DNA of 64,000 nucleotides from Synechococcus sp. MW101C3 (GTDB lineage: Bacteria > Cyanobacteriota > Cyanobacteriia > PCC-6307 > Cyanobiaceae). The notes below the pieces were generated by a model that was not told where the DNA came from, ran no database searches, and was given only the letters and a program-made list of their open reading frames with translations. Positions 1 to 64,000 of the stretch are shown here, one piece after another (positions within the stretch are counted from its first letter, which is position 1; the number at the start of each line of letters is the position of its first letter). A program made the translations under genes and the position numbers. Location of the stretch: the NCBI RefSeq assembly GCF_002252635.1, contig NZ_NQKX01000001.1, positions 1 through 64,000 of the forward strand. The letters run 5' to 3'.

Positions 1-30
1 TGATGATGAATCGAGAGAAGCAAAACACTG

Positions 31-57
31 AAAGCCACCCGAAAGGGTGGCTTTTTT
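31..57 (+). terminator. Rho-independent terminator of a gene left of the window
   Basis: A perfect 10-bp stem (AAAGCCACCC / GGGTGGCTTT) closes on a GAAA tetraloop and runs into TTTTTT. The gene it terminates on the + strand lies outside the window; because the stem is flanked by A and T runs it could also work on the other strand. Confidence 0.85.
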
Positions 58-697
58 GTTGGTTGCGTGTTGGCTGGAGGATGGATTGCTGGTGGGGCAG
101 ATTCAAGACACATGCTGGGCACCACTATGAATCGCTTGTGAAGGAGCAGGGAGCGCGGTTTTTGCGGCAGCTGTGCACCGCCCGCGGTGGATGCACTGCC
201 CTGCCTGGTGCAAGAGGGGTACTCCCGCTTGTCCTAGGCACGGAGCCTTTCATACCCCTTCTGCTAGCTCATCGTCAGCACCGGCTTGGTGCCTTGGCAT
301 CTTGAGCGGCCTGACTCCAGCGGCTCACCTGCTCAGGAGAAAGCCCCCGGTCGCCGTCTCAAAACCCACTGTGAACCTATCTGCAGCGCTCCAGCCATCA
401 AGTTCCTGCTCTGATGCTTGCACCACCTCTACCTGCAACCTCCCTGTCATCCTCAATGTGTAGAGGGTGATCATGTGGATGGCCAGCTAGTCTGCAATCC
501 GGGCCATGCTCTGCTTGAGCGGCGGGCGCATCCGCCTCTTCACATCAGCCCATTGCCCAGCAGAGGCTGTGGCTGGACGGCCTCACTGTAACGACGCATT
601 TCTCTACTCCTTCAGCCCCCGGATGCACGAATGAAAGGGGTGACATCTTCCCTGAAGCCAGGGGGCTTGACTATCTTCGCCGGCAATGATGCCTAGG
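58..697. other. Intergenic stretch with no supported gene
   Basis: Only short overlapping open frames without recognisable motifs are present on both strands. Some stretches look like worn coding sequence, but no family could be recognised. It separates the upstream terminator from the polysaccharide locus. Confidence 0.5.
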
Positions 698-1309
698 CTA
701 CCGTGACGAATTACCGCCTCCACTACTGCTGGCCCCATTGCCAAAGCAACCAAGAGCAACACAACCAACCAGCGCCCCGGCTCCGACTACGATGAGTGGC
801 AGCAAAATCCAAGCGGCAGAACCACTGCTTGCCCCGGTCACTGCAGTCCCTCCGGGTGCTTCGCTGGCAATGACTGTGAATCTCTTGATTGCATCGGTAC
901 AGCGTTCAGACCACGCTGCAGGAAGGTCCACCCGCACGATCTGTGTGGGTTGAATATTCAGGCTTTGCGGAATTGAGAGGGTAAAGCCAGAGATGATTGC
1001 TTTAGAAGTGTTGATCCTTGCCAGAATCTCTCCTTCTTCGCTTCGCGCAATGATCTTCTCGTCAGTCAAGGGGCTTAAGCTGGCATTGCATTGCAGGACA
1101 AAATCATCTGTCCCCTTCTTCATCTTGACTAGATCATTGCTTGCATCAGACTTGCTGGCAAGATTGGTAGTGGCAAGACGAAGGTCTGGCAGAGCGTGAA
1201 TGCCGGATCGGTCAATCCGTAAGACCCTAATCCCTCCTTCCGGTATGGCCCTCGCGGGAAGGGTGGATAAGGTGAAGCAGGCTGCCAAAGCGGTCGAAAT
1301 GTAGCGCAT
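698..1309 (-). CDS. Hypothetical exported protein with C-terminal membrane segment
   Basis: A 203-residue protein with no recognised family. The ATG start is followed by a short signal-peptide-like stretch ending in LPARA at about residue 21. The middle is soluble, and residues about 165-190 form a hydrophobic segment (AAWILLPLIVVGAGALVG) followed by a Gly/Ser tail, so a C-terminal membrane anchor is likely. It lies just downstream of the barrel-like protein on the same strand and next to the Wza-type exporter, so an envelope role linked to polysaccharide secretion is a reasonable inference, not a demonstrated one. Confidence 0.6.
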   Translation of the reverse strand: MRYISTALAACFTLSTLPARAIPEGGIRVLRIDRSGIHALPDLRLATTNLASKSDASNDLVKMKKGTDDFVLQCNASLSPLTDEKIIARSEEGEILARINTSKAIISGFTLSIPQSLNIQPTQIVRVDLPAAWSERCTDAIKRFTVIASEAPGGTAVTGASSGSAAWILLPLIVVGAGALVGCVALGCFGNGASSSGGGNSSR

Positions 1310-1457
1310 GGCTCATAAGAACTTTTGCACCCGCACGTTAACCTATATGAAGCCTCTTGACTGCGGCTTGGATGACAGGAGCAAGGCTTGCTTGGCATCT
1401 GAGCCGGCTTGCCCCCTCTCCAGGCATGCAAACGGGCAAGGCCTGGCTGAGGGTGGT

Positions 1458-2624
1458 TTAAAATGAAAGCGTCATCTTTCCGTAAAAGCGTGTTCTGCAC
1501 GGATCGCTTGTGCAAAACCTAGCGATGTATTCGGGACGGTTGCCAAGGAAGTCGGTTGCATAGAGCGACAAGGTAAGTGGAATCTCCTTCATTGGTCTCA
1601 CTGAAACTCCCGCGCCAAAGCCATAGCCAAACCATTCGGCACCAATGGAAATCCTGCTGTTCAAGTAAAGCTGAATGGAGCCGATTGGCGCCCAGTAGCA
1701 ATCCCTGCCTTCGGGAAAACGGGGGCTGCTGATGTTGTTGCCGCTCAAGCAGTCGGTGGAGCCAAGACTTCCGCTATTACTGGTGTTGCCATAGCCATAG
1801 AAATCTGAGCCGATTCCCACTGTGCCCACGATCCACATTGATTCTGCCGCTTGGCCCAAGGGCACGGCCTGAGAGAGTACGAGATAAAAATTGCGGCCTA
1901 AATCAGTGCTGCTATCGAACTGTATAATGTGTTCTCCTCCGAACGCGATGCCGGTGGTTGGGGTGAGATTAAACGCGCTGCGGAATCCAAGGCTCTGCGC
2001 CGAGAATTGAGGTGTTCCGTTGCTGCGGCTGCTAAGGCTTTGCACTGCCCATTGGAATCCCAGGCTTGCGCGTTCACCCTTAAAGGGAGTGATTTCAAGA
2101 TAAGCCACCGCATCGACACAGTCCCTTGAACTCGTTGTCCCCCCTGAAGGCTGGCAGCTCCGCGTGCGGTTCACACCGTCGAGGATGGCGGAAACCGTGA
2201 ACTCCGGATCCATAGCGAAGCCGTTGGGCACAAAAAGCCCAGCATCTGGAAAGGGGTCCCCATTGACGGTGATCCCTCGGGCCAGACCCCTTACCTGTGT
2301 AGCTTGCGGCTTGGGTTCGGGTAGAGCTCCAGGATCCGGTCCCTCCAGTGCCTCTGAGACAGCCTTCTTCTGATCGATCACATCAGCGTCGGGAACTAGC
2401 TCCCAAACCAGGGTCTTGCGAAGGATGGCCTCTCCGGGGGGGGCTGGTGCCTGCGTTGGTGCTGCTTCTACAGGCTCCCAGTTCAGCCCAGGACCTGTGT
2501 TGGGTGGGGGTGAAGCCTCCAGGCTCCAGGCCCTGGGCTCGGCCCCCGATTCACTGACGCTCAGCACCAGGAGGGTCGGTGCAATCAAAGCTGCCAGTGT
2601 GCGAGAGAAAATTCGGAACAGCAT
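1458..2624 (-). CDS. Putative outer-membrane beta-barrel protein
   Basis: About 388 residues. The ATG at 2624 was chosen over a TTG at 2648 because it begins a normal signal peptide (MLFRIFSRTLAALIAPTLL...) ending near SGAEP. A Pro-rich linker follows. The C-terminal half alternates short hydrophobic and Gly/Ser/Asn-rich strands with many aromatic residues, and the protein ends in KMTLSF; a terminal Phe is typical of outer-membrane barrels. It is divergent from the Wza-type gene, sharing the 2625-2805 intergenic region. It could be an export channel or accessory protein of the polysaccharide system. No specific family was recognised. Confidence 0.6.
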   Translation of the reverse strand: MLFRIFSRTLAALIAPTLLVLSVSESGAEPRAWSLEASPPPNTGPGLNWEPVEAAPTQAPAPPGEAILRKTLVWELVPDADVIDQKKAVSEALEGPDPGALPEPKPQATQVRGLARGITVNGDPFPDAGLFVPNGFAMDPEFTVSAILDGVNRTRSCQPSGGTTSSRDCVDAVAYLEITPFKGERASLGFQWAVQSLSSRSNGTPQFSAQSLGFRSAFNLTPTTGIAFGGEHIIQFDSSTDLGRNFYLVLSQAVPLGQAAESMWIVGTVGIGSDFYGYGNTSNSGSLGSTDCLSGNNISSPRFPEGRDCYWAPIGSIQLYLNSRISIGAEWFGYGFGAGVSVRPMKEIPLTLSLYATDFLGNRPEYIARFCTSDPCRTRFYGKMTLSF

Positions 2625-2805
2625 CCGCAGACTCTGCCGTAAGGGCAAGAGTAGCGGTTAGTTCAGCTCTTGCTGGCTGCACTGGCGCAGGTCTCTCCAC
2701 CCAGCCAGAACGTTTGGACAGGATATGCAGACAGCATTTACCATTTTCTTCGTTGACGTTGCCGATACCATTGGCTGCATGGATCCATTCTTTATCACGG
2801 AGCCA

Positions 2806-3912
2806 ATGTTCCCGCAGGCCTGCAGGTTGCGCAGTTTTGGCGCCGTGCTGGCTGCGGCGTGTTTGGTGAGCCTTGCTATCCCCTCTGCTCAGGCACAGCT
2901 CCCGCTCGGCCAAGTGGAGTCCAGGGGTTCAAAGGTGCAGGGTTCCTTGTTGCAGGAAGATGTCTACATCCTGGGGCCGGGTGATGGCCTGCAGCTTAGG
3001 TTTCTTGCCGCCAAGGATCTTTCTGGTTCCCTTGACATCCTCAGCGACGGTACCGCTGCTCTCCCCCTGCTTGGAAACGTGGTGCTTTCGGGACTGACCC
3101 TTTCCCAGGCTTCAGAGTGGCTCCAGCTTCTCTACAGAGGGCAGTTGTTGAGGCCTGACCTCCAGCTCAGTCTGGTGCGCCCACGACCGCTGAGGGTCGC
3201 GGTAGTCGGTGAGGTGGAACGGCCGGGTCTTTACACCCTCACAACATCGGAAACATCGGCAACCCAGGCTGGGGTTGCGATCTCAGGTGTGTCCACACTC
3301 GTGGATGCGGTTCAGAAAGCCGGTGGAGTTACCGGATTGGCCAACCTTCGCCAAGTGACCCTCCAGCGCCGCATTCCCGGCACACCACACCGATTCAAAC
3401 GGGCCAGGGTTGATCTCCTTGCGCTGGTTCAAGACGGCGATCAGCTCCAGAATCCCGTCCTGTTTGACGGTGACACCATCCGGGTAGAGCGCGCCGTGGA
3501 GGAAGTGGCTGAGCTCACAGAGCTGGCTGCCACTACCCTCTCTCCTCGGACCATCACGGTGAATGTGATTGGGGAGGTCAAGGCTCCTGGCCGCATTCAG
3601 GTCCCTGCCAGTACGCCGATGATGCAGGCAGTGCTCGCTGCCGGCGGCGTGGCTCCATGGCGTGCAAGAACTTCCAAACTTGATTTAGTACGGATCAACC
3701 GCAACGGCACCGCAACGCGCAGGAGCTACGCCTTCGATCTAAACCAAGGAGCATCCACGCTCAGAAACCCACCACTGCGGGAAGGTGACACTGTGATCGT
3801 TAACCGCAGCCGTTATGCCATTACTGCAGATGCAGTTGAAGCGGTGAGTCGTCCCTTGACCGGCTTGGTCAATGTGTTGGCGCTGATCCGCATTCTTGAC
3901 AATAACAATTAG
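2806..3912 (+). CDS. Polysaccharide export protein (Wza-like, SLBB domains)
   Basis: Outer-membrane auxiliary protein of polysaccharide export, about 368 residues. The ATG at 2806 was preferred because MFPQACRLRSFGAVLAAACL begins a good signal peptide ending at SAQA; an in-frame ATG at 2725 would add a non-signal extension. The polysaccharide-export domain starts at about residue 54 with YILGPGDGLQLRF. Two SLBB units are visible (VVGEVERPGLYTL near 137 and VIGEVKAPGRI near 253). There is no obvious lipobox Cys at the cleavage site, unlike E. coli Wza. Its partner is probably the Wzc-like kinase near 43 kb. It is the first + strand gene of the locus. Confidence 0.92.
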   Translation: MFPQACRLRSFGAVLAAACLVSLAIPSAQAQLPLGQVESRGSKVQGSLLQEDVYILGPGDGLQLRFLAAKDLSGSLDILSDGTAALPLLGNVVLSGLTLSQASEWLQLLYRGQLLRPDLQLSLVRPRPLRVAVVGEVERPGLYTLTTSETSATQAGVAISGVSTLVDAVQKAGGVTGLANLRQVTLQRRIPGTPHRFKRARVDLLALVQDGDQLQNPVLFDGDTIRVERAVEEVAELTELAATTLSPRTITVNVIGEVKAPGRIQVPASTPMMQAVLAAGGVAPWRARTSKLDLVRINRNGTATRRSYAFDLNQGASTLRNPPLREGDTVIVNRSRYAITADAVEAVSRPLTGLVNVLALIRILDNNN

Positions 3913-3923
3913 CGGAGATCTTC

Positions 3924-4293
3924 ATGGGTTTGATCTTTGCTTCTGAGTCTATAGACAGTCAGCTTCTTCAGTCTGACATCGTTGATGACTGGCCTATCCG
4001 CCAGTACCTTTGGGCTGTTCACTTTTGTCTCCCCAAAGAACACTCCCTCCTTCTCCAGCGGCCCCCCTCAGCATGTCCACTTGCAATCCGGCTCTAGGGC
4101 CATGCCAAGCCTCTGGCTCCTCCTCCCTCGGGACTAATCGTTTATGCCTTTCGCGGCGAGCTTCTCAAGCTGCGTGCTTTGTGGAGTGGGACTCCTTCCC
4201 TATTGGCACAGAGACAATGTCCTTGCGCTCCACTCTCCACCAGATCACATGAGCACTCTGCTTGGCCTGTGGCTGATTGCTGCCCATACCTGA
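3924..4293 (+). pseudogene. Decayed gene of unknown function
   Basis: Coding-like peptides lie in succession between the export gene and the aminotransferase. An ATG at 3924 opens a frame (MGLIFASESIDSQLLQ...) that meets TAG at 4095 and continues in the same frame with GLIVYAFRGELLKLRALW. The reading then appears to shift by one base to DNVLALHSPPDHMSTLLG and ends at TGA 4291-4293, 8 nt before the next ATG. One stop and one frameshift therefore break what looks like a protein of about 120 residues. I do not recognise the family. Confidence 0.4.
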
Positions 4294-4301
4294 AGCTATT
4301 G

Positions 4302-5440
4302 ATGGACAACCAGGACCTTCATTCGCCGATCTACGTCACCAAGCCTCACCTCCCACCCCTGGAGGATGTGATGAAGCTGTTGGAGGGGGTGTGGGATCGA
4401 CGCATCCTCAGTAATGGCGGCCCCTTGCATGAGCAGCTTGAACGCGAGCTTGCGCGTCATCTCCAGGTAGAGCATCTCTCCCTGTTTGCGAACGGAACAC
4501 TTGCTCTGCTGATTGCGCTCAAAGCACTGCGCCTGCAGGGTGAAGTGATCACAACGCCGTTTTCCTTCGTGGCTACGAGTGAGGCCCTGACCTGGAATGG
4601 TCTTGAGCCGGTGTTTGCTGATATCCAGCCTGGGACGTTCTGCCTGGACCCTTCCCGCGTGGAGGCCAGCATCACTCCTCGCACAAGCGCTATCCTGGCA
4701 GTCCATTGTTATGGCTTTCCCTGTGATGTAGATGCAATCCAGCGCATCGCCGACGACTACAATCTTCGAGTTATCTATGATGCTGCCCACGCCTTTGGAG
4801 TGGATTGCCACTGCGGATCACTTCTTCGGCATGGCGATCTCTCTATTCTCAGTTTCCATGCCACCAAGGTTTTTACTACCTTTGAGGGGGCGCGATCGTG
4901 AGCCCGGATGCAAAAACAAAGAAGAGAATCGACCGCCTCAAAAACTTCGGATTTGTAGACGAGGTAACTGTAGCGGCGAACGGAATCAATGCCAAGATGA
5001 GCGAGCTGCATGCAGCTGTTGGCCTTGCGCAACTTCCTGGGATCGTAGACTCAATCGCAAGACGAGCCGCTGTGGTGCAGGCTTACGCCGCGCTGCTCGC
5101 TGATCTTCCCGGGTTGCTATTGCCAGACTTCGGCCAAGTGGGTAAATCTAACTATGCTTACTATCCAGTGATCGTGACCGATCAATCCCTGCTCAATCGG
5201 GATCAGCTTTTGGATGTGATGCGCCGACACGGCATTGTTCCCCGCCGTTACTTTCACCCGCTCATCCCTGAATTCCAGTATTACCGCAGCAATCCCAGCG
5301 CTGAGCCGTCTCGTTATCCAACAGCGGTGCGGATTGCCAGGCAGGTGCTATGCCTGCCCATCTACCCCGATCTTTCACGGGCGAGCGTGGAGAGGATCAG
5401 CGCAGTGATCCGCACAGCACTGCTTGGCGAGCAAACCTGA
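4302..5440 (+). pseudogene. DegT/DnrJ/EryC1 sugar aminotransferase, broken by a 1-nt frameshift
   Basis: PLP-dependent aminotransferase that makes amino-sugar nucleotides. The first frame (ATG 4302 to TGA 4899-4901) holds the N-terminal half, with AVHCYGFPCD, the PLP-phosphate region DAAHAFGVD and the catalytic Lys in SFHATKVF. The second frame (to 5440) continues with IDRLKNFGF, NAKMSELHAAVGLAQL and RRYFHPLIPE. The break lies in the G run at 4886-4890: five G are present, and a sixth would restore FEGGAIVSPDAK. With the extra base the protein would be about 380 residues, normal for the family. It is either a recent pseudogene or a sequencing indel. It overlaps the ABC exporter start by one base (TGATG). 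Confidence 0.88.
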
Positions 5441-7344
5441 TGGGGCCTTCCCTGCCCAGGTTTGCTTTCCGCCTCTCCACCGCCCTTGGCATGCAAGTAA
5501 GCCAGGAACCGGCCTCGCGGCTGATCCGGCGCACGGCGCTGGAGCAGTGGAAGTTGTTGCTGCTTGCCACCGTCAGCACCCTGGGCCGGGCACTGCTGGA
5601 GGGGGTGAGCCTCGCCACGGTGTTTCTCGCGGTGGATCTGCTCAGCCAGGGCAGCGCCGGGGCGATGAGCTGGCAGACCAAGCCGCTGATTTCGCGGTTG
5701 CCGGCGCTGGTGGCACGGCTGGAAGGCCTGGCGCCCACGCGGCTGTTCGTGGGGTTGATCCTGCTGGCGGTGGCCCTGCAGCTGGCCCAGGCGCTGCTGC
5801 AGTTTCTCAACAGCGCGAGCGTGGGCTACCTCGCCGCCCGCTGCAACAGCCGCATCCGGGGGTTGATCCACCGCCGCATCACGGCCCTGAGCTTCGCCTG
5901 CGCCAGCGGCTACCGCGTTGGCGACCTCACCGAGCTGGCGGGCACAGCGCCAGAAACGGTGCGCCGCGAGATCGAGGTGAGCAACGCCCTGCTGATCCAG
6001 GTGCTGATGGGGCTTACCTATCTGCTGGTGCTGATCAGCCTCTCGCCTTGGTTACTGCTGGCCGCCGGGCTGATCGCACTGGTGGTGCTGCTGCTTCAGA
6101 AGCAGTTGCTGCCAAGAATCCGCCGCACGGCCGATCGCCTCACGGCGGCGAGCGTGGCGATCAGCAGCCGGCTCACCGAATCCATCCAGGGGCTGCGGCT
6201 GCTGCACAGCCTGGGCTGGCTGGAGGCGGCCGATGCAAGCTTTCAGAGCCAGCTGTGGGAGCAGGAGGCGGCGCAGCGGCGCCAGGCGCTGCTGCTGGCT
6301 GTGCTCGATCCGATCAGTGGCCTGCTGCCGCTGCTGGCCATGGCCGCCATCGCCATCGTGAGCGTGGTGGCCTTCGGCACCCGCGCCTCCGGGGTGATGC
6401 CCAGCCTGGTGGTGTTCGTGTTGGCACTGCAGCGGCTGAACATGGCCCTGAGCGGCATCGCCAACTCCTACTCGATGCTCAGCACGAATGCGGGAGATCT
6501 GCAGCGTCTGAACGGCTTCCTGAGGCCCGAGGACAAGGAGTTCCGGCGGCTGGGCGGCGTGCCGTTTGTTGGGATGCGGGAGGGCATCCGGTTAGAGGGG
6601 GTGGGGCTTCGCTACGGCGCCGATCGCCCTTGGGTGCTGCGTGGCATCGATCTGGAGATCCCCCAGGGAAGCGCCGTGGCGCTGGTGGGGGCCAGCGGGG
6701 CAGGCAAGAGCTCAATCGCTGATCTGCTGGCAGGCCTGTACGAACCCAGTGAGGGTCGGATCCTGATCGACGGGGTGGGGCTTGGCGTGCTGGATCTGGC
6801 CAGCTGGCAGCGGCGGCTGGGGGTGGTGAGCCAGGACACGTTTCTGTTCAACGCCTCCCTGGCGGAGAACATCGGCTACGGCTGCCCGGGGGCAAACCTG
6901 GCGGCGGTCGCGGTGGCGGCGGCGCGGGCCCAGGCGGCCGGCTTCATCGAGGCGCTGCCGGATGGCTACGCCACGCTGGTGGGCGAGCGGGGCTACCGGC
7001 TGAGCGGCGGCCAGAGGCAGCGCATCTCACTGGCGCGGGCGTTTCTGCGCGATCCGGAGCTGTTGATCCTCGATGAGGCCACCAGCGCCCTTGATTCTGC
7101 CAGCGAGCAGCTGGTGCAGGGGGCGATCGAGGCTTTCGAGCGGGAGCACACGGTGCTGGTGATCGCCCATCGGCTGAGCACGATCGTGAATGCCGATCAG
7201 ATCGTGGTGGTGAATGGTGGAAGGATTGTGGAGCGGGGGCGTCATGGGGAGCTGCTGGACCAGCGAGGGCTCTACTGGGAGCTATGGGAGCGGCAAGCAT
7301 CGGCTGTGCTGCACCCCCAGGAGATCATCAGCCAGCTCCATTGA
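5440..7344 (+). CDS. ABC exporter, fused membrane and ATPase domains (MsbA/PglK type)
   Basis: About 634 residues. The six-helix transmembrane domain occupies about 35-330, and the nucleotide-binding domain follows with Walker A GASGAGKSS near 418, signature LSGGQRQR near 522, Walker B LLILDEATSALD near 541 and switch His in IAHRLST near 574. The ATG at 5440 overlaps the stop of the aminotransferase (TGATG), implying coupling. Exporters of this architecture move lipids or lipid-linked oligosaccharides (MsbA, PglK). No Wzx flippase is visible in the locus, so it may flip the repeat unit. That assignment is inference; a peptide or lipid exporter cannot be excluded. Confidence 0.9.
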   Translation: MGPSLPRFAFRLSTALGMQVSQEPASRLIRRTALEQWKLLLLATVSTLGRALLEGVSLATVFLAVDLLSQGSAGAMSWQTKPLISRLPALVARLEGLAPTRLFVGLILLAVALQLAQALLQFLNSASVGYLAARCNSRIRGLIHRRITALSFACASGYRVGDLTELAGTAPETVRREIEVSNALLIQVLMGLTYLLVLISLSPWLLLAAGLIALVVLLLQKQLLPRIRRTADRLTAASVAISSRLTESIQGLRLLHSLGWLEAADASFQSQLWEQEAAQRRQALLLAVLDPISGLLPLLAMAAIAIVSVVAFGTRASGVMPSLVVFVLALQRLNMALSGIANSYSMLSTNAGDLQRLNGFLRPEDKEFRRLGGVPFVGMREGIRLEGVGLRYGADRPWVLRGIDLEIPQGSAVALVGASGAGKSSIADLLAGLYEPSEGRILIDGVGLGVLDLASWQRRLGVVSQDTFLFNASLAENIGYGCPGANLAAVAVAAARAQAAGFIEALPDGYATLVGERGYRLSGGQRQRISLARAFLRDPELLILDEATSALDSASEQLVQGAIEAFEREHTVLVIAHRLSTIVNADQIVVVNGGRIVERGRHGELLDQRGLYWELWERQASAVLHPQEIISQLH

Positions 7345-7434
7345 CATCCCAATAGCGCCGCTGGCTGGGCCTGCGACCCTGATTTTTAGCTCCCTGCCAT
7401 GCGCTTCTGGCCTCTCGTTCGCGCTCCGCGCGCG

Positions 7435-7468
7435 CTCTCTCTATGTATCTACTCTCTCTATGTATCTA
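7435..7468. repeat. Perfect 17-bp tandem duplication
   Basis: CTCTCTCTATGTATCTA occurs at 7435-7451 and again immediately at 7452-7468. It lies in the non-coding stretch after the ABC exporter, next to the truncated end of the IS256-like remnant. Replication slippage, or a leftover of a mobile-element event, would explain it. Confidence 0.85.
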
Positions 7469-7539
7469 TACGAGCATCAGAGGGGGTGACCGTGCGCAAT
7501 GGCGGCCTGGTGGCGCCGCTGCAGGGGTGTCGCTGCGCA

Positions 7540-7918
7540 AGCTGGCCTGGGAGCCCAGGGCGCCCACCAAGGCATCGACCTTGCGGGTGGAGACGGCCGC
7601 CGATATACGCCTCGATGATCACGGCGTACAGGGCCTGGTTGACTCGGCGGCAAGGCTCGAGGATCGAGGGCAGGAAGCTGCCAGCCCGCAGTTTGGGAAT
7701 CAGCAGGTCGAGATCCCCCACTTGGGTGGTGAGGCTGCGGGGCCGGTCGCCGAGCCTTTCACCGGTGCGTTCATGGCGGTCGGCACCGAGCACGACGGCG
7801 ACCTCCAGCTCGATCAGCTGCTGCAGCCCGTGGCGGGCCAGCTCCGGGATCGCTCACCGGCAGTGCTGCCATCCAGTAGCGGCGCCAAGTCAACTGCGAC
7901 ACGATGGGTCATGGGCAT
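7540..7918 (-). pseudogene. IS256-family (mutator-type) transposase remnant
   Basis: Read on the minus strand from an ATG at 7918, the N-terminus MTHRVAVDLAPLLDGSTA is followed, after a frameshift, by LARHGLQQLIELEVAVVLGA. The hallmark IS256 stretch then follows: SLTTQVGDLDLLIPKLRAGS, FLPSILEP, ALYAVIIEAYIGG. A further shift gives STRKVDALVGALGSQ, after which similarity ends. Only the N-terminal third of a transposase of about 400 residues survives, with at least two frameshifts and no catalytic DDE domain, so it is inactive. No terminal inverted repeats were found. Confidence 0.82.
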
Positions 7919-8371
7919 GGTCTGTCTGGTTGAGCTGGTTCTCAAAGCAGGGAAACGGGCCTGCCCACCCCTTGCAACGCCAGCCGTGGAGCCGAATCGC
8001 CTGAGGTGCGCGCCTCATCCCGGCTACGCTGGGGTGAGGGTGCCGAGGGAATTACACCACTCCCGGGGACGCCAGCGAACAGGGAGCCGCTGCGCTCCCG
8101 GTGACCTCGCATCTCTGGTGGGCAGTTGGCCCATTTCGCAGAGATGGAAGGGTTTTTCAGCAAACTCTTAAATCCTGCCTCGCCAGCTGGCACTCAAAGC
8201 ATCAGCATTTCATCTTCATCGGGATAGGTTCACAAGTACTCTCATTGATGTATTCTTTCTAAGCAAGGATTCCCGCCCAGGTCTTATGCTCTCAGCGTCA
8301 CTGCGCAGCGGCAGCATTCATCGGGATAGATGGTCTGTCTTGATGTCGCAATGTCGCCTTGAATTAGCACA
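7919..8371. other. Gene-free stretch upstream of the GT10-like gene
   Basis: No credible coding sequence is present. Composition becomes markedly more AT-rich from about 8160 onwards, marking the left edge of an AT-rich island that contains the next gene. The promoter of that gene should lie here, but no convincing -35/-10 pair could be assigned. Confidence 0.45.
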
Positions 8372-9358
8372 GTGAAGTGGGCATTAGTAGAAGGCCACAC
8401 CTGGCCACAGGAAGGGGATATGGACCAGACAACGTATGGGTTTCGCAACTATCTCTTGCCGACCGGCGACTGTCAGGCCGTAGTCGATCTGGATATAATC
8501 AATGCTTGGCATCCTGAGTCTATACCCTATAGCTGTTTTCTTTTCGCAGATGAGCTATGCGAAAGTCGGCTGCCCCTGTACGTCCCTCGGCGGTTTCGAG
8601 TTGGCATACTCAAGGAGTCGCCTAACCACATCAAAAAAATCAATACAGCATATCTCCGCAGGCACTTTCCCTTGGTCCTTTCTCATCTAAGGAGTCACAT
8701 TGAACTTGGCCCTCCTTTCCGCTTGCTTCCATATAGCTCCAACTTTTTGGGAGTTAGACCTTTTTGTCAGACTCCCCGCCTCCCTAGTGTTGGCAGGAAA
8801 CAGAAGCTTTGTTCATTTGTAGGCAATCTCAATCATGATGTATCTTTTCCGGGATATCGGCTTAGGCGAGATGTCTATCACGTTGTACAAGGTGATTTAC
8901 GCGTGAGTTGCTACGGTCGAAGTCTCCGCCCTGTTGAGGCCAAAATTGAGGCTCTTGAGCCATTTGCGTTTTCCATCGCCATGGAGAACTCGCGCGAAGA
9001 CTTTTACTTTACGGAAAAACTGATTGATTGCATTCTGGCTGGAACTATCCCTTTGTATTGGGGATGCCCTTCAATCGCTAAGTTCTTCGACCCATGTGGC
9101 ATTCTATCATTTTCATGCATTTCTGAGCTTCGCAAGTTAATTGACCAGCTAAGCATAGAAGAGTATCGTAGGCTGCGGCCCTATGTCGAGCTTAATTTTC
9201 ACAGAGCGCTAAGCGAAAGAGTGGCCGACTTTCATGGCTATCTCCATCGCGCCAGCAAAGACATCCTTTCTCTTGATCTAGCCAATGACGAGTGTACCCA
9301 TCTGTTGCAATACAGGCCTTCTGACAAGCTCGCCGCTCGCCTGAGAAAGTGGATCTAG
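8372..9358 (+). CDS. GT10-like (fucosyltransferase-type) glycosyltransferase
   Basis: About 328 residues. Residues about 199-218 read FSIAMENSREDFYFTEKLID, followed by LAGTIPLYWGCPSIAKFF. This matches the conserved C-terminal core of GT10 alpha-1,3/4-fucosyltransferases (ENS..x..TEK, AG.xPxYWG), which binds GDP-fucose. The gene is clearly richer in A+T than its neighbours, suggesting acquisition from elsewhere. An internal ATG at 8420 is an alternative start. Transfer of fucose or a related deoxysugar onto the polysaccharide is the likely role; the acceptor is unknown. Confidence 0.75.
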   Translation: MKWALVEGHTWPQEGDMDQTTYGFRNYLLPTGDCQAVVDLDIINAWHPESIPYSCFLFADELCESRLPLYVPRRFRVGILKESPNHIKKINTAYLRRHFPLVLSHLRSHIELGPPFRLLPYSSNFLGVRPFCQTPRLPSVGRKQKLCSFVGNLNHDVSFPGYRLRRDVYHVVQGDLRVSCYGRSLRPVEAKIEALEPFAFSIAMENSREDFYFTEKLIDCILAGTIPLYWGCPSIAKFFDPCGILSFSCISELRKLIDQLSIEEYRRLRPYVELNFHRALSERVADFHGYLHRASKDILSLDLANDECTHLLQYRPSDKLAARLRKWI

Positions 9359-9411
9359 TCGCTTCTACAACGTGGCAATGGCCTCAAGCGGGCTGGATCC
9401 ACAAGGCAGAG

Positions 9412-10419
9412 ATGCTGGCCATTCCGGCCGAGGAGAGTGCTGATCTGGCCGCTCTGGTGCAGCGACCAGCCGTGAGCGTGATCATGTTGGCCTACAACCA
9501 TGCACCCTGGCTGGAGGAGGCCGTGGAGAGTGTGATGCGCCAGCAGATCGCCGAGCCCTTTGAGCTGCTGATCGGTGAAGACTGCTCCAGCGATCACACC
9601 CTCGAGCTGGCCCTCAGTCTGCAGCGGACTTGGCCCGAACATATCCGGGTCATTCACGCCTCCACCAACGTGGGCATCCGCGACAACGTGCTGCGCTTGC
9701 TGGTGCGGGCACGGGCCTCAGTGGTCGCCTTCCTTGAGGGCGACGACCACTGGGTGTGCGACACCAAACTTCAGCAGCAACTTGCTCTGCTGAAGGCCGA
9801 CCCCTCCCTTTCCTGTGTGGCCGGCATCACCCAGAATCGCCCCGTGGCGCTGCCCCCTGGCGGGCGCAGCAGATTCCGGCTGCCGGATCTGCTGCGCCGC
9901 TATCCCGTTCATAGCTCGGCACTGATGTTTCGCGCTGAGCTTGCCATTCCTTATCCAAACTTCCCGGAAGGGGCCTTTGATTCGATGCTGCTGGCCCTAC
10001 TCGCCTCCAAAGGGGATTGCGGCATGATCTTCGAACCCCTCTCCTACTACCGCCGCCATCCCGGCGGCTATTGGACGGGTGCCGAGCGCTGCCAGCGCCT
10101 GACCCTGAGCCGGGAGTGCATTGATGCCATCGATGCCTTTTTTTTCGGACGCTTTAGCCGCGAATTGGCCGACCGGGAATTCTGGATTTATGGGATGGAC
10201 TGGCACCTGCCTGAGCACCAGCCCTGGGCGCATTGGCGCCAGTCGTGGGGAATCCTGTACAACCAGGGATCCAGGCTTCTGGCCCGTTCACCGGGGCGCT
10301 TTCTGCTGCTCAGTCTGCGCACGTTGTTGCAGCCCCTCAGCTTTGCGATTGGATGGCTGCGCCGGAGAGCGGCCCTGGGCAGTCGCTTCGGGTTTTTCCT
10401 TGGCATCTCCCAGCCGTGA
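9412..10419 (+). CDS. GT2 family glycosyltransferase
   Basis: GT-A fold transferase of about 335 residues. The N-terminus has VSVIMLAYNHAPWLEEAVES, then LLIGEDCSSDHTLELAL and the nucleotide-sugar-binding region VAFLEGDDHWV, which carries the family's acidic motif. ATG 9412 was chosen because an AAGG lies about ten bases upstream and the GT2 core starts soon after. A GTG at 9349 would overlap the previous gene by 10 nt and is possible. GC content returns to the locus norm here. Its stop overlaps the start of the acyltransferase gene (GTGA). Confidence 0.85.
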   Translation: MLAIPAEESADLAALVQRPAVSVIMLAYNHAPWLEEAVESVMRQQIAEPFELLIGEDCSSDHTLELALSLQRTWPEHIRVIHASTNVGIRDNVLRLLVRARASVVAFLEGDDHWVCDTKLQQQLALLKADPSLSCVAGITQNRPVALPPGGRSRFRLPDLLRRYPVHSSALMFRAELAIPYPNFPEGAFDSMLLALLASKGDCGMIFEPLSYYRRHPGGYWTGAERCQRLTLSRECIDAIDAFFFGRFSRELADREFWIYGMDWHLPEHQPWAHWRQSWGILYNQGSRLLARSPGRFLLLSLRTLLQPLSFAIGWLRRRAALGSRFGFFLGISQP

Positions 10420-11084
10420 GCGAGGTTCCGCTGCTGCTGTTCGGCGCCGGTGGCCATGCCCATGCGCTGCTTGCCGTGCTGGAGCGGCACGCTGGCTTCA
10501 CGCCTGTGGGCCTGATTGATTCCTTCCAGACCCCAGGCACGTTGGCCCACGGGATTCCCGTCCTTGGTGGCGAGAGCGATTTGCCTCAGCTGTGCCAATC
10601 CCATGGGGTACACCATCTGCTCGTTGCCATCGGAGCCAACCTTCAGCGCCAGGCGATCACGCGTCGTCTGGCCGCCTGCCTGCCGGATGTGATGTTCCCG
10701 GCCCTGATTGATCCCACCGCCGTGGTGGCCGCCGATGCCCACCTCGGTGCCGGAGCGGTGGTGATGGCCCAGGCCCATGTGGGCGCGGGCTGTGAGCTGG
10801 GTGAGGGAGTGCTGGTGAACACCCGGGCCAGCCTTGATCACGATTCACGCCTGGATGCCTTTGCCAGCCTTGCCCCCGGGGTGATCGCCGGCGGACGCGT
10901 GTGGATCGGCGAGCGCAGCGCCATCGGCCTCGGCGCCATGCTCCGCAACGACATCGGAATCGGTGCCGACACGGTGGTGGGGGCAGGCTCTCTGGTGTTG
11001 GGGGATCTGGCTGCAGGGGTGATGGCCTACGGAGCGCCCGCCCTGGTGATCCGCAGTCGCCAGCCCGATGAGCCCTATCTCTGA
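10416..11084 (+). CDS. NeuD/PglD-type sugar O/N-acyltransferase
   Basis: About 222 residues. The start is GTG 10416, which overlaps the upstream stop (GTGA) and puts the nucleotide-binding start LLLFGAGGHAHALLAVLE at the N-terminus, as in this family. The C-terminal half is a left-handed beta-helix of hexapeptide repeats (VVAADAHLGAGAVVMAQAHV, CELGEGVLVNTRAS, RVWIGERSAIGLGAML). The catalytic His is probably in ASLDHDSRLDAFASL. Family members acetylate amino or sialic-acid-type sugars using acetyl-CoA. The broken DegT gene fits a bacillosamine-like pathway, but a dedicated dehydratase is not seen here. Confidence 0.85.
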   Translation: MSEVPLLLFGAGGHAHALLAVLERHAGFTPVGLIDSFQTPGTLAHGIPVLGGESDLPQLCQSHGVHHLLVAIGANLQRQAITRRLAACLPDVMFPALIDPTAVVAADAHLGAGAVVMAQAHVGAGCELGEGVLVNTRASLDHDSRLDAFASLAPGVIAGGRVWIGERSAIGLGAMLRNDIGIGADTVVGAGSLVLGDLAAGVMAYGAPALVIRSRQPDEPYL

Positions 11085-11090
11085 GCCTGG

Positions 11091-12056
11091 ATGCCGATGA
11101 GTGAGCTTCTCGTTTCCACAATCATTCCGGTGTTCAACCGCCCTGAGATGGTGCGGGCGGCCGTGGCCTCGGTGCTAGCCCAGACCCACCGGCCCATCGA
11201 GATCCTGTTGGTGGATGACGGCTCCACCGACCACACGCCACAGGTGCTGGCCGAGCTGCAGGCGGCCCATCCCGAAGAGATCCGGGTGCTCGGCCAGACC
11301 AATGCCGGCGCCGGTGCCGCGCGTGAAACCGGTCGCCTTGCCGCCGGCGGCGCGTTCATCCAGTACCTGGACAGCGACGACCTGCTCCTGCCCAACAAGT
11401 TCGCAGACCAGTTGGCGGCCCTTGAGGCCCATCCCGACTGCGCGATCGCCTACGGCACCTCCCGCCACGTGCATGCCGATGGCCGTGTGCTGGAGGATCC
11501 CAGCCGCCACACCGCCGAGCAGATCGATTACCTCTTCCCCCTGCTGCTGGTGGAGCGCTGGTGGCACACCCACACGCCGTTGTTTCGCCGCTGGATCAGT
11601 GATGCCGCCGGCCCATGGCCTCCCTTTCGCCCGGAAGACTGGGATCTCGAAGCCCGCATGGCTGCTCTGCAGCCCCGGCTGATCCACTGCGGCAGCACCG
11701 TCTCGGTGCAGGTGGACCATGAGTCGGCCAACCGGGTCACCCGGGGCTCCGGCGGGGCCGCCCTGCGCGATGCCGCCCACTTCTACCCCCGCCTCTATGG
11801 CGCTGCCCTGCTGGCCGGCGTGCCCTTCGATGCCCCCGAATGGCAACGGTTCAGTGACGAGTGTTTCGTGAGGGCGCGGCTGTTGCATCAGGAGGGGGAG
11901 GAGGCTCTCGGCGATCGCCTGCTGCAGCTGGCGGCACTCAGCGCTTCCGATAAAGGCCGGTTGATCCGAAGCTACGGGCTGCTCAGCCGGCTGCTCGGTC
12001 CGGCACTGGGGTCGCGCCTGGCGCAGTTGCTGCGCACCGGCCGCTGGCCGGTATGA
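11091..12056 (+). CDS. GT2 family glycosyltransferase
   Basis: About 321 residues. The N-terminal GT-A domain has VSTIIPVFNRPEMVRAAVAS, LVDDGSTDHTPQVLAEL and the metal/nucleotide site QYLDSDDLLLPNKF. The C-terminal part is variable and probably sets acceptor specificity. ATG codons at 11091 and 11097 are both possible. The stop overlaps the next gene by four bases (ATGA), indicating a shared transcript and coupled translation. Confidence 0.88.
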   Translation: MPMSELLVSTIIPVFNRPEMVRAAVASVLAQTHRPIEILLVDDGSTDHTPQVLAELQAAHPEEIRVLGQTNAGAGAARETGRLAAGGAFIQYLDSDDLLLPNKFADQLAALEAHPDCAIAYGTSRHVHADGRVLEDPSRHTAEQIDYLFPLLLVERWWHTHTPLFRRWISDAAGPWPPFRPEDWDLEARMAALQPRLIHCGSTVSVQVDHESANRVTRGSGGAALRDAAHFYPRLYGAALLAGVPFDAPEWQRFSDECFVRARLLHQEGEEALGDRLLQLAALSASDKGRLIRSYGLLSRLLGPALGSRLAQLLRTGRWPV

Positions 12057-13009
12057 GTCCGCACGCCCCACCCCTTGTGAGCGTGCTGATGCTCACCCAT
12101 AACCACGCGCCATACCTGCAGAAGGCCATTGCCTCGGTGCAGGCCCAGACCTGGACCCACTGGGAGCTGCTCATCGGTGAAGACGCCTCCACTGACACCA
12201 CCGCGTTGATCGCCTCCGCCGCTGTCGCCAGCCATCCAGCGCGCATCCAGGTGTTGTCGTCACCCGAGGGAGCGCTCGGCTTTCACCGCAACTTCGCCCG
12301 CCTGCTTGCACGGGCGAGCGGCGAATACGTGGCCTTTCTGGAGGGCGACGACTGGTGGCTGGAGCCCACCAAGCTGGAGCGCCAGATGAGCCTGCTCGAC
12401 GCTGATCCCAGCCTGGCCTTCTGCGGTGCCCGCACCCGGGTGGTGGATGAGCGCCAGGCTCCAACCGCCGCCAGCACACCGCCCGAGATCGGTCCCCCGC
12501 CCGGCACGAGCCGCCTGAGCTTTGAGCAACTGATCGATAGCTATGGCTTCCACTTCTCCAGCGTGCTGATGCGGCGTGAGGTGGTGGAACTGCCGAGCTG
12601 GATCTTCGAGCAATACTGCCTCGACCGCCCCCTCTATCTGCTAGCAGCCAGCCATGGCGATGCGGCTGTGCTCGATCAGGTGGTGTCGGCGTATCGCCTT
12701 CATGACAGCGGCGTGTGGGGTCCCCTCTCGCCACTGCAGAAGGCCCGGCGCAGCCGGGCGCTGTTCCGCTGCTTCCGCCGGTATTTTCCGGTGCGCCACC
12801 GCCGCAGGTTCCGCATCGCCCTCAGCCACATCCTCTGGAGTTATCTGGCCGATGCCTTGTGCCAGGGCCAGCGACGTGAAGCACTGGCGATCCTGGCGAT
12901 GGGGGTTGCAGCGGCTCCGGGGTTGCGGCTGCGGAGGCAGCCCAGGATCACCCTCGGCGCTCTGCGGCGATCGCTGATTCCGCCAGCCGCTCGCCTGCCA
13001 TGCCGGTGA
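12053..13009 (+). CDS. GT2 family glycosyltransferase
   Basis: About 318 residues. VSVLMLTHNHAPYLQKAIAS, LLIGEDASTDTTALIAS and VAFLEGDDWWLEPTKLE mark a GT-A fold. Its core strongly resembles the transferase at 9412-10419 (LLIGEDxSxD, AFLEGDDxW), so the two may be ancient paralogues. The ATG overlaps the upstream stop (ATGA), and its own stop falls within the first codons of the collapsed GT4 gene. Confidence 0.87.
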   Translation: MSPHAPPLVSVLMLTHNHAPYLQKAIASVQAQTWTHWELLIGEDASTDTTALIASAAVASHPARIQVLSSPEGALGFHRNFARLLARASGEYVAFLEGDDWWLEPTKLERQMSLLDADPSLAFCGARTRVVDERQAPTAASTPPEIGPPPGTSRLSFEQLIDSYGFHFSSVLMRREVVELPSWIFEQYCLDRPLYLLAASHGDAAVLDQVVSAYRLHDSGVWGPLSPLQKARRSRALFRCFRRYFPVRHRRRFRIALSHILWSYLADALCQGQRREALAILAMGVAAAPGLRLRRQPRITLGALRRSLIPPAARLPCR

Positions 13010-13523
13010 TCTGCCACAGCCATCCCCCGGCAACGGCCGTGGGAAGGTGCTTCGGCCGGCGGAAATCGGCCTCAGCCCGCCACCCCACACTCCTGCCGAG
13101 CATTGGCGGCAGCGGCCGCTGCGGCTACTGTTCGTGGGCCGGCTGGAACCGGTGAAGGGGGTGGATGTGCTGCTCAATGCCCTCGCTCTGCTGCGCGATC
13201 GGGGCGTGGATGTGCAGCCGCATGAGATCCGTCGTGCCAGCCCCAACCAGGGTGCGGATCTCGACTGCCGGATCCGGGAGCTTGGTGCTCTGGTGCAGCG
13301 CCTGGGCCCGATTCCTCGCCGCGACTTGACTAAGCACCACCGCCGCTGCCATCTGGTGGTGGCTGGGGAGACGGGGGGGCTGGCGGATGCCCTGGAGCAA
13401 CTGGATGCTGATCGCCTCACCGTGGCGCACCTGGCGGAGAAGGCGCGCGCGAGAGGGTTGCAGTTCGGCTGGGAGGCCAATGTGAAGGCGTTGCAGTGGC
13501 TGATCACAGCCACTCCGGTGTGA
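13000..13523 (+). pseudogene. Collapsed GT4 glycosyltransferase
   Basis: An ATG at 13000, overlapping the previous gene, begins MPVICHSHPPATA, a typical GT4 N-terminus, but this frame soon degenerates. From about 13100 another frame gives RPLRLLFVGRLEPVKGVDVL, the start of the GT4 C-terminal domain. It continues with RLGPIPRRDLTKHHRRCHLV and then jumps to GLADALEQLDADRLTVA. Most of the N-terminal domain and the nucleotide-binding EX7E stretch are missing. The remaining frame of about 158 codons ends at TGA 13521-13523. The pattern indicates internal deletions plus a frameshift. Confidence 0.75.
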
Positions 13524-14563
13524 TGGCATCGACACCCGTAAGCCAGCCTCGCGTCTCTGTTTTGATTCCCACCTACAACGGTGGCGATTGGCTACTGGAT
13601 GCGATCCGCTCCAGTGTGGATCGTCAGAGCGTGAGCGTCGAGGTGATCGTGGTGGATGATGCCTCCACGGACGACACATCGGAGCGGGTCGCACGCAGCT
13701 TCCCCGAAGTGCAGTTGATCCGACAGCCTTGCAACAGCGGCTCGGGGGCCCGTGGCCGTAACACTGGCTTGGAGCATGCTCGTGGCGACTATGTGAAATT
13801 CCTGGATCACGACGATCTGCTGGAGCCGGAAACACTGCCCCTGGAGGTTGCTGCAGCAGACGCTGAATCCGCTGACATGGTGATGTGCCGATGGGGAGAT
13901 GTGCGCACGGATCCCCAGGGCTCTTTGATCGAAGCCACCAGGCGTGTGTTCATCCCCCCAGCACCGGATCGGCTTGTGGAAGCGATCCTGCTGGACGAAA
14001 AAGTGCCCTACACGGCGGGGGTGCTCTATCGCCGAACCTACATCGCAGATCAGCGCTGGGATGCACGCCTTACGATCAACGACGACTTTGACTGGTTCTG
14101 CCGCAATGCCCTCAGAGGTGGGCGCATCATCCGCCTGGATCATGTGAGCTATTACTGGCGGCTGCACAGCCAGTCGATCCAGGGGCGCCAGGGTGCGAAT
14201 CGGATGAGCTTCTTGGAAGCAGTCTATATCAGGAGTCACGTCTACAGCCAGGTGATGGATTCCCTTCTTCTCGCTGGGGGGATGACACCTGAAAGGGGAA
14301 GGCTGCTGGTTCGCCAGCTCTATAGCGGCCTACGCTGTTTAGCACGTTTTGATACAGCCGCATGTCAGAAAGTCTTGCAGCGCATCCAGCAGCTTGAGCC
14401 CCGCTTCCAGCTCGATGAAACCTGCGAGCCGAATCGCACGATTCGTGCGGTGGTGTCTGTGCTGGGGCTACGCAGATGGCTAGGCGTCTATCGCACTCTA
14501 AAAATTCCTCAGGATCGCCTCTGTCCACTCCAGGGGCGAGTGGAGTTCTTTACGAATAGCTGA
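13523..14563 (+). CDS. GT2 family glycosyltransferase
   Basis: About 346 residues. The ATG at 13523 overlaps the preceding stop (TGATG). The GT-A domain has VSVLIPTYNGGDWLLDAIRS, VVDDASTDDTSERVA and KFLDHDDLLEPETL with the acidic metal site. FDWFCRNALRGGRIIRLD is a conserved later element. It ends the first run of closely packed glycosyltransferase genes; a gene-free gap of about 380 nt follows. Confidence 0.88.
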   Translation: MASTPVSQPRVSVLIPTYNGGDWLLDAIRSSVDRQSVSVEVIVVDDASTDDTSERVARSFPEVQLIRQPCNSGSGARGRNTGLEHARGDYVKFLDHDDLLEPETLPLEVAAADAESADMVMCRWGDVRTDPQGSLIEATRRVFIPPAPDRLVEAILLDEKVPYTAGVLYRRTYIADQRWDARLTINDDFDWFCRNALRGGRIIRLDHVSYYWRLHSQSIQGRQGANRMSFLEAVYIRSHVYSQVMDSLLLAGGMTPERGRLLVRQLYSGLRCLARFDTAACQKVLQRIQQLEPRFQLDETCEPNRTIRAVVSVLGLRRWLGVYRTLKIPQDRLCPLQGRVEFFTNS

Positions 14564-14941
14564 AGCGAATGGCTCATGTTCAGCAAACTAGGTTTGTGGA
14601 ACTCTGCATCGAACGAATTCCTGGAGTGGCGGAATCAGGCCGTGTCCTTGAGGAAGGCAGCTGGGCTGCCTGCGGGGGGGCGCAACCATCCTATGGATGC
14701 CAATGTCGAGGATGCGTTTTCTCAGCTTTGATTGAAATTCAACCCATCGCCCTGATCCTGAACCGATATTGTGTGGCCATGGTCTTTGTACGCTGTCCAG
14801 GAGTTAGAAAGACCCTAAACATGACCATCTCAGCTTGCATGATGCTAAGGGTCCCGGAGAATCACCCCAAGGATCTCCGGCCTCCCGCAGATGTGGAGCA
14901 TCCGTGCGTGAGCTCCACACACCCTGGCGGGATCTGAATTC
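14564..14941. other. Intergenic gap with a stem-loop at 14892-14919
   Basis: No convincing gene: a 122-codon open frame here has no recognisable motif and odd composition. A perfect 8-bp stem TGTGGAGC/GCTCCACA (14892-14899 and 14912-14919) with a 12-nt loop sits just ahead of the next GT4 gene. It lacks a T run, so it is not a classical terminator; it may affect mRNA processing or be chance. A promoter for the next operon probably lies in this gap. Confidence 0.4.
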
Positions 14942-16099
14942 ATGCGGATCGCCGCTGTGCTTCAGGAGCTTGATGGGGGTGGCTCCGTGGCCAGCTGTTG
15001 CCTCAACCAGCTTGCCGTCCTCGCCCATTCTCACCAGTGTTTTCTGATCACTACGGCTGGTTCTGGTGAGGAGCTTGTCGCCATGCCTGCCCCTGTGCGG
15101 GTGCGGAGGCTATACGTGCCAAGGCTGGGCTTGTTGCACCGCTTTGCCCATGTTCCGCGCCAGATCCTGTTCATCCTTTTGGTGGGTGTGGCCCTCTGCC
15201 GCTGGAACAAGCGGGAGCGACCAGACTTGGTGCTGTTCCACAGCCATCCCCCCACAGCTGTGTTGGCGCCCATTCTTCACAAGGTGCTGGGCTGCCGGGT
15301 GGCGATGGTGATGCATGGTGACATCCGCGATCGTCCGGCTGGTACCTACGATCCGCGTCTAACGTGGTGGTATCGGGTCACCACACCCGTCGCCTACCGG
15401 AGCGCAGATGCCGTGTTGGCTCTTTCGCCCTACATGGCCCAGTGGGCCATCGCCGGAGGGGCGGATTCCGGCAACGTCTATCTCACTCCCAACGGAGTGG
15501 ATGCCGACGAGATCGGTGCCGATATGCCGCCCACCGCTCCGCTCGGGGAGGGTCTGCTGTACGTGGGGCGCCTCGAACACAACAAGGGGGTGGATCTGCT
15601 GATCGAGGCCTTTTGCCGCATCGCGCCTCAGTGGCCGGCCCTCCGCCTCACTTGCATCGGGAGTTCATCCCACGCGTTTCGCCTGGGGCTGGACCTGATC
15701 TTGGACACAGCACGCCTCTCCGACAGGGTTACCTTTCTCCCGCCCCTGTCACGCAAGCTACTTGGCCGTTTCTACCGAGAGAGTGTTCTGGTGGTGATCC
15801 CCTCCCGCAGCGAAACCCAGTCCACCGTGGCGATGGAAGCGATGGCGGCCGGCCGTGCCGTTCTCGCCTCGAACACTGGTGGTAACCCGATGCTGGTGGA
15901 TGTACCCAGAACTGGTCTGCTGTTCACCAACGGTGACGCCGACGATCTCACCGAGCGGCTCGAGCAGTTGCTCCACAGTCCTGCAGAGCTTGCCGCCATG
16001 GGCCATGCGGGCTACCAACGACATCAGGCTCACTTTTCCCGGCAGAGAGCGGGCGAGAGGTTGCAGGTTGCCGTTGATCGCCTCACAGGACGCCGGTGA
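14942..16099 (+). CDS. GT4 family glycosyltransferase
   Basis: GT-B fold retaining transferase of about 385 residues. The N-terminal domain starts MRIAAVLQELDGGGSVASCC with a Gly-rich donor loop. The C-terminal domain has LLYVGRLEHNKGVDLLIEAF, and the EX7E-type nucleotide-sugar site is SRSETQSTVAMEAMAAGRAV, with the two acidic residues in the expected spacing. Its stop overlaps the following gene by four bases (GTGA), so the two are probably co-translated. Confidence 0.9.
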   Translation: MRIAAVLQELDGGGSVASCCLNQLAVLAHSHQCFLITTAGSGEELVAMPAPVRVRRLYVPRLGLLHRFAHVPRQILFILLVGVALCRWNKRERPDLVLFHSHPPTAVLAPILHKVLGCRVAMVMHGDIRDRPAGTYDPRLTWWYRVTTPVAYRSADAVLALSPYMAQWAIAGGADSGNVYLTPNGVDADEIGADMPPTAPLGEGLLYVGRLEHNKGVDLLIEAFCRIAPQWPALRLTCIGSSSHAFRLGLDLILDTARLSDRVTFLPPLSRKLLGRFYRESVLVVIPSRSETQSTVAMEAMAAGRAVLASNTGGNPMLVDVPRTGLLFTNGDADDLTERLEQLLHSPAELAAMGHAGYQRHQAHFSRQRAGERLQVAVDRLTGRR

Positions 16100-17571
16100 C
16101 GCCCCTCAGCCTTGAGTTGGTCATCGACCTTGCCCAGCCCGCTCAGCAGACAATCGCCACACGGCTGCGAGAGGGTCTCAGGCCTGGTGAGGAACTGCGG
16201 GTTGTGCCTAGGCAGCATTGGCTTCCAGGCCTCTGTCGCAACCCTGGGGCAAGCGGCAGCGCTGCGGTGTGCGTGCTTCTGGCTGCGGCGGGGTGGCAGC
16301 CGGGGCAGGGGGGAGCCGCCGACCTCCCAGCCGCCGTGCTCATGCTTACTGAGCATGTGGACGGCCGTGCTCTCGAGATCGGCCCGGCCACAGGGCTCAT
16401 GGCTTCAGCGCGGGGTGAGCCGGCCTCGCATTTTCTCATTGGCAGACCCTTCGTAAGCCAGAGGTCCGCGGAACTGCTCGGCCTGGTGCAGCTGACGGTG
16501 CCCAGCCTGGCCCGCTGGAGGTTCCACCAGCAGCGCTGCCTCCGGGGCGCTGCCGACTATCTGCTCTGGTGGTTGCGTCTCTGCGATCAGCGGCAGGCTC
16601 TGCTGACGATCACGCCGTTGTCACACAGGCTGCCCCTGCAACCGGCCCTACCCATGAGCCGCCGTCTTCAGCTGGGGGCCAGTGGCCGCTGGGCCCTTGC
16701 CGGCACCCGGCGCCGCATCGGGCAGCGGTTCGCGGGTGAGGCCCAACCCTGGCGGGTCGGCATCGGCCAGCTTGAGCCAGGGGGCCAGCGACTGCAAGTT
16801 CTGCACGAGCTACCACCGCGCGGCACCGATTGGTTCGCCGATCCCTTCCTGGTGCGAGATGGGCCGAACACGTGGCTTTTTTGCGAGCGATGGGATGGGG
16901 CGGAAGGCCGTGGGGTGATCGATCTGTTCTGCGTGCGCTCGTGCGGCCTAGAAGCCTGCGGCACCGTGATTGCAGAGCCTTTCCATCTCTCCTTCCCCCG
17001 TGTGGTTCAGCACTCCGGTGCCTGGTTCGCCACAGTGGAAAGTGGCAGCAACAGCGATGTGCGCCTCTACCGAGCTCTCGCCTTCCCCCATCGCTGGAGG
17101 CTGGAGAGGCAGCTGCTCAGTGGCGAGGCCTGGATCGACCCGATCCTGATCCCTTCCTCGGCGGGCTGGTGGCTGCTGGTCAACACCCATCACTGTCCGG
17201 CTCTGCCAGCTTCTTCGGCGGCCGAGTTGCACCTGTTCCATAGCCCTGATTTGCTGGAGGGGCAATTCACCCCCCACCCGGGTTCACCACTGCGTGTGGA
17301 CAGCACTTGCGGTCGCAACGGAGGCCTGCTGCATCTGGAGGGTGAGCTTTTGCGGGTAGGCCAAGGCACCGGCATCGACAATGCCTATGGCCAAGGAATC
17401 CAGCTGTACCGGATCGACCAGATGGACAAAGGGCACTACAGAGAAACTACCCACGAGCTGGCATGGTTACGGAAGCTGCCACGAGACCTGAGAGCAAGCC
17501 ATCTTCACACTCTGAACAACGCTGGCCCTTGGATGGCGGTAGACTATCGCACACATCGGCGAGGTTTTTGA
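16096..17571 (+). CDS. Large protein with GINT1-N-like beta-propeller domain
   Basis: About 491 residues. The start is GTG 16096, overlapping the previous stop. Residues 1 to about 210 are not recognised; they contain LMLTEHVDGRALEIGP, and in related proteins this position often holds a formyltransferase-like or sugar-enzyme domain. Residues about 218-490 show the spaced pattern of the N-terminal propeller domain of glucosamine inositolphosphorylceramide transferase 1: WRVGIGQL, DWFADPFLV, LFCERWDG, EPFHLSFPRVV, WIDPILI, GRNGGLL. The role is probably in glycan modification, inferred from the propeller and the flanking transferases. The catalytic function is unknown. Confidence 0.6.
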   Translation: MTPLSLELVIDLAQPAQQTIATRLREGLRPGEELRVVPRQHWLPGLCRNPGASGSAAVCVLLAAAGWQPGQGGAADLPAAVLMLTEHVDGRALEIGPATGLMASARGEPASHFLIGRPFVSQRSAELLGLVQLTVPSLARWRFHQQRCLRGAADYLLWWLRLCDQRQALLTITPLSHRLPLQPALPMSRRLQLGASGRWALAGTRRRIGQRFAGEAQPWRVGIGQLEPGGQRLQVLHELPPRGTDWFADPFLVRDGPNTWLFCERWDGAEGRGVIDLFCVRSCGLEACGTVIAEPFHLSFPRVVQHSGAWFATVESGSNSDVRLYRALAFPHRWRLERQLLSGEAWIDPILIPSSAGWWLLVNTHHCPALPASSAAELHLFHSPDLLEGQFTPHPGSPLRVDSTCGRNGGLLHLEGELLRVGQGTGIDNAYGQGIQLYRIDQMDKGHYRETTHELAWLRKLPRDLRASHLHTLNNAGPWMAVDYRTHRRGF

Positions 17572-17718
17572 GCTGTCATGTTGCATGCAATCAGCCCAAT
17601 CAATATCAACCTGCTGAGTTCAAAGTCCAGGATTGCTGAAGCTTCTTGAAAGCACTGATACCTCCTCCTCCCATTTCCTTTGTTAATCCCATTAAAAGTA
17701 GATGGGGAACGGTGATCA

Positions 17719-18444
17719 ATGATTGTCCTCATTCCAGATCATTACAAGAAGAGAGCCTTGCCCGTGAGGCATGTCTGGTTTGCTGAGCGCCCAAGGCTGC
17801 GGGACAGTTTGCTTCCGTCAATCTATTTTCATTCTCAATCCAGAGAAACCATTCCTGGTTTTAGCAGAAGAGTTCGCTACACCGGCTTAGTGCGTGTTGA
17901 CAGAGAGGATTCAGAGTTGTTAAACTCTTTTTCGAAGAATACAAGGTACGAGATACGAAAAGAAAGTGCGCAGGCTGATTGGGCAATTAGCTTTGTCGAG
18001 CCTATCGGGATTTGGGAAGATGGCCCAATCGATTGCATTAAGAGCGGCGCTAAATACTACGCTGATTGCACTGTGATTAGTCGAGCAGTCTTCGATCACG
18101 AAGGAAGTGTCGAGCATCATTATGTCGTCGACAGAAAACTTGGAAGATCTCACCTCTTGCGCTCTCAGTCCGACTACGGCCAGTGCACGGACGCAGACAA
18201 GAGAAACAGATTTGGCCGGCTCAATCGGCTGCTTCACTTTAGGGACATGCTGTATTTTCGAGATCGCGGCGTTGCCACCTATGACCTCGGCGGGATGGCA
18301 AACGTCCGGCGAGGCAGCAAGTTGGGCAATATTGACGGATTCAAGCGAGGGTTCTCTGCCCAGCTTGTTGAGGAAAGCATTTATGTCAGCCTGTCATTAG
18401 TCCTTTACAATCGTGTCGTTCACCAGGCTCGAACAGCTGCCTAG
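17719..18444 (+). CDS. FemAB/GNAT-like acyltransferase
   Basis: About 241 residues, AT-richer than the neighbours. LNSFSKNTRYEIRKESAQAD followed later by SHLLRSQSDY and NIDGFKRGFSAQLVEESIYV resembles the FemAB/BioF2-like GNAT fold, where the N..YEIRK segment and a terminal FK..F motif are conserved. Such proteins transfer acyl or aminoacyl groups to a sugar or peptide. Here an N-acylation of an amino sugar is plausible. GGGAACGG lies just upstream of the ATG as a possible ribosome binding site. The family call is by pattern only. Confidence 0.55.
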   Translation: MIVLIPDHYKKRALPVRHVWFAERPRLRDSLLPSIYFHSQSRETIPGFSRRVRYTGLVRVDREDSELLNSFSKNTRYEIRKESAQADWAISFVEPIGIWEDGPIDCIKSGAKYYADCTVISRAVFDHEGSVEHHYVVDRKLGRSHLLRSQSDYGQCTDADKRNRFGRLNRLLHFRDMLYFRDRGVATYDLGGMANVRRGSKLGNIDGFKRGFSAQLVEESIYVSLSLVLYNRVVHQARTAA

Positions 18445-18462
18445 TGGAAATCTGCTCGCGCA

Positions 18463-19278
18463 ATGATTCTTGTGGAAATCCAGAACATTAATCATGCCTC
18501 CTACAGCAACAAGTCTGTTGCCAGGTATTGGGCGTCTTATTCTGACAACTTGCTCTACGGTGAGCAGCTAATCCTGCAATCACTCCATGACCAACTTGCC
18601 TGCGCTGATTTTGCGGACATTGGCGTGGGAGGAGGGAGGACAACTGGTCATTTAGCCGGCAAGGTGAGGAGCTACACCGGCATTGATTATTCGCAGCCAC
18701 TTGTTGAGGCCTGCAGAAAACAGTATCCCAATGTGGACTTTCACTGTCTTGATGTCTGCGAGTCGTTATCGCTTGGCGAGAGCTCATACGATTTCATCTT
18801 CTTTTCCTTTAATGGTATTGATTGTCTGACTCAGGCCGAAAGAGATTCCTTCTTGAAGAATGCATTTGTGTCGCTGAGGCCTGGTGGCAGGCTGCTATTC
18901 TCTTCTCACAACTACTTCAAGGCTTCTCTGCCCATGCGCACACGAGAGGCGCTTTTAAAACTCCTGATGCAATCTGTTGCGGCTCCCTACAGGCCCAGGG
19001 TCCTGTACCATGGAATCCTGTCTTTCATTCGCTATTGTCGATTAAAGCATCATCAACGTGTCGCTGACGACTTTGCATCACTGCTGGATGCTGCCCAAGG
19101 CAATCGTGAGCTCTTGGCCTGGATAGATCCAGTGAGGCAGATCAATGATCTCGAGTGCCATGGTTTTAATGCCATAACTGTCTTCGACTGGTATGGCGTC
19201 TTGGTTCCGTCCAGTCATCTTCGCCGTATTGACACGTATTCTGTCTATTACTTGTGCCAGAAATCTGGAGGCGCATAG
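18463..19278 (+). CDS. Class I SAM-dependent methyltransferase
   Basis: About 271 residues. Motif I is FADIGVGGGRTTGHLAG near residue 50, followed by YTGIDYSQPLVEACRKQYP with the acidic ribose-binding position and FHCLDVCES. Motif IV-like DFIFFSFNGIDCL and post-motif RPGGRLLFSSHNY follow. It lies 18 nt after the FemAB-like gene and shares its AT-rich composition, so the two probably arrived together. Sugar or lipid methylation within the polysaccharide pathway is the likely role; the substrate is unknown. Confidence 0.83.
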   Translation: MILVEIQNINHASYSNKSVARYWASYSDNLLYGEQLILQSLHDQLACADFADIGVGGGRTTGHLAGKVRSYTGIDYSQPLVEACRKQYPNVDFHCLDVCESLSLGESSYDFIFFSFNGIDCLTQAERDSFLKNAFVSLRPGGRLLFSSHNYFKASLPMRTREALLKLLMQSVAAPYRPRVLYHGILSFIRYCRLKHHQRVADDFASLLDAAQGNRELLAWIDPVRQINDLECHGFNAITVFDWYGVLVPSSHLRRIDTYSVYYLCQKSGGA

Positions 19279-19876
19279 ATTGTTGTCCTTGGATTCTGGC
19301 TTGCCTGGCTTTCACGGGCATAAGCTCTCGTTGGCAGTGCAGAATGGCCTGTGCCACTGGTTTGTATTCGGTGCCATTCTGTTGTAAATTGAGTGCAGCG
19401 TCCTGGAGATTTACGAGAAATGTCGCTGAAGCTTCTCCAAGACTGAATCTGCCGCCGTGTTCCAATGGAACGGCGCATTGTTTTGTTGTTGGCGGCCACG
19501 AACTGCTCAATCGAAGAGATCATCTCTCGCGCGTGGTGCTACGACCGGCATCCTCATGCACAAGCTGTGGCCAGCATTCAAGAGCGTAACCTGAGGCTTG
19601 TCAGTATAGAAGAGCAGGCCTGTATCTGCTCGTCTGCAGTGATGACTGAATTGAGCACACAGCCCGGCTGACTTTCAGCTTTCAATGGACCACCATGCCA
19701 GGAATACCCCTGTGCAAAGGCACCTACCGCATGGAATCGCATGTTGGCAATGGTTTTGGTGGACGCGCATTGCTGGTAAGCTCTGTTGAGTCCGTGGGTG
19801 GCATGGCCTGAGCATGGTTACCACGACATGCTTGCCATGATTCCAGCGGGGCTGTCTCTTCCAATGGAATTCCACA
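19279..19876. other. Gene-free stretch of about 600 nt
   Basis: Only short mutually overlapping frames occur, none with a recognisable motif. TTCCAATGGAA appears around 19462-19472 and a related TTCCAATGGAATTCC around 19859-19873. The latter sits inside an imperfect palindrome (CCAATG...CATTGG) immediately before the next gene. It may be worn-out coding or IS sequence. Confidence 0.4.
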
Positions 19877-20875
19877 TTGGCTAGCCGCGGCGAGACAGAT
19901 CACTGTCCCCACCTTTCAGTCGTGATAGCGGCCCATGGTGAATCAACAGCTCTCCTGGACAGCTTGGATTCGGTGTTCTCACAGCGAAGAAGGGACTTTG
20001 AGTGCATTCTTGTCGTCGATGGTGGCTTGGATGAAGGCACAGAGGTGAACCTCTCTGCGCTAGTAGCCTGCGATCACCGTCTGCGGGTTCTTCGGCAACC
20101 TGCCTCTGGCCTCACCAAGGCACTGATCCGCGGCTGCGCTGCAGCCCGTGGTGAATGGATCGCCCGCCTCGATGTCGGTGATGTCATGGCAGCACAGCGG
20201 TTGGATCGTCAGGCCGAGGCTCTGGCCAGCTCTCCGGGATGTGTGCTGGCCACCAGCGACGTAGAGGTATGTGGGCCTGTCTGGGAGCATCTCCGTTTCG
20301 ATTCCCAGCCCCAGCCCCAGGCACAGGCCACAGGCCATCCGATCCGGGCGGATTCCATCCCGGCGCAGCAAGGCCTCTCAATGGACATACCCCACCATGC
20401 CTCAGTGATGTTCCGCCGCAGTGCCTATGAGGCTGTAGGAGGCTATCGCCCGGAATTTTATTTCGGCCAAGACTGGGACCTGTGGTACCGCCTGGCCAGC
20501 CAAGGCCCCTTTGTGCACATCCCGGAGGTGCTCACACGTGTGCGCCTGTTCCCAGGTGGAATCTCTTCCCGGCACTGGCGAGATCAGCGCGCCATCGCTC
20601 AGCTCTCGCTGGCCTGCCATGTGGCCCGCAGTCGTGGTGAATCCGAACAGCCACTGCTCCAGCAGGCTGCCGCTATCCGGCCCCGTCCTCCTGCCATCCG
20701 AAAGCCCTTGTTCGATGGTGCTCGTGCGGACGGGGCCTACTTCATTGCTGAGGCTCTGCGTCGCAACGGTGATCGCCGCTGCTGGGCCTACTTTCGAGAG
20801 GCCCTGCGGCATGGCTTCTGGAAACCGTGGATCTGGCTGAGGGCGTTTCAGAGCCTGTTGCTCTTTGTTGCTTAA
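19877..20875 (+). CDS. GT2 family glycosyltransferase
   Basis: About 332 residues. LSVVIAAHGESTALLDSLDS, ILVVDGGLDEGTE, EWIARLDVGDVMAAQRLDRQ and YFGQDWDLWYRLASQG match GT2 transferases; the usual DxD-type site appears as ARLDVGD. No ATG lies near the N-terminus. TTG 19877 is the most upstream in-frame initiator, and GTG 19922, at the first beta strand, is a shorter option. The missing canonical start next to a worn intergenic region suggests the gene may have lost its original 5' end. Confidence 0.78.
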   Translation: MASRGETDHCPHLSVVIAAHGESTALLDSLDSVFSQRRRDFECILVVDGGLDEGTEVNLSALVACDHRLRVLRQPASGLTKALIRGCAAARGEWIARLDVGDVMAAQRLDRQAEALASSPGCVLATSDVEVCGPVWEHLRFDSQPQPQAQATGHPIRADSIPAQQGLSMDIPHHASVMFRRSAYEAVGGYRPEFYFGQDWDLWYRLASQGPFVHIPEVLTRVRLFPGGISSRHWRDQRAIAQLSLACHVARSRGESEQPLLQQAAAIRPRPPAIRKPLFDGARADGAYFIAEALRRNGDRRCWAYFREALRHGFWKPWIWLRAFQSLLLFVA

Positions 20876-20927
20876 GGAAGGTCTAGATAACTCATGCCGT
20901 CGGCCAGGGGTTGACCAGACCTTCTTT
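20874..20927. repeat. Short inverted repeat resembling an IS end
   Basis: AAGGAAGGTCT (20874-20884) and AGACCTTCTTT (20917-20927) form imperfect inverted repeats around 32 nt, starting over the stop codon of the GT2 gene. The left half, GGAAGGTCTAGATAACT, matches 15 of 17 bases of GGAAGCTCTAGAGAACT at the left edge of the IS5-like remnant at 22.25 kb. It may be a residual or internally deleted IS (MITE-like), or simply a terminator for the converging genes. Confidence 0.5.
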
Positions 20928-20975
20928 CATGGGGTGACAGTTACTGCGCAAAACTTATCAATTTGAACTGTATAT

Positions 20976-21890
20976 CTATCGGAGTATTCTGATTAGTATG
21001 CCGAGTGATACGCGTATCGTTTTGAAGTTCGAGAATCCATGGCGGGTCCTGAGGAACAGTGCATGCAATCGCATCGTTTTTGATTCATTCTCGTCAACTG
21101 CGATCTCATGGGACAGGACTTGAATGCGAGAGCGGATAATCTCGCCGCATGTGGTCCGCATCTTTCGATCGGACCAAAGAATCTTTTCTTGGAGTAGGAG
21201 ACCTCTTCGCCTTGATGTATTGTTTGATCCTTGCCAAGTTCCTTGAGAGTGAATGCGATAGGCGGACATCTTGTCCTCCATGTATCTTATGTATCCAGTC
21301 TTTGCTGCTAAGTACAGAAAAAATGTATCGCATGCATGAGACGTGAACCATTGAGGAGGATTGTCATTTAGTATTGAAGCCCTAACGAGCAACGAGCAAG
21401 TTGGAAATCTTCCACGCAAGCTCTTCATGCTGTCTTTTAAGTCAAATTTATTCTGCAGATGATTGCAGTAGCTTGACGCGGTGACCCTTCCATCTGCATC
21501 TGTAACAATTGCGTCATGTATACATCCTGCATAATCAGCTTCTTTGTCAAGAAATGCTACTTGCTTTTTTAGCTTTGAAGTGGATATCCAGAAGTCGTCG
21601 CCTTCGCAAATCGCTATATATTGCCCAGAGCATAATTGCAAAGCTTTGAGAAAATTCCTGTAGGGTCCAAGGTTGAAAGGGTTTTGATAAATTCTTACAA
21701 TTTCCGGATTTTTCCTTGAATAACTATTTAGGATGTCGTGAGTGTTGTCGGTGCTTGCGTCATCGACAGCTACTATTTCGATCTGGAAATCAATGTCCTG
21801 TTCTAAGATTGAATCTAGCGCCGCAGTGATAAACTTCTCGTGATTGAATGTTATGATGCAGACACTCACCTTTGGCTTCCGGCTTTTCAT
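20976..21890 (-). CDS. GT2 family glycosyltransferase, AT-rich, reversed orientation
   Basis: About 304 residues. VSVCIITFNHEKFITAALDS, EIVAVDDASTDNTHDILNSY and YIAICEGDDFWISTSKLKKQ give a clear GT-A fold with the EGDD metal site. Unlike the surrounding transferases it is on the minus strand and strongly AT-rich with Lys/Asn/Ile-rich codon use, so it is very likely a recent acquisition. It is bracketed by the short IS-end-like repeat at 20.9 kb and the IS5-like remnant at 22.3 kb. Confidence 0.87.
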   Translation of the reverse strand: MKSRKPKVSVCIITFNHEKFITAALDSILEQDIDFQIEIVAVDDASTDNTHDILNSYSRKNPEIVRIYQNPFNLGPYRNFLKALQLCSGQYIAICEGDDFWISTSKLKKQVAFLDKEADYAGCIHDAIVTDADGRVTASSYCNHLQNKFDLKDSMKSLRGRFPTCSLLVRASILNDNPPQWFTSHACDTFFLYLAAKTGYIRYMEDKMSAYRIHSQGTWQGSNNTSRRRGLLLQEKILWSDRKMRTTCGEIIRSRIQVLSHEIAVDENESKTMRLHALFLRTRHGFSNFKTIRVSLGILIRILR

Positions 21891-22251
21891 TTGGCTTGTG
21901 ATTGCTCATGCTGCCATCTTAAGCTCTGCATCTTTCAAAAGAGCTTCTCAAGCAAGGGTTGGTGGCATAAAACGACTGAAGGCATGTTCCTTTAGTCATT
22001 CTCTTGGCCTGCCTGCGTAATGATCTACGACTTAATTTATAGAGCCGGCTATTATTGTTGTTAATGACTGAGAACCACTGCCCTGAATTGGTAAAGCGAG
22101 AATGCTCGGGCAAGCATGCGTCCTTTCATCTTCTTTGTGCTGTAGCAGGGCTAGGATCGCTCATACAAGTGTTTAGCGTGTACTTATTGAAGGGTCATCC
22201 CTTGACTTCAATGACTATACTGTTATGCAATAACGCTTTCACGAAGTAGGG
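21891..22251. other. AT-rich gene-free stretch before the IS5-like remnant
   Basis: No gene recognised; only short frames with no motif. The AT-rich composition continues from the reversed GT2 gene up to the abrupt start of the IS5-like remnant, so it probably belongs to the same transferred segment and should hold the GT2 promoter. Confidence 0.45.
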
Positions 22252-23340
22252 AAGCTCTAGAGAACTGGGCCCGCCTGTGGGTCAATGGCCCTGTGATCGC
22301 TTCCCGGGAATGTGTTGGATTGGCGGCAATCAGCTCGGCTTCTCTGAATGGGAGCAGACCCCCGCCAATAAGCAGATCAAGCAGGTGAAGTCCCTAGCGG
22401 AGATGGAGGAAGTAGTGCACAGGAAGGACTGATCGTTCTGGTCGAGCCCCACCCCCTCAAAACCAAGAGAAAGGGCGGGAGGCCTCCATATACGCATGGC
22501 CACCATGCTGCGGATTCATCTGCTGCAAAGTGGAATTCTCTCTGCCATTCAACGATGGAATTATCCCTGATCGAGGTTCCCACCATGCGCGGGTTCGCTG
22601 GAATCGAGCTGATCAACGAACGCATCCTCAATGAGGCCACGATTCTCGCCTCCCTCACTTAATTGCAGAAGCAGGGCTTGGACGAGAAGATCTTTGAAGC
22701 CGCCAAGGCTCACCTGAGCGCGCGGGGTATGACGGTGCTCCAAGGCACGTCTGCGGAACCCACCTTGTTCTTAGTTCCCAGCTCCACCAGGAACAAGGAT
22801 GGGAAGCGGGATCTGGAGATGCATCATACCAAGAAGAGCAACACGTGGTATTTCGGGATGTAGAAGCAGGCCCGCGAAGCGGTAGGTTCACCTGGGTAAT
22901 GAGAAGGTCTCAGGTCTGAATCCACTTAGTCGTCACCACGGCCGCTAACGACCACGATCTCGCCACAGCTGCCGAGCTGCTGCATGGCGAGGGGGAAATC
23001 GTTTGCGCTGACGGCGCTTACCATGGAATTACCAAGAAGTCCGAGATGGAGAGCAAGACAACAACGTCTCGTTTGGCGATGCGACCTGGATAACGCCGGG
23101 CATTGCCTGCCACCGCTCATGGAAGGCTGCAGGATCTCATCGATACCGCCAAGGCCCGCATCAGTTCCAAAGGCAAGCACCCCTTCCGGGTGATCAAGCA
23201 GCAGTTCGGCTTTCTGAAGGCCCGGCTGCGAAGGCCGGCCATGAACCGCTGAAGGATTAATGTGCTGGCGGCACAATCCAATCTGTTTCTGGCCCGTCGG
23301 CAGTTGATCCCGGTAACCTGAGTACGGGATTGCGTGTGTA
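22252..23340 (+). mobile_element. IS5-like insertion sequence, copy 1, heavily decayed
   Basis: The element begins near GGAAGCTCTAGAGAACT. Translated pieces in several frames line up with the better preserved copy at 36.8 kb: GGNQLGFSEWEQTPA, MATMLRIHLLQS, QGLDEKIFEAAKAHLSARGM, GKRDLEMHHTKKSNTWYFGM and HPFRVIKQQFGFLKARLR. Numerous frameshifts and stops make the transposase non-functional. It has the same orientation as the second copy. The right end could not be fixed and no target duplication was recognised. Confidence 0.8.
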
Positions 23341-23485
23341 AATCCCTTGATACCCCTCCCAAAGCAGAGTCCAATGTGGCTGGACACGAGCTCATAGAGA
23401 CACCACGAATTGGACTCATAGGCTATTCAATTCTACAGTCAGCTTGTGCTGAGACCATCATTCACTGATACTGCTTGGCAGCCTT

Positions 23486-24016
23486 AGTGCTTCCAGCGAT
23501 TCAGTGGCCGCACAGACGCTGATTCGCTAGCGCTTGATATCGGAAGCGGCTCTCATCCTCGAAACCCTTTCGCGTGCTCTAGGGCATTCGGACTCGATGT
23601 TCGACCTTCTTAAGCGGTGATTCAATGTGATCTTTCGGTGGCTCCGATTCCTTTTCCTGATGCATCAGTGGGTGTGGCTACGGCATTTTCCTTCTTAGAG
23701 CATGTGCCACGTGTGCTTTCTGTTGTTGAGCCTGATTCGGCCGATACCATGTGGTTCCCATTCCTAGAGCTGATGAACGATGTACACCGCGTGCTCATCA
23801 AGCCAGGAGGACTTTTCTTCTCTAGCACTCCCTCCTATCCGTGGCCGATGGCATTTGCCGACCCGACCCATGTGAATATCATGACCGAAGAGACGATCGT
23901 TCACTCTTTTGCCAGCCGAGGCTATGGGTGCGCATGTTTGGCTTTTCAGGAGACTTTATGTTTCTAGATTGCAGATTGATTGTCATTACAATGCCCTTAT
24001 CCAGAAGGCCGTATAG
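23486..24016 (+). pseudogene. Class I SAM methyltransferase pseudogene
   Basis: The frame reads LALDIGSGSHPRNPFACSRA (SAM-binding motif I), then AFGLDVRPS and a TAA stop at 23611. It continues in the same frame as VIQCDLSVAPIPFPDASVGV, FSFLEHVPRVL, LIKPGGLFFSSTPSYPWPMA and DPTHVNIMTEETI. After about 23930 the reading appears to shift twice (VRMFGFSGDF, then LQIDCHYNALIQKAV) to end at TAG 24014-24016, two bases before the next ATG. At least one stop and two frameshifts break the gene; its N-terminus is also lost near the IS5-like remnant. Confidence 0.75.
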
Positions 24017-24018
24017 CA

Positions 24019-25105
24019 ATGATGAATTCCGAGGCCTGCCATTATGCTCAGCTTGTCTTCACTAGAGGAGCAGGGCTTGGTAATCGTTTACTTCAATGGT
24101 CAAGAGCTCGGGCATGGTGTTATGAGCATCACGCCAGGATTGTTGCTCCGATCTGGCTCCGATTCTCCTGCGGCCAACTGTGGCGCCAGACCGTTCCTTT
24201 GTGTGATTTCCCTGGGAGGATTGCGTTGGCTGGACACTTTCTTGCTGATCCTGCCGACCTTCAAGCAATTGCTAGCCCCTGGCTGCACATGCGCTGCCGT
24301 GTGATCAGAGAAACGCGAAGCCCCTCGTGGAACCTCTCTGGCAATGATCGCAGCGTGCTTCGTTATATTGACGGCAGGGATGATACCTATTCTCGGTTGA
24401 ATCACCACCAGGGTCGCCTCAGAGGCGACCTCCTGCGCATCGTTTCTACGCGCCAATGCCTGCGTGTCAATCAGCTGGCTGTTCCTCCGGTTGGCATCCA
24501 TATCCGACTAGGAAAGGATTTCTCTCCACCTCCACCTCCAGAGCACTTGACTGAAGGATATGATTGGGTCGGCTGGCTCCAGCAAACGCCGATTTCTTGG
24601 TTCATAGAAACATTGGAGTAAATCCGGTCTCATGTCGGATGGTGTGTGCCTGCTGTTTGCTGTTGTGGTTTCCGACGGCTCAGCCTCTCAGTTGCTTCCA
24701 CTCCTTAAGGCTCCCTCGGTTGAATGGCTCACTCCGTCCAACGCAGTCGTTGATTTCCTGTTATTGAGTCGCACGCAACTATTGCTTGGGTCTGGATCGT
24801 CAACTTTCAGTGCATGGGGCGCCTTCCTTGGTCAGCAACCAGCCTTCACGGCGCCGGGCCATCCGTTCACGAGGCTCAACCTGGAGCCCTTGGCGGGGCA
24901 GATGATCAGTGTTTTCGATCCCAGACGCCCAGACCGGAATGCCCTTGGGGCCATGAGCGCTGCCGTATCAAACACTGATCCCACTCCTCAACATCTACTG
25001 TTGGCCGATGAAACAGGCTCCATCCTACTCGTGCAGCTTAGTGATCATCCAGAACCGCGAAACCCAATTCGATGCCCCGCTCTATCAGTTGATCCACCAG
25101 AGTGA
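24019..25105 (+). pseudogene. GT11-like fucosyltransferase, broken
   Basis: From ATG 24019 (or 24022) the frame gives FTRGAGLGNRLLQWSRARAW, the Gly-rich start of GT11/O-FucT-like folds, and VGIHIRLGKDF, the HxRxG-type GDP-fucose-binding motif. It meets TAA at 24619. From about 24660 a different frame continues with SRTQLLLGSGSSTFSAWGAF, the matching C-terminal motif, to 25105. One nonsense codon and one frameshift therefore separate the halves. The reconstructed protein would be about 350 residues. Its 3' end overlaps the next gene's start. Confidence 0.68.
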
Positions 25106-26189
25106 GTCCTTCTCTCTGCAGGTGATCTACACTACACAGGCCAACCCTGCGAACGAGGTAGACCCCGAGTCGGGCCGTGCACCGTGTTGGGATCATCTCA
25201 ACCCTCAGGCCTATCCCAGGCGGACTCTCCAGCGCACACACCCCTGGGCGATGGCGAAGCTGGCCAGGCAGCTGCGGTGCCAACAGCCCACCCTGGTTCT
25301 GATCTGCGGCTATTTCCCCCGGAGCCATCTGGTGTTGGCGTTGCTGCTGCGTCTGCAAGGCCAGCGCATCGGCCTCCGTTCCGACAACACGCTCACCCAT
25401 ACGGCCTTCACTGGGTTGAAGGGGCGGCTGAGACGTGTGGCCGTGGGCTGGATCCAGGGGCTCTTCCACAGCTGGCACCCTGTAGGGGAGCAAGCCCTCG
25501 CCTACCTGTACACCCTCTCGGGAACGGAGCGCCCCAGCTTCCGCTTTGCCTACGCCGTGGACAACGAATGGTTCGCCGCCCAATCCGCACGCTCCCGCCT
25601 GGATCGCCCTGCCTTCCTCCATGCCCGCAGCTGGCCGGAAGACGCGTTTGTGGTGCTGGGGATTCTGAAGTGGACGCCTCGCGAGGATCCCCTCACGCTG
25701 GTGGAAGGCTTCCGCCGTCTGCAACGGGCCTGCCCCCGCGCCAGGCTGATCCTGGTCGGTGACGGGCCCTTGAGGAACGAAGTGGCTGCAGCCTGTGCTC
25801 GGCTCGCCGATCGGGTGCATTGCCCCGGCTATGTGCCCTATTCCCAGCTCCCCCTCTGGTATGGCCGCGCTGATGTGTTCGCACATCCGGCACCCGATGA
25901 ACCTTGGGGTGTGTCGGTGAATGAGGCGCTGGCTTGTAGCCTCCCGGTGGTTGCCGCAGACGGTGTGGGCGCAGCTGTCGAGATGATCACCCTTGGGGTG
26001 TGTGGCTCTGTGTTCGCCAGTGGCAACGCGGCCGAACTAGCCGGCCAGCTGGAGGCCATGGCTGCCATGCCCGATGCCCGCCGTGCGATGGCACCGGCCT
26101 GCTGTGCCGCTGCGGATCGCTGGCACTACCGCCACAGCATCACCGCGTTCGAGCAGGCCCTCCAGGAGGTCGGATGCTCTCCATCGTGA
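25041..26189 (+). CDS. GT4 family glycosyltransferase
   Basis: About 382 residues. The protein opens VIIQNRETQFDAPLYQLIHQ, which looks like a true N-terminus, so GTG 25041 is preferred; ATG 25008 would add 11 residues and overlap the broken upstream gene further. The N-terminal domain has RIGLRSDNTLTHT. The C-terminal domain has VVLGILKWTPREDPLTLVEG, ARLILVGDGPLRNEVAAACA, and the nucleotide-binding stretch PAPDEPWGVSVNEALACSLP with the EX7E acidic pair. The stop lies beyond the next gene's ATG, giving a 16-nt overlap. Confidence 0.87.
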   Translation: MIIQNRETQFDAPLYQLIHQSESFSLQVIYTTQANPANEVDPESGRAPCWDHLNPQAYPRRTLQRTHPWAMAKLARQLRCQQPTLVLICGYFPRSHLVLALLLRLQGQRIGLRSDNTLTHTAFTGLKGRLRRVAVGWIQGLFHSWHPVGEQALAYLYTLSGTERPSFRFAYAVDNEWFAAQSARSRLDRPAFLHARSWPEDAFVVLGILKWTPREDPLTLVEGFRRLQRACPRARLILVGDGPLRNEVAAACARLADRVHCPGYVPYSQLPLWYGRADVFAHPAPDEPWGVSVNEALACSLPVVAADGVGAAVEMITLGVCGSVFASGNAAELAGQLEAMAAMPDARRAMAPACCAAADRWHYRHSITAFEQALQEVGCSPS

Positions 26190-27097
26190 TCGTCACCTAC
26201 CGGCGCGAGCAGGTTCTGCTCGACACCATTGAATCTCTCCAGCCGCTAAGGGCGGCCCTCCAGCAGCCATCTGAGTTGCTGATCATCGATCAGACCGAGC
26301 TGCATCAGCCCTCCACACAGGAAGCCCTGCAGCGGTGGGCTCAGGCTGGGCAGATTCGCTGGTTGCAGCTGCCTGCCCCTCACCTCACCCGCGCCATGAA
26401 TACCGGCCTTCTGGAAGCCGGAGGCGAGATCGTTCTGTTTCTTGATGACGATGTCGTGCCTTCTCCAGGCCTGCTTCAGGGCCACGTCATGGCCTATGCC
26501 CGTTTCCCCGATGCCTGGGCAGTTGTTGGCCAGGTGCTGCAACCCGGGCAGAAGCCTGAGAACCTGCCCAGGAAGCCGCATGCCTCGGCCTTCTGGAGGG
26601 ATCTTGATTTCCCGTTCCACTCCAACCTTGAAACTTTGGTCGAGAACGCGATGGGTTGTAATCTAAGCCTCAAACGAAGGCAGGGTCTTCTGATCGGTGG
26701 ATTTGATGAGAACTTTCCACCGCCTGTGGCCGCTCGCTTTGAGTCTGAATTTGCCAAGCGTCTGGTTCGAGCTGGCGGCTGCATCCGTTTTGCGCCGGAT
26801 GCTTCTCTTCGCCACCTGGCGGTACGAAGTGGCGGCACGCGTAGCCACGGATCGCACCTCACCAGTGCCTCGTCACGTTATGGCGTTGGTGATTGCTATT
26901 TCGCTCTACGCTTTGCTAAAGGCTGGGATCGGTTCTGGTATCTTGCACGCAAACCTTTTCGTGAGGTTCGCACACGGTTTCATCTCCGGCACCCCTGGTG
27001 GATTCCGGTGAAATTAGTGGGCGAGATCAGGGCGCTGCTGCTAGCACTCCGTATCAGTCGCAAGTCTCCCGCGTTGTTGATAGCTCCGCACGACTGA
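26174..27097 (+). CDS. GT2 family glycosyltransferase
   Basis: About 307 residues. ATG 26174, inside the end of the GT4 gene and preceded by CAGGAGGTCGG (a strong ribosome binding site), starts MLSIVIVTYRREQVLLDTIE. The active-site region is GEIVLFLDDDVVPSPGLLQG, a classic DDD motif, and NAMGCNLSLKRRQGLLIGGF is a typical acceptor-side element. The protein has a basic C-terminal region (RFWYLARKPFREVRTRFHLR) that may associate with the membrane. Confidence 0.88.
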   Translation: MLSIVIVTYRREQVLLDTIESLQPLRAALQQPSELLIIDQTELHQPSTQEALQRWAQAGQIRWLQLPAPHLTRAMNTGLLEAGGEIVLFLDDDVVPSPGLLQGHVMAYARFPDAWAVVGQVLQPGQKPENLPRKPHASAFWRDLDFPFHSNLETLVENAMGCNLSLKRRQGLLIGGFDENFPPPVAARFESEFAKRLVRAGGCIRFAPDASLRHLAVRSGGTRSHGSHLTSASSRYGVGDCYFALRFAKGWDRFWYLARKPFREVRTRFHLRHPWWIPVKLVGEIRALLLALRISRKSPALLIAPHD

Positions 27098-27107
27098 TCC
27101 AATAATT

Positions 27108-27944
27108 ATGTCTTCAGAATCCTGTCCGCTGCCAAAAGGGCTTGCCTTCCTTCGTTCCCTGGCTTTGCCGCGGAAGCTCGGCCTCCTAGAACGGCTGTTC
27201 GGGCGCAGGCTCGCCTCAAGAGGGATTGCAGAGGTCTGTCTTGCCAATGGTTGCGTCTGGACGATTGATTTCGGTGAAGTCACGCACCGCTGGATGGTGT
27301 ATGGAGCCTATGAAGGGCCGGTGCAAATGAACTGGCTCAAGGGCTGGCTGAAGAACGGTGGAGTGTTTGTTGATAGTGGTGCCAATATCGGCCAGTTCGT
27401 TGTGAGCCTCTCGGCTTCTCCGGGTATTTGCACGTTTGCGTTTGAGCCTGTACGTGATCAGCGGCGGTGGCTTGAAGGCTGCCTTTGCCGATACCCGCAA
27501 TGGGATGTTTCTGTGATTCCACTCGGGCTGGGAGATGCTGAACAGCAGGCGATGATCAAGCTCGCGGGTGGTCGCTCCACCCTTCGCCAGGATTGGTATC
27601 AGGGTCAGCAGCTCACCCAGGAGCTGATTGAGCTCACGACCCTTGATCAGTTTACGAGCCGTGAGGGGATTGATCGCATCCGCCTCTGGAAGCTCGATAT
27701 GGAAGGCTATGAACCCAAGGCACTCGCGGGTGCGCAGCATCTACTTGCTCAACGGCGCATTGATGCCTTGCTGATCGAAGCCCAGACAGCCACGATCCCA
27801 AGGATCCTGGAGATCCTCTCCGCAGCTGGATATGGGCTTTACCGTCTCCAGGGATCCGGTAGCCTTTCGGCGATTACCGAATCAGTGTGGGCAGGTGGAT
27901 TCGAAGGCAATCTGATCGCCCTGCCTCACGGTTCCGGTCGTTAG
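27108..27944 (+). CDS. FkbM family methyltransferase
   Basis: About 278 residues. The FkbM-type SAM-binding motif is FVDSGANIGQFVVSLSASPG near residues 87-106, followed by FAFEPVRDQRRWLEGCLCRY and the later conserved IRLWKLDMEGYEPKALAGAQ, where D-E/M-E-G-x-E is characteristic of the family. FkbM enzymes O-methylate sugars or polyketides. In this context a sugar of the repeat unit is the likely target. It sits 7 nt before the amidotransferase gene. Confidence 0.9.
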   Translation: MSSESCPLPKGLAFLRSLALPRKLGLLERLFGRRLASRGIAEVCLANGCVWTIDFGEVTHRWMVYGAYEGPVQMNWLKGWLKNGGVFVDSGANIGQFVVSLSASPGICTFAFEPVRDQRRWLEGCLCRYPQWDVSVIPLGLGDAEQQAMIKLAGGRSTLRQDWYQGQQLTQELIELTTLDQFTSREGIDRIRLWKLDMEGYEPKALAGAQHLLAQRRIDALLIEAQTATIPRILEILSAAGYGLYRLQGSGSLSAITESVWAGGFEGNLIALPHGSGR

Positions 27945-27951
27945 TGATCGC

Positions 27952-29796
27952 ATGTGTGGCATTGCCGGCTGGCTGAATCCGGATCATTTCGGCCCGCATC
28001 CTTTGACTATTGCGGATCTCCTTCACGCTGCCCTCTCCCACCGCGGCCCCGATGATTCCGGCAGCTGGCAGGAGGATTCCCCAGAAGGACCCAAGGCGCT
28101 TTTGATCCATCGCCGCCTAGCCATCCAGGATCTCTCCGCGGCCGGTCATCAGCCGATGGTGTCGGCCTGCGGTCGCTACGTGCTGGTGTTCAACGGCGAG
28201 ATCTACAACCAGCTCCAGCTGCGCATCGAGCTGGAAGCCCAAGGGCATCGCTTCCACTCCGGCAGCGACACCGAGGTGCTGCTCGAACTGCTGGCACGCG
28301 AGGGTGAGGCGGCCCTGACGCGGCTGCGAGGCATGTATGCCTTCTGCCTCTGGGATCGCCAGCGCCACAGCGCCCTGCTGGCCCGTGATCCCTATGGCAT
28401 CAAGCCGCTCTACCTCTGGAACGGTGCGAGCGGGGAGCTGCTGTTCGCCTCGGAGGTGCGGGCCCTGCTGGCCAGCGGCCTGATCGAGCGGCGCCTCGAT
28501 TCCCGAGCTCTCGTTGGCTTTCTGGAGACAGGCAGTGTGCCCGAGCCCCTCACCCTGGTGGCCGGCGTGCGCAGCCTCCCCCCTGGCCACTGCGGCGCCT
28601 GGCAAGAGGGCCGTTGGAGCCAGCGCCGCCACTGGCAGCCCAGCTACGCCCCTGCCGGCGCAACCGTGCCGCAGGCCGAGGCACCGCAGCGCGCGCGCCA
28701 GGCCTTGGAGCGCTCCGTGCAGGCCCACCTGATCGGCGATGTGCCGGTGGGGCTGTTTCTCTCCGGTGGCCTGGATTCATCGGCCCTGCTCGCCCTGGCC
28801 CCCACGCCGCTCACCACCCTTTCGATCGGTTTCGCACAGCAGGGGTTCGATGAATCCCAGCGGGCAGCGCAGCTGGCGCGCCACTTCGGCGCCCAGCATG
28901 TGCCCCTGCAGTTGGATGCGCCGGCCGCCGCGGAGTTCCTGTCGGGCTTCCTGGGCGCCATCGATCAGCCCTCGGTGGATGGCTTCAACAGCTATTGCGT
29001 GTCGGCCCTGGCCCGCCGGGAAGGGGTGAAAGTGGTGCTCAGCGGCCTGGGCGGCGATGAGCTGTTCGGCGGCTATCCCAGTTTCCGTGCCATCCCCCGC
29101 CTGCTGCGGCTGCATCGCAGCCTGGGGCCAGGCCGTGTGTCCATCGCCCGTGTGCTGGCCCGTCGCCGCACACACCGGGCCCGCCGGCTGGCGGCCTTTC
29201 TGGCCGACGCGGCCACCCCCGAGGCCGCCCATCGTTGCCAGCGGGGGTTGTTCGCCCCGGATGAGGTGCGGCAGTTGCTTCGGCACTGGCAGATCGATGC
29301 ACCGCTTCATGTGCCCGCTCCGCCTGAGGCGGACGTGAATGAGCTTCCGGCTGTCGCCAGCCCCACCTTGGCCGACCGCATCGCCTGGCTGGAGAGCAGC
29401 CGCTACATGGGTCCCCAGCTGCTCCGCGACAGCGACACTTACTCCATGGCCCATGGCCTGGAGCTGCGCCTGCCCCTGGTGGATGCCCAGCTCTTTGGTG
29501 AACTCACCGCCATTCCCGGCCGCCAGCGCCTGGCCCCGGGCAAGCGGCTGCTGCAGCGCGCCGTGCCCGAGTTGCTGAAGGCGGTGCCTCTGGAAGGGAA
29601 ACGCGGCTTCGCGTTTCCCTTCCAGAGCTGGTTTGAGCAGCCCGGTTCGCCCTTGCGTCCTGGCCATGGCCCGCTTGTTCTGCCCGGCTGCCCAGCCGAC
29701 ATCGATCTGCGCCCCTGGGCCCGCCGCTGGGCTCTGATCGTGCTGCGCCACTGGCTGCAGCAGCATCTGGGGCTGGCCCTGCCGGCGTCTCCATGA
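27952..29796 (+). CDS. asnB: Asparagine synthase-type glutamine-hydrolysing amidotransferase
   Basis: About 614 residues. The N-terminal Ntn glutaminase has catalytic Cys2 (MCGIAGWL), HRGPDDSGSWQ, LVFNGEIYNQ and SGSDTEVLLEL. The C-terminal synthetase has the PP-loop LFLSGGLDSSALLALAP near 267-283 and GLGGDELFGGYPSF. Within polysaccharide loci such AsnB paralogues are thought to amidate uronic acids or other carboxylates, as WbpS/AlbG-type enzymes do. Whether this copy makes asparagine or amidates a sugar acid cannot be told from sequence; its position argues for the latter. Confidence 0.88.
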   Translation: MCGIAGWLNPDHFGPHPLTIADLLHAALSHRGPDDSGSWQEDSPEGPKALLIHRRLAIQDLSAAGHQPMVSACGRYVLVFNGEIYNQLQLRIELEAQGHRFHSGSDTEVLLELLAREGEAALTRLRGMYAFCLWDRQRHSALLARDPYGIKPLYLWNGASGELLFASEVRALLASGLIERRLDSRALVGFLETGSVPEPLTLVAGVRSLPPGHCGAWQEGRWSQRRHWQPSYAPAGATVPQAEAPQRARQALERSVQAHLIGDVPVGLFLSGGLDSSALLALAPTPLTTLSIGFAQQGFDESQRAAQLARHFGAQHVPLQLDAPAAAEFLSGFLGAIDQPSVDGFNSYCVSALARREGVKVVLSGLGGDELFGGYPSFRAIPRLLRLHRSLGPGRVSIARVLARRRTHRARRLAAFLADAATPEAAHRCQRGLFAPDEVRQLLRHWQIDAPLHVPAPPEADVNELPAVASPTLADRIAWLESSRYMGPQLLRDSDTYSMAHGLELRLPLVDAQLFGELTAIPGRQRLAPGKRLLQRAVPELLKAVPLEGKRGFAFPFQSWFEQPGSPLRPGHGPLVLPGCPADIDLRPWARRWALIVLRHWLQQHLGLALPASP

Positions 29797-29806
29797 CCCT
29801 GGTGGC

Positions 29807-30958
29807 ATGAAGGTTCTCCATGTCATTCCGTCGATCAGCCCACTGCGTGGCGGGCCTTCCGCTGCGGTGCTGACGATGGTGGCGGCCCTGCGCCGCCGTG
29901 GCGTGGATGCGGCGATCCTCACCAGCAACGATCATGGGCCCGGCGTCGATCCCTCTCTGCCTCTGGGCGATTGGTGCGAGCGGCAGGGTGTGCCGGTGCT
30001 GGCCTTTCCCCGCTGGAGCCCGCCGCTGCGGCCGTTGCGGGAATTCGCGGTCACCCCCGGGCTCAACCAGTGGTTGGCCCGCAATCTTCACGGCATTCAG
30101 CTGCTGCATGTGCATGCTCTCTTCTCCTGGCCCTCCACCACTGCCATGGCCCAGGCCCGCCGCGCCGGCGTGCCCTACGTGCTGCGTCCCATCGGTCAGC
30201 TCAACCACTGGAGTCTGCGCCGCAGTGTCGGCCGCAAGCGCCTGCTGCTGCGACTGATCGAACGCCGCAACCTGGAGGGGGCGGCCTCGCTGCACTTCAC
30301 CAGTGACGCGGAACGGCAAGAGGCCATGGCCCTCGCTCTATCCACCCCCTGCTTGGTGTTGCCGCTCGGCGTGGCTTCTCCTGCTGCCGGTATGGCCAGG
30401 CTGACTCCACCTCCAACGGTGTTCCTCTTCCTCTCGCGCCTCCACCCCAAGAAGCGGCTGGAGCACTTGCTGGAGGCCCTCGCCCTGCTGCGCCGCCATC
30501 ACCCTGGCGCCGCCTGGGAGCTGCACATCGCTGGAACTGGCGATGCCGTTTATGTGGCTGGCCTGCAGGATCTGGCCCGCCGGTTGGGAGTCGCACACCA
30601 ACTCCGCTGGCTGGGCTTTCTGGAGGGAGCGGCGAAGTGGCGGGCCCTGTGCGAAGCCCACTGGTTTGTGTTGCCCTCTGCCTCCGAAAACTTTGGCATC
30701 GCTGCGGTGGAGGCCCTGGCTGTCGGCACTCCGGTGATCCTTTCCCCGGAGGTGGCCGTGGCCGCGTCAGTGAAGCAGGCCGCTGCCGGCTTGATCTGCC
30801 CCGCCGATCCGCCGGAGCTGGCTGATGCCCTGGCCAGAGCCCTGGGAGGTCCGTCAGAATCCATGCAGCAGGCCGCCAGCCGGCTGGCGGCTGACCAATA
30901 CAGCTGGCCCGGAATCGCCGAACGCCTGGAGCACCTTTACGACTCCTTGATTCATTGA
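29807..30958 (+). CDS. GT4 family glycosyltransferase
   Basis: About 383 residues. It starts MKVLHVIPSISPLRGGPSAA with the Gly-rich donor loop. The C-terminal Rossmann domain has TVFLFLSRLHPKKRLEHLLE, WELHIAGTGD and the nucleotide site PSASENFGIAAVEALAVGTP, with both Glu residues of EX7E. It is transcribed with asnB (10-nt gap), and its stop overlaps the next gene's TTG start (TTGA). Confidence 0.92.
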   Translation: MKVLHVIPSISPLRGGPSAAVLTMVAALRRRGVDAAILTSNDHGPGVDPSLPLGDWCERQGVPVLAFPRWSPPLRPLREFAVTPGLNQWLARNLHGIQLLHVHALFSWPSTTAMAQARRAGVPYVLRPIGQLNHWSLRRSVGRKRLLLRLIERRNLEGAASLHFTSDAERQEAMALALSTPCLVLPLGVASPAAGMARLTPPPTVFLFLSRLHPKKRLEHLLEALALLRRHHPGAAWELHIAGTGDAVYVAGLQDLARRLGVAHQLRWLGFLEGAAKWRALCEAHWFVLPSASENFGIAAVEALAVGTPVILSPEVAVAASVKQAAAGLICPADPPELADALARALGGPSESMQQAASRLAADQYSWPGIAERLEHLYDSLIH

Positions 30959-32421
30959 TCCTGTTGCTGCTGCTGGTGCTCTTCGGCCTACTGGCCCTTG
31001 TGCTGCTGAGTGGCGACTGGCGGGCCGGCCTCCTGCTCACCCTGGTGATCGGGTTTCTGCAGGACCCGATCCGCAAGCTCACCCCCGGACAACCGGGACT
31101 CTTCGTGGGGTTGGTGTTGATCGCCTTCCTCGCTTCGGCGTTGGTGCTACTGCAAAGGCGCCGAGGCCTGTTGGAGCTGCCGACCATGTTCTGGTCGGCG
31201 CCGGCCCTGCGCCGCTGGGTGCCGCTCTTTGTCCTGCTGATCGTTCTCCAGGCGCTCCACAGCCTGGTGCGCTTCGGGATTCCCCTGCGCACCGTGATCG
31301 GCGTGGGCTTTTATCTGTCCCCTCTGCTGGGGCTGTGGATGGGCTTCCAGATCGGCCGCGATCAATCCTTTCTGCGCCGCCTTTTGCAGTGCTACCTGCT
31401 CGGTTCCGCTCTAGTGGCCGTCACGGTGTTTCTCGACTATCAGGGGCTGGACTTCCCCCTGTTCCGTGAGGTGGGCGGCGGCATCCTCATCCACTTCCGC
31501 GCTGGTTTCTCCGTCTTTGGTGCCAGCGGCCTCTGGCGCACCAGCGAGCTGGCCGCCTGGCACCTCAGTGCCGCCGCCGCTTTGGCGATTGTGATGGCCG
31601 TGGCTGTCCGGAATCCGCAGCAACGGCTCAGCTGGCTGCTCCTGGCTAGCTGCTTCGCGCTGCTCACCCTTACCACCGGCCGTCGCAAGGGGATCGTTTT
31701 CCTGGCGGTGTTTGTGGTGGTGTTTGTGGGTCTGCTGGCCCGCAACACGCCCAGACGATCTGCCGCCCGCCTCCTGGGCATTCTGCTTTCGGCTGCAGGC
31801 CTGGCCCTGGTGCTGGTTTTTCTCCTGCCGGAGACCATTCTCGGCGACGACTTCGGGGCCTACCTGAGCAGGGCCGCCACGGTGCAGGAAGACCTGCTGG
31901 AGCGCTTCAGCGTGCTTGGCGTGCGCGGATTCCTGCGCGGGCTCGAGATCTCCGGGGGGCTTGGGCTCGGTGTGGGCACCCTCGCTCAGACCGGCGACCT
32001 CCAGGTGGGTGCGGCTGCCGGTGAGGGGTTCGCGTTCGTTTCGGAAAGCGGTGCGGGCAAGCTGATGGCGGAGTTGGGCCTCCCCGGCCTGCTGATCCTG
32101 GTGGCCATTGGCCTGGCGCTGCTTCGCACTGTGCTCCGCAACCTCCGCCTCATCCGCCAGCTCCCCCCAGCCACCGCCAGCCTCGAGCTCGGCCTGCTGG
32201 CCTTCTCGCTGGCCCAGGTTCCTTTCTTTGCAGCAGCAGCAGGGGTTTACGGCGACCCGTTCGTTCTACTGCTCTGTGGTCTCTGCATCGGCACTGTGTT
32301 TGCGGTGCCTTCCCTGTTGGGCGAGTATCAGCAGCGCCAGTCCCTCGCGGCTGCCGCATTGCTGCCCTCACCACTCCCCCCGCCTCCCGTGCCGACGGCT
32401 CCCGTGGGCTCTTCCTCCTGA
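30955..32421 (+). CDS. O-antigen polymerase/ligase-like membrane protein (Wzy/WaaL type)
   Basis: About 488 residues and almost entirely hydrophobic, with roughly ten or more membrane helices from the first residue (MILLLLLVLFGLLALVLLS). A larger loop around 285-370 contains LERFSVLGVRGFLRGLEISG and AGEGFAFVSESGAGKLMAEL, followed by GLPGLLILVAIGLALLRTVL, an arrangement typical of O-antigen ligases/polymerases. The start is TTG overlapping the preceding stop. It would polymerise lipid-linked repeat units at the periplasmic face. Sequence conservation in this family is too low to separate Wzy from WaaL by eye. Confidence 0.72.
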   Translation: MILLLLLVLFGLLALVLLSGDWRAGLLLTLVIGFLQDPIRKLTPGQPGLFVGLVLIAFLASALVLLQRRRGLLELPTMFWSAPALRRWVPLFVLLIVLQALHSLVRFGIPLRTVIGVGFYLSPLLGLWMGFQIGRDQSFLRRLLQCYLLGSALVAVTVFLDYQGLDFPLFREVGGGILIHFRAGFSVFGASGLWRTSELAAWHLSAAAALAIVMAVAVRNPQQRLSWLLLASCFALLTLTTGRRKGIVFLAVFVVVFVGLLARNTPRRSAARLLGILLSAAGLALVLVFLLPETILGDDFGAYLSRAATVQEDLLERFSVLGVRGFLRGLEISGGLGLGVGTLAQTGDLQVGAAAGEGFAFVSESGAGKLMAELGLPGLLILVAIGLALLRTVLRNLRLIRQLPPATASLELGLLAFSLAQVPFFAAAAGVYGDPFVLLLCGLCIGTVFAVPSLLGEYQQRQSLAAAALLPSPLPPPPVPTAPVGSSS

Positions 32422-32501
32422 CATCCGCCCGCCCCTCCACCAGGTGCCTGATCAGCACGATCCAGCCCGAGAGCGGGGGCGTTCCTGCCAAGCTGCGCTG
32501 G

Positions 32502-33677
32502 GTGATGGCAGAGCTGCGCCAGCTCGGCATCGAGCCTCTGGTGGCCTGGTACGAGCCATGGAGTTGCCATCCGCAGCTCTCCGTGCCATTGCATCGCCTC
32601 GGGTGGTGGCGTAGGCCTGACCAGCTGCGGCGGCCTCTCTATGCAGGGAGCGAAGCCCTTGCCAACGAAGCCCCACCGATCGAAGGCCACGGCATCGGTG
32701 CCTGGCTGCCGGAGCTGGAGTTCACCCACTACCTGCCAGACCGATATTGGCGCAGGCTGATCGCCAGCGCCGATCTGCACCTCGCTGTCACGGGTACTCC
32801 GCTCTGCGCCCATCGCTTTCTCCCGTCCCAGGTGCCGTTCCTCGCCTGGATCGGCACGCCCTGGCTGGGCGACAGGACCGATCGGGTGCGCCGCTTCCCC
32901 TGGCCGCGGCGGCTGCTCGATCGTGCAGTGAATGGGCCGGTGCTACAGGCGATGGAGCGGCGCGTGCTGCGCGCGCCCCAGGGGCGGCTGCTCACCATCA
33001 GCCGCCACACCGCCGGCGAGCTGGAAGCCCTCTCGGGACGGGCCCCTGCTGGGGTGCTCCACCTCCCGCCCGACCCAGCCCTGTTCGTCCACGAGCCCGG
33101 CGCCCGGGTGCCGTGGCGCCTCGGTTTTGCCGGGCGCTACAGCGATCCCCGCAAGCACATCACGCTGCTCCTGGATGCAGTGGCCTGCTTGAGGCATCAG
33201 GGCCAACCCGTGCGGCTCGAGCTGGCCGGTGAACCCCACGGCGACGACCTGCTGGCACCGGCACTGGCGGCACGGGGTCTCCAGGGGGTGGTGCTCTGCC
33301 ATCCATACCTCACGCTCCGGCAGCTGGCGGCAGTGCTGCAGCGCTGGGATCTTTTTGTGATCCCCTCCCATCAGGAGGGGCTTTGTATCGCGGGACTGGA
33401 GGCGATGGCTTGCGGGGTGCCTGTGGTGAGCACCCGCTGTGGCGGCCCGGAAGACTTCGTGCTGCCCGGCACCACCGGAGCTCTGGTTGTGTCCGACGCG
33501 GCAGCGATGGCGGCGGCCATCTCCGCGATCTGCACCGACCCCGAGCGTCGGCGACGACTCAGCGTTGGCGCTCGGGCCTGGGTGGCCCGCCACGCAGATG
33601 TTTCTGCCGCTCGCCTCAACTTCCGCGCCCATCTGGCCGCGGTTTACCCCCATCTGCGGATCGCCCATGCCGATTGA
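32502..33677 (+). CDS. GT4 family glycosyltransferase with uncertain start
   Basis: About 391 residues from GTG 32502 (ATG 32505 follows). The C-terminal domain has FAGRYSDPRKHITLLLDAVA and the nucleotide site SHQEGLCIAGLEAMACGVPV. The frame stays open upstream and encodes LISTIQPESGGVPAKLRWVM from about 32448, which looks like the genuine GT4 N-terminus with its Gly-rich loop. No ATG, GTG or TTG precedes it in frame. Translation may start at CTG 32448, or the original start was lost and only the shorter form is made. Confidence 0.82.
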   Translation: MMAELRQLGIEPLVAWYEPWSCHPQLSVPLHRLGWWRRPDQLRRPLYAGSEALANEAPPIEGHGIGAWLPELEFTHYLPDRYWRRLIASADLHLAVTGTPLCAHRFLPSQVPFLAWIGTPWLGDRTDRVRRFPWPRRLLDRAVNGPVLQAMERRVLRAPQGRLLTISRHTAGELEALSGRAPAGVLHLPPDPALFVHEPGARVPWRLGFAGRYSDPRKHITLLLDAVACLRHQGQPVRLELAGEPHGDDLLAPALAARGLQGVVLCHPYLTLRQLAAVLQRWDLFVIPSHQEGLCIAGLEAMACGVPVVSTRCGGPEDFVLPGTTGALVVSDAAAMAAAISAICTDPERRRRLSVGARAWVARHADVSAARLNFRAHLAAVYPHLRIAHAD

Positions 33678-33690
33678 GTGGCTCCTCCCG

Positions 33691-34281
33691 ATGCAGCGTC
33701 TTGATACGTACAGCACCCCGCCCCATTGGCATCCTGGCGCTACCGCTGCGGTACGCACGGTGTGGTTCTGCCTTGGATCGCCGTTGCTGGCGGCCCGCTG
33801 GCTACCGGGCTCGGCCTGGCGGGTGGCGCTGCTGCGCGCCTTTGGAGCGCTTATCGGTAAGGGCTGCCGCATCAAGCCCGGTCTGCGGGTGCAGTTTCCT
33901 TGGCGGCTGGAAGTGGGCGAGCACTGCTGGCTGGGCGAACACGCGTGGTTCGATAATCTCGCCCCGGTGAAGATGGGCCATCGGGTGTGTGTGTCGCAGG
34001 GGGCCTATCTCTGCACCGGCAACCACGATTTCCGTTCGCCGGGCTTCGAGCAGCGGCTGGCAGGTATCACGGTGGAGGATGACGTGTGGATCGCCGCCCG
34101 GGCGGTGCTGGCACCCGGCACGGTGGTGGGCGCCGGGGCCGTGATCTGCCTGGCGGCAGTGGTCCATGGGGCGGTGCCAGCCTGCGCCATCATGCGCGGG
34201 AATCCAGCGGTGGTGGTGGGCCAGCGTGGCCAAACCGCTGCGACTCCCACCACCCTGCCCGGTGCCCAATCCTGTGGCTGA
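33691..34281 (+). CDS. WcaF-type acetyltransferase (hexapeptide repeat)
   Basis: About 196 residues. It begins MQRLDTYSTPPHW, with ATG 33667 as a slightly longer option overlapping the previous stop. Left-handed beta-helix repeats are clear: GKGCRIKPGLRVQFPWRLEV, HCWLGEHAWFDNL and DVWIAARAVLAPGTVVGAGA. The catalytic His is in LCTGNHDFRSPGF, as in colanic-acid WcaF and other CoA-dependent sugar O-acetyltransferases. It likely decorates the polysaccharide or an intermediate. Its stop overlaps the next start. Confidence 0.85.
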   Translation: MQRLDTYSTPPHWHPGATAAVRTVWFCLGSPLLAARWLPGSAWRVALLRAFGALIGKGCRIKPGLRVQFPWRLEVGEHCWLGEHAWFDNLAPVKMGHRVCVSQGAYLCTGNHDFRSPGFEQRLAGITVEDDVWIAARAVLAPGTVVGAGAVICLAAVVHGAVPACAIMRGNPAVVVGQRGQTAATPTTLPGAQSCG

Positions 34282-35050
34282 CCCCCTCGATCAGGTCACC
34301 CCGTTGATCCTCAGCTTCAACGAGGAGGCCAACATCGGCCGCACCCTTGCCGGGCTCACCTGGGCGCGGCGCATCGTTGTGATCGACAGCGGCAGCACCG
34401 ACCGAACCCTAGACATCCTGGCCGCTGCGCCCCAGGTGGAGGTGGTGCACCGGGTGTTCGACACCCACGCCCGCCAGTGGAACGCCGGCCTGGAGCAGAT
34501 CGACGACGGCTGGGTGCTCAGCCTCGATGCCGACTACGGGATCACGCCGCTTCTGCGGCAGGAGATGGCCGCAGCGTTGCAGGGCGCGCCGGCGGAGGTG
34601 GGCGGATTTCGCATCCCCTTCCGCTACTGCGTGGCCGGCCGCCCATTGCGCGGCAGCGTGCTGCCGCCGCGCATCGCCCTGTTCCGCCGCGCCGCGGGCG
34701 ACTACATCGACGACGGCCACACCCAGGATCTGGTGCTGCAGGGCCGTTGTGAGACGCTGCGCGAGCCGATCCTCCACGACGACCGCAAGAGCCTCTCGCG
34801 CTGGTTCTGGGCGCAGGAGCGCTACTTGCGCCTGGAAGTGCAGAAGCTGCGTACCACCCCGCGCCACCAGCTCTCCCGCGCCGACCGTTTGCGCCAACGC
34901 CACTGGATCGCACCCTTCGCGGTGCTGCTGCTCTGCCTGATCTGGCACCGCGGACTGCTAGATGGCTGGCGCGGCTGGTATTACGCCTTCCAGCGGATGC
35001 TGGTGGAGCTGATGCTCAGTCTGATGCTTTGGGGGGCAGAAAAGCAGTAA
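34274..35050 (+). CDS. GT2 family glycosyltransferase (WaaE/KdtX-like)
   Basis: About 258 residues. GTG 34274 overlaps the WcaF-type gene by eight bases. PLILSFNEEANIGRTLAGL, RRIVVIDSGSTDRTLDILAA, THARQWNAGLEQI and GWVLSLDADYGITPLL resemble the short WaaE/KdtX subgroup, which adds glucose or a similar sugar to lipopolysaccharide cores. The C-terminus is hydrophobic (FAVLLLCLIWHRGLLDGWRG), compatible with membrane attachment. GC content is high, in contrast to the AT-rich gene that follows. Confidence 0.87.
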   Translation: MADPLDQVTPLILSFNEEANIGRTLAGLTWARRIVVIDSGSTDRTLDILAAAPQVEVVHRVFDTHARQWNAGLEQIDDGWVLSLDADYGITPLLRQEMAAALQGAPAEVGGFRIPFRYCVAGRPLRGSVLPPRIALFRRAAGDYIDDGHTQDLVLQGRCETLREPILHDDRKSLSRWFWAQERYLRLEVQKLRTTPRHQLSRADRLRQRHWIAPFAVLLLCLIWHRGLLDGWRGWYYAFQRMLVELMLSLMLWGAEKQ

Positions 35051-35094
35051 TAGGGTTCAAGCTGGTCTCACCAAACATCCGAAAAGGATCGACC

Positions 35095-35964
35095 ATGCAC
35101 CCAGCTGATCGCGAATGTCTTCCACGCCTAATGCACCATCCGCAGCGTCGACGGCTCGGTGAGGCAGCAAGCAGGGTTCTTGTTGTTGTTTATCGAGAGG
35201 ATGTAGGGCAGCTTCAGCAATTTTTTGAACAGGAAGGATTCCTGGTTCAGCAGGTCAGGAAGCGCTACTCTGAGGAGGAGATGGGCTACCCAGCGCAAAA
35301 CCGTTGTCTTCTGAGTCATCGAGATGCGTGGAATATTGCTAAGGATTTGCCGGATTGGACAATCGTTGTCGAAGCTGACTTTGTGCCATGCTTGGGATTC
35401 GGACTCTTTCCGCTTCCATTCAATGAATCAGAGCCTGATCCTAAAATTGGGTGGCTGTACTCGGTTGGTCCAGTAGTTTATCATGAAGATGATTCGGGTG
35501 GTTTTTTTGGACACAATGCGGGAACTGTGGCCTATATTCTCAATTCTGCATCTGCCCAGTGCTGGCTCCGAGTTTTTGATGAGTGGACCGGTGAAAGAAG
35601 TCTTGATACCTATGAGCAATTTGAAGTTATAATGCCAATACATCTTAGACACCGTTATGGCGTACGACTCTATATTTCTCCCAAAAGCTATGGCGAGCAT
35701 GGAGGCCTTGCCAATCCTGAGCATACAAGGCTTGGCTATCGAGCATGGCATCAAGCTGATTCGCTTCAATCCCCGCTGGCTTTCTTGCCCGCTTATGCGC
35801 AGGGTAGTCAGTTGAGATATCTGTTGATTCGCTTGCGGTCTCGGCTGCGATATGTTTACAAGTTTCTGCATGGTAAGTACTTTGATTCTTGGAAGACATA
35901 TTGGAAGTTGCCAGAGCCGCGACTGCGGAAGCTTCGTTTTGCGTTTAGAAGAGCCTTCTTGTGA
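35095..35964 (+). CDS. Putative glycosyltransferase, GT25-like features
   Basis: About 289 residues, AT-rich. ATG 35095 is preceded at the right distance by AAAAGGA. LVVVYREDVGQLQQFFEQEG, CLLSHRDAWNIA and WTIVVEADFVPC resemble the GT25 pattern of a short strand, a conserved SH..AW helix and an acidic (E/D)AD site, but the match is incomplete. VAYILNSASAQCWL is consistent with a nucleotide-sugar enzyme. Role in the locus is inferred from position; no substrate is suggested. It shares its base composition with the following methyltransferase. Confidence 0.5.
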   Translation: MHPADRECLPRLMHHPQRRRLGEAASRVLVVVYREDVGQLQQFFEQEGFLVQQVRKRYSEEEMGYPAQNRCLLSHRDAWNIAKDLPDWTIVVEADFVPCLGFGLFPLPFNESEPDPKIGWLYSVGPVVYHEDDSGGFFGHNAGTVAYILNSASAQCWLRVFDEWTGERSLDTYEQFEVIMPIHLRHRYGVRLYISPKSYGEHGGLANPEHTRLGYRAWHQADSLQSPLAFLPAYAQGSQLRYLLIRLRSRLRYVYKFLHGKYFDSWKTYWKLPEPRLRKLRFAFRRAFL

Positions 35965-36018
35965 GTGTAACAAATCTCTCGTCGTATGAATTGTACAGCT
36001 CTTAGCGATTAATTCCGC

Positions 36019-36771
36019 ATGCTAGTCTATGGGCTGTACCGTATGTTCTTTGAAGTCAAAATGCCCAGTCCTTCGTTATGGATTAAACAAGTGTATCGCT
36101 TGATTCTGCCTGCTTCCATGAGAAGTAGTAAAGTAGTGTCGAGAGTGAAGAAGTTGATCGTCAACTCTCAACTCTTTCCTCATGACATGATATACGATGA
36201 AGATTACTACAGCAATGTAATCGAGGCCGCCGCAAATCGAAGTAGCGAAGTGATGGCCCAATCGATTATAGATGAATTCAATCCACAGAGTGTAATTGAT
36301 GTTGGCTGTGGAACTGGTGCGCTGCTCGAGCGATTTCAAAAGAATGGATGTACAGTGATTGGCTTAGAATATTCCAATGCTGCACTTGTGATTTGTGATG
36401 CTCGGGGCATTAGGGCGCTTAAGTATGATATTGAGATCGGGCAAATGCCTGATCTGGGGACATATGATGTGGCGGTGAGTGTCGAAGTTGCAGAACACTT
36501 GCCTCAGGCTTGCGCAGACAGTTATGTACGCCTGTTAACTTCGCTTTCCGGTGTGATTGTTTTTGCCGCTGCGCCACCAGGTCAGGGAGGCACAGATCAT
36601 GTGAATGAGCAGCCACCGGAGTATTGGATATCTAAATTTTCAGAGCATGGCTTTGAGTATTCAAGTATTATTTCGAATCGATGGAGAGATGCCTGGAAGT
36701 CTAGTGGCAAAGTCGAACTCTGGTATCACATGAACCTCTTGGTCTTCCTGAGCAGTGCTGATGCACAGTGA
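36019..36771 (+). CDS. Class I SAM-dependent methyltransferase
   Basis: About 250 residues, AT-rich. Motif I is SVIDVGCGTGALLERFQKNG near residue 92, followed by CTVIGLEYSNAALVICDARG, then YDVAVSVEVAEHLPQACADS and VIVFAAAPPGQGGTDHVNEQ. The HVNEQPPEYW element is seen in methyltransferases of capsule and O-antigen loci. ATG 36061 is an alternative start after a hydrophobic first segment. The second IS5-like element begins right after its stop. Confidence 0.85.
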   Translation: MLVYGLYRMFFEVKMPSPSLWIKQVYRLILPASMRSSKVVSRVKKLIVNSQLFPHDMIYDEDYYSNVIEAAANRSSEVMAQSIIDEFNPQSVIDVGCGTGALLERFQKNGCTVIGLEYSNAALVICDARGIRALKYDIEIGQMPDLGTYDVAVSVEVAEHLPQACADSYVRLLTSLSGVIVFAAAPPGQGGTDHVNEQPPEYWISKFSEHGFEYSSIISNRWRDAWKSSGKVELWYHMNLLVFLSSADAQ

Positions 36772-36784
36772 TCTGAACAAGCCA

Positions 36785-37860
36785 GGGAAACTCTGGAAAA
36801 CCCAGTCCACCTGCGGGACAATGGCCCCGTGATGGCCGGTCAGGGCTGTGTTGATGGGCGGCAAGCAACTCGGCTTCTCTGACTACGAGCAAACGACTGC
36901 CAAGCAACAGACCAAGCGCGAGAAGTTCCTGGCGGAGATGGAGGCGGTGGTGCCCTGGCAGGTACTGATCGCGCTGATTGAGCCCCACTACCCCAAAACC
37001 AGCAAGAAGGGTGGGAGGCCTCCTTATCCCCTGTCCACGTAGCCCCTGGCTTCCGCGAAGCGGTTGCTGAGGATTAACCTGTTGCAGCAGTGGTACGCAC
37101 TCAGTGATCCGGCGATGGAAGAGGCCCTGATTGAGGTGACCATCATGCGCCGGTTTACGGCAATCGATCTGATCAGTGATCGGATCCCTGATGAGACCAC
37201 GATTCTCACCTTTCGCCACCTGCTGGAGAAGCATGGCCTGGGCGAGCAGATCTTTGCGACCGTCAATGCTCACCTGAGCGCACGGGGCATGACGATGCGC
37301 CAGGGCACGATCGTGGATGCCACCTTGATTGCAGCGCCCAGCTCCACCAAGAACAGCGAGGGGAAGCGGGATCTTGAGAGGCACCAGACCAAGAAGGGCA
37401 ACCAGTGATACTACGGAATGAAAGTCCATATCGGCGTCGCCCAGGATTCCGGGCTGATCCACTCCGTCGTCACCACGGCCGCCAACGTGAACGATCTCAC
37501 CCCAGCTGCAGAGCTGCTGCAGGGCGGTGAGGAGGTGGTCTAAGCCGAGGCCGGTTACCAGGGCATCGCCAAACGGTCCGAAATGACGAGCATGACAGCG
37601 GAGTTCCGGGTGGCAATGCGGCCGGGACAACGCCGAGCTCTGCCCACCACCCCAGATGGAAGGCTGCAGGATCTGATCGAGACCGCTAAAGCGCACGTCC
37701 GCGCCAAAGGTGAGCATCCGTTCCGGGTCATCAGGCAGCAGTTCGGAGTTCAAAAGACCCAGCTGCGCGGGATGGCCAAGAATCGTTGCAACGTCAACGT
37801 GATCGCAGCGCTCACAAATCTGTTCTTGGCGTGGCGACAGCTGCTTGAGGCGTCATGAAC
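36785..37860 (+). mobile_element. IS5-like insertion sequence, copy 2, transposase with three stops
   Basis: One continuous frame from about 36848 to 37858 encodes an IS5-family transposase: GGKQLGFSDYEQTTA, PWQVLIALIEPHYPKTSKKG, RFTAIDLISDRIPDETTILT, GTIVDATLIAAPSSTKN, YYGMKVHIGVAQDSGLIHSV and RCNVNVIAALTNLFLAWRQL. It is interrupted by TAG 37040 inside an extra segment of about 24 nt, TGA 37406 where Trp is expected, and TAA 37541 where Tyr is expected. The acidic sites VDATL and a YAD-like site (now *AEAGY) correspond to DDE positions. It is inactive as written and a diverged sister of the 22.3 kb copy. Confidence 0.87.
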
Positions 37861-38160
37861 GGCGGGAATGCTGTGCGTGGGGGGGGGACTGCTTGGAACT
37901 CCAAATCACGAAGAAACGGGTGACAACGAGCGGTAGAAGCCTGATGAAATGGCTGCTGCGTTGAGCCACAGGCAAACGTGGCGATTGCGACCGCTGTCCC
38001 GTGTCAATCTTCTGTTGCCCAGAGATTCCCTAGCCATGCACCCCCCCCTACACCAGCGCTCTAGTCACATGCGGATAGGTCGCCGATGGACTGAGATGGA
38101 TGATGCCGAAGAGCCCTACCAGACCTGGTCGATTGCCTTATTGCGTCTGATAGGTGCCAG
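37861..38160. other. Stretch right of the IS5-like element with no gene
   Basis: It contains a run of nine G at 37880-37888 and a run of eight C at 38041-38048, but no credible coding frame. The right end of the IS5-like element probably lies in the first 50 bases, but its inverted repeat could not be identified. Confidence 0.4.
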
Positions 38161-38609
38161 ATGAGTGCTCCTGATTGGTGTTCAAGCACTCATGGGGAAG
38201 CCTTCCACTGGCTGGAGCATCAGGTTGGCAGACGGGATTACGGTGAGATGCCTGAGATATCCAACTTGTACAACCTCTGCTTCAAGCGATACCGAGGACT
38301 GGCAAGTGTCGATTACGGCAAGGCGTTCCGTAGCAGGTGATTGTCAGATCCGACAACGCTCCCAGACCACCGCACACACCCCTCTCCCGCAGCTCTCTGT
38401 TGGGCAAGCTGGACCCGCAGGGACTCCACTGGCAGCGCGACCGCCCCGGGCTGTTTGGGCCACGGTGGTGAAGCATTTCTTCCCCCCGTCTGGCGGCCTG
38501 CGGCCTGCTGAACCCCGGCCTACGACTGGACGACAGCCAAACGCTGGATCAGGACTCAGAACTTTCTGTGCATCTGGATGGTCAGGATCCTGCCTCCTCC
38601 TTCCCCCAT
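38161..38609 (+). pseudogene. Remnants of an unidentified gene
   Basis: An ATG at 38161 opens a coding-like 59-codon frame (HGEAFHWLEHQVGRRDYGEM, ISNLYNLCFKRYRGLASVDY) that stops at 38338-38340. Further on, another frame gives SLLGKLDPQGLHWQRDRPGL and GLLNPGLRLDDSQTLDQDSE. Both look like pieces of real proteins rather than random sequence, but I do not recognise the family. They sit between the IS5-like element and a decayed methyltransferase. Confidence 0.35.
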
Positions 38610-39224
38610 CGGCGGATTACGGGTGGGATCACGGTGTTCCCCATACCCACGCCTACCTGACGGGACCGTTGCTGCACTTGCTTGATCAGGGCTCAAGCCC
38701 TGGCGACCAGAGTCTCGATGTGGGCTGTGGCAACGGTGCTCTTTGTGGGTTGCTCAACCGCCGGGTTTTCAGGTTGTTGGTGTTGACCCAAGTGCCAGCG
38801 GCATCGCAGCGGCGCGGCAATCCTTTCCCACGATTCCCTTTCATCAGGCGGCAGCAACCCCCGAGGAGATTGGGTGTTGGCTTTACCGCCTTTCGATGTG
38901 GTCATCAGCACGGAAGTTGTGGAGCATTGCTACGCTCCACGATGTTGGGCAGCCGCCACGTATTCCTGCTTGAAGCCGGGTGGCCAGCTGATCTGTTCCA
39001 CGCTATATCATGGCTATTTCAAGAATCTTGCCCTCGCCCTCAGCGGCAGGTTGGATGCGCATTTCACCGCCCTCTGGGAGGGCGGGCACATCAAATCCTG
39101 GAGCCGAGATACGCTCTCTCAGTTACTCATTACTGCCGGTCTTACGGATCTACGATTCATTGGTGCGGGCCGCTTGCCGTGGCTGTGGATGTCGATGCTC
39201 GTCACAGCTCGTAGATCCTGGTAA
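38610..39224 (+). pseudogene. Class I SAM methyltransferase pseudogene
   Basis: Three frames read in succession make a full methyltransferase. ADYGWDHGVPHTHAYL and GDQSLDVGCGNGALCG (motif I) come first. After a shift near 38750 comes GFQVVGVDPSASGIAAARQS. After a second shift near 38870 comes LPPFDVVISTEVVEHCYAPR, LKPGGQLICSTLYHGYFKNL and HIKSWSRDTLSQLLITAGLT, ending at 39224. Two single-base frameshifts disrupt it. A single-frame open reading across part of this region is a shadow of these shifts. Confidence 0.75.
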
Positions 39225-39489
39225 ACGCAACTCGAGAGCCATCAGCGTGGTGCTATCCGCATCAGTGCAAGTGGTAGTGCTGCCACGGGTTGATGCCAGA
39301 TCAGCGAATTCCGCGACGGAGGCCGGATTTCTGCATGGTCGATGGTGTTTCTCAGTTGTGTGAACAATGGGCTGTCACGAGGACCAGCTTGATCGCTTCT
39401 CCATGTGCTAAGCGCGAAGGCGCTCCCCCAAGGACGACTAGGTGGGCTCGTGGCAGCACTAACAACGCCGAAAGAGGCGATACCATGGC
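39225..39489. other. Short gap with no recognised gene
   Basis: No coding frame with recognisable features. It separates two decayed genes. Confidence 0.35.
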
Positions 39490-39930
39490 ATGAATTCAAT
39501 CTGGATGCGGCAGAACAATTCTTGGATCACGGATCGCCCCTATTGTTGCTGGAAGAATCTGGGTGAATCGTCCCCTGGGTATTTGCTAAACAAGGAGGTT
39601 TTGGAGTTCCCCCTGAGGTTTCAGCTCAGGTCAGTTCGCTTGATGCAGGAGTTCATGCAGGAAGTCTTGGGGCTGCTGGAGGTTCCATCGCGACTGAAGC
39701 ACAACCGTTGCTCATCCCATCCCGTCGCTGTCTCCGATGGCTTTTCTCGGCCGTTGGCTTGGACTTGCGCCTCAGGGCATGCGCCGACATGGCGCATTGT
39801 CGGAGCGACCCCGGGCAATTCAGCCACGAGCGGGCGCGTTTGATTAGCAACTGCCTGCTCGCGAGGCCAGCCACTTTGCATACTGCCTACGAATTGTTGA
39901 GGGAGCGGTTAGGCTGGCGATGCTCTGCTA
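39490..39930 (+). pseudogene. Unidentified decayed gene
   Basis: The first frame contains EFPLRFQLRSVRLMQEFMQE and VLGLLEVPSRL. Around 39700 reading must shift to continue as LIPSRRCLRWLFSAVGLDLR, FSHERARLISNCLLA and TAYELLRERLGWRC, ending near the start of the GT4 gene. The combined peptide of about 145 residues looks like the C-terminal part of a real protein. The family was not recognised. Confidence 0.4.
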
Positions 39931-39951
39931 CAAGCCGGACGGCATTTCTTG

Positions 39952-41361
39952 ATGGATCGCCAGAGTGGGTCGATCCCTGGTGTGCACGCCCTGGCCCACC
40001 TGCGCCAGCGGGCACGATGGCGGCGCAACCGCAGCCGAGCGGCGCGGGTGACGGTCGTCAATCAGTTTTTCCCGCCCGATTACGCCGCCACCGGCCAGCT
40101 GTTGGCAGACCTAACCGGCCGCCTGTCGGCGTCCGGTTTGCAGATCCAGATCCTCACAGGGATGCCGGCGTATGCCGGGCCGGCCACCGAAGCCGAGCGG
40201 ATCGAGTTCGAACCCAACCGCTGCATCCGTCGCACGCGTGTGTCTCGCTTCTGGCCACGGCGCATCCGCGGCCGGGCTGTGAACAGTGTGATCTTCTGCA
40301 TGCGCAGTGGGCTGCGGCTCTTGCGTTACGTGCGCCGCGGCGATCTGATCGTGTACACAAGCGAACCGCCCTACCTGCCGATTGTGGGCTGGCTGGTGCA
40401 CCAGGTCACCCGCACCCCCTACCTGCTGATCGTCTACGACCTCTATCCCGATGTGCTTGAGGAGTTGCGTGTGCTCCCTGCGAGCCATTGGCTCTGCCGG
40501 CTCTGGCGCGGGCTTCATCGGCCGGCCCTCACTGGCGCCGCGGAAGTGGTGGTGCTGAGTGAGCTGATGGCCGAGCGTGTGCTGGCGCAGGCTCCCGGCA
40601 TCGCCGAGAGGCTGCACGTGATCCCCAGCTGGGCTGATCCTGAGCTGATCCGGCCCTTGCCGAAAGATGCCAACTGGTTTGTGCAGAGGTATCGGCTGGA
40701 GGATTGCTTCACCGTGCTCTACTCCGGTAATCAGGGCAGATGCCATGATCTGGTCACTCTGCTTGGCGCTGCCCTGATCCTTAGAGGCAATCAGGCCGTG
40801 CGTTTCCTGATCGTGGGCGATGGGCCGCAGCACCGCCGTCTCCTGCAGCTTGCTCACGAGTGGGACCTTGGCAACGTGTGTTTTCTGCCGTATCAGGATC
40901 TTGAGGCCCTGCCCCAATCGTTGGCGGCGGCGGATCTGGCGGTGGTGAGTGTTTCGATCGAGGCGGTGGGCGTGGTGGCTCCCTGCAAGCTGTATGGCCA
41001 CCTGGCCGCTGCCACTCCGATCGCCGCCATCACTCCCTCAGGTTCAGAGCTGCGGCGGCTGGTGGAGAGCAGCGGCTGCGGTCGCTGGTTCGCCAATGGC
41101 GATGCTGTCTCCCTGGCGGCGTGGATCCAGGACCTGGTGGTTGATCCAGATGCTGCCTTGGCTCACGGTGCTGCCGGCCTGGAGCTCCTGCGCCGGACCG
41201 CTACCCCGGAGCTGGTGAGCGAGCGCTATCGGCAGCTGATCTGCCGTCACTTACCGAATGGACGTGCGGTGGCCACCCTCTCGAGTCGAATGGATGTTGA
41301 GGCCACTAAGCCGCAGGCCATCAACCCCAAAGCGGCGAATGCACTTCAGGATGTTTGCTAA
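39952..41361 (+). CDS. GT4 glycosyltransferase (WbuB/WcaI-like)
   Basis: About 469 residues. ATG 39952 follows a TTG at 39949. After a basic N-terminal extension, VTVVNQFFPPDYAATGQLLA and LQIQILTGMPAY are typical of the WbuB/WcaI subgroup of GT4 enzymes. Later elements are TPYLLIVYDLYPDVLEEL, FTVLYSGNQGRCHDLVTLLG, VRFLIVGDGPQHRRLLQLA and VVSVSIEAVGVVAPCKLYGH. Members transfer fucosamine-like or other sugars during capsule assembly. The gene is intact although its whole upstream neighbourhood is decayed. Confidence 0.88.
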   Translation: MDRQSGSIPGVHALAHLRQRARWRRNRSRAARVTVVNQFFPPDYAATGQLLADLTGRLSASGLQIQILTGMPAYAGPATEAERIEFEPNRCIRRTRVSRFWPRRIRGRAVNSVIFCMRSGLRLLRYVRRGDLIVYTSEPPYLPIVGWLVHQVTRTPYLLIVYDLYPDVLEELRVLPASHWLCRLWRGLHRPALTGAAEVVVLSELMAERVLAQAPGIAERLHVIPSWADPELIRPLPKDANWFVQRYRLEDCFTVLYSGNQGRCHDLVTLLGAALILRGNQAVRFLIVGDGPQHRRLLQLAHEWDLGNVCFLPYQDLEALPQSLAAADLAVVSVSIEAVGVVAPCKLYGHLAAATPIAAITPSGSELRRLVESSGCGRWFANGDAVSLAAWIQDLVVDPDAALAHGAAGLELLRRTATPELVSERYRQLICRHLPNGRAVATLSSRMDVEATKPQAINPKAANALQDVC

Positions 41362-41444
41362 TGGGTGAGCTCTATCGCCGCCCAATTAGTGGTTCAGCCT
41401 TGGCGGTTCAGGCAGATGCGATGCCAACGGCTAACCTGGGAACC

Positions 41445-42086
41445 ATGAAAGTGAAGCCGCATGCAACGGATCCAGCAACCTTCAAGGGGGGCAAGCTGGC
41501 GATGTTTGGCCTTCAAGCGATTGCTGGCTTGGCGGTCATCTCGCTGAGCGATTGCCGGCCTGCAGAGGCCATCACGATCACGATCAATAACTTTACCGAT
41601 GTTTATTCAGTATCTAACTGGACATCCATCCCCGGCACGGGAAGCATCAGCACGGCTGGCGCCCCCAACTCGATCCAGCTCACAAGCGGAAACAATGGGA
41701 GTAATTCCCCGAGCCAGACGAGCTTTAGCATTGTGGCTCAGGGAGCTGGCAATATTACATTTCGGTGGAGTTTCGTCACCTCAGACCGGGATGGCCCCTT
41801 GTGGGATCCTTTCGGTTACACACTGAATTCTACGTTTGTCCAGCTCACTAACAATATAGGGCCCAATTCCCAGGGTGGAACTGTTTCCGTGCCTGTTGTG
41901 ATTGGTAGCGTCTTCCAGTTCACCCAGCGTACACAAGATAATCGGTTTGGTAGTGCCACTACTACGATCGATCAATTCACCGCACCCAAGTTAGTCCCAG
42001 CACCAACTCCAGGAGTGATGCTTTTCCCCTTGCTCACAGCGCTGGCAGTCTTACGCCGCCGCTACCGGCGACAATCTCTGAGGTGA
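41445..42086 (+). CDS. PEP-CTERM exosortase-target protein
   Basis: About 213 residues. ATG 41445 gives a usable signal peptide (LAMFGLQAIAGLAVISLS...PAEA); a start at 41355 would add 30 residues and overlap the GT4 gene. The mature region is Ser/Thr/Asn/Gly-rich and beta-like. The C-terminus has the sorting tripartite signal: a Pro-rich motif VPAPTPG, a hydrophobic segment VMLFPLLTALAVL and a basic tail RRRYRRQSLR. Such tails are cleaved by exosortases. Cyanoexosortase A is encoded about 3.4 kb away, so this is its likely substrate. The motif is a variant, APTPG rather than strict PEP. Confidence 0.82.
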   Translation: MKVKPHATDPATFKGGKLAMFGLQAIAGLAVISLSDCRPAEAITITINNFTDVYSVSNWTSIPGTGSISTAGAPNSIQLTSGNNGSNSPSQTSFSIVAQGAGNITFRWSFVTSDRDGPLWDPFGYTLNSTFVQLTNNIGPNSQGGTVSVPVVIGSVFQFTQRTQDNRFGSATTTIDQFTAPKLVPAPTPGVMLFPLLTALAVLRRRYRRQSLR

Positions 42087-42196
42087 GGGAAGTTGGTTGT
42101 TTGGTTGTAGAAGCTAAATCGTGTAGGCGGCAAGAGAACTATCCAGGCAGCAATGGAACGGTGCAAGTGTGAAAGAATCCCGTAGTTCAACTCTCC

Positions 42197-44602
42197 TCAG
42201 CAGCCGTCGAGCCACTGCCGAACTCTGCGACCCCAGCGCTGGCGGTTGGCTGCGTTCGGCAGCAGGGAACGCAAGCCTCTCTGCTTTGCCGCAGCCGCCT
42301 CGCCATCGCGGTAATAGGCGTACGAGCTACTCGGATCGAGAGCCGCCTCTCCTGCAAGTGTTCTATAGCTGCCATAGCCATAGCCATAGCCGTAACCCCC
42401 TTCGCTGCCACTGTCCTCCACCCGGGAATTCGTGAGCACACCAAGCAGAGGCGCCCCGGCGGCCTCGATACGTTTAATCGCCTCGGCCGGCAGGGCCCGG
42501 TCAACCCGGTTGAGGCTCACGAGCAGCACGATGCCATCCAGGTGCTCGGCCACCAGCGCCGCATCCGCCAGCCCTAGGGCCGGGGGCGTGTCGTAGAGCA
42601 CCAAGTCATACCCGCCATGGGTGGCGATGTCCGACACCAGCTCACCCATCCGAGCCGAACTCAATAGCCGCGGTGGATCCGGCGGCCGCTGCCCTGCCGT
42701 GATCACATCCCAGTTCGGGTAGTCCGGCACAGTCTGCAGCACATCGCGCCATGCCCAGCCCTCCTCTGCGAGCAGATTGCTGAGGCCGGCGTGGTTGTCG
42801 AGGCCCAGGCGATGATGTATCTGCGGCTTGCGCAGGTCGGAATCCACCAGCAGCACGCGGCGGCCCAACTCGTGCATCGTCTTTGCAAGCAGCACGATCG
42901 CTAGGCTTTTCCCCTCTGAGGGCTGGGAACTGCTCAGCGCAAGGGATCGCAACGGCTTCTCCGTACTTAGAAATCGCAGGCTGGTATAGAGGTTCCGAAA
43001 GGCCTCTTGGTAATGGAAGCGCTGATAGCGCGCTACCCCACTCTCCTGGTTGTCAAGTTCCTTGAGCAGAAAGCGTTTTTCTGCTCTCACTCCCTCAAAA
43101 AAGGAGATGTAGGGGATATGGCCAAGCTGGGGTTTCTTCAGCTCGTCACGCACCTCTCCGGGGCTGTGGAACACATGATCGAGCCGGTCGCGCAGCAGCG
43201 CCACGCCAGCACCGGCCACCAACCCGAACAGCAAGCCCTGCAGCAGGCCCCGTCCCAGCTGCGGTTCCACGGGCGTCGAATTCACCACCGTGGGTGCGAT
43301 CACCTTCCAGGGAACATTGTTCTGTGCAATCTCCAGCCTGAATTGCTCCCGTGTGCTTTGGTAGCTGGCCAGGTTGGCTTCGGCCGCCTTGAGTTGCCGC
43401 TGCAAGTCTTCGTATTCCCGCAGCAGCCCCGGCTGGCGCTCAAAGCGGCCCTCCAGCTGCTCCACCTTGGCCTGGTTCATCGCCATCGCCCCATCCAGCT
43501 TCTGGACCGCCGCATCCACGGCTTCCATCTCCTTTCTCTCCAACTGCGGCCGCAGCTGGTTGCGCGCCGCCAGGAGGTTCTGCAGGAATGGGGAGGAAGG
43601 CTGGAAGGTGACGCGGGCTGCGGCGATCTGCTTCTCGACGTTGCTGAGCTCTTCCAGGATGGCCTGATCCGGAAGGTTGACCCGCACGTTGGTGCCCAGG
43701 CCACTGTCAACACTGCCTTCAAGTCCGCTGGCGGCGCTGCTGCGGCTGTCACTGCTGAAGTCGCGCAGGCTTAGGCGCCCCGCCGCCACGTCGTCGCGTA
43801 GGCGGAGCAGCTGCTCCCGCTCCGCCTGCTGGCTGGCCAGCCGGGAGCGCAGCATGCCCACCTGCTGGCGCACCGCCGTGGCCTCCTCCGCAGGAAGCAG
43901 GACCCGGTTGGAACGGCGGAAGGCCTCGACCTGGTTCTGCAGGGTACGGAAGCGCTGTTGCAAGGCCGGCGCCTGCTCATCAAGGAAGCGCACCCCCTCG
44001 CTCAGCTTCTCGCGTCGCTGCTGCAGAGACCACTGCAAGTAAGCCTTCTCCGTGAGTGAAAGCGCACGGCCCACCAGATCCGGGTCTTTGCCGCGGGCAT
44101 TCACTGCCAGCACCCCAGCTGCCAGCAACCCGGGTGCGTTGCCCCCGGCCGGCACCAGCGAGACCGATACCCCTGGCATGGCCTGGCCCGCATGGCTCTT
44201 CTGCAGTTGCTCGTACACCGGCCCCAGCACCGCCGGGCTTTCCAGCACCCGCATCAGGGTGGGCACATCAAGGCGGCTTTCATTGAGAGCCACCGAGGCG
44301 ATGTCGGAGCTACCGGCTGTGCTCCCGCTGCTGCCCGAGCGCGGCTGGTTGATCGGATCGCTGATCAGGAGGGTGAAACCGCCTTGGAACACCGGTGCGT
44401 TCATTCGTTGCCAGACCGTTCGCGCCCCAAAGGCCACCGCGACCAGCACCATCGTGATCAGAAAGGGCCGACGCCTACGCCGCAGCACCCGTAACAGGTT
44501 GCCGGGGCGGAAGCCGGACTCCTCTGTATCAAAGGCCTCTGGTAGCGGAAGGGCCACCATGCGAGCTGAGGGCAGGCCCTTGGGCGGGGAGCCGCTGCTC
44601 AT
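42197..44602 (-). CDS. Wzc-like polysaccharide co-polymerase/tyrosine autokinase
   Basis: About 801 residues. ATG 44602 is used because a longer start at 44707 would run into the divergent hpsJ-like gene. The N-terminal Wzz domain has a first membrane helix about 45-63 (RRRRRPFLITMVLVAVAFGA), a long coiled-coil region about 200-430 and a second helix near 475-490 (LLQGLLFGLVAGAGVALL). The kinase domain has Walker A SSQPSEGKSLAIVLL near 560, Walker A' LLVDSDLRKPQIHH and Walker B DLVLYDTPPALGLADA. The tail is Tyr-rich (GYGYGYGYGSYR, SSYAYYRDG), the usual autophosphorylation cluster. It controls chain length with the Wza-type partner at 2.8 kb. Confidence 0.93.
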   Translation of the reverse strand: MSSGSPPKGLPSARMVALPLPEAFDTEESGFRPGNLLRVLRRRRRPFLITMVLVAVAFGARTVWQRMNAPVFQGGFTLLISDPINQPRSGSSGSTAGSSDIASVALNESRLDVPTLMRVLESPAVLGPVYEQLQKSHAGQAMPGVSVSLVPAGGNAPGLLAAGVLAVNARGKDPDLVGRALSLTEKAYLQWSLQQRREKLSEGVRFLDEQAPALQQRFRTLQNQVEAFRRSNRVLLPAEEATAVRQQVGMLRSRLASQQAEREQLLRLRDDVAAGRLSLRDFSSDSRSSAASGLEGSVDSGLGTNVRVNLPDQAILEELSNVEKQIAAARVTFQPSSPFLQNLLAARNQLRPQLERKEMEAVDAAVQKLDGAMAMNQAKVEQLEGRFERQPGLLREYEDLQRQLKAAEANLASYQSTREQFRLEIAQNNVPWKVIAPTVVNSTPVEPQLGRGLLQGLLFGLVAGAGVALLRDRLDHVFHSPGEVRDELKKPQLGHIPYISFFEGVRAEKRFLLKELDNQESGVARYQRFHYQEAFRNLYTSLRFLSTEKPLRSLALSSSQPSEGKSLAIVLLAKTMHELGRRVLLVDSDLRKPQIHHRLGLDNHAGLSNLLAEEGWAWRDVLQTVPDYPNWDVITAGQRPPDPPRLLSSARMGELVSDIATHGGYDLVLYDTPPALGLADAALVAEHLDGIVLLVSLNRVDRALPAEAIKRIEAAGAPLLGVLTNSRVEDSGSEGGYGYGYGYGSYRTLAGEAALDPSSSYAYYRDGEAAAAKQRGLRSLLPNAANRQRWGRRVRQWLDGC

Positions 44603-44678
44603 GGCGAAATGTCGATGGGCTGATTGTATGGGTGATCGAACGGCGCCGCCCAACCACTTCCCGTAAGGTGATCGCGTG

Positions 44679-45476
44679 ATGGATTTCAGTGCCCGTCGGG
44701 CCGGCACACTGGCCCGCTTGAGTGCCTACACACTGCTGGTCACCTTTCTGATCACCTTGGTCGGTGGCTTGTTGCCCTTGCCGTTGGGCGATAGCCAGCG
44801 ATTGTTCTCGCTGCTAACCGAACTGATTGCCAACTCCACCGTGCCGGTGGTGGCTCTCTTCCTTCTTTTTTACGGGCTCGCAGGCGAGGGTCTGCCTGCC
44901 CATTGGGAGTGGAGGTTGCTATGCGCGGTGCGGCCGTTGTTGCAGTTGGCAGCGCTTCTCTACCTGCTCACTGCTCTGGCGCTGGTGGGGGTGTTCCTTC
45001 AAGTGGAGAGCACCGCCACCGCTCACCATGATGCCGAGCTTCGGAGCGGTCTGGCCGAGCTGCAGCGGTTGCGGCAGGCCTTGCAGGCTTCCTCGGATGC
45101 CACTGCCCTCCAGCAGCTCTTAGCCAGCCAGCCGGGTCTGCTCCAGGCCGTCGATGCCAGCCAACTTGGGGGGCGTGTGCAACCTTCTGCAGCCCCGGCC
45201 CCTTCCGTGGCTGAGCGCCGGCGCCAGGCTGCTCTCTTGCTCGATCGCGCCGAGGCCAGCCTGCGTTTACAGGTCACCCGCCGCCGTGCTGATGCAAGCG
45301 GCAACCTGACCCGGCAGGTGTTGCGGTTGGGGCTAAGCGCCCTGGTTTACGCGCTCTTTCATTTGGTCTCCTCGCTGCTTTGGCCTCGCTCCCTGCTCCA
45401 CACCCGCGAGAGCATCCTCGAGGCCCGTGCTGCCCGCCTCGCTATGGAGGAAGAGCAGCACGCCGAGCAGCTGTGA
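44679..45476 (+). CDS. HpsJ-like protein of the cyanoexosortase module
   Basis: About 265 residues. ATG 44679, with AAGGTG upstream, is preferred over GTG 44676. Four membrane helices are visible: YTLLVTFLITLVGGLLPLPL, VPVVALFLLFYGLA, LLQLAALLYLLTALALVGVF and a last one near residue 225 (LRLGLSALVYALFHLVSSLL). Between the third and the last lies a soluble helical loop of about 100 residues. This layout matches the HpsJ-like proteins found with cyanobacterial hormogonium-polysaccharide and exosortase loci. The stop overlaps the exosortase start (GTGA). The function is unknown; it may help polysaccharide secretion. Confidence 0.72.
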   Translation: MDFSARRAGTLARLSAYTLLVTFLITLVGGLLPLPLGDSQRLFSLLTELIANSTVPVVALFLLFYGLAGEGLPAHWEWRLLCAVRPLLQLAALLYLLTALALVGVFLQVESTATAHHDAELRSGLAELQRLRQALQASSDATALQQLLASQPGLLQAVDASQLGGRVQPSAAPAPSVAERRRQAALLLDRAEASLRLQVTRRRADASGNLTRQVLRLGLSALVYALFHLVSSLLWPRSLLHTRESILEARAARLAMEEEQHAEQL

Positions 45477-46375
45477 CGGCCGTGGAGCCGGTGGATCCAT
45501 GGCCTCGGTGGGAACGGTACTGCCGGCTTGCTCTCCTGGCCGGCTTGGCCTCCAGCCAGCTCACCCTCGCCGCCCGGGGGGGGGTGGGCGATTTCACGAT
45601 TATGGCCGCACTTACCTGGCTGGCTGGCGCCATTCTGCTGTTGGAGCTCGAGCAGGGGGGGGGAGTGTGTGCCTTCGGGGCCATTCCGACCGGCCGGTGG
45701 TGCTGCGGTGTGCTGGCCCTGCTCTGGTGTCTGTTGGTCCTCAGCTTCGGCGGCCGCCTTTACGACCCGCTGTTCTGGCTGCTACCTCTGATGGCACTGC
45801 CTGGTCTTGCCCTGCTGGCCGGTATCGGCTGGCGGGCAACGCTGCTGCACCAGCTTGTAGTGCTCGGCCTGCTGCTGCCCTCCCAGGGGCTCTTCAATGT
45901 GGCCATCCCCGTAGCCCCGCTGGCACACGTCACCGCCCGAGTGACCGCCCAGTTGCTCTGGCTGTTCGGCCAGTCCGCGTATGCCCAGGGGGATCGCATT
46001 GTTACCACCACGCAGACGCTGCTGGTGGATGGCCACTGCACTGGCCGCAGCATCCTCGGCTTCAGCCTCGCCACCTTGGTGGTGCTTCTGATCCTGCTGC
46101 CCCTGCCCCGCCGCGGCCGCTTCGCCACCATCGCTGCATTGGCAGTAGCCACCTTCTCTGCAGTATTCCTGCTCAACGGAGTGCGCATTGCCCTGCTTGC
46201 CTTCACAATCCGGGATCCCGGACCCGGGCCATTGGCAGCATTGCGCGGTTTCGAGTTCTGGCATTCCGGCCTCGGCTCCCAGCTGTTTACCCTGGCTGCT
46301 AGCGCCCTGGTCTGTGGCACCTATGTGATGCTGCTCGAATGGCGGCTGCGCCGGCACGGACCCCGCGCAGGATGA
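45473..46375 (+). CDS. crtA: Cyanoexosortase A
   Basis: About 300 residues with roughly eight membrane helices. The three exosortase active-site residues are visible: Cys189 in LLVDGHCTGRSILGF, Arg238 in LLNGVRIALLAF and His264 in FEFWHSGLGSQLF. The enzyme is a membrane transpeptidase-like protease that cleaves PEP-CTERM tails after export. GTG 45473 overlaps the upstream stop, and its own TGA overlaps the next ATG (ATGA), so the three genes form one coupled operon. The likely substrate is the PEP-CTERM protein at 41.4 kb. Confidence 0.92.
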   Translation: MTAVEPVDPWPRWERYCRLALLAGLASSQLTLAARGGVGDFTIMAALTWLAGAILLLELEQGGGVCAFGAIPTGRWCCGVLALLWCLLVLSFGGRLYDPLFWLLPLMALPGLALLAGIGWRATLLHQLVVLGLLLPSQGLFNVAIPVAPLAHVTARVTAQLLWLFGQSAYAQGDRIVTTTQTLLVDGHCTGRSILGFSLATLVVLLILLPLPRRGRFATIAALAVATFSAVFLLNGVRIALLAFTIRDPGPGPLAALRGFEFWHSGLGSQLFTLAASALVCGTYVMLLEWRLRRHGPRAG

Positions 46376-46893
46376 CCGCACTCCTTGATGGCTCCCAGCT
46401 TCGGCGGCGCCTGGTGCTCTGTTCCCTGGCCGGTTGGGCCTCCCTGCTGTCGCTGGAAACCCTGCTGCGCCAGCCGGGCTTTGCCCCCGCAGCCACCCTG
46501 CCACCCCAGCTGCGACTCGATGGGGTGCTGTACGCGCGTCGTCCGGCATCACCGCTGCAGCAAGACGCGCCCCAGCTGGATCTTCCTCCTGGTGTGGTGA
46601 GGCTGGCCGCCGCCCGCTACGGCGAGCACTCCGTGCTGCTACTGGGCCATACACGCAGCGGTGCAAGCGGCCAGATACCTGTGGAAGCCATCAATACTGC
46701 CCTCAGTCGTTCACCCAAGGGCGGCCGTTGTCTTGTGGTGGATGGGGCTGGCGATATACGGGCCGAGCTTGATAGCGCCGCCGATTGGTTGGCCTGGCGC
46801 CGTGCCCATCCTGCTACTTCTGCTCAGACGCTTGCATGGCTGGTGGGTCTGCAGCCTCGTCAGGCCAATCTCTGCCTGTGGATGGCCACGTGA
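46372..46893 (+). CDS. Cyanoexosortase A system-associated protein
   Basis: About 173 residues. ATG 46372 overlaps the exosortase stop. A hydrophobic segment (LVLCSLAGWASLLSLETLL) near residues 12-30 is followed by a periplasmic-like domain with LRLDGVLYARR, GRCLVVDGAGDI and LAWLVGLQPRQANLCLWM. Proteins of this size and position accompany cyanoexosortase A and are annotated as system-associated; their biochemical role is not known. It is the last intact gene of the polysaccharide locus. Confidence 0.8.
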   Translation: MTALLDGSQLRRRLVLCSLAGWASLLSLETLLRQPGFAPAATLPPQLRLDGVLYARRPASPLQQDAPQLDLPPGVVRLAAARYGEHSVLLLGHTRSGASGQIPVEAINTALSRSPKGGRCLVVDGAGDIRAELDSAADWLAWRRAHPATSAQTLAWLVGLQPRQANLCLWMAT

Positions 46894-47149
46894 CAGCCGA
46901 ATGGTCGCCCCTTGCTGCTGCTGTGGGAACTGCTTCTGCAGCCGCCTCATTTCCAACCTGGTGAGGTGGGCTGTTTGATCTGAGGGTCGGGCATGTGGGC
47001 CTCATTTGATGGTCATCATCAACCGCCGCTAGGTGAGGCTCACCGCAGCATTTTCCAGCAGCGATTGGGTGGAGATGCCTGGTTCGGGGTGTGAGCAGCA
47101 GTGCCTGGAGCAGGATCAGCAGGATCGCGCAGGCCAGCTCACTGGCACC

Positions 47150-47477
47150 AGAGAAGGCAAGCCGGTTCAGACGGTCCATCTGCTTCTCACCAGCCTGCAC
47201 ATCACCTCAGAACCCTTGCTGCAACTTGTGCGGCACTGGCGGAGGATTGAGGGCTGGCACTGGATTCATGACACCCTGCCCCATGAGGACGTTCACCGTT
47301 ACCGGGGGCAGTGGTGCCGGCACGATGGCAAAGCTGCGAACTGCAGCGCTCAAACTGCTGAGGCTGGTGGATGTTTCGTCGATCCGAGCCGGTTTGCAGG
47401 CGGTGGGTGATGCATGGCATCACGGCCCTGCTGGCGATGGCGCGGCGCCAGCCAGCAACCCTGCTTTAACTTTTAGT
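47150..47477 (+). pseudogene. ISAs1-family transposase C-terminal remnant
   Basis: VQTVHLLLTSLHITSEPLLQ followed by LVRHWRRIEGWHWIHDTLPH is the C-terminal signature of ISAs1/DDE transposases (R.HW.IE...HW.xD). After a frameshift near 47310 the text continues GAGTMAKLRTAALKLLRL and SIRAGLQAV, and after another shift ITALLAMARRQPATLL. The N-terminal two thirds and catalytic region are missing. It lies exactly between the exosortase operon and the housekeeping genes, marking the right boundary of the locus. Confidence 0.75.
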
Positions 47478-47530
47478 CAGCTTTGGGGCAATCGGCTGGA
47501 GTGTGGGAACGTTCCTGTTGGAGGATGGAA

Positions 47531-48292
47531 TCACCCGGAATAGACGCCGGCGAAAGACTGAACAACGGGAAACGTGCCTGCCTCGCGGGAGGGATTGCCG
47601 GGCCGGTCGCTGAGCAGGGGGTGCATGCCGGCGGTGTTGGCGGCGTCCAACTCCGCGATCGCATCGCTGATGAATAGAATGTGTTCGGGCTCTACCTTCA
47701 GTTGGGTGGCGATTCTGGTGTAGCTGGAGGATTCTTGTTTGGTACCGATGCGGGTGTCGAACCAGGCGGCGAAGAGTGATTGGAGATTGCCGGCAACGCT
47801 GTGTCCGTATAGCAACTGTTGCGCTTTTACCGATCCTGAGGAATACACCCCAAGCTCTATTCCCATCCGCGTCCAGCGCTGCAGCGCTGGTGGAACATCT
47901 TCGAAGAGGGGGGCGCACAGGTGGCCGGCCGCATAGCCACGTTCCCAGATGAGCCCCTGGAGATCCTTTAGCGGAGTCAGTTTCCTGTCGCACTGAATCA
48001 GCCACTTCAGATAGGGCAGCAGGCGTTGCGCCGTTGAGCCGTTGGCGCTCAATCGAGCCTTTGCCAGCAGCTCAAGCGCTTCGTTGTGATCCTCTTGCTC
48101 CCAGGCCTGCTCGACGGCCTGAAGCAGGACCTGTACTTGGGGAGTGCTGGCTTCTGCGGCAAGGAAGCCTTCCAGCTGATCTGCGGCATAGGGGAAGAGC
48201 GTGTCTTTCACAAAATCGAAAGGACAGGTGGTGCCTTCGATATCAAGAAGGATGTGGCTGATGGCTGTGCGAGCCGGGAGAGTGGACGTCAT
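47531..48292 (-). CDS. mtnC: Enolase-phosphatase E1 / acireductone synthase
   Basis: About 253 residues. A HAD-family enzyme that converts 2,3-diketo-5-methylthiopentyl-1-phosphate into the acireductone of the methionine salvage pathway. HAD motif I is ILLDIEGTTCPFDFVKD near residue 17, motif II GVYSSGSVKAQQLLYGHS and motif III/IV HILFISDAIAELDAANTAGM. ATG 48292 lies only two bases after the mtnB stop (TAG-CC-ATG), so the two are coupled; an in-frame start at 48361 would overlap mtnB. Length matches the family. Confidence 0.93.
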   Translation of the reverse strand: MTSTLPARTAISHILLDIEGTTCPFDFVKDTLFPYAADQLEGFLAAEASTPQVQVLLQAVEQAWEQEDHNEALELLAKARLSANGSTAQRLLPYLKWLIQCDRKLTPLKDLQGLIWERGYAAGHLCAPLFEDVPPALQRWTRMGIELGVYSSGSVKAQQLLYGHSVAGNLQSLFAAWFDTRIGTKQESSSYTRIATQLKVEPEHILFISDAIAELDAANTAGMHPLLSDRPGNPSREAGTFPVVQSFAGVYSG

Positions 48293-48294
48293 GG

Positions 48295-48975
48295 CTATGG
48301 CGCCGGTGTTGAGTGGGCAGATGCTGTCGGGTGCAGGGACTTGACCACCAATTCTCTCCATGCCTGATCAAGGAGGAACTCAAGAATTTCCACGTGCCGT
48401 TGGGCTGTGAACAGATTGCTGCCCCAGGCATAGAGCCCATGGCCGCCGACCAGCAGGCCATGGGGGGCGTCGTTGAGCAAAGGGGAGGCAAGGTCACTCA
48501 GCCGACGCAGATCCTGGTCGTTCGGTACCACCGGCAGCACCACGCGGCTGTGATGGGTGGTGATGCCTTCAAGTCCCTTCATCATCTCCAGCCCTTCAAA
48601 CACAACCCCCGCAGGGCCATGTTCGTTGTGCTGTTGGCTCTGGAGAGCCAGGCGCGAAAGCAGGGTTGCCGCCGGTGAATGGGTGTGGAGCACAGCCCCC
48701 GCACCGCAGGTGTGCACGATCTCCAGGTGCAAGAGCGTCTCTGCGCTGGCCTGTCCGTTGCCCTCCACCACAGCGCCCGCTTCGTTCACCTGCACCAGGT
48801 CGGCGCCACGAACAGAACCTTTGTGGATCCCGCTGGGCGCCATGAGCAGCCGCAGAGGATCCCTGCTCAGTACGCAACTGAAATTGCCACCGGTGCCATC
48901 ACACCAGCCGCGGCGATGAAGGTCCTGGATCAGGCTGGCCAGAGCCTCAGCGGTTGTGGGTGGATCGAAAGGCAT
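48295..48975 (-). CDS. mtnB: Methylthioribulose-1-phosphate dehydratase
   Basis: About 226 residues of the class II aldolase/adducin fold. It dehydrates 5-methylthioribulose-1-phosphate, the step before MtnC. GTGGNFSCVLSRDPLRLLMA and APSGIHKG mark the N-terminal substrate region. The zinc ligands are in VLHTHSPAATLL and near the end in FTAQRHVEILEFLLDQ; the catalytic Glu is probably in GLEMMKGLEGI. ATG 48975 was chosen because MPFDPPTTAEALASLI starts the domain; the upstream extension would overlap mutM. It sits 17 nt after mutM. Confidence 0.92.
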   Translation of the reverse strand: MPFDPPTTAEALASLIQDLHRRGWCDGTGGNFSCVLSRDPLRLLMAPSGIHKGSVRGADLVQVNEAGAVVEGNGQASAETLLHLEIVHTCGAGAVLHTHSPAATLLSRLALQSQQHNEHGPAGVVFEGLEMMKGLEGITTHHSRVVLPVVPNDQDLRRLSDLASPLLNDAPHGLLVGGHGLYAWGSNLFTAQRHVEILEFLLDQAWRELVVKSLHPTASAHSTPAP

Positions 48976-48992
48976 CGGCAGATTGCAGCCCT

Positions 48993-49838
48993 TCAATGCT
49001 GGCAGGACGGGCACCAGTGGGTTCCTCGCCCAGCCAGCCGCTCCCGTTGGATTGGTGTTCCGCACGTCCGGCAGGGCTGGCCGCCGCGTCGGTACACCCA
49101 GGCCATGCCGCCGTAGTTGCCGTTGGTGCCGCTGAGATCTCTGAAATCGCTGAAGGTGGTGCCTCCCGCTCCGATGCTCGTTTGCAGCACCCGCACCACG
49201 GCCTGGTGGAGCCGGTGAAGCTGCGCCACCCCAAGCCTGCCGCTGGGGGTGTGCGGATCGATGCCCGCGGTGAACAGAGATTCATCGGCATAGATGTTGC
49301 CGATGCCGGCCACCAGCGCCTGATCCAGCAGGGCGTTCTTGATCGGTCGCTGCGACCCCTTCAGGCGTTGCCGCAAGTAGGCGGCGTTGAACGCCGCACT
49401 GAACGGTTCAGGACCGAGACGGCTGAGGCCGTGCATCACCTGGCTGGGCTCGCATCCCGCAGGAATCCACCACATCTGGCCGAAGCTGCGCGTGTCCACG
49501 AAGCGCAGTTCGTGACCCTGGAAGTCGTGGAACCGCACGCGCGTGTGGCTGCATGGTTCGCGCTCGTGATCAAGCCACTGAAACTGGCCTGTCATGCGCA
49601 GGTGCACACCCCACAGGCCGGCGGGCTCGCCATCGCGGCTGAGGCTGGCCAACAGATACTTGCCACGGCGCTGCCACAGACCCACCTGGGTGCCTTCAAG
49701 GGCACGACAGAACGCTTCGGGGTCGGCGGGATGGGCCACAGCCCTTGCTCTCAGCACACTGACGCGCTCCACAGTGAAGCCCGCCAACTGTCGCTCGAGG
49801 CCGAGACGCACGGTTTCGACTTCAGGCAGCTCCGGCAA
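48993..49838 (-). CDS. mutM: Formamidopyrimidine-DNA glycosylase
   Basis: About 281 residues. It excises 8-oxoguanine and Fapy lesions and nicks the backbone. The essential N-terminus MPELPEVETVR (Pro2 nucleophile, Glu3) is present. Helix-two-turn-helix residues lie in NALLDQALVAGIGNIYADES. The C-terminal zinc finger has four Cys in CRTCGTPIQRERLAGRGTHW plus CPSC. Length is normal. It leads a minus-strand operon with mtnB and mtnC and lies downstream of psaE on the same strand, an arrangement seen in related cyanobacteria. Confidence 0.96.
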   Translation of the reverse strand: MPELPEVETVRLGLERQLAGFTVERVSVLRARAVAHPADPEAFCRALEGTQVGLWQRRGKYLLASLSRDGEPAGLWGVHLRMTGQFQWLDHEREPCSHTRVRFHDFQGHELRFVDTRSFGQMWWIPAGCEPSQVMHGLSRLGPEPFSAAFNAAYLRQRLKGSQRPIKNALLDQALVAGIGNIYADESLFTAGIDPHTPSGRLGVAQLHRLHQAVVRVLQTSIGAGGTTFSDFRDLSGTNGNYGGMAWVYRRGGQPCRTCGTPIQRERLAGRGTHWCPSCQH

Positions 49839-50310
49839 GACGGTTTCTGGCGCGTTGCTTCAGGCTCCCATGCCGGCGCGCCGAGCCCACAGGTGCGGGG
49901 CTGCCTCTGGGGTTGCCCGCGTCGAGGGGGAGTAGGCGGCCAGAGGAACGCGCACGCACAGAACAGCCCAAGGCTGTAGGGGGACTGATGGATCGAGCTG
50001 GGGAATCAAGCCCGAGATGGCAGTGACGTCTCTGATCTGCGGTTGTGCAGCTGGAGAATGGTGGATAGACCACTCAAGCCAGCTGCTGGATAGGGGCGGC
50101 CCCAGCGGTGGGGCCCGGCGTGTTGGATTGGCCTGGGAAGCGAAGGCTTCGGGTTGGGAGAGGAAGGCTTCAACTGAGGGCCGCAGGCTCAGCAAACGCA
50201 ACACCAAGGTGAGCTGATGGAAGCCCCTGCAGGGTGATAACGGCCAGTGAAAAAATGCTGCTTCTACGCAGGCGACTGGTGGAGAGAATCCCTGTGGATC
50301 AGACCGTGTG
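49839..50310. other. Gap between psaE and mutM without a recognised gene
   Basis: Nearly 500 nt with only shadow-like frames on both strands. The mutM operon promoter should lie towards 49850-50000, but no clear -35/-10 pair was identified. Confidence 0.45.
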
Positions 50311-50345
50311 CGGGGGCAGCCCTGCAGATGCTGGATGTGCCCCCG
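50311..50345 (-). terminator. Stem-loop downstream of psaE
   Basis: An 8-bp GC-rich stem, CGGGGGCA / TGCCCCCG (50311-50318 and 50338-50345), lies 10 nt past the psaE stop. It has no T run on the minus strand, so it may protect the 3' end of this abundant photosystem mRNA rather than act as a classical terminator. Confidence 0.45.
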
Positions 50346-50355
50346 GGATTGGGAC

Positions 50356-50565
50356 TCAGGCCTTCTCGAGCTCGGCTTCGGAGAAGTTGTTGGTATTGAT
50401 GCCGCCTTCCGAACCGCTGAATCCGGTGTAGTTCACTTTCTCGAAGCGCACCACCACGGGGTAGCGGATGCCGGAGGTGTCGATCGACGCCACGGTGCCG
50501 ACGTCGTTGAACCAATAGGACTCGGGTCGCTTGATGCGCACTTTGTCGCCGCGGGAGATGGCCAT
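50356..50565 (-). CDS. psaE: Photosystem I reaction centre subunit IV (PsaE)
   Basis: 69 residues, the family's usual length. It sits on the stromal/cytoplasmic face of photosystem I and helps dock ferredoxin and supports cyclic electron flow. The sequence opens [20 protein letters not shown], continues [20 protein letters not shown] and ends [13 protein letters not shown]; RIKRxESYW and YPVVVRFxKVNY are PsaE hallmarks forming an SH3-like barrel. It is monocistronic by spacing, transcribed away from the conserved + strand gene that starts about 120 nt upstream. Confidence 0.98.
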
Positions 50566-50683
50566 CGCTGCGCTGGAGAAGGTTGATTGCCAGTCGGAAG
50601 ATACCCGAGGCCGGCGGGCCCAACGGTGCCCGTGTCATGAATCGTCGTCGCCGGAGCAGGGCCGCCATGGGGGCGGGCGGAGC

Positions 50684-51739
50684 GTGGCACGATCGGCTGC
50701 TGCCGCCCCGCCGTTGTTGGAGCCCCCCATCCTCGATCTCGAGCTCCCCGATCCCCAGCGCGACGACATCAGCACGATGGAGTTCCTGGCGCGGCTGGAG
50801 GAGGCATGGGGGGTGTGCGACCGCTTCGACCTGCAGACGGAGATCTGGCGGGGACGCATCCTGCGCGCTGTGCGCGACCGCGAGGTTCGCGGCGGTGAGG
50901 GTCGGGGTACCGGCTTCCTGCAGTGGCTCAGGGAGCGGGAGATCAGCAAGACCCGGGCCTATGGGCTGATCCAGCTGGCGGAGTCTGCCGAAAGCCTGGT
51001 GGGTGATGGGCCGCTGGAGCAAAGCAGCGTCAACAACTTCTCGAAGCGCGCCTTCCTCGAAACGGCCCAGGCCGACCCGGAGGTGCAGCTGATGATCAGC
51101 GAAGCGGCCAATGAGGGGCAGCAGATCACCCGCAAGCAGGTGCGGCGCCTCTCTGATGAATTCACAGCGGCCACCAGCCCGCTGCTGCCGGAGGAGATCC
51201 GCCAGCGCACCCAGGAGAACCTGCTGCCCCCGCGGGCGGTGGCGCCGCTGGTGAAGGAGCTGGCCAAGCTGCCCGAGGCCCAGCAGGACGATCTGCGCCA
51301 GGCGCTGCGCGATGAACCCGAGCTCGACCGGGTCAGGGACGTGACCAGCACGGCCCGCTGGCTGAGCAAGGCGGCCGAGGCCGGGGCTGCGGTGCGCGCC
51401 TTTCAGCAAGGGGAGCTGCAACTGGAGAAAGCCCTGCAGGAGGCTCAGCGGCTCGACGCTCTTGGTTTGCTGGCCGATGCGGTGGGGCAGGCCCAACAGC
51501 TCGAAAGTGCCGTGCTGAAGCTGCACACCAGCTGGCGACGGCTGGGGGGATTGCAGGAGCGTCTCTGGGTGGAGAGCGGCAGCAGCACGCCCCACCTGCG
51601 GGCCATGCTGACCGTGCTCCAGAGCCTGAGCGGTAGCACCCTGCGGGTGTCGTTGGGGGAGCTGGCCGGCGGCAAACGGGTGCGGCTGCAGCTGGTGGAG
51701 GAGAGCCCCGACCAGCTGGACGCACCGCCGTTGCCATGA
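50684..51739 (+). CDS. Conserved hypothetical protein with helical repeats
   Basis: About 351 residues from GTG 50684. A longer open frame to 50531 would cover the psaE start and is unlikely. The protein is mostly alpha-helical and charged: ISTMEFLARLEEAWGVCDRF, TGFLQWLREREISKTRAYGL, NNFSKRAFLETAQADPEVQL and RKQVRRLSDEFTAA resemble segments of DNA-binding/regulatory helices, and the TRAYGLIQLAESAE stretch looks like a helix-turn-helix. The C-terminus (GSTLRVSLGELAGGKRVRLQ) is beta-like. I infer a picocyanobacterial conserved protein of unknown function. It lies upstream of the RecQ-like gene with the same orientation. Confidence 0.62.
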   Translation: MARSAAAAPPLLEPPILDLELPDPQRDDISTMEFLARLEEAWGVCDRFDLQTEIWRGRILRAVRDREVRGGEGRGTGFLQWLREREISKTRAYGLIQLAESAESLVGDGPLEQSSVNNFSKRAFLETAQADPEVQLMISEAANEGQQITRKQVRRLSDEFTAATSPLLPEEIRQRTQENLLPPRAVAPLVKELAKLPEAQQDDLRQALRDEPELDRVRDVTSTARWLSKAAEAGAAVRAFQQGELQLEKALQEAQRLDALGLLADAVGQAQQLESAVLKLHTSWRRLGGLQERLWVESGSSTPHLRAMLTVLQSLSGSTLRVSLGELAGGKRVRLQLVEESPDQLDAPPLP

Positions 51740-51806
51740 GCCTGCCTGGCCACCAGATCTGGGGCCGCTAAGGTCGGGCCGCACCAGGGCTGTGGTCGGT
51801 TTGGCG

Positions 51807-53315
51807 ATGGAAGCGCTCGAGGATTCCCTGGAGCGTCATTTCGGCTGGTCGCGCTTCCGGCCCGGTCAGCGCCCGGTGGTGGAGGCCCTCCTGGCGGGTC
51901 GCGACTGTCTGGCGGTGCTGCCCACCGGTGGCGGGAAGTCGCTCTGTTTTCAGCTGCCCGCCCTGGTGCGGCAGGGCCTGGTGCTGGTGGTGTCGCCGCT
52001 GGTGGCCCTGATGCAGGACCAGGTGGCGCAGCTGCAGCGCCGCGGCATCCCGGCCGCCTGCCTGCACCAGGGGCTCGATGCCGGGTCGCGGCGGCAGCTT
52101 CTGCATCGCCTCGCCGACAATCGCCTGCGCCTGCTCTACTTGGCACCGGAGCGGCTGCAGGCGGAAGCCACCCGCGCCCTGCTGGAGGACGTGCTGGAGC
52201 AGGGCCGGCTGGTGGCGCTGGCGGTGGACGAGGCCCACTGCATCAGCGCCTGGGGCCATGATTTCCGCCCGGATTACCGCCGCCTCGGGCAGCTGCGCAG
52301 CCTCTGTCCCGGTGTGCCCCTGGTGGCGCTGAGCGCCACGGCCGCGCCGCGGGTCCGCGCCGACATCATCCGGCTGCTGCAGCTGCGGCGCCCCCTTGTG
52401 CAGGTGCGCTCCGCCCGGCGCGCGAATCTCGTGTACGCCATGCAGCGGCGCCCCCCTGATCCGCTGCCACTGGTGCTCGACACGGTGGCGGCTGCGTCCG
52501 GGGCTGTGCTGATCTACGCCCGCACACGGCGGTCGGTGGAGCACTGGGCGGCGCGGCTCTCGGCTGCCGGGGTGGAGGCGATCGCGTATCACGCCGGCAT
52601 GGACCCTGAAAGCCGCCTGCTGGCGCTTGAGCACTTCCAGCACCATCCGCGGCCGGTGCTGGTGGCCACGGTGGCCTTCGGCATGGGTGTGGACCGCCCG
52701 GATGTGGGACTGGTGCTGCATCTGGATCTGCCTGCCAGCGCGGAGGGGTACCTGCAGGAGTCGGGGCGGGCGGGGCGTGATGGCCAGCCCGCCCGCTGCC
52801 TGGTGCTCTTTGATCCGATGGACCGGCGCTCGCTGGGCTGGGCGATGCGCGCCTCCGGCCGGCAGCTGACCCCGGAGCTGCAGGAGCAGGAGAGGTTGCG
52901 GCTGGAACTGGCCCAGCAACAGCTGCGGCGCATGGAGGCGGTGGCGGAGGGGACGGGCTGTCGCGAGCAGGCCTTGCTGGAGGCCGTGGGCGAGCTGGTG
53001 CCCCCCTGCGGTCGCTGCGACCGTTGCCACAGCCGTGGGGTGCCGATCGACTGGTCGGCGCAGGCGGCGCAGGTGCTGACCCTGCTGCAGGAGCGCCGGG
53101 GCCTGGATCTCCCCCGGCTGGCCGATGACCTGGCCGATCACTCCGGTGCGGAGGACACCGCCGCTGCGGAGGGAGAGCGCTGGGGCTGGCTGGCGCGCCG
53201 GCTGGTGCAGGAGGAGCTGATCTGCGAAAGCGACGACGGCAGCCAGCGGCTCTGGATCCGGGAGGCCGGACGCCGCTATCTGCAGGAGCCATGGCCGTTG
53301 CGCTGGGCGGCATGA
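51807..53315 (+). CDS. RecQ-like DNA helicase
   Basis: About 502 residues from ATG 51807 (GTG 51792 is a longer option). A superfamily 2 helicase: FGWSRFRPGQRPVVEALLAG (motif 0), VLPTGGGKSLCFQLPALV (Walker A), ALAVDEAHCISAWGHDFRPD (DEAH plus the RecQ aromatic loop), VALSATA (motif III), and VATVAFGMGVDRPDVGLVLH and QESGRAGRDGQPARCLVLFD (motifs V and VI). The zinc-binding region has Cys in VPPCGRCDRCHSRG, but the HRDC domain of full RecQ is missing. A role in recombination and fork repair is inferred from the family. Confidence 0.93.
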   Translation: MEALEDSLERHFGWSRFRPGQRPVVEALLAGRDCLAVLPTGGGKSLCFQLPALVRQGLVLVVSPLVALMQDQVAQLQRRGIPAACLHQGLDAGSRRQLLHRLADNRLRLLYLAPERLQAEATRALLEDVLEQGRLVALAVDEAHCISAWGHDFRPDYRRLGQLRSLCPGVPLVALSATAAPRVRADIIRLLQLRRPLVQVRSARRANLVYAMQRRPPDPLPLVLDTVAAASGAVLIYARTRRSVEHWAARLSAAGVEAIAYHAGMDPESRLLALEHFQHHPRPVLVATVAFGMGVDRPDVGLVLHLDLPASAEGYLQESGRAGRDGQPARCLVLFDPMDRRSLGWAMRASGRQLTPELQEQERLRLELAQQQLRRMEAVAEGTGCREQALLEAVGELVPPCGRCDRCHSRGVPIDWSAQAAQVLTLLQERRGLDLPRLADDLADHSGAEDTAAAEGERWGWLARRLVQEELICESDDGSQRLWIREAGRRYLQEPWPLRWAA

Positions 53316-53352
53316 GCGGCAGGCGGGCCGGCACGCGTGGGCTGGACGGGGC

Positions 53353-54546
53353 TCAGCCGCCGCCGACCCTGCAGAGGTCTCTCACCAATTGCTGTTCAAA
53401 CTCGCTCTGCGGGGCATCCCAGCTCTTCCAGGCACCAGCTTCGCCGGTGGCATTGAGCTTGCCGGCCGTGCAGTTGACCGCCAGGAAAATCGATTGGCCG
53501 GCGCTGTTCAGGGCCGGGGCCACCATGCTGCCGCCCAGAGGCTGCCAGTTGGCGAAGTCAACCTGAATCGGGCCGTAGGTGCGCCATTCCGGCGGTTTGG
53601 GGCCGGCCGATCTGGCAGCGGTGGCCGCCGGTTTGGGACGGGGGGCGGGTGCTGCCGCAGCCGCTGGCCTGGGTTGGGGGGCTGCTGCTGCTGGGGCCGG
53701 GCGGGTGGCAGCGGGCGCGGGTTGGGTGGCGGCTGCCGGTGCCGGTCTGGGCTGGACTGCTGTAGCCGTGGCAGCAGGTGCGGGGCGCACGGGCGCCGGC
53801 TGGGCTGCAGGTGCCGGTTTGGGTTGGGCGGTCGCTGCCGGCGCCGGCCTGGCGGCCACTGGTGCCGGTTTGGGTTGTTGCGTTGTTGCTGGTGCCGGGC
53901 GCGCAGGTGCGGGTTTGGCGGCGGCGGGCTTGGGCGGCGCGGGCTTTGCGGCGGCGCGGGCGGGTGCGGGTGTGCTGGTGCGCAGCACCAGGCGGCTGCC
54001 GGCCTGGATCTCGTCGGGTTCGGTGAGCTTGTTGAGCGCCATCAGCCGCGACATCGGCACCCCGTAGCGATCGGCGATGCCGGAGAGGGTTTCACCTGGT
54101 TGGACGGTGTGTTCGCGGGCGTTCCTGTTCACCGCTGCGGGACGGGCGGCGGCGGGGGCGCCGGGCACCACCAGGCGGGTGCCCTCGGCCACCATGTCCG
54201 GGTCGCGGATGCCGTTGAGCTCGATCAGGCGCTGCACCGTGGTGCCCAGCCGGTCGGCGATCTCGGAGAGGGTTTCGCCCGGCTTCACGGTGTAGCTGCC
54301 GCGCCCACCAGTGGAAGAGCCGGCGCCGGAGCTGGCTCCACCGGGCACGGTGAGGCGGGTGCCGGCCGTGACCAGATCCGGATCCTTGATGCCGTTCAGC
54401 TGCATCAGGCGGTTGAGGGACACGCCATAGCGCTCGGCGATCTCCGAGAGCGTCTCCCCGGGCTTCACCACGTGCTGGGCGGCCAGTCCCGGCAACGGGA
54501 GCAGCAGGGCGAGGGCCAGGGCGACGATGGCGCGGCGCATGGGCAA
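53353..54546 (-). CDS. Exported triple-LysM protein
   Basis: About 397 residues. A signal peptide (RRAIVALALALLLPLPGLAA) leads to three LysM repeats near 24-68, 85-128 and 146-189, each with the pattern V.PGETLS.IA.RYG and LNGI.DPD...GTRL.VPG. A long Ala/Pro low-complexity linker (about 195-310) separates them from a C-terminal domain with YGPIQVDFANWQPLGGSMVA, FLAVNCTAGKLNATG and QSEFEQQLVRDLC. LysM repeats bind peptidoglycan, so the protein is probably cell-wall associated. The C-terminal domain recurs in cyanobacterial LysM proteins but has no known function. Confidence 0.88.
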   Translation of the reverse strand: MPMRRAIVALALALLLPLPGLAAQHVVKPGETLSEIAERYGVSLNRLMQLNGIKDPDLVTAGTRLTVPGGASSGAGSSTGGRGSYTVKPGETLSEIADRLGTTVQRLIELNGIRDPDMVAEGTRLVVPGAPAAARPAAVNRNAREHTVQPGETLSGIADRYGVPMSRLMALNKLTEPDEIQAGSRLVLRTSTPAPARAAAKPAPPKPAAAKPAPARPAPATTQQPKPAPVAARPAPAATAQPKPAPAAQPAPVRPAPAATATAVQPRPAPAAATQPAPAATRPAPAAAAPQPRPAAAAAPAPRPKPAATAARSAGPKPPEWRTYGPIQVDFANWQPLGGSMVAPALNSAGQSIFLAVNCTAGKLNATGEAGAWKSWDAPQSEFEQQLVRDLCRVGGG

Positions 54547-54618
54547 CGATCAGCTGGTTGAACCTTAAGGAGAACCCTCTGGCGCGCCAGTCCCCCGGCG
54601 CCAAATCGTTGGTCCGGT

Positions 54619-56034
54619 TCAGCCCATCAGCCGCTTGATCAGGCCGAGACGGTCGCCGTAGGGGGGATAGCGCAGCGGCACATCGAAGCGGAACGGGCGC
54701 CGCAGCACGCTGCGCAGGTGCGAAAAGGTGTCGAAGCCCGACTGGCCGTGGTAGCGGCCCATGCCGCTGGGGCCGACGCCACCGAATGGAAGCTCGGGCA
54801 CCCCCACCTGCATCACCACGTCGTTGAAGCAGACGCCCCCCGAACTGGTGCCTGCCAGCACCTGCTCCTGGGCGGCGGCACTGCTGCTGAACAGATAGAG
54901 CGCCAGCGGCTTGGCTCCACGCCGCACCCGGGTGATTGCCTCATCCAGCGAAGCCACAGGCAGCACCGGCAGCAGGGGACCGAACAGCTCCTCCTGCATC
55001 AGCGGATCGTCGGCCGCATCGACCGCCAGCAGGGTGGGGGCGATGCGCAGGCGCTCCGGATCGATCTGGCTGCCGGCCAGCAGCTGCCCCCGCTGCCGGG
55101 CGCCCTCCAGCAGGCCGCACAGCCGCTCGAACTGCGGGCGGTTGACGATGCGGGCCAGATCCGGCGACGCCAGCGGGTCCTCGCCGTAGCAGCGCGTGAT
55201 CTCCCGCGTCAGCCGCTCCACCAGCGCCGGCCGCACTGAGTCTTCCACCAGCAGATGGTCGGGGGCGATGCAGGTCTGACCGGCGTTGAGCCCCTTGCCC
55301 CAGATCAGGCGACGGGCAGTGGTGTCGAGGTCGGCGTCGGCCAGCACGATGGCCGGGCTCTTGCCGCCCAGCTCCAGGGTGACCGGGGTGAGGTGACGCG
55401 CGGCCGCCTCCATCACCAGCCGGCCCACCCGGCCGCCGCCAGTGAAGAAAATGTGATCGAAGCGCAGCTGGAGCAGCGCGCTGGCCACAGCTCCGTCTCC
55501 TTCCACCACCTGCACCACATCGGGCTCCAGGTGGCGCGCCACCAGCTGGGCGATCAGGGCCGAGGTTTGCGGGGCCTGCTCCGATGGTTTCAGCACGGCG
55601 CTGTTGCCCGCCGCCAGCGCACTCACCAGCGGCTGGATGGTGAGTGAGAAGGGGTAATTCCAGGGGCCGATGATCAGCACGCAGCCGAGCGGCTCCGGCA
55701 TCAGCCGGGCCTGGCCCGGCTTCTGGCTGAGCGGCACCGGCACCGGTCGGGGCGCCATCCAGCGCCGCAGCTGGCGCTGGCAGAGGCGCAGCTCCTGACG
55801 CACGGCCACCACTTCGAAGTAGGCCTCCACCGGAGGCTTGCCCAGGTCGGCGGCGAGTGCCGCAAGGATCGCCTCCTCCGCACCATCGAGCAGCGCCGTG
55901 AGCCGCGCGAGCTGCTCGCGACGCCAGGCCAGCGGGCGGGTGAGCCCCTGGCTGACCGGCTCACGCAGGCTGTCCACGGCGGGCATGGCCACGGCGGGCA
56001 TGTCCGCCATGGGCATGGCGGTGGAGGCGGTCAT
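54619..56034 (-). CDS. Aldehyde dehydrogenase (class 3 type)
   Basis: About 471 residues, NAD(P)-dependent oxidation of aldehydes to acids. The conserved Glu region VTLELGGKSPAIVLADADLD and the catalytic Cys in GLNAGQTCIAPDHLLVE are intact, as are GPWNYPFSLTIQPLVSALAA and KPSEQAPQT. The short length and C-terminal hydrophobic/basic end (LRRPFRFDVPLRYPPYGDRL) fit class 3 ALDHs, which in cyanobacteria act on fatty or apocarotenoid aldehydes. The N-terminus (MTASTAMPMADMPAVAM) is Met/Ala-rich, so the true start may be further in, for example near the REPVSQG segment. Confidence 0.93.
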   Translation of the reverse strand: MTASTAMPMADMPAVAMPAVDSLREPVSQGLTRPLAWRREQLARLTALLDGAEEAILAALAADLGKPPVEAYFEVVAVRQELRLCQRQLRRWMAPRPVPVPLSQKPGQARLMPEPLGCVLIIGPWNYPFSLTIQPLVSALAAGNSAVLKPSEQAPQTSALIAQLVARHLEPDVVQVVEGDGAVASALLQLRFDHIFFTGGGRVGRLVMEAAARHLTPVTLELGGKSPAIVLADADLDTTARRLIWGKGLNAGQTCIAPDHLLVEDSVRPALVERLTREITRCYGEDPLASPDLARIVNRPQFERLCGLLEGARQRGQLLAGSQIDPERLRIAPTLLAVDAADDPLMQEELFGPLLPVLPVASLDEAITRVRRGAKPLALYLFSSSAAAQEQVLAGTSSGGVCFNDVVMQVGVPELPFGGVGPSGMGRYHGQSGFDTFSHLRSVLRRPFRFDVPLRYPPYGDRLGLIKRLMG

Positions 56035-56155
56035 GGGAGCGGGCGAACGAGAATGGCTCCAGCATGGCGGCTGCTACCCGGCCACGGGGCCTGCTGGAGC
56101 GGGTGTGGGAGCGGCTGGCGGCCACAGCTCCAGCACGATGGTGAGGGCGAGAAGG

Positions 56156-56806
56156 ATGGAACAGCAACTCGATCTCCTGCAGCCAACGCCGCCGGCCGGC
56201 ACCCCTCAGACGGTGAGGCGGGAAGGACTGGCGTTGCGCTACTGGCCCTTGTGGCTGGCGGATGCGGCGTCCTGGCTGGTTCAGCTGCGGACTGACGTGC
56301 CCTGGCGCCAGGAGCACATCACCCTGTTCGGCCGCACCCATCCGATTCCGCGGCTTACCTGCTGGATGGGCGATCCCGGTTGCCACTACGCCTACAGCGG
56401 TGTTCACCAGGCGATCGAGCCCTGGACCGCCTCGCTGCAGCAGCTGCGCCGGCAGGTGGAGGCCGCCGCCGGTTGCCGCTTCAACTCCCTGCTGCTCAAT
56501 CACTACCGCGACGGCAACGACAAGCTGGATTGGCATGCGGACGATGAGCCCGAACTTGATCCCGATCAACCGATTGCCTCCCTCAGCCTCGGGGCGGCGC
56601 GCAGCTTTCGGCTCAAGCCCCGGCAACCTTCCGCACATGCAGAGTCACCGCTGAGCTTTGAACTGGGCGAAGGCGATCTGCTGGTGATGGATCCACCCAC
56701 GCAACAGCACTGGTTGCATCAGGTGCCCCAGCGGCGGCGGGTCGCACGTGACCGCATCAATCTCACCTTCCGCGTGATTCGAAGGGGAGCGATTGCACAG
56801 CGGTGA
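56156..56806 (+). CDS. AlkB-type 2-oxoglutarate/Fe(II) dioxygenase
   Basis: About 216 residues. It is of the ALKBH2/3 type that demethylates 1-methyladenine and 3-methylcytosine in DNA. Core motifs are PRLTCWMGDPGCHYAYSG, FNSLLLNHYRDGNDKLDWHA, where the HxD iron ligands follow (WHADDEP), SLSLGAARSFRLKPR and the distal His in QHWLHQVPQRRRVARDRINL, with NLTFR for 2-oxoglutarate. ATG 56156 is preceded by GAGAAGG. It is divergent from the aldehyde dehydrogenase; about 120 nt separates them. Confidence 0.92.
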   Translation: MEQQLDLLQPTPPAGTPQTVRREGLALRYWPLWLADAASWLVQLRTDVPWRQEHITLFGRTHPIPRLTCWMGDPGCHYAYSGVHQAIEPWTASLQQLRRQVEAAAGCRFNSLLLNHYRDGNDKLDWHADDEPELDPDQPIASLSLGAARSFRLKPRQPSAHAESPLSFELGEGDLLVMDPPTQQHWLHQVPQRRRVARDRINLTFRVIRRGAIAQR

Positions 56807-57239
56807 GCTCGATCGGGGCGTGTGGTTGCAAGGGTGTTGAGCTGAGTCTTTGGCAGGGACTTCGTGAGTGAGTGCGCCTAGGCATTCGACAGCATTTCAA
56901 TCAACGCCATTGCGGATCGATGGTCGCCCTCTGTGACAAGCAGGCAGGCACCACCACGGATACCTGGCGACGCGAGCAGCGAGCCATCCTCCCCAAGCGA
57001 TCCGGCCCCAACTCCGCCCGTCGCCCCCATTGGGACGATCCTCTTGCTCCTCTGCGGTTGCAGTGCAAGCGTCGCCATCATGTTGGGGCAGTGGACTGAT
57101 GCTGTTCCGGGGTGTACTCAACGCGTGCAGAGACGCAGGGTGCGGTGGGCCGGTGTTGCGCAATCGGTTATGGCTGAACGCAGCGTGCTGCAGTTGCGGG
57201 ATCCGCGTCTTTGGCCGAGGCGGTCAGCCGCGCCGACGG
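56807..57239. other. Gap with no recognised gene
   Basis: No frame with a known motif; short frames on both strands look like chance. The region separates the AlkB-type gene from the small membrane protein transcribed towards it. Confidence 0.45.
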
Positions 57240-57500
57240 CTACAGCCCCAGCTTGCGCCGCCCCTGCCACATGCCCACGCCGTAGCCGATCGCAGGTAGC
57301 AGCAGTGCAGGGCGCAAGGGCAACAGCAGCAGCAGGGCGATCCCCACCAGCCAGGGCAGCAGCAGCAGGCTGCCGAAGGCCAGCTGGCTCAGCCGCGAAC
57401 GGCGAGCCAGGCTGCCCGAGCGCTGAACCAGCCGAGGCACGCCCTTGCCCAGGCCAAAGCCCAGCAGTGCGGTGAGAACGGTGAGCAGGATCGCGCCCAT
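57240..57500 (-). CDS. Small conserved membrane protein
   Basis: About 86 residues from ATG 57500 (MGAILLTVLTALLGFGLGKG); an upstream frame to 57566 lacks membrane character. Three hydrophobic segments are visible: ILLTVLTALLGFGLG, LAFGSLLLLPWLVGIALLLL and PALLLPAIGYGVG, with a basic end WQGRRKLGL. The pattern is typical of a small integral inner- or thylakoid-membrane protein. No family recognised. It lies downstream of the tRNA genes on the same strand. Confidence 0.6.
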   Translation of the reverse strand: MGAILLTVLTALLGFGLGKGVPRLVQRSGSLARRSRLSQLAFGSLLLLPWLVGIALLLLLPLRPALLLPAIGYGVGMWQGRRKLGL

Positions 57501-57627
57501 GGCAGGGTGGCAGCCGTTGGGAGTCTGCCGCCCGGGCGTTCCCGGCGATGGGGACCGGCTGGCCACACCTTGCCAGGGGATCGGCAGCCCGAAGGTCCAA
57601 GTGAATGGCCGGAAAGGGTTGGGAGGA

Positions 57628-57699
<72 letters not shown>

Positions 57700-57709
57700 A
57701 TGTGGAAGG

Positions 57710-57791
57710 TGGGCCGGGTTGGATTTGAACCAACGTAGGCAGAGCCAGCGGATTTACAGTCCGCCCCCATTAACCACTCGGGCACCGACCC
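57710..57791 (-). tRNA. tRNA-Tyr (anticodon GTA)
   Basis: 82 nt on the minus strand. It is a class II tRNA with an extended variable arm. Acceptor GGGUCGG pairs with CCGGCCC (one G-U), the anticodon loop is CUGUAAA with GTA at 57755-57757, and the T arm reads GUUGGUUCAAAUCCAAC. CCA is not encoded. Confidence 0.95.
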
Positions 57792-57826
57792 GCTCCACCC
57801 GAGAAACTTACCAGTCGACCTTCCCC

Positions 57827-58273
57827 ATGCAGCTGCTCGTGCTTCACGGCCCCAACCTCAACCTGCTGGGGCGCCGTGAGCCTGGGCTTTACGGGGTCAG
57901 CACCCTGGAAACCATCAACGCGGCGCTGACGGCCCAGGCAGCGGCGCAGGGGGTGGACCTGGCCTGTTTTCAGAGCAACCACGAGGGTGCCCTCGTGGAC
58001 CGCATCCACGAGGCAGCCGGCGTCTGCGACGGCATCGTCATTAACGCTGGTGCCTACACCCACACGTCGATCGCCATCCGTGACGCGCTGCTGGGGGTGG
58101 CGTTGCCCTTTGTGGAGGTGCACCTCAGCAACGTTCACGCCCGCGAGCCGTTCCGGCACCACTCCACCCTGGCCGACCGGGCGGTGGGCGTGATCTGTGG
58201 CTTCGGGCCCGCCAGCTACAGCCTCGGCCTCGACGGCCTGGTGGCCCACCTGCGCGCCCAGGAGCCGGCATGA
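57827..58273 (+). CDS. aroQ: 3-dehydroquinate dehydratase, type II
   Basis: About 148 residues, the usual size. The third step of the shikimate pathway, dehydrating 3-dehydroquinate. The N-terminus [20 protein letters not shown] includes the catalytic Arg and Tyr; [33 protein letters not shown] and [18 protein letters not shown] carry the remaining active-site residues (Asn, His, His/Arg). ATG 57827 begins the domain; the open frame upstream runs into the tRNA gene. The stop overlaps miaE by four bases (ATGA). Confidence 0.96.
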
Positions 58274-58926
58274 GCACCACCGCTTCCCTGCCGCTGGCGG
58301 CCGGCGTGGCCGTGGCCGCGCCGGCCCGGGTGAGATGGCTGACGGCGCCCAGCAGCGACGCCTGGTTGGAGCAGGCCCTGGCCCACCCCGAGCTGCTGTT
58401 GATCGACCATGCCCACTGCGAACGCAAGGCGGCGGGCGTGGCGCTGCAGCTGATGTTCCGCTACCCCTCCGACGGGGAGCTGGCCGCGGTGCTCAGCCCC
58501 CTGGCCCGTGAGGAGCTCGAGCACTTCGAGCGCGTGCAGGCCCTGCTGGAGCGGCGAGGCCATGCCCTGCGCGCCCTGGCAGCCCCGCCCTACGGCGCCG
58601 CCCTGGCCGGCCAGGTGCGGCGGGGCGAGCCGCAGCGCATGCTCGACAGCTTCCTGGTGGCCGGCCTGATCGAGGCCCGCAGCCACGAACGCATGGCCCT
58701 GCTGGCTGCCCACAGCCCTGACCCGGAGCTGGCGGCCCTGTACGGCGATCTGCTGGCCAGCGAGGCGCGCCACTTCGGCCTCTACTGGGTGCTGGCCGAA
58801 GCGCGCTTCAGTCGCGAAGCCACGGTGGAGCGGCTGGAGCAGCTGGCGCTGGCGGAGGTTCAGGCCCTCACAGGAGTGTTGGCCGATCCAGGGCTGGTTC
58901 GGATGCACTCGGTGGGCGTGGCCTGA
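58270..58926 (+). CDS. miaE: tRNA-(ms2io6A)-hydroxylase
   Basis: About 218 residues. A di-iron ferritin-like monooxygenase that hydroxylates the isopentenyl group of ms2i6A37 in tRNA. Iron ligands are arranged as Glu/His motifs: [57 protein letters not shown] and [40 protein letters not shown] is the family N-terminus. It is coupled to aroQ through an ATGA overlap. Confidence 0.93.
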
Positions 58927-59007
58927 CCCTGGCGGGCGGCAACGCCAGAGGCGTGGCTTTGCAGAGTTGCCAGGCCGCAGGCGTGGCCACGGCCGATTTG
59001 CCTGGTC

Positions 59008-59595
59008 TCAAACGGCGGTCAGCAGTTCGTCGAGCAGGGGGAACCGTTCGGCGATGGCCTCACCGGTGAAGGTGGCTACCCACCCCTCCGGGTTGTCGAA
59101 GAAGCGCAGGGCGGCGAAGTGGGGCTCGGGCCCCATGTCAAACCAGTGGGGCGTGCCGGCCGGCACAGAGATCAGGTCGTTGCGCTCACACACCACCTGC
59201 AGCACCTCATCACCGAGGTGAAGGCAGAACAGGCCGCGCCCTTCCACGAAGAAGCGCACCTCGTCCTCGCTGTGGGTGTGCTCCGAGAGGAACTTCTGCC
59301 GCAGCGCCACCCGATCCGGATGGTCGGGCGTGAGGCGGATCGCATCGACGGTGGGATAGGCGCCGCTGCTCTGCAGTCGGGCGATCTCCTCGGCGTAGAG
59401 CGCCAGCAGCGCGTCGGCAGTGGTGGCCTCGCCAGTGGCGGCCCGGGCCGGCCAGCGCTCGAAGCGGATGCCGCGGGCCTCCAGCTCCTGGCGGATCCGG
59501 TCGCCGTCGCTGGTGCGCAACGTGGGCGGGCAGGGGGTGGCGGTAGGGGCGGCGCTGCCATCGCCGGGCAGTTGGTGAATGGCCAGCAGAGTCAT
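59008..59595 (-). CDS. mtnD: Acireductone dioxygenase
   Basis: About 195 residues of the cupin fold. Converts acireductone plus oxygen to 4-methylthio-2-oxobutanoate and formate in methionine salvage; with nickel instead of iron it runs an off-pathway reaction. Metal ligands are in EHTHSEDEVRFFVEGRG (HxHx4E) and the later His in VPAGTPHWFDMGPEP. ATG 59595 starts the domain after a short linker. It acts right after MtnC, but mtnB-mtnC lie about 11 kb away and no mtnA/mtnK is in the window. Confidence 0.94.
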   Translation of the reverse strand: MTLLAIHQLPGDGSAAPTATPCPPTLRTSDGDRIRQELEARGIRFERWPARAATGEATTADALLALYAEEIARLQSSGAYPTVDAIRLTPDHPDRVALRQKFLSEHTHSEDEVRFFVEGRGLFCLHLGDEVLQVVCERNDLISVPAGTPHWFDMGPEPHFAALRFFDNPEGWVATFTGEAIAERFPLLDELLTAV

Positions 59596-59770
59596 CGGGG
59601 TGCGGCATGGGCGATGGCTCCAGCCTATGGAAGCCCTGCGGGCCGGAGGTGCGGGTGTGTTGCGGCGCCGCCGCAAGGCCTGAGCACGCCACTGGCGCGT
59701 GGCCCATGGGCTGAGCCGCTGGCGCCACGGCGTGATGGGATGAACCCCACGGATCTGGTGGCAGCACCCA

Positions 59771-60613
59771 ATGAGCGAGGCCCCCTCGGTGCCCCCAGGC
59801 TCCCCCGGTTTGTCCGGTTTTCCCGGCCTGCCAGGCCTTCAAGGCCTGCCCGACCCCACCGGCGCCGCTGCCTTGCCGGGGCTCACGCTGGTGGGTGTGG
59901 GTCCGGGCGATCCGGATCTGCTTACCGTGGCGGCGGTGCGGGCAATCGCCGCTGCCGACCTGGTGGCCTACCCGGTGGCCCAGGCGGGTGGGGAGGGAAT
60001 GGCCGCGGCGATCGCGGCGCCGTGGCTGAATCCGGAGCAGGCCACCTTGCCGCTGGTGTTTCCGATGGTGGCGGAGCCTGAGCCGCGCCGTCAGGCCTGG
60101 CGGGCTGCGGCTGAGGCGCTGGCGGCCGCGGTGGCCGCTGGCCGCCGGGTGGTGCTGCTCTGCGAGGGGGATGTGTCGCTCTATGCCAGCGCCTCGTACG
60201 TGCTGCTGGCTCTGCGCGATGCCCACCCCGCCTGCCCAGTGCGGCTCATCCCCGGCATCCCCGCCGTTGCAGCGGCGGCGGCCGCAGGCCACTGGCCTCT
60301 GGCCCTGCAGGGGCAGGGGCTGCTGGTGCGCCCCACGCCCGATGCGCCCGGGGTGCTCGATACCCTGCTCGACGCCATCGCCCTGGAGCCCCCGCAGGCG
60401 CGCACCGGCCTGGCCCTGCTCAAGCTGGGCCACCGCTGGAGCTGGGTGCGGCCCCTGCTGGAACGGCGCGGGCTCCTTGGGGACGCCCTGTTCGCCCAGC
60501 GGGTGGGCTGGCCCGATCAGGTGGTGGTGCCGGCCGATGCGGTGCCCTCCGAGCAGCGGCCCTACTTTTCGCTTCTGCTGATCCGATCCGGCTGGCCGTC
60601 GGTACTTCCTTAG
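59771..60613 (+). CDS. cobI: Precorrin-2 C20-methyltransferase
   Basis: About 280 residues. SAM-dependent methylation at C20 in cobalamin biosynthesis. LTLVGVGPGDPDLLTVAAVR is the diagnostic N-terminal motif of the tetrapyrrole methylase family; VVLLCEGDVSLYASASYVLL and VRLIPGIPAVAAAAAAGHWP are the later conserved blocks. The first 35 residues are unusual: SPGLSGFPGLPGLQGLPDP is collagen-like Gly-X-Y sequence ahead of the domain. No cobalamin riboswitch was recognised upstream. Confidence 0.92.
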   Translation: MSEAPSVPPGSPGLSGFPGLPGLQGLPDPTGAAALPGLTLVGVGPGDPDLLTVAAVRAIAAADLVAYPVAQAGGEGMAAAIAAPWLNPEQATLPLVFPMVAEPEPRRQAWRAAAEALAAAVAAGRRVVLLCEGDVSLYASASYVLLALRDAHPACPVRLIPGIPAVAAAAAAGHWPLALQGQGLLVRPTPDAPGVLDTLLDAIALEPPQARTGLALLKLGHRWSWVRPLLERRGLLGDALFAQRVGWPDQVVVPADAVPSEQRPYFSLLLIRSGWPSVLP

Positions 60614-60675
60614 CGCCGGCGCCCCTCGGCTGTGACAGCCTTTGGCTGGCTTCCCCACCCCCCACCACCTGCTCC

Positions 60676-61485
60676 ATGACCCCGATCGACTGGTTCTCGC
60701 TGCTGCATCCGGTGCTGGTCATCCTGTTTGTGTATCCCGTGGTGGGTGCCACGATCCGCCTCGGCCTGCTGGCCCGTGAGCGCCGGCTCAAGATCCACCC
60801 ACAGCCGCCCACCGTGGGGGTGGAGCACGCCGACCATGGCCGCTGGCTCACAGCCGGCATCGTGGTGGCGGTGCTGATCGCCCTCCTCTATTCCTTCATC
60901 AGCAAGTTCGTGGTGCCGGAACCCCCCTTCACTGGCGGGGCCGGACGTCTGGCGCTGCTGCTGCTGGTGAGTGCCGGCACCTTCGCGAGTCTGCTGGGGC
61001 TCTGGCGGGCGAAGAAAGCGCCGCTGCGGGCCAGCTTCGCCCTGCTCACATGGGTGGGCCTGCTGGGCCTCGGCAGCCAGCCGGAGATCTGGCGCCTCAG
61101 CGACAACCCGCTCAGCCCTGCCTTCTGGAGCTCCCACTACTGGGCCGGCGTGCTGCTCACGGGCCTGATGCTGTTCTCGCTGGCCTCCAAGGCGGAGATC
61201 TTCCGCTCCCTGCGGATGCGTCGCTTGCACATCACCGCCAACGTGCTCGCCTCCGTGCTCTTTGCCGTGATGGCGATCACCGGCACCCGCGACCTGCTGG
61301 AAATCCCACTCAGCTGGCAGAAACCGGCGATCTATTCCTGCAACTTCGAGTTGCGCACCTGCCCAGCACCGGCCCAGTCAAGTGTTGACGCTCCTGCCCC
61401 GTCAGCCAACACAGCGACGGTGTCAGCCGCTGCCGCTTCCAGCAGTGCCCTGGCCTCCGCAGGGGTGGGCGCGCGCATCAGCTGA
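60676..61485 (+). CDS. DUF4079 membrane protein
   Basis: About 269 residues. It begins TPIDWFSLLHPVLVILFVYP and has around five membrane helices (GATIRLGLLARE, IVVAVLIALLYSFISKFVV, LALLLLVSAGTFASLLGLW, YWAGVLLTGLMLFSLAS, ANVLASVLFAVMAITGTRDL) followed by LEIPLSWQKPAIYSC, matching the cyanobacterial DUF4079 family. A conserved His in VEHADHGRW may bind haem. The last 50 residues are Ala/Ser-rich and lie over the 3' end of the convergent dus gene, so the original stop may have been lost. Confidence 0.85.
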   Translation: MTPIDWFSLLHPVLVILFVYPVVGATIRLGLLARERRLKIHPQPPTVGVEHADHGRWLTAGIVVAVLIALLYSFISKFVVPEPPFTGGAGRLALLLLVSAGTFASLLGLWRAKKAPLRASFALLTWVGLLGLGSQPEIWRLSDNPLSPAFWSSHYWAGVLLTGLMLFSLASKAEIFRSLRMRRLHITANVLASVLFAVMAITGTRDLLEIPLSWQKPAIYSCNFELRTCPAPAQSSVDAPAPSANTATVSAAAASSSALASAGVGARIS

Positions 61486-62408
61486 TGGCGCAGTTGGGCG
61501 GCGCCGGCGAAGCCCTGGCAGGTCCAGCCCATGTGCTTGCGGGCGATCTGCAGGCCTTTCGCCCCTCGGTAGGCCACCAGCGCCTGCAGGTGCTCGGCCG
61601 CCAGGGCCAGCCGCTCGGCCGGCGAGGGGTCCGGTGGCACCGGCCGGCCGCTCAGGGCCGCGTCGATGCGGCCCACCAGCCAGGGGGCTCCCAGGGTGGC
61701 TCGCCCCACCATGACCCCATCGGCGCCGGTGATGGCCAGGCAGCGCAGGGCTTCTTCGGGGGAGGTCACGTCGCCGTTGGCGATCACGGGAATGCGCAGG
61801 GCCTGCTTCACCCGGGCGATGGCGGCCCAGTCGGCGCTGCCGGAGAAGCCCTGCTCCCGTGTGCGGCCGTGCAGGGTGAGCGCCTCGGCGCCGGCCTCCT
61901 GCAGACCGAGGGCGAAAGCCACCGGATCGGCGCTGCTGCCGCACCAGCCCAGCCGCGTCTTCACTGTGACCGGCACGCGCACCGCAGCCGCCACCGCCGC
62001 CACGATCTCCGCCGCCAGCGCGGGCTCGCGCAGCAGGCCGCTGCCGCCGCCTTTGCGCGCCACCTTGCGCACCGGGCAGCCCATGTTGATGTCGATCAGG
62101 AAAGCGCCCGCCGCCTCCGCCCGCCGGGCGGCCTCGGCCAGGGCCTGGGGACGGTGGTCGAACAGCTGCACCGCGATCGGCCCGCTCTCGCCGGCCAGAG
62201 CCTCGAACTTCTCACTGCCGTGGCCCCGCTCCAGGCAGGTGGCGTGCACCATCTCCGTATAGAGGAGGGCGTCGGGAGCCCAACGGCGCACGAAGCCCCG
62301 AAAGATCTGGTCGCTCACCCCCGCCAGGGGCGACTGGAACACCCGGCAGCGCAGCTGGCGCGGCTGGCCGCGGCCCTGAAGCTGAAGTGGAAGCGGTGGC
62401 AGGGTCAT
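61332..62408 (-). CDS. tRNA-dihydrouridine synthase
   Basis: About 358 residues. An FMN-dependent reductase of tRNA uridine. FQSPLAGVSDQIFRGFVRRW, IAVQLFDHRPQALAEA and the catalytic Cys in FLIDINMGCPVRKVARKGGG are classic Dus motifs, followed by VPVTVKTRLGW, TLHGRTREQGFSGSADW and ANGDVTSPEEAL. A DusB-like subgroup is likely. Its C-terminal end (ADGAGASTLDWAGAGQVRNS) overlaps the DUF4079 gene tail by about 150 nt in the convergent direction. Confidence 0.94.
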   Translation of the reverse strand: MTLPPLPLQLQGRGQPRQLRCRVFQSPLAGVSDQIFRGFVRRWAPDALLYTEMVHATCLERGHGSEKFEALAGESGPIAVQLFDHRPQALAEAARRAEAAGAFLIDINMGCPVRKVARKGGGSGLLREPALAAEIVAAVAAAVRVPVTVKTRLGWCGSSADPVAFALGLQEAGAEALTLHGRTREQGFSGSADWAAIARVKQALRIPVIANGDVTSPEEALRCLAITGADGVMVGRATLGAPWLVGRIDAALSGRPVPPDPSPAERLALAAEHLQALVAYRGAKGLQIARKHMGWTCQGFAGAAQLRHQLMRAPTPAEARALLEAAAADTVAVLADGAGASTLDWAGAGQVRNSKLQE

Positions 62409-62515
62409 CAGAGGTTCATCTTCCCGCTGCCCAGCGCCGCGCTGACCCGCCGAACAACTGCCTCGTTGACCCGCCCAACGACCGCCTCGCTGACCTGCTG
62501 ACCCGCCGCTTCGCC

Positions 62516-63064
62516 ATGACCGCCGCCTCCCCCCATCCGCTCAGTCGGCAGTTGCTGCAGCTGATCCTCGACGACCGCACCAGCGACCGCTTCGTCTGCG
62601 AACTGGTCTGGCAGCGGCTGGGCTACGCACCCGCTGACGGGCTGGTGGATGGGCCTGCTGCTGAGGCGGAACCCACGGCAGAGGCCACCACCGCTGCCGT
62701 GGGCGCCTCCGGCGCCGCACAGGGGCCAGCGCCGTGGCGCGCCACCACCGCCACACCGGACGACTGGGCCCTGGCCTACCCGCTGGCGCCGCCGCTGATC
62801 GCGGAGCGTCCGGCCAGCGTGCGGCTCACCCGCTCGATTGCCGCCGCCCACAAGCAACTGCTCAAACACCAGCTGGGCTTCGCCGGCTACCGCATCGGCG
62901 AGCTGTTTCCCCGCCGCACCCGCCGCGCCACGGCGGTGAACTGGCTGCTGGCTCACCTGGCCGAGCGGGGCGAACCGCTGCCGGACACAGGGCCGCTGCC
63001 ACCGCTGCTGCCGCAGCCGGCCGATCCGGTGGCGGGGCACCCTGGAGATCTGCCGGTGCAGTAG
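62516..63064 (+). CDS. DUF1823 family protein
   Basis: About 182 residues from ATG 62516. HPLSRQLLQLILDDRTSDRF, VCELVWQRLGYAP, WALAYPLAPPLIAERPASVR, LTRSIAAAHKQLLKHQLGFA and FPRRTRRATAVNWLLAHLAE are the conserved blocks of this cyanobacterial and plastid-associated family of unknown function. An Ala/Thr-rich insert (about 48-75) separates the first two. It is divergent from the dus gene, with about 107 nt between them. Confidence 0.88.
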   Translation: MTAASPHPLSRQLLQLILDDRTSDRFVCELVWQRLGYAPADGLVDGPAAEAEPTAEATTAAVGASGAAQGPAPWRATTATPDDWALAYPLAPPLIAERPASVRLTRSIAAAHKQLLKHQLGFAGYRIGELFPRRTRRATAVNWLLAHLAERGEPLPDTGPLPPLLPQPADPVAGHPGDLPVQ

Positions 63065-63102
63065 CCGGTGGACCGCCCCCGAGCCACGCAGGCCCCCCCC
63101 GT

Positions 63103-64000
63103 TCAAATCCCCATGGCCACCCCATCGAGCCGGTGATCCACGCCGGCCTCCAGGCTGGTGCAGTGGCCGGAGTCGTCGCGATGGAGGCGCACCATCTGGG
63201 CACCCCCCTTGAAACCCACGAAGCCATAGGAATCGCCGAGCTGATGGCCGCGGGCCACCAGCTCGTGGCCCACGTCTGGATTGAACTGCGGATCGATGTG
63301 AACCGCACCGCTCTGCATGACCAGCTTGAAGCGCGGGGCATCTACGGCCTGCTGGGGATTCATGCCCAGATCGAGGGCGTTCACCAGGATCTGGGTGAGC
63401 CCCTGGGGGTGGGCGTTGCCGCCGATCACCCCCATCACGAATTCAGGCAGCCCATCGCGCAGCACCATCGCCGGCAGGATCGAATGACGCGGCCGGTGGC
63501 CGGGTGCCAGGGCATTGGGATGGCCCGGCTGGCTGGAGAACTGGGCCGCCCGGTTGTTGAGCAGCACGCCCGTGTCGCCCGCCACCAGCCCGGAGCCGAA
63601 CAGTCCGCTGATGCTGGTCATCAACGACACGGCATTGCCGTTGCCGTCCACGGCGCACACGTAGCTGGTGTCGCCCGAATGGCCGCCCTGGGGCCGGGTG
63701 GCCGGCCGGGCCAGGGCCGTGATGCGGCTGCGGGCGGCGGCCAGTCCGTCCGGGCTGAGCTGCTGCCGCACCAGTTCGAGCATCGATGGGGTGGGCTCCC
63801 CCACCCCATCGATCGCCAGCTCAAAGCCGAGGCGGATCGCTTCGATCTCATGGTGCAGACGCTCCGCCTCGCCCATCGCGGCGAGGGGCAGGCCGTCGAG
63901 GATGCCCAGAGCATGCAGAGCCACCACCCCCTGGGAATTGGGTGGCAGGCCCAGCACCTCCCGGCCGCGGTAGCCCACGCTCAGGGGCTCCACCCATGCG
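63103..64000 (-). CDS. ggt: Gamma-glutamyltransferase, C-terminal part, cut by the window edge
   Basis: The visible part holds about 296 residues of an Ntn hydrolase that transfers or hydrolyses gamma-glutamyl groups, mainly of glutathione. The autocatalytic Thr is in GGHSGDTSYVCAVDGNGNAV, at the start of the small subunit. Conserved LMTSISGLFGSGLVAGDTGV, LNNRAAQFS and GVIGGNAHPQGLTQILVNAL follow. The frame stays open to the right edge, so the large subunit and signal peptide lie outside the window. Confidence 0.93.
   Translation of the reverse strand, partial: AWVEPLSVGYRGREVLGLPPNSQGVVALHALGILDGLPLAAMGEAERLHHEIEAIRLGFELAIDGVGEPTPSMLELVRQQLSPDGLAAARSRITALARPATRPQGGHSGDTSYVCAVDGNGNAVSLMTSISGLFGSGLVAGDTGVLLNNRAAQFSSQPGHPNALAPGHRPRHSILPAMVLRDGLPEFVMGVIGGNAHPQGLTQILVNALDLGMNPQQAVDAPRFKLVMQSGAVHIDPQFNPDVGHELVARGHQLGDSYGFVGFKGGAQMVRLHRDDSGHCTSLEAGVDHRLDGVAMGI

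Follow-up and report, generated by a model that had tools for sequence, protein, structure and literature searches.

An exosortase gene in a polysaccharide locus, close to a gene for a secreted protein with a sorting-type C-terminus, raises the question of whether enzyme and protein are matched to each other and what such a pair may do for the polymer. We analysed this locus in a 64,000-nucleotide stretch of contig NZ_NQKX01000001.1 of Synechococcus sp. MW101C3 (hereafter the window), in the remainder of that genome and in related genomes.

Gene content and family assignment

The five genes listed in the first-pass annotation, for a candidate cargo protein, a Wzc-like kinase and the trio of HpsJ-like protein, exosortase and exosortase-associated protein, are all present (Table 1), and its description of the trio was accurate in detail: the genes overlap by four bases each (GTGA between the HpsJ-like and exosortase genes, ATGA between the exosortase and associated-protein genes), an arrangement mostly kept in orthologous loci, and Cys189, Arg238 and His264 of the exosortase are invariant in 15 orthologs. 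The cargo and Wzc-like genes are convergent, with a gap of 110 bp, and the trio is divergent from the Wzc-like gene. Since the oppositely oriented Wzc-like gene is located between the cargo gene and the trio, the cargo gene lies outside the transcript of the trio. The polysaccharide-locus setting was likewise recovered, with a Wza-like exporter, Wzc, an ABC transporter and many glycosyltransferases around the module.

Table 1. Positions in the window of the module and of two further genes of the polysaccharide locus
Feature	Position	Strand	Remarks
Wza-like polysaccharide export protein	2725-3912	+	Poly_export and SLBB; same locus
WcaI-like GT4 glycosyltransferase	39949-41361	+	Next gene upstream of cargo gene; synteny kept in G069 and G030
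Cargo protein, 213 aa	41445-42086	+	ATG at 41445, stop at 42086
Cargo, signal peptide	~41445-41570		
Cargo, predicted beta-sandwich body	~41571-41993		
Cargo, C-terminal sorting tail VPAPTPGVMLFPLLTALAVLRRRYRRQSLR	41994-42083	+	VPxP element 41994-42005, TM helix, RRRY 42054-42065; from alignments
Wzc-like polysaccharide co-polymerase/BY-kinase, 801 aa	42197-44602	-	Best start 44602, stop 42197
HpsJ-like membrane protein, 265 aa	44679-45476	+	Alternative GTG at 44676
T1 exosortase, 300 aa	45473-46375	+	GTG start; catalytic triad C189/R238/H264
Exosortase-associated protein, 173 aa	46372-46893	+	ATG start

Several other features of this locus were recorded. A transposase fragment (DUF772) lies at 37064-37408, a truncated methyltransferase at 38874-39224 (a longer relative is L066:1324-1989), and the protein encoded at 16096-17571 carries a GINT1_N (inositolphosphorylceramide transferase-like) domain in this bacterial polysaccharide locus. 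In G069 and G107 (loci L066 and L077) the orthologs of the cargo gene are found downstream of Wzc in the same direction; the strand of the cargo gene relative to Wzc is opposite in the window, which represents a local inversion.

The window exosortase scored 57.3 bits against PF09721 (cut-off 25.7), which places it in the exosortase/archaeosortase superfamily, and 30.9 bits against TIGR04178 (cut-off 23). We refer to this enzyme and its orthologs as T1, and to the commoner exosortase of the family, a grouping of the present analysis within the same superfamily, as T2. The nearest NCBIfam model for the window exosortase, and for all six T2 exosortases scanned, was that of cyanoexosortase A (TIGR03763, CrtA), which matched all 15 T1 members (best of 15 orthologs, E 2e-29). 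Because the window enzyme, with 60.2 bits, is below the curated cut-off of 150, cyanoexosortase A is its nearest label only. The best NCBIfam match of the HpsJ-like protein, HpsJ_like_A (NF050013), gave 65 bits, below the cut-off of 140, and HpsJ_fam (NF038305) gave 58.5 bits, just under the cut-off of 60; HpsJ_like_A matched 12/12 of the HpsJ-like orthologs scanned. The curated models thus do not bear out the earlier naming of the trio as cyanoexosortase A and HpsJ. The associated protein of the window matched neither TIGR04153 nor other library models; two of its 15 orthologs matched TIGR04153 weakly (best E 0.0043), and the gene position is conserved. It has a single N-terminal TM helix, an extracytoplasmic alpha/beta domain and a C-terminal WLxGLxPxxxNxCLW motif (AlphaFold pLDDT 84.5). 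No convincing fold match was found for it in the PDB (best Foldseek E 1.6, best Z 3.2), which is no proof that its fold is new, and a sequence search for a solved exosortase found none. The Wzc-like protein exceeded the cut-off of TIGR01007 (114.2 bits, cut-off 108), as a Wzc-type BY-kinase does, and contains an SQPSEGKS P-loop, the Walker-type motifs LLVDSD and DLVLYDTP, and a C-terminal Tyr cluster.

Distribution of T1 exosortases and C-terminal tails

In a survey set of 400 genomes of the family, PF09721 exosortases were found in 69. With the window exosortase as query, 16 T1 genomes were identified (42-100% identity); the other 53 of the 69 contained only remote relatives (at most 35% identity) or none, and some T1 genomes hold both types. 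T1 was monophyletic with a support of 1.0 in a midpoint-rooted FastTree tree of 54 sequences. Since 14 related loci also combine the trio with an adjacent Wzc, the arrangement is not due to chance; the gene for the associated protein is directly downstream of the exosortase in 15 orthologs. In the examined T1 loci Wzc adjoins the trio. It is divergent from the trio, with G032 and G074 as exceptions in which it sits on the opposite flank. We dropped the idea that the Wzc linkage is unique to T1, as the T2 genome G037 has Wzc ~2.4 kb from its exosortase, and also that T1 is a wider cyanobacterial type, as the best match outside the family, among 291 genomes of the class, was 36% identical. A single-protein scan of genome contigs gave a match only in Cyanobium sp. 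Prado107. T1 and T2 exosortases share genera g1, g31, g36 and g48, and weak HpsJ-like and associated-like genes flank T2 exosortases too.

Secreted proteins encoded in the T1 loci differ in other respects but have the common ending VP[SAGT]P-hydrophobic-RRRY, and a VPxP plus RRxR pattern is found in ~20 proteins that are dissimilar apart from it and almost confined to T1 genomes. A model built from the in-locus tails detected more RRRY proteins outside the loci in G211, G107, G123, G141, G083 and G051; in eight controls that lack T1 it gave no RRRY protein at E<0.05. With a refined model (E<=1e-5), VP[SAG]P-helix-RRRY proteins were found in 13/16 T1 genomes versus 1/384 others, a count that is partly circular since the tail models were trained on T1-locus tails. 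The Fisher value for this association, 8.8e-21, is an over-statement, and we do not read it as a true probability, given the relatedness of the genomes and the use of T1 tails in training. T2 genomes encode P[AG]PLPxLGxxxAFGxSRKLRKR tails, often on at least 10 cargo proteins per genome. In the four shared genera the tails follow the enzyme and not the genus, and G229 and G107 have both exosortases and both tail types. There are exceptions: G000 (the window genome) and G083 each encode a single T2-tail protein but no T2 exosortase; G181, which is 97% complete, encodes an RRRY-tail protein (L137, G181:C34:60266-60361) with no exosortase detected; and the T1 genomes G191, G032 and G074 gave no clear RRRY protein, the contig of G191 ending beside Wzc. 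A further protein of G083 (L134:10155-10880) has an intermediate tail, VPAPLPLLAPGLVLGTLLKARRRYRG, which falls between the types (15.6 and 13.9 bits).

The window exosortase is the sole exosortase of its 99.99%-complete genome; in the control genome of Synechococcus elongatus PF09721 matched nothing. Searching this genome with the model of the in-locus RRRY tails gave one strong match, the window cargo (E 3.9e-12; next E 0.2), and the T2 tail model gave one further protein (contig 3, ~166.2-166.9 kb, L131:973-1626; tail VPGPLPVLGAGAAFFWSRKLRKRLKHSK); both counts rest on model searches, and these would overlook a cargo whose tail is of another type again. Despite this T2-tail protein, the genome search gave no T2 exosortase. 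The genome search for other substrates proposed in the first-pass annotation has returned one T2-tail orphan only, and there was no second exosortase. Its suggestion of a single substrate stands for the RRRY tail type, with one such protein genome-wide and in the locus, and for that type only, because the T2-tail orphan is encoded elsewhere in the genome; relatives, moreover, often have two or more substrates. A transposase-like remnant is located upstream of the orphan on contig C3, where its tail is given as VPGPLPVLGAGAAFFWSRKLRKR.

The cargo protein and its natural tail swap

The cargo had been called a PEP-CTERM protein, an identity that the curated models do not support: neither PF07589 nor TIGR02595 matched it, PF07589 found nothing over its cut-off across the window genome, and none of the library sorting-domain models recognises the tail. 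The layout is nevertheless that of the PEP-CTERM/EpsH (exosortase A) system (PMC1569441), with a signal peptide, judged by eye, a Pro-containing motif, a TM helix and a basic cluster, and the link to exopolysaccharide genes is shared as well; unlike proteins of that system, the window cargo lacks the PEP motif. The sorting-type tail that had been noted is thus present, but APTPG, which had been proposed as its variant motif, was dropped, since the conserved tail element of the relatives is VPxP...RRRY. The refined RRRY model matched the cargo at 41979-42074 (E 3.4e-11), and in a leave-one-out comparison the tail scored 30.6 bits with the RRRY model versus -1.9 with the T2 model.

In the AlphaFold model of the cargo, strands span residues 44-183 and a helix residues 190-211. 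The body is a predicted beta-sandwich (pLDDT ~90 over residues 51-180) that resembles CBM51, CBM29, CBM16, MAM and gingipain-adhesin domains and the C-terminal domain of VesC, a secreted protease; the best structural match (Z 11.4) was not a CBM, and CBM51, CBM29 and CBM16 scored ~Z 8-9. Such a likeness of a predicted fold does not prove sugar binding, and the fold alone shows no function. By eye, the body domain was also recognised in two large autotransporter-like proteins (G197/L157 and G216/L158) and in a putative outer-membrane protein of G151, an occurrence that would fit a surface role of the cargo body.

Homologs of the cargo body were found in 20/400 genomes. We counted only homologs with a readable sorting tail in genomes with a classified exosortase; the copy of G267 was left out for its degenerate tail. 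The orthologs carry an RRRY tail in 4/4 T1 genomes (G000, G069, G107 and G051; G107 also has a T2 exosortase) and an SRKLRKR-type tail in 9/9 T2-only genomes (G204, G343, G142, G303, G037, G297, G139, G186 and G285), so that the tail of the cargo body matches the resident exosortase type in 13/13 genomes. G037, with the T2 tail, belongs to the window's own genus. In leave-one-out scoring the T1 cargo tails gave 27 to 46 bits with the RRRY model and at most 7 with the T2 model, and the T2 cargo tails gave 37 to 53 bits with the T2 model and at most 15 with the RRRY model. The natural tail swap follows the enzyme. No other evidence for matched specificity is as strong, since the body, not the tail, was the criterion by which these proteins had been selected. 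Together with the RRRY counts among T1 and other genomes, the swap means that the co-evolved specificity put forward in the first-pass annotation has passed a comparative test. The homolog of G051 (L148, G051:C1:503395-503878) is split by a frameshift, and its tail ends in RRRF.

Proposed function and alternative explanations

The comparison of 400 genomes suggests that the T1 enzyme reads a C-terminal tag different from that of the commoner T2 enzyme. Gene content, conservation, the sole exosortase, the co-segregation of tail and enzyme and the tail swap were all established by computation. We consider it likely that T1 is an exopolysaccharide-linked exosortase system, a divergent branch of cyanoexosortase A with its own address tag and a polysaccharide-associated cargo. 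An N-terminal signal peptide would direct the cargo to export by Sec, and the C-terminal helix would keep it in the inner membrane, the Arg cluster RRRY facing inwards. The exosortase (Cys189/Arg238/His264), presumably coupled in translation to its HpsJ-like and associated membrane partners, would recognise the VP[SAG]P-helix-RRRY tail, remove the helix and probably transfer the cargo onto another molecule. The beta-sandwich body may then act on the cell surface or within the polymer, the chain length and export of which would be run by the neighbouring Wzc and Wza. Cleavage, the acceptor molecule and the binding or anchoring of the cargo to the polymer are what we infer here; by analogy with known systems, the T1 exosortase most likely processes a polysaccharide-associated surface protein.

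One of these systems is that of cyanoexosortase A (TIGR03763, NF050013 and TIGR04153), the family that both the window enzyme and the HpsJ-like protein match best. Its model names already imply the same partnership of three, HpsJ, exosortase and associated protein. The window trio, however, is below the curated cut-offs or unmatched, and T1 differs in forming a separate clade with an RRRY tail and a Wzc gene alongside. In Nostoc, filaments require cyanoexosortase B (CrtB) to adhere to hormogonium polysaccharide, and the enzyme is also needed for biofilm formation and for normal abundance of the PEP-CTERM proteins of the exoproteome (PMC12188702). As in the window, the exosortase of Nostoc punctiforme is encoded with a downstream associated protein at a Wza/Wzc/Wzy-type locus; CrtB has several PEP-CTERM targets, whereas the window genome has one RRRY cargo, and the CrtB model was matched by 4/15 T1 orthologs (best E 2.8e-05) but not by the window exosortase. 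T2, with CrtA nearest and weak HpsJ-like and associated-like flanks, differs from T1 in its P[AG]PLPxLG...SRKLRKR tails, often on more than 10 cargo proteins per genome. What is new is an exosortase clade below the cut-offs that has a tail type of its own and is linked to Wzc, together with the evidence of the tail swap; within the collection of papers searched, none that mentions cyanoexosortases was found to deal with exosortases in small unicellular cyanobacteria of this family or with a tag split. Many exosortase genomes have at least 12 targets, and here one enzyme and one matching cargo share one locus. The same cargo body with two natural tails could serve as a minimal system for studying tag specificity, cargo fate and the link to the polymer, and it bears on the role of exosortases in small unicellular cyanobacteria and on how exosortases know their cargo.

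We regard as evenly balanced whether T1 and T2 are orthogonal exosortase/tag pairs that coexist in this family and have been exchanged within genera, with T1 reserved for Wzc-linked capsule or slime; a change of enzyme would then bring a change of tail in the cargo genes, tag and enzyme co-evolving as lock and key. It is unlikely, in our judgement, that the window encodes an ordinary cyanoexosortase A system in which the tails differ through drift along the species tree and the enzyme has no special tag preference. The common nearest model of T1 and T2, the similar genes flanking T2 enzymes and the T2-tail orphan of the window genome would agree with such a system; drift, however, does not sit well with tails that track the enzyme within four shared genera, with two genomes holding both enzymes and both tail types, or with orthologous cargo bodies that switch tails with the enzyme.

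That the cargo is not a substrate at all, its tail being a membrane anchor only and the trio serving polysaccharide assembly directly, seems highly improbable. The name of HpsJ refers to the biosynthesis of hormogonium polysaccharide (NF050014 description), the cargo gene is beyond Wzc and outside the trio's transcript, and the library sorting models do not see the tail, yet the VPxP plus RRxR ending recurs on proteins that otherwise differ, nearly only in T1 genomes, and exosortases are regarded as protein-sorting enzymes (PMC12188702). We give hardly any credence to the reading of the module as decaying and perhaps on its way out; the inverted cargo gene, the transposase fragment and the truncated methyltransferase would agree with it, but the module itself consists of five intact genes with full catalytic residues and conserved overlaps.
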